Positions 1 to 11,068 of a stretch of 11,068 bases of DNA are shown here, piece after piece. This stretch comes from Flavobacteriaceae bacterium. GTDB lineage: Bacteria > Bacteroidota > Bacteroidia > Flavobacteriales > Flavobacteriaceae. Every line of letters starts with the position of its first letter. Positions within the stretch are counted from its first letter, which is position 1. The position numbers were made by a program, and so were the translations under genes. Below the pieces are notes generated by a model. That model had not been told where the DNA came from. It worked only from the letters and a program-made list of their open reading frames with translations, and made no database searches. The stretch is taken from assembly GCA_019090365.1 (NCBI GenBank), contig JAHRWC010000152.1, forward strand, positions 1 to 11,068, in the 5' to 3' direction.

Positions 1-159
1 TACAATTGGCTTCCTTTGGAAACATCAGATATTGTTGATCTATTTGTATTTGGTAACTTAAGTTATGATGAAATAGCACAAATTAAGGAAACCTATAACT
101 CCAAAATAAAAGAAGTAATGTTATCTGTTAGAAAAAGTTTTAGAAAAAATTTAAATTAA
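1..159 (+). CDS. C-terminal fragment of a sigma-70 region 4-like (helix-turn-helix) protein
   Basis: The reading frame is open from the first base and ends at TAA 157-159, giving the last 52 residues of a protein whose start lies outside the window. The piece LSYDEIAQI, followed at the right distance by KIKEVMLSVRKSFRKNL, lines up without gaps with the usual sigma-70 region 4 pattern (LSYEEIAEI, then TVKSRL, then a basic RARKALRK-like end). That would be the helix-turn-helix that contacts the -35 element. Where sigma factors normally have a small turn with Gly, this protein has KETYNS, so it may be a degenerate sigma-like factor or another small HTH regulator. No terminator hairpin is obvious after the stop. 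The 186 bases to the next gene (160-345) are very AT-rich and show no clear TAnnTTTG promoter element. The family call rests on a short fragment and is tentative. Confidence 0.5.
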   Translation, partial: YNWLPLETSDIVDLFVFGNLSYDEIAQIKETYNSKIKEVMLSVRKSFRKNLN

Positions 160-345
160 AGTTCTAAATAAAACATTTAAACTTACATTTCAGCATTTTA
201 ACGATTTTACAATAAATAATTTAAATAATCTATTCTCTTACAGAGATATTTTATTATTATTATGTTAAATTATTGTATTATTCCCAAAATCAATACTGAC
301 ACTTACTTATAGACTATAGTTTTTTAAAATCATAACCTCACAACT

Positions 346-2259
346 ATGAAAAAAACTTTACTTCTATTTATAGGAATTTTATTTACTATAATTAATTTAA
401 CGGCCCAGGTAGGAATTGGAACAACAAATCCGGATGCCAGTGCATTATTAGAGCTTAATTCAACTGATGCTGGATTACTAATTCCAAAAATGACAGAAGC
501 TCAAAGAGATTTAATAACCTCTCCAGCGACTGGTTTATTAATCTTTCAAACAGATAATTCTCCAGGCTTTTATTATTATACAAGTTCTACATGGACCAGT
601 TTTGCAAATGATGTTGATTGGACCATTTCTGGAGATGACATGTATAATGCTAATGTTGGTAATATAGGAATTGGTACAACAGCACCTTCAACAAAGCTTC
701 ATATAGAGGGAGCATCTTCTTCAACTACAGTCTTGGATGATGGTTTCGAGGATAATAATCTAGCACCTTTTACCTCTTCAGGGAGTAGAACATGGGAAAC
801 TACAAATAATGCTCCAGAAGTAAATACAGGAACTTATGCAGCTCGAACAAGAACAGCCTTATTAGATAATGAATCTAGTACATTAGAATATGCAGCAACG
901 TTAGTAAGTAATGGTACATTATCTTTCGCTGTAACAACATCTACTGAATCTGGTTGGGATGAATTAACTTTTTATATTGATGGTGCTGCACAAACTGTTT
1001 GGTCAGGAATCACACCTTATACCACAGTTTCTTACCCACTAACTAGTGGAGCTCATACACTAACATGGACTTATTTAAAAGATAGTAGTTTTGATGGAGG
1101 TCTAGATAGAGTAGCAATTGATGATGTTTTAATTGTTTCTACAACAGGTGGTTCAGTTTTGCGAATTGTCGATGGCTCACAAGCTTCAGGTTATGTATTA
1201 GCATCTGATGCTAATGGAAATGCATCATGGGCGGATCCATCTGGAACAATTTCTGATGGTGATTGGACAGTTACAGGAGCAAATATGGTAAATGCTAACT
1301 CTGGAAATGTTGGTGTTGGAGTAGGAGTTCCAACAAGTTTATTTCATGCAGAAGGAACAGAGCCTGGAAATTCAATTATCTACGCAGAAAACTTCGGAAC
1401 AACTTTAAAAGAAACCTATGGAGTTCATGGAGTAACTAATTCTGTGAATGATATTGGTTCATCAGGAGTTTTTGGTGAAAGTGTCACATTTGGAGATCAT
1501 GAGATAGGAGTGAAAGGAGATTATGCATTTTGGGGAGCTGCTGTAGCTGGAATTGGTTGGGCTACAGATGAGGCAGATATGCCTACCACAGGTAGTGCGT
1601 TTGGTGAAACGAATGATATGGGAGTTTATGGAGGTGCAAATTTTCCAACAGCAATAGGAATCTATGGTTTAAATTACAATGTTTCTACAGGGTTTGCTGG
1701 ATATTTTGATGGTAATCATGCGATAACTGGTACTAAATCGGCTTCAATACCTACTAAAAATGGTAATCAATTAGTATATGCAATGGAAAGTCCAGAAATT
1801 TGGTTTGAAGACTTTGGGCAAGCAACATTAATAAATGGAACTGTTCATATAACTTTTGATGAATTATATAGTGATGCTGTATTTATAGACGGTAACCATC
1901 CTATGCATGTATTTTTACAGGAACAAGGTGATTGTAATGGTTTGTTTTTTATACCAGATTCTGATGGAAAAGGATTTACAGTAAAAGAGAAACAGCATGG
2001 AAATTCTAATATCACATTTTCGTATAGAGTTACTGCTAAGCGTCGTTTTTTCCAAGACCATCGTTTTGGATTAGACCCTTTACAACCATTTGAAAATAAT
2101 TTAGCAAAAACAAAATATGTGAAGCCTAGAACTAAGAATATAAGTGAAATGAAAGCTATTATTAGTAAGGCACGACAAGAAAAAGAGAGTAAAAGAGGAA
2201 GTACTTCAATAAATAAAAAGATAAAACCTACTGACAAGAAAAGTAAGAAAGGAAAATAA
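346..2259 (+). CDS. Secreted modular surface/tail-fibre-like protein with beta-sandwich insert and basic C-terminal tail
   Basis: This 637-residue protein starts with a signal peptide (residues 1-21, MKKTLLLF..LTAQ). Residues 22-86 form the N-terminal module common in Bacteroidetes exported proteins (VGIGTTNPDASALLELNS, LLIPKMTEAQRDLI, ATGLLIFQT, GFYYYTSSTW). A DWT..G..M.NAN.GN.G.G motif occurs twice, at about 91-122 and 306-337, each followed by a LH/FHAEG-type strand. Between the copies, residues 131-264 look like a MAM/jelly-roll beta-sandwich insert (DDGFED, LTFYIDG, HTLTWTYLKD, VAIDD). Residues 340-460 are Gly-rich (YGVHG, GVFGES, GVYGG, GIYGLN). Residues 478-570 resemble a conserved C-terminal module (ESPEIWFEDFG, HPMHVFLQEQGDCNG, FSYRVTAKRR). 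Residues 588-637 are Lys/Arg-rich. There is no recognisable type IX sorting domain, so export beyond the periplasm is unproven. It is transcribed alone and ends at a strong terminator. The role is unknown; adhesion or surface-structure functions are guesses. Confidence 0.85.
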   Translation: MKKTLLLFIGILFTIINLTAQVGIGTTNPDASALLELNSTDAGLLIPKMTEAQRDLITSPATGLLIFQTDNSPGFYYYTSSTWTSFANDVDWTISGDDMYNANVGNIGIGTTAPSTKLHIEGASSSTTVLDDGFEDNNLAPFTSSGSRTWETTNNAPEVNTGTYAARTRTALLDNESSTLEYAATLVSNGTLSFAVTTSTESGWDELTFYIDGAAQTVWSGITPYTTVSYPLTSGAHTLTWTYLKDSSFDGGLDRVAIDDVLIVSTTGGSVLRIVDGSQASGYVLASDANGNASWADPSGTISDGDWTVTGANMVNANSGNVGVGVGVPTSLFHAEGTEPGNSIIYAENFGTTLKETYGVHGVTNSVNDIGSSGVFGESVTFGDHEIGVKGDYAFWGAAVAGIGWATDEADMPTTGSAFGETNDMGVYGGANFPTAIGIYGLNYNVSTGFAGYFDGNHAITGTKSASIPTKNGNQLVYAMESPEIWFEDFGQATLINGTVHITFDELYSDAVFIDGNHPMHVFLQEQGDCNGLFFIPDSDGKGFTVKEKQHGNSNITFSYRVTAKRRFFQDHRFGLDPLQPFENNLAKTKYVKPRTKNISEMKAIISKARQEKESKRGSTSINKKIKPTDKKSKKGK

Positions 2260-2280
2260 TTTAATATTTGGTTAGTATGT

Positions 2281-2319
2281 AAAATGGCTCTCACTTTTAG
2301 TGCGAGTCATTTTTTTTTT
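2281..2319 (+). terminator. Rho-independent terminator after the secreted protein gene
   Basis: The arms ATGGCTCTCACT (2284-2295) and AGTGCGAGTCAT (2299-2310) pair over 12 bp with two G-T wobbles and a TTT loop. AAA and TTT extend the stem outward, and a run of T follows to 2319. The T run overlaps the stop codon of the convergent nitroreductase gene. On the minus strand only TTTT follows the stem, so it is mainly a plus-strand terminator with possible weak two-way action. Confidence 0.85.
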
Positions 2320-3049
2320 AATCTTTTTTTGTATAAATTTCTTCAAAAGGAATTCTAAATCTTTTGCCATAAACACCAGAATCGTCTCTAATACCACAAG
2401 ATATAATCATATTTATTTCAGCTCCATACGGAAGATCCAAAATTCGTTTTACTCTTAGAGTATCACTGCCTTCCATAGGACAAGTATCATATCCAATTGC
2501 AGCCATACTATTCATGAAGTTTTGAGCTGCTAATCCAGCACTTTTATGTGCTACAATTCGCATGTCACTATTTCTAACTTGTCGGTATATTGGGCGAAAC
2601 AAACCTACTATTTGAAATATGAAATATTTAATCCAGCCAAAGATTCCAAAGAAATCAAAATATGTAAATGGAATTATTTTTCCATAATAATTAAGCGCCA
2701 TTTTTTTACGCCTCTCCATTTTAGAGTTAATATCAACATCAGAAAATTGGGTATTCACAAAATCAATATTTGCTTTTGCTCTTTTTGACCATAAATCTTT
2801 ACGAGCTACAACAACCACTAATTGTTTTGCTGTTCTAGCAGCATTTTGATCGAAACAAGCTTTACTAAGCTTTTTAATAAGCTTTTCATTAGTAATATGA
2901 ATAAATTCCCACAATTGAAGATTACTGCTCGTAGGAGCAAGGCTAGCATTGACGAGACATTGTTTTACTTTTTCGGTATCGATTGAATCATTTTTATAAA
3001 CTCGAACAGACCTACGATATGCTATTGCTTCTGAAACTGTTTTTTCCAT
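2318..3049 (-). CDS. Nitroreductase family protein (FMN-dependent oxidoreductase)
   Basis: The 243-residue product has the hallmarks of the nitroreductase fold. RRSVRVY (residues 12-18) is the usual FMN-phosphate-contacting start, APTSSNLQLWEF (39-49) matches the conserved AP-S-N-Q-W/P flavin segment, and the later part AHKSAGLAAQNFMNSMAAIGYDTCPMEG (about 167-194) is the conserved core helix and turn. Such enzymes reduce nitro compounds, quinones or related substrates with NAD(P)H; the substrate here cannot be read from sequence. Residues 120-155 are unusually hydrophobic and aromatic (YYGKIIPFTYFDFFGIFGWIKYF...), which may be a lid or a membrane-touching insertion. The ATG directly follows the stop codon of the upstream transporter gene (TAAATG, no gap), so the two are co-transcribed and probably translationally coupled. 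The purine-rich end of the transporter gene could serve as a ribosome landing site. The family is clear; the specific reaction is not. Confidence 0.9.
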   Translation of the reverse strand: MEKTVSEAIAYRRSVRVYKNDSIDTEKVKQCLVNASLAPTSSNLQLWEFIHITNEKLIKKLSKACFDQNAARTAKQLVVVVARKDLWSKRAKANIDFVNTQFSDVDINSKMERRKKMALNYYGKIIPFTYFDFFGIFGWIKYFIFQIVGLFRPIYRQVRNSDMRIVAHKSAGLAAQNFMNSMAAIGYDTCPMEGSDTLRVKRILDLPYGAEINMIISCGIRDDSGVYGKRFRIPFEEIYTKKD

Positions 3050-5242
3050 TTATTCTTCTTTTTCTTCTTGAATTAAATCTAAATCTAATTCATTAAAATT
3101 ATTTGCAGCCTTAACTAATAGGGTAGAACCTATCGTTTCGAAAAGATTGTTTGTTTTTAATACAAACTCAGCTTGTTTTTCAATTTTATAATTAGGAATA
3201 CCTACTATCGTTAAATCTGTTTTAGCAGATTCACTTTCTATAATTGCATAGAATGGGGTTTGTTCAACAGCATTATTAATGATTTTAATGGCAACATTTA
3301 CGCGTAAATCATTTACTAATCTTGTTATTTTTTTGTAGAGAATATCTTCCTTAACATTGTTATTGTTTACAAACAAAACACGAATATTGGTGTTATTCCA
3401 TTTAGGTGCTGCTATAATAAAACGAGCAATGTTCAACATCATTTCTGCATTTTTACTATCAGTTTCACGCCACCATAAATCGACCGTATGGTATTTTCCA
3501 AATTTTGCTTTTCTATCAAAATCTAAATACAACAAATTGTAATCTAGGTGCAAAAGAGTTTCTGTCATTTTGGAATATTCTACAGAACTTTCCATTCCTT
3601 TTGGCCAACCCATCATTATAGTATTAGGCTCAACTCCTGAAAAACCAAAGGATGAAGCAATATTTGTAATCCCTTGGTAAATATTATCAACTTTAATTTG
3701 CCGTGCAAAAATCCCTAGTTCTTTAAAATTTTCATCATGAACAACTTGTTCAGTTTTTTTCAGTGGCTTTTTGTTTTCCTTATCTAATATTAATTTAAAA
3801 TTAGTAACAACTCCAGTTCGCCCTGAAACTGTTTTACCTAATTCTAATAAATATTTTTGATGATCACTTCTACCACTAAATAAAATAATATTTGGATTCC
3901 AATTAGTGTTTTCAACATCTTGTGAGTCAATCTTTTTTAGCCCTTTGTTAACTACATTTTCCCAAACACTCCGCCATACATCGTTTGATTGAATTTTCAC
4001 TTCCTTTCGTTGTAACCAAAAATACAATCCTCCAATAACTGCTAATGCTCCAAACATAGCAATCATATCGAGTTTAAACATCACAATAAAGCATGCAATA
4101 AAACCAAGTAAACCAATCCAACGTTTTATCTTAAAAGAGGGTTGGAAATCTGGATTTGCCCAACTTTCAAGAAAATAAGAAATATTTATAAATCCATATG
4201 CAGTTAAATAAAACATAGAAACCACTCGAGCAATAACGTCTAATTCACCAATTAAAATTCCTGCTTCAGCAATAAAGAACACCATAAACAATGCGTTAAC
4301 TGGCTCATTATTTGCCCCTTTTCCTTTACTAAAAATCTTTGGCGTAACTTTATCAATCGACATAGCTTGTAGTATTCTAGGCCCACCTAAAATACCTCCC
4401 AAAGCTGAAGAAAGTGTAGCTCCCCAAATTCCTGCAACTACAGCTGGAGCAAACAATGCAATTTTCATTAAGATATTATAATCAGATTTTAATACTTCTG
4501 AATCTACAGTAACAGCCAAAAATATTGCAAGAATAATATACACTATAAGTCCAACTCCAATAGCATATAATGTCCCTCTTGGAATTGATCTTTTTGGATC
4601 TTTCAGATCACCGCTCATTGCAATACCTGCTGTAAATCCGGTAACTGCGGGAAAAAATATAGCAAATACTACTTCCATCGGGACAGAACCTTCCGTAGAA
4701 AACAATGCAATTGTCTGTGGAGCAGCTTCAGAAGTCCCTAGAAAAACAGCAACTAATGAAAGTATGATTGCAGCTAATATGATGTATTGAGCTTTTAGAG
4801 CAACTGAAGTACTGATTAATGCTAATGCAGTAAGTGATACAAGAGCAATTGTTCCTGTAAAACGTAAATCATCTATGCTTGTACCAAACCCAAAATAAGC
4901 ATTAAAACTTTCAGAAAAACCAATTAAATACAAAGCTATGGAGAATGCAGTTCCAACATATAAAGCTATTCCTATGGAGCCTCCAATGGGAATTCCCATA
5001 CTTCTGGAGAGCACATAATAAATTCCTCCAGCTCCAATTTTTTTATCAGTAGCTACAGAAGAAACACTTAAGCCCGTAGTAACAGCAATAACATGAGCAA
5101 TAATAATGATAATGATAGCACCAATAAGACCGGCGTTACCAACCACCCAGCCTAAACGCATGTACATAATTACCCCTAAAATTGTTAATAGGGAAGGTGT
5201 AAACACCCCTGCAAATGTTCCAAATTTATTTTTTTCTGGCAT
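3050..5242 (-). CDS. SLC12-type cation-chloride cotransporter (APC superfamily), first copy
   Basis: This 730-residue membrane protein has a transmembrane core (about residues 14-412, roughly 12 helices) and a soluble C-terminal domain (413-730). TM1 reads LLTILGVIMYMRLGWVVGNAG, close to the SLC12 signature, and IGAGGIYYVLSRSMG follows. FFPAVTGFTAGIAMSGDLKDP (196-216) is the SLC12 TM6 segment. By eye against NKCC-type transporters remembered from the literature, the K+-site residues Tyr105, Pro198 and Thr201 are kept, as is the TM8 pair Ser278-Ser279 of the Na+ site; K-Cl transporters lack this pair. The TM1 Asn of NKCC is Thr20 here. The C-terminal domain carries VEPNTIMMGWP (537-547) and VDLWW (587-591), both matching SLC12 C-terminal motifs. 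It is predicted to move Na+, K+ and/or Cl- across the inner membrane; true ion selectivity is untested, and amino-acid or polyamine transport cannot be excluded. It leads an operon with the nitroreductase and ends in a very acidic tail (QEEKEE). Confidence 0.88.
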   Translation of the reverse strand: MPEKNKFGTFAGVFTPSLLTILGVIMYMRLGWVVGNAGLIGAIIIIIIAHVIAVTTGLSVSSVATDKKIGAGGIYYVLSRSMGIPIGGSIGIALYVGTAFSIALYLIGFSESFNAYFGFGTSIDDLRFTGTIALVSLTALALISTSVALKAQYIILAAIILSLVAVFLGTSEAAPQTIALFSTEGSVPMEVVFAIFFPAVTGFTAGIAMSGDLKDPKRSIPRGTLYAIGVGLIVYIILAIFLAVTVDSEVLKSDYNILMKIALFAPAVVAGIWGATLSSALGGILGGPRILQAMSIDKVTPKIFSKGKGANNEPVNALFMVFFIAEAGILIGELDVIARVVSMFYLTAYGFINISYFLESWANPDFQPSFKIKRWIGLLGFIACFIVMFKLDMIAMFGALAVIGGLYFWLQRKEVKIQSNDVWRSVWENVVNKGLKKIDSQDVENTNWNPNIILFSGRSDHQKYLLELGKTVSGRTGVVTNFKLILDKENKKPLKKTEQVVHDENFKELGIFARQIKVDNIYQGITNIASSFGFSGVEPNTIMMGWPKGMESSVEYSKMTETLLHLDYNLLYLDFDRKAKFGKYHTVDLWWRETDSKNAEMMLNIARFIIAAPKWNNTNIRVLFVNNNNVKEDILYKKITRLVNDLRVNVAIKIINNAVEQTPFYAIIESESAKTDLTIVGIPNYKIEKQAEFVLKTNNLFETIGSTLLVKAANNFNELDLDLIQEEKEE

Positions 5243-5323
5243 GATTATTTTTTGCGAAGTCGCTAAAATAAAGAAGCAGTGAATATAGCTATTCTTTTAT
5301 AAAGTTATAGAAGTTTATATATT

Positions 5324-5337
5324 ATTCTAATAAGAAT
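5324..5337. promoter_or_regulatory. Perfect 14-bp palindrome in the divergent intergenic region
   Basis: ATTCT-AATA-AGAAT is a perfect inverted repeat with a 4-bp centre. It sits between the divergent SLC12-type transporter gene and the VTT-like gene, 82 bp from the transporter start and about 34 bp upstream of the putative -7 element of the plus-strand gene. It could be an operator. AT-rich DNA produces short palindromes by chance, so confidence is low. Confidence 0.35.
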
Positions 5338-5370
5338 GTTAAAGTCGCATTAAATATTGCTATGATGTAT

Positions 5371-5378
5371 TATATTTG
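5371..5378 (+). promoter_or_regulatory. Bacteroidetes-type -7 element (TATATTTG) of the VTT-like gene
   Basis: TATATTTG fits the TAnnTTTG consensus exactly and lies 32 bp before the start codon at 5411, which gives a plausible short leader. No good TTG -33 element is found 19-21 bp upstream, so this is a half-supported promoter. Confidence 0.4.
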
Positions 5379-5410
5379 CTCACTTTTAGAAGTAATATTT
5401 CAAAATTCTA

Positions 5411-6031
5411 ATGAACCCAAATCCTAAACAAAATACTAAAAAATCTAGATTCAGATTGTTGCACCAGTATTACTCATATACAGGGTTTTATCGTTTTGTG
5501 AAAAATAGTATACGAAAGTCAATTGTACCTATTTTAATTTTAGTAATAAGTTTATGGTTAGTACACGAATTTGTAGTTGATTTTAATGATCTGTTTGCAA
5601 CCATTATATCAACCTACAGTCCTCTATCTATTTTAGCAATATTTTTTACTTCTGAAACTTTTTTAGGTTTAATTCCTCCCGAAATATTTATTGCTTGGGC
5701 AGCTAAAACTTCTCATCCAGTAATATACCTTACAGTGCTTGCTTTCCTGTCTTATTTTGGCGGAATATTATCTTATACTATGGGTAAAATTATTTCTAAA
5801 ATCCCACGTATCTATAATTATTTAGAAGGGAAAATGAGTAAACATATTAAGATGATTCGAAAATGGGGTGGCTTCTTAATTGTTGTTGGAGCCTTATTGC
5901 CAATTCCTTTTTCAATTACAAGTATAGCAGCGGGTATTATTCATTATAAGTTTACAAATTACTTGTTATTTGGATTGCTACGTTTTGTTCGTTTTTTCTT
6001 ATATGCTCTTGTCATTTTTAATGTGTTTTAA
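5411..6031 (+). CDS. Small VTT/DedA-like (YqaA-type) inner-membrane protein
   Basis: The 206-residue protein has a basic cytoplasmic start (residues 1-36), then a strong hydrophobic helix (38-52, IVPILILVISLWLVH). The SETFLGLIPPEIFIAWAA segment (81-98) resembles the re-entrant part of VTT/DedA proteins with its Glu and Pro residues. A helix with a GG motif (108-125) follows, and then KWGGFLIVVGALLPIPFSITSIAAG (151-175), the second re-entrant-type segment; a basic RFVRFF and a final hydrophobic stretch end the protein. VTT proteins are linked to lipid carrier or phospholipid flipping and to membrane energetics; which lipid this one handles is unknown. Relatives are sometimes misannotated as short-chain dehydrogenases, but no Rossmann motif is present. 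It is divergent from the transporter gene. No clear terminator follows, so transcripts may run into the gene at 6142. Confidence 0.7.
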   Translation: MNPNPKQNTKKSRFRLLHQYYSYTGFYRFVKNSIRKSIVPILILVISLWLVHEFVVDFNDLFATIISTYSPLSILAIFFTSETFLGLIPPEIFIAWAAKTSHPVIYLTVLAFLSYFGGILSYTMGKIISKIPRIYNYLEGKMSKHIKMIRKWGGFLIVVGALLPIPFSITSIAAGIIHYKFTNYLLFGLLRFVRFFLYALVIFNVF

Positions 6032-6077
6032 ATTATAATAAACACTCTATTTTGGCTCTTCTGAAATAGTATATATC

Positions 6078-6091
6078 ATGATTTTTATCAT
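6078..6091. promoter_or_regulatory. Crp/Fnr-type operator upstream of the first repeat-protein gene
   Basis: ATGATTTTTATCAT is a palindrome with the TGAT-N4-ATCA core of FNR-like boxes (E. coli consensus TTGAT-N4-ATCAA). Its centre is 36.5 bp upstream of the last base of the putative -7 element at 6114-6121. If transcription starts about 5 bases after that element, the box is centred near -41.5, the classic class II activator position. A near-identical box sits at the same spacing before the paralogue. Confidence 0.65.
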
Positions 6092-6113
6092 CCTTTTACT
6101 AAGGATTCTTGCA

Positions 6114-6121
6114 TAACTTTA
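6114..6121 (+). promoter_or_regulatory. -7 element (TAACTTTA) of the first repeat-protein gene
   Basis: TAACTTTA differs from TAnnTTTG only at the last base and lies 20 bp before the ATG at 6142. No TTG -33 element is seen, which fits a promoter that depends on an activator bound at the upstream palindrome. Confidence 0.5.
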
Positions 6122-6141
6122 TGTAATTAAAATTCTGAAAG

Positions 6142-6756
6142 ATGAAAACAATCAAAAAAGCAAAACTAGCCTCAAAATTTATTGGTTTAATATTCTTTTT
6201 ATTTGCATTTTCTTATGCCAATGCACAGGTTTTAACCAATAAAAAAACTGACCTTAATAAGCCTGAAGCACAAATCCAAGAAGATGTTTTATGGAGTGTG
6301 AAAGCTTATAGACCTGATGATAATTTACTTAAAATAAAAGCTATTGATAAAGCAGGTAATGTTTATGATGTTAAAGCAATTCAGGATTCTCCAGACACTA
6401 AAATTTTAAATGTAAAAGTGTTATTTAAAAATAAAGTATTGCCCATAAAATTAATTGCTAAAGACAATGAGATGTATTACCCAGCAAAGGCTATTGATGA
6501 AAATGGTAATTTACTTGAAATTAAAGCTATCACAGAAGATGGTACTTATCTAGATGTTAAAGGAATTCGTAAAACTGGAAATATTATCCATATGCGGGCA
6601 ATTACAAGCGACTCAGATTTCTATAACATTGTAGCTGTTTCTCCTAAAGGAAAAGTAAACACTGTAAAAGGTGTGAAGATGATTGATGCAGATGAAGAAT
6701 CTGTAATAAATGGAGTTTCCATTTTTGCGCATCTTAAAGCTATAAGTCAAAAATAG
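6142..6756 (+). CDS. Secreted 12-13-residue beta-repeat protein, first paralogue (function unknown)
   Basis: The 204-residue product begins with a signal peptide (residues 1-29, ending YANAQ). After a short linker (30-48) almost the whole mature protein is a run of about 12 short units of the form hydrophobic-x-x-V/I-K-A-I-x-x-x-G-x. Examples are VLWSVKAYRPDDN, LLKIKAIDKAGNV, YDVKAIQDSPDTK, YYPAKAIDENGN, LLEIKAITEDGT and YLDVKGIRKTGN. Each unit looks like one beta-strand plus a turn, so a beta-barrel, propeller or solenoid is likely. There is no cysteine, no catalytic motif and no type IX sorting domain, so a periplasmic location is most probable. The paralogue at 6902 is about half identical by eye, with the same order of units and the same ending (VINGVS-FAH-KAI). 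Its own promoter carries an Fnr-type box and its own terminator follows. I do not recognise a named function; similar uncharacterised proteins probably exist in other flavobacteria. Confidence 0.85.
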   Translation: MKTIKKAKLASKFIGLIFFLFAFSYANAQVLTNKKTDLNKPEAQIQEDVLWSVKAYRPDDNLLKIKAIDKAGNVYDVKAIQDSPDTKILNVKVLFKNKVLPIKLIAKDNEMYYPAKAIDENGNLLEIKAITEDGTYLDVKGIRKTGNIIHMRAITSDSDFYNIVAVSPKGKVNTVKGVKMIDADEESVINGVSIFAHLKAISQK

Positions 6757-6782
6757 AATATCATAAAATTATTTAATAATAC

Positions 6783-6815
6783 ATAAAAGTGAGAATGTTT
6801 AATTCTCACTTTTAT
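6783..6815 (+). terminator. Hairpin terminator between the two repeat-protein genes
   Basis: ATAAAAGTGAGAAT (6783-6796) pairs perfectly over 14 bp with ATTCTCACTTTTAT (6802-6815) around a GTTTA loop. The 3' arm ends in TTTTAT and ATTTA follows. It separates the transcription units of the two paralogues. Confidence 0.75.
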
Positions 6816-6839
6816 ATTTAGAAAAATTCATTATCTACG

Positions 6840-6853
6840 ATGACTTTTATCAT
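6840..6853. promoter_or_regulatory. Crp/Fnr-type operator upstream of the second repeat-protein gene
   Basis: ATGACTTTTATCAT matches the box at 6078-6091 in 13 of 14 positions; the single change (T to C) breaks one symmetric pair. Its centre is again exactly 36.5 bp upstream of the end of the -7 element (6876-6883). Confidence 0.62.
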
Positions 6854-6875
6854 ATTAATTTGTAGGCTTAATCCA

Positions 6876-6883
6876 TAAATTTG
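6876..6883 (+). promoter_or_regulatory. -7 element (TAAATTTG) of the second repeat-protein gene
   Basis: TAAATTTG fits the TAnnTTTG consensus exactly and ends 19 bp before the ATG at 6902. It overlaps the TTG at 6881, which therefore cannot be the true start codon. Confidence 0.62.
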
Positions 6884-6901
6884 AGTATAAAATTAAATAA
6901 C

Positions 6902-7522
6902 ATGAAAACAATTGATCGAATTCCGAATTTTTCAAAAATTAGTGGATTATTTATTCTTTTAATTTTAGTGTCAACGAGTGGTTTTGCACAGATAAAAAAT
7001 GAAAATCGTTCAGAATTAATTAAGCCTGAAACTGAAATAACAAATGATTTATTTTGGCATGTAAAAGCATTCAGACCTGAAGCTCAACTTTTAAAAGTAA
7101 AAGCAGTTGATAAAAAGGGAAACATTTATGATGTAAAAGCAATACAATCTTCAGAAAGTACAAGTGTACTAAATGTAAAAGCTATAGTAAATGATAAGCA
7201 ATTTCCTATAAAAGTAATATTACCAACAGGGAATGATAAATATTATCCTGTAATGGCTATTACAGAAAAAGGTAAATTATTAACTATAAAAGCATTTACA
7301 AGTGATAATAGATACCTAGATATAAAAGGTGTTAGCAAAACAGGAAATATTATTCATTTAAGTGCGATAACTGATGATAATAAAGCATTTACAATTATTT
7401 CTATTTCACCGTTTGGAGAAGTAAACTCAGTTGTTGGTGTAAAAATGACCGATTCAGTTGAAGAAGCTGTTATTAATGGAGTTTCAGTTTTTGCGCATGT
7501 AAAAGCTATAAAACAAGATTAA
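6902..7522 (+). CDS. Secreted 12-13-residue beta-repeat protein, second paralogue (function unknown)
   Basis: I place the start at ATG 6902 (206 residues) rather than at the in-frame TTG 6881. The ATG gives the same MKTI opening and nearly the same length as the paralogue, and the TTG lies inside the promoter. The signal peptide is residues 1-30 (GLFILLILVSTSGFAQ at its end). The mature part repeats the same 12-unit plan: LFWHVKAFRPEAQ, LLKVKAVDKKGNI, YDVKAIQSSESTS, VLNVKAIVNDKQF and so on to SVFAHVKAIKQD. The best-conserved parts between the paralogues are KGN/AGN-YDVKAIQ, the KTGNIIH unit and the VINGVS-FAH-KAI end. There are no cysteines and no enzyme motifs. The protein is probably periplasmic; its binding partner is unknown. 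The pair arose by tandem duplication that included the promoter. Confidence 0.85.
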   Translation: MKTIDRIPNFSKISGLFILLILVSTSGFAQIKNENRSELIKPETEITNDLFWHVKAFRPEAQLLKVKAVDKKGNIYDVKAIQSSESTSVLNVKAIVNDKQFPIKVILPTGNDKYYPVMAITEKGKLLTIKAFTSDNRYLDIKGVSKTGNIIHLSAITDDNKAFTIISISPFGEVNSVVGVKMTDSVEEAVINGVSVFAHVKAIKQD

Positions 7523-7548
7523 AAAAGAATTTAGTTTTTTAATTTATT

Positions 7549-7590
7549 AAAGAATAATGCCTAATTCATTTAGGTATTATTCTTTTTTTT
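7549..7590 (+). terminator. Rho-independent terminator after the second repeat-protein gene
   Basis: AAAGAATAATGCCTAA (7549-7564) pairs with TTAGGTATTATTCTTT (7570-7585) over 16 bp with one G-T wobble and a TTCAT loop. A T run to 7590 follows. It overlaps the stop codon of the convergent transporter gene by two bases. Confidence 0.85.
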
Positions 7591-9781
7591 ATGCCAAAAT
7601 ACTTTCATGACCAGAGTCTTTTACAAATAAGCAAGAGCTATTTGTTTTTAAAGTGATTTTATTGACAAACTCAAACTGAAGGTCTTCATGCATCCCAAAT
7701 ATATTTAAATCGGCAGTAGGAGCATTTTTAACAATTGTATTAAAATCACCTACATGAACTTCAGTTAAGGTTTGTGGAAGCCTTGCAAGGCTAATTAAAG
7801 AGCTTAAAAACTCTTTGGCATTTTTCTCCTCGTTTGGATCTGAAATAACTGTAATCAATCTTATTTGAGCATTCCAATTCATTTTAAGTTTATAGGCAAC
7901 TAATATTGAAAGGTCTAAATTTCCAATATCCCATCCTAAGTTCCAATTGCCTTGGCGATCACTTACCCAAACATTAATGATATTTCGTTGCCCTAAAAGA
8001 GCTGTTGGATGTGATACATATAGAAGTACTCCAATTTCTAAGCGAATAGATTCTTTAATAACGGGACGTAACTCAGTTTCATAATTATCATGATTCTGAA
8101 AGTTTAAAAAGATAATATTTGGCCTAAAAAAAGCTCCTTGTAAGGCTTGACTTCCATAGTTAATGCCATTTGCATATTCATCTGTATGAATTACAGTAGA
8201 AGAAGAAAACACATCTTTCTGTCTAAAGGCAGCTGAAATTTCTTCTAAGTCTGATGCAAGTGTACTTGTTTCAGAAAAAGGTTGAATCCCTAATAGCTTT
8301 ATTGAACCTTTCGGTTTGGCAATATTTCTTAAAAACTCAAACGAACCTTTTAAACCATTTACATCTCTCACAGGAACCATTAAATTTGCTTTCCAAGCAC
8401 GTTGTTGCATCTTTTTCATACCCCAAGTATGCTTAGCTGCCCATTCAGCAAAAGAAACAAATAATCCAGAACGTACATCCTCAAATGGAGTTTCTAAATT
8501 TTGTCTAGATAAGTACCAGTACACCATTAATACGATCATTATAGAAACCAAACTAACCGTTGGATTGATAATGAACATTGCAAAAACTGAAGAGATTAAA
8601 CCCATCCAAGGCACCCATTTTTTTATTTTAAAAATTGGTCGGTAGCTAATCAATCCTAGTCTCTGCTCAATGATTACGACAATATTTATCATTGCATAGG
8701 TTATCAAAAAGAAGAGTGTAACTAAAGGCGCTACAACATTTAAATTTCTTAATAACAATGTTAGAAATATTAAAATACCTGTAACTAGCATAGCATTTCT
8801 TGGCTGTCCGCTTTTGCTTTGTCCATATAAAAAATTGGAATAGGGAAGTACCTTATGCTCACCCATAGCAAATAAAATACGTGATGAGCCAACAATAGAT
8901 GCTAATGCAGATGAAAAAGTGGCACCTAATATTCCTGCAATAATCAAGGGTCCGAAATAAGCCTTCTCAACCATGATATAATAATTGTTGATCAATTCAT
9001 GTTCAGTTGCACTTCTTGAAATCCAAAATGCAAGCACCATATAAATGATAAAACTCACTCCAATTGCCCATAAAGTTCCTGTTGGAATGCTTTTTTTTGG
9101 GTTCTTTAATTCACCCGACATATTTGCACCAGCCATGATTCCTGTAGCAGCGGGAAAAAATACAGCGAAGACGACCCAAAAATTACTGCCGCTAAACTTA
9201 TTTTCTATTGATCCTTTAAATGAGCCCCAACTTAAAGCTTCATTTGTTGGAATTACCATAGATCCTTCATAGGCTGCAATTACGATTGAAACTAAGGAGA
9301 GGATAATAATTCCCATGATTATAAATTGGGTTTTGATTGCCAAATTTGCGCTGATATAAGCTATTGTAAAAAGTACTCCAAAAACAATAATGTCTACTAG
9401 AAATGCATTGTGATCTGGAAAAATACCTAGCCAACCTTCTCTAAAACCAAAGATGTACATGGTTACAGCTAAGCCTTGTGAAATATACCTTGGAATCCCT
9501 AAACTTCCACCAACTTCTAATCCTAGAGCTTGTGAAACAATTGCATAAGCTCCACCAGCCCCAATACGAATATTAGTTGTAATGGCAGACATAGAAAGCG
9601 CTGTACACAGTGTTATTAGAAAAGATATAATGATAATTAACCAAGCACCTAGAAGTCCTGCATTACCAACAACCCAACCAAGACGCAAGTACATGATAAC
9701 TCCTAATATTGTAAGTAACGTAGGAGTAAAGACACCTCCAAAGGTGCCAAACTTTTTCATCTGTTTTGGTTGGTTTTCCAT
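7589..9781 (-). CDS. SLC12-type cation-chloride cotransporter (APC superfamily), second copy
   Basis: This 730-residue protein has the same layout as the copy at 3050-5242: a membrane core (about 18-425) and a soluble C-terminal half. TM1 is TLLTILGVIMYLRLGWVVGNAG and the TM6 signature is VFFPAATGIMAGANMSGELKNP (207-228), closer to animal NKCC proteins than the first copy. Tyr109, Pro210, Thr213 and Ser290-Ser291 occupy the positions of the K+ and Na+ site residues, and the TM1 Asn is Thr24. In the C-terminal domain FFRPNIIFLNFQ (551-562) and INVWV (602-606) correspond to the SLC12 PNT-LG and DVWW motifs in weaker form, and the N-terminus is six residues longer. The two copies differ widely outside the core, so they are old paralogues and not a recent duplication. 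It is transcribed alone, towards the repeat-protein pair, and is divergent from the patatin gene. Substrate specificity is inferred from family motifs only. Confidence 0.88.
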   Translation of the reverse strand: MENQPKQMKKFGTFGGVFTPTLLTILGVIMYLRLGWVVGNAGLLGAWLIIIISFLITLCTALSMSAITTNIRIGAGGAYAIVSQALGLEVGGSLGIPRYISQGLAVTMYIFGFREGWLGIFPDHNAFLVDIIVFGVLFTIAYISANLAIKTQFIIMGIIILSLVSIVIAAYEGSMVIPTNEALSWGSFKGSIENKFSGSNFWVVFAVFFPAATGIMAGANMSGELKNPKKSIPTGTLWAIGVSFIIYMVLAFWISRSATEHELINNYYIMVEKAYFGPLIIAGILGATFSSALASIVGSSRILFAMGEHKVLPYSNFLYGQSKSGQPRNAMLVTGILIFLTLLLRNLNVVAPLVTLFFLITYAMINIVVIIEQRLGLISYRPIFKIKKWVPWMGLISSVFAMFIINPTVSLVSIMIVLMVYWYLSRQNLETPFEDVRSGLFVSFAEWAAKHTWGMKKMQQRAWKANLMVPVRDVNGLKGSFEFLRNIAKPKGSIKLLGIQPFSETSTLASDLEEISAAFRQKDVFSSSTVIHTDEYANGINYGSQALQGAFFRPNIIFLNFQNHDNYETELRPVIKESIRLEIGVLLYVSHPTALLGQRNIINVWVSDRQGNWNLGWDIGNLDLSILVAYKLKMNWNAQIRLITVISDPNEEKNAKEFLSSLISLARLPQTLTEVHVGDFNTIVKNAPTADLNIFGMHEDLQFEFVNKITLKTNSSCLFVKDSGHESILA

Positions 9782-9829
9782 TAAATAAGTTGAATTATTT
9801 TGAGGATTAAATTACTAATTATAAGCGTA

Positions 9830-9866
9830 TTTAGAATCTAATTTTAGAATTAATATTTATTCTAAA
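9830..9866. promoter_or_regulatory. Cluster of three TTTAGAAT motifs (possible operator) upstream of the second transporter
   Basis: TTTAGAAT occurs at 9830-9837 and 9843-9850, and its exact inverse ATTCTAAA at 9859-9866, so the last two form an 8-8 inverted repeat around TAATATTT. The cluster lies 49-85 bp from the transporter start, in the divergent region shared with the patatin gene. The AGAAT/ATTCT halves also make up the palindrome before the other transporter. It may be a regulator site; AT-rich chance is the alternative. Confidence 0.4.
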
Positions 9867-9910
9867 TAGAGTTTTTTTTGAATTACATAAAATATTCAGG
9901 TAAAACCCTA

Positions 9911-9941
9911 TTGATTAAAACTCATTTAAATTCTACCTTTA
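9911..9941 (+). promoter_or_regulatory. Putative Bacteroidetes promoter of the patatin gene
   Basis: TTG at 9911-9913 and TACCTTTA at 9934-9941 are separated by 20 bp, the usual spacing for the TTG / TAnnTTTG promoter of this phylum; only the last base of the -7 element deviates. The start codon follows at 9995, leaving a leader of about 50 bases that has no Shine-Dalgarno sequence. Confidence 0.45.
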
Positions 9942-9994
9942 TGTTTTATTCATAAAGCAATCTTTTCGGTTAAATAATTTTTAAATAATATAAC

Positions 9995-11068
9995 ATGGGA
10001 ACAACATCAAAAGATAAAACATTTCATTTAGGAATTACCATGGCAGGTGCTGTATCAGCAGGTGCATATACTGCGGGATTTATAGATTATTTAATAGAAA
10101 TTTTGGAGCTTTGGGAAGAACAAAAAACAATTATCAGAGCCAAAATAGCTAGCAATGAAAAGTTAACTAGTTATGAAGAAAAAATTCCGCTTCATGATGT
10201 TTGTATAGACGCTTTCGGTGGCGCTTCAGCTGGTGGAATGGTTGGAATGATTACTGCTTTATCGACCTATTCTAAAATGCCTCCTGTAAAAGAACCTTCA
10301 GATGTAGCAACTGGGAATATTTTGTATGATAGCTGGGTGCTTTTAGATGATGATACAAATGTGAAAACATTTGAAAAAATGTTATACACCAATGATTTCG
10401 AAAATAATAAAGACGGAATTCCTTCGCTGTTAAATTCTGAACCTATAGATAAAATTGCAGATAAAGTTTTTAATGAATTAGTTCCTAAAGAAGAAAAAAG
10501 AGAACGCCCGAAGTATATTTCTGAAGATGTACGAGTGTTAGTTACTCTTTGCAGTTTACGTGGAATCCCATTCGAATTTAATTTTGACCATATTTCTTCT
10601 GCTAACTTTCCTTATTCTCCAGGGCATCGCATGAATGAGCATATGATCATTGCTCACTTCAAATTTAAATATGATAAAACAAAAGACAAAGATGTTTATT
10701 TAGAATTTGATCCTTATAAAGAGGAATCAAAAGAGCTATTAAAGCTTTGTACTAAAGCAACGGGTGCCTTTCCAATAGGTTTAGCAGCTAGGCATTTTGA
10801 AAGTCAACTTTCCAAAGAATATATTAAAAACTGTATTTTACGTAATCTTCAGATTGATGATGAAAGCAAATCAGCCATAGATATTAAAATTAAAGATGAT
10901 TTTTTCAACTTCACCGATGTGGATGGAGGTACTATTAATAATGAACCCTATTCAGAAGTAGTTCAAGTATTAGAAGAACTCAATCTAAAGCACGATCCGA
11001 AATTACCGATGTTTGGAACTATTATGGTTGATCCATTTCCTAACTTTTATAATCAGGATGAATCTAAA
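9995..11068 (+). CDS. Patatin-like phospholipase, 5' part (runs off the window)
   Basis: The frame is open from ATG 9995 to the window end (358 codons, no stop), so the C-terminus is missing. The catalytic serine motif G-A-S-A-G is at residues 76-80 (nucleophile Ser78), and the catalytic aspartate motif D-G-G is at 310-312 in DVDGGTINNEP. These form the Ser-Asp dyad of patatin lipid acyl hydrolases. The glycine-rich oxyanion segment is LGITMAGAVSAGAYTAGF (12-29). It lacks the Arg/Lys of the usual GGGxRG loop and looks more like the long bacterial patatin-like subfamily with a GGVSLA-type loop. About 230 residues separate Ser and Asp, more than in compact patatins, and include Lys/Glu-rich stretches. 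There is no signal peptide, so the enzyme is probably cytoplasmic or membrane-peripheral. It probably hydrolyses membrane phospholipids or other lipids, but the substrate is unknown. Confidence 0.88.
   Translation, partial: MGTTSKDKTFHLGITMAGAVSAGAYTAGFIDYLIEILELWEEQKTIIRAKIASNEKLTSYEEKIPLHDVCIDAFGGASAGGMVGMITALSTYSKMPPVKEPSDVATGNILYDSWVLLDDDTNVKTFEKMLYTNDFENNKDGIPSLLNSEPIDKIADKVFNELVPKEEKRERPKYISEDVRVLVTLCSLRGIPFEFNFDHISSANFPYSPGHRMNEHMIIAHFKFKYDKTKDKDVYLEFDPYKEESKELLKLCTKATGAFPIGLAARHFESQLSKEYIKNCILRNLQIDDESKSAIDIKIKDDFFNFTDVDGGTINNEPYSEVVQVLEELNLKHDPKLPMFGTIMVDPFPNFYNQDESK

Follow-up and report, generated by a model that had tools for sequence, protein, structure and literature searches.

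We identified two FNR-type palindromes with the same promoter geometry ahead of two tandem genes of the DUF7486 family in an 11,068-nucleotide stretch of DNA from a Flavobacteriaceae bacterium (the window, Table 1). It is likely that both are class II activator sites centered at −41.5 and that they turn on the two genes at low oxygen, with an FNR-like protein of the same genome, designated Fnr1, as the likeliest activator. The class II reading, which was the core of the original prediction, is well supported by the exact geometry, by a scan of the family, by the upstream regions of most DUF7486 genes and by the −41.5 position.

Table 1. Promoter features and genes of the DUF7486 pair in the window.
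Feature	Position	Strand	Description
FNR-type box 1 ATGATTTTTATCAT	6078..6091	+	centre 6084.5 (−41.5)
22-bp spacer 1	6092..6113	+	10/22 bases common with spacer 2
−7 element 1 TAACTTTA	6114..6121	+	σA type; one mismatch to TAnnTTTG
Predicted transcription start 1	6126	+	predicted with the −7 element ending at −5
DUF7486 gene A	6142..6756	+	204 aa; profile E 3.2e-60; signal-like N-terminal helix, all-beta body
FNR-type box 2 ATGACTTTTATCAT	6840..6853	+	centre 6846.5 (−41.5)
22-bp spacer 2	6854..6875	+	
−7 element 2 TAAATTTG	6876..6883	+	all TAnnTTTG positions match
Predicted transcription start 2	6888	+	predicted as for start 1
DUF7486 gene B	6902..7522	+	206 aa from ATG 6902; profile E 1.2e-57

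Comparison of the two promoters showed that the boxes are identical at 13 of 14 bases and that the distance from the box centre to the last base of the −7 element is exactly 36.5 bp in both, as had been proposed. The spacers have largely diverged, with only scattered identities (10 of 22 bases, including AGG-TT). A −7 element is present in both promoters, with no evident −33 element. The box alone is uninformative in AT-rich DNA: when up to three mismatches were allowed, it had 12 matches in the window against 10.5 expected from shuffled sequences, a frequency that would agree with palindromes arising by chance. However, the combination of box, spacing and −7 element was found twice in the window and not once in 200 dinucleotide shuffles. 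Genomes were scanned with the pattern TGAYN4RTCA-N23-TANNTTTR, and the same pattern reversed served as a control. The genome of the window (an assembly of 2.55 Mb in 452 contigs, 88% complete) contained 22 exact-geometry matches versus 0 for the reversed pattern, and 149 genomes of the family, one per genus, contained 2137 matches versus 79 for the control. At least five sites were present in 116 of these 149 genomes, and at least five control matches in none. When the gap was left free (TGATN4ATCAT with 7–37 bp, in seven genomes picked from the site-rich ones), it measured 22 bp in 27 of 52 matches, 21 bp in four and 23 bp in three. Outside the family the geometry thins out; in a count by eye, 15 family members had 5–48 sites and 111 genomes outside the class had no more than six. 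A chance origin of the palindromes from AT-rich sequence is refuted by the shuffles and the family counts, and we regard it as practically negligible.

The position of the boxes relative to the transcription start was taken from Flavobacterium psychrophilum, in which mapped starts place the σA element TAnnTTTG at −12 to −5 (available part of PMC9723704). With this placement both window boxes are centered at −41.5 and the starts fall as predicted in Table 1, so that the start map of this relative agrees with the proposed geometry; the 5' leaders would be 16 nt for gene A and 14 nt for gene B. The usual position for activation by E. coli FNR is likewise −41.5, according to the portion of PMC3688515 that was accessible. 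Both window promoters have a palindromic TGA-N4-TCA-type box and, by position transfer from F. psychrophilum, a centre at about −41.5, as class II promoters do. The longest reading frame of gene B begins at TTG 6881, inside its −7 element, and ATG 6902 was taken instead.

Seventy-eight distinct sites gave the operator consensus (A/C)TGA(T/C)N4(A/G)TCA(T/G). Because these sites were gathered by the pattern itself, only the unconstrained positions are informative. The flanks outside the searched pattern are symmetric, with A/C at −48 and T/G at −35 in 91% of sites each, and the spacer carries little information. The initial description of the boxes as FNR-like holds for the TGA-type palindrome but not for its outer base, which is A/C here and T in only 3% of sites, whereas the E. 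coli FNR box, TTGATnnnnATCAA, begins with T. The window promoters resemble the class II promoters of E. coli FNR (dmsA, narG, nirB) in having a palindromic TGA-type box at −41.5, targets of a low-oxygen type and an FNR-like candidate regulator, but they differ from them in having A/C for the outer T of TTGAT and in the −7 element, which is the Bacteroidota TAnnTTTG.

The two genes behind these promoters matched the DUF7486 profile (PF24307) with 202.5 and 194.2 bits versus a gathering cut-off of 27, and are paralogs with 52–53% identity. For PepSY_2 (PF13670), gene A scored 23.8 bits, below the cut-off of 24.3, and gene B had no match at E 0.001; some DUF7486 homologs bear a precomputed PF13670 label. 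In the structural model of gene A, a helix at the N terminus, taken as a putative export signal, precedes a confident all-beta body, and both window proteins are apparently exported. The name DUF7486 was absent from the papers of the literature that we searched. Two SLC12/CCC-type transporter genes on the minus strand (3050–5242 and 7589–9781) flank the pair, and a VTT gene also lies within the interval between them. Prokaryotic CCC C-terminal domains were detected in the second CCC gene only. Neither CCC gene was found in 20 named loci that are described below. One genome of the family set (G034) keeps one CCC gene beside DUF7486, and its protein is 89–90% identical to the second CCC protein of the window, though the genera differ; this likeness possibly reflects horizontal transfer. 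A third DUF7486 gene was found in the window's genome (contig C382, 5256–5450), where it is cut at the contig end, so that its promoter is out of view.

A Pfam search detected DUF7486 in 12 of the 149 family genomes (28 matches). Fifteen leading genes or operons, distributed over 11 genomes from different genera, had their upstream region on the contig and could be evaluated; the other domain of fused genes, the second gene of an operon (L030) and genes at contig ends (in G048 and on C382) were left out. The exact site precedes 13 of the 15. The two exceptions were L032, which has the exact spacing and a box with one mismatch, and L040, which has no site. A second set comprised the 20 named loci and partly overlapped the first (L082 shares the site of G103); it was drawn mostly from Flavobacteriaceae or Flavobacteriales, with two loci from Saprospiraceae. 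Here, 11 loci had an exact site and three had a near one, in which the box was perfect and the −7 element had one mismatch, with the right spacing in L078 and L081 and a spacing 1 bp shorter in L075. The remaining six, including both Saprospiraceae loci, had neither. The expectation that orthologs would keep the palindrome is therefore correct for most of those in other genera, which keep the spacing as well while the spacer sequence diverges, but it fails for six of the 20 named loci.

Additional genes preceded by this geometry were found in the window's own genome. Eighteen of its 22 sites are located outside frames of at least 100 codons and before a frame of at least 45 codons, three are inside frames of at least 100 codons, and one has no downstream frame of at least 45 codons. 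This last exact site (L102:8877-8919, contig C166) could be either spurious or located ahead of a small RNA or small gene. The targets included a divergent pair of 2-oxoacid:ferredoxin oxidoreductase and ferredoxin genes, another ferredoxin, a molybdopterin oxidoreductase, an SQR/FCSD-like flavoprotein, a rhodanese-like gene (assigned by eye), two Usp genes, an S30EA/HPF gene, a flavodoxin and a c-type cytochrome; the other first downstream genes had no Pfam family, had an unspecific family or were outside the scan. Low-oxygen or denitrification genes had been anticipated at such sites. Genes of the low-oxygen or anaerobic type were indeed found at the same spacing, but none of the first frames that follow the own-genome sites was recognized as a denitrification gene. 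The same contig C166 (L102, L103) holds five of the 22 sites and contains a sulfur gene cluster with SQR-like, DsrE, DsrC, rhodanese-like, Fe-S and molybdopterin oxidoreductase genes and a Crp gene.

In a relative (G115), exact sites were present before ccoN-like and hemN-like genes. A ccoI-like gene that adjoins fnr1 in this relative is preceded by a site with one mismatch, and a one-mismatch site was also found between fnr1 and the ccoI-like gene of the window's genome (gene names assigned by eye). Since the geometry lies ahead of low-oxygen metabolism genes of relatives, the two window genes probably share a low-oxygen program. The cbb3 oxidase of F. psychrophilum is up under oxygen limitation (PMC9723704, from the available part), which fits the low-oxygen reading. 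On contig C325 (L105:1-245), one box is common to fnr1 and the ccoI-like gene; it is separated by 22 bp from AACCTTTG on the ccoI side and by 17 bp from TAACTTTG on the fnr1 side. To judge from its spacing, the 17-bp arrangement might serve autorepression.

The window's genome has seven matches to the cNMP-binding domain and encodes, beside the ccoI-like gene, the 230-aa FNR-like protein Fnr1 (L001), which has the Crp/Fnr fold with a cNMP-binding-type domain and an HTH. We analyzed 132 Fnr1 sequences, of which 120 were those listed of 5009 database hits and 12 came from the loci; all were close orthologs (approximately 55% identity or more). C53 and C106 were invariant in all 132, and C4 and C7 were present in 129, the other three having gaps there. 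In a comparison with A. fischeri FNR (27–29% identity in the fold alignments), C4, C7 and C106 align with cysteines which we take to be cluster ligands, the third N-terminal cysteine is opposite Ser13, and C53 is opposite Ala. Fnr1 is similar to the FNR, FnrP and FnrL sensors in its Crp fold and HTH and in three of the four cluster cysteines (CxxC and a strand Cys), but the third N-terminal cysteine is absent and the additional conserved Cys53 is on another strand. Because of this mismatch, we named the protein FNR-like and did not file it as FNR. In the Fnr1 model, C53 is located in strand 50–56 and C106 in strand 103–109, presumably neighbors in the Crp jelly roll, and residues 1–10 are poorly predicted; it is plausible that C4, C7, C53 and C106 hold an iron-sulfur cluster.

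The recognition helix of Fnr1 reads E-S-x-I-R. Compared with the FNR residues E-x-x-S-R, the Glu and Arg were present in 132 of 132 sequences, and Ile occupied the position of Ser, which A. fischeri FNR has, in all 132. This Ser is one of the recognition residues of FNR, and its replacement by Ile may explain the changed outer base of the operator. The best PDB match of Fnr1, by both sequence and fold, was 2GAU, a Crp/Fnr regulator of Porphyromonas gingivalis, but this protein lacks both the recognition-helix Glu and a Cys where Fnr1 has C53 and C106; C4 and C7 are outside the alignment.

Fnr1 orthologs were detected in 91 of the 149 family genomes (E < 1e-40, a cut-off chosen after inspecting the list, at a gap in it). 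A second candidate regulator, REC-CRP, in which a receiver is fused to CRP, was detected in 65 genomes (E 1e-50); its recognition helix, E-[S/T]-x-I-R as read in five proteins, resembles that of Fnr1. No REC-CRP gene was detected in the window's genome, the assembly being 88% complete. The median number of sites per genome was 27 when both regulators were present (n = 35), 9.5 with Fnr1 only (n = 56), 15 with REC-CRP only (n = 30) and 1 with neither (n = 28), although many of the last 28 genomes are small or incomplete, so that genome reduction and kinship are partial confounders of the co-occurrence. Five or fewer sites were found in 25 of these 28, the exceptions being G048 (29 sites, 82% complete), G147 (16 sites, 73% complete) and G138 (10 sites, with three control matches). 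Crp-type HTH proteins that score above the cut-off occur in 14 of the 28, of which 12 have no more than five sites; in G046, the match is an 85-aa fragment bearing the E[ST]xIR helix. All 12 genomes with DUF7486 had at least 12 sites, and 11 of the 12 had Fnr1 or REC-CRP.

In one relative (L109:2810-6774, L108), fnr1 is clustered with a PAS-like gene, a gene for a receiver-CRP fusion and a Usp gene that carries an exact site, all near a ccoI-like gene. Based on its gene content, this cluster could perhaps feed another oxygen signal into the same operator. Its arrangement presumably resembles the FixL/FixJ-FixK oxygen circuit, except that the receiver and CRP domains are fused in the flavobacterial REC-CRP. 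A metatranscriptome study (PMC8510549, in its available part) placed a Flavobacteriales Crp/Fnr homolog near MalR, as a predicted carbon sensor, which counts against the FNR reading for that homolog.

In the mechanism that we propose, which combines predicted binding, start sites in the source organism, cluster, oxygen signal and export, each palindrome would bind a Crp/Fnr dimer at −41.5 of a σA promoter, and the activator in the window's genome would most likely be Fnr1. On a drop in oxygen, an iron-sulfur cluster held by cysteines would enable Fnr1 to bind (A/C)TGAYN4RTCA(T/G), with the E-S-x-I-R recognition helix contacting DNA. Bound Fnr1 would touch the σ and α subunits of RNA polymerase, transcription would start at about 6126 and 6888, and both apparently exported DUF7486 proteins would be made together with the low-oxygen set. 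Oxygen is the most likely signal, judging from the target genes and the kinship of the regulator.

The same class II sites might instead respond to NO, redox state or sulfide, or be used by one of the paralogs L004, L006 and L007; we consider this unlikely. Iron-sulfur regulators of such a type react with NO too (PMC4771820, as far as the available text goes), and L007 is encoded on contig C166, which also has the sulfur gene cluster and five of the 22 sites, but low oxygen is a better match than NO or sulfide for the ccoN-like, hemN-like, 2-oxoacid:ferredoxin oxidoreductase, HPF and Usp targets. As for the paralogs, L004 has the helix E-V-I-S-R, whereas L006 and L007 are without the recognition-helix glutamate (all read by eye), and the low number of sites (five or fewer) in 12 of the 14 genomes that carry other Crp-type HTH proteins and neither candidate regulator also argues against such proteins as the activator.

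It is highly improbable that the −41.5 site represses, or that it is a passive remnant copied in the tandem gene duplication. The two promoters are paralogous, as a remnant would require, but outside the 10 shared positions the spacer bases have been replaced while box and spacing were kept, here and across genera, and the same fixed spacing is found ahead of unrelated genes. Crp/Fnr proteins also act as repressors, but −41.5 is an activating position (both from the accessible portion of PMC3688515). Activation from class II sites, most likely by Fnr1, is thus the reading that we prefer.

We see about an even chance that Flavobacteriaceae have a low-oxygen network of their own, in which a ligand-rearranged FNR-like sensor (CxxC and two strand cysteines) and a receiver-CRP share one helix type and one operator, (A/C)TGAYN4RTCA(T/G) at −41.5, and which includes the DUF7486 envelope family. 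No paper on an FNR-type regulon in flavobacteria was found among the matches listed in a search of titles and abstract starts, most subscription journals being outside this search. The fixed-geometry operator, with its 2137 matches in 149 genomes, outlines a candidate regulon that can be tested directly in a widespread bacterial family, and DUF7486 is placed in this regulon.
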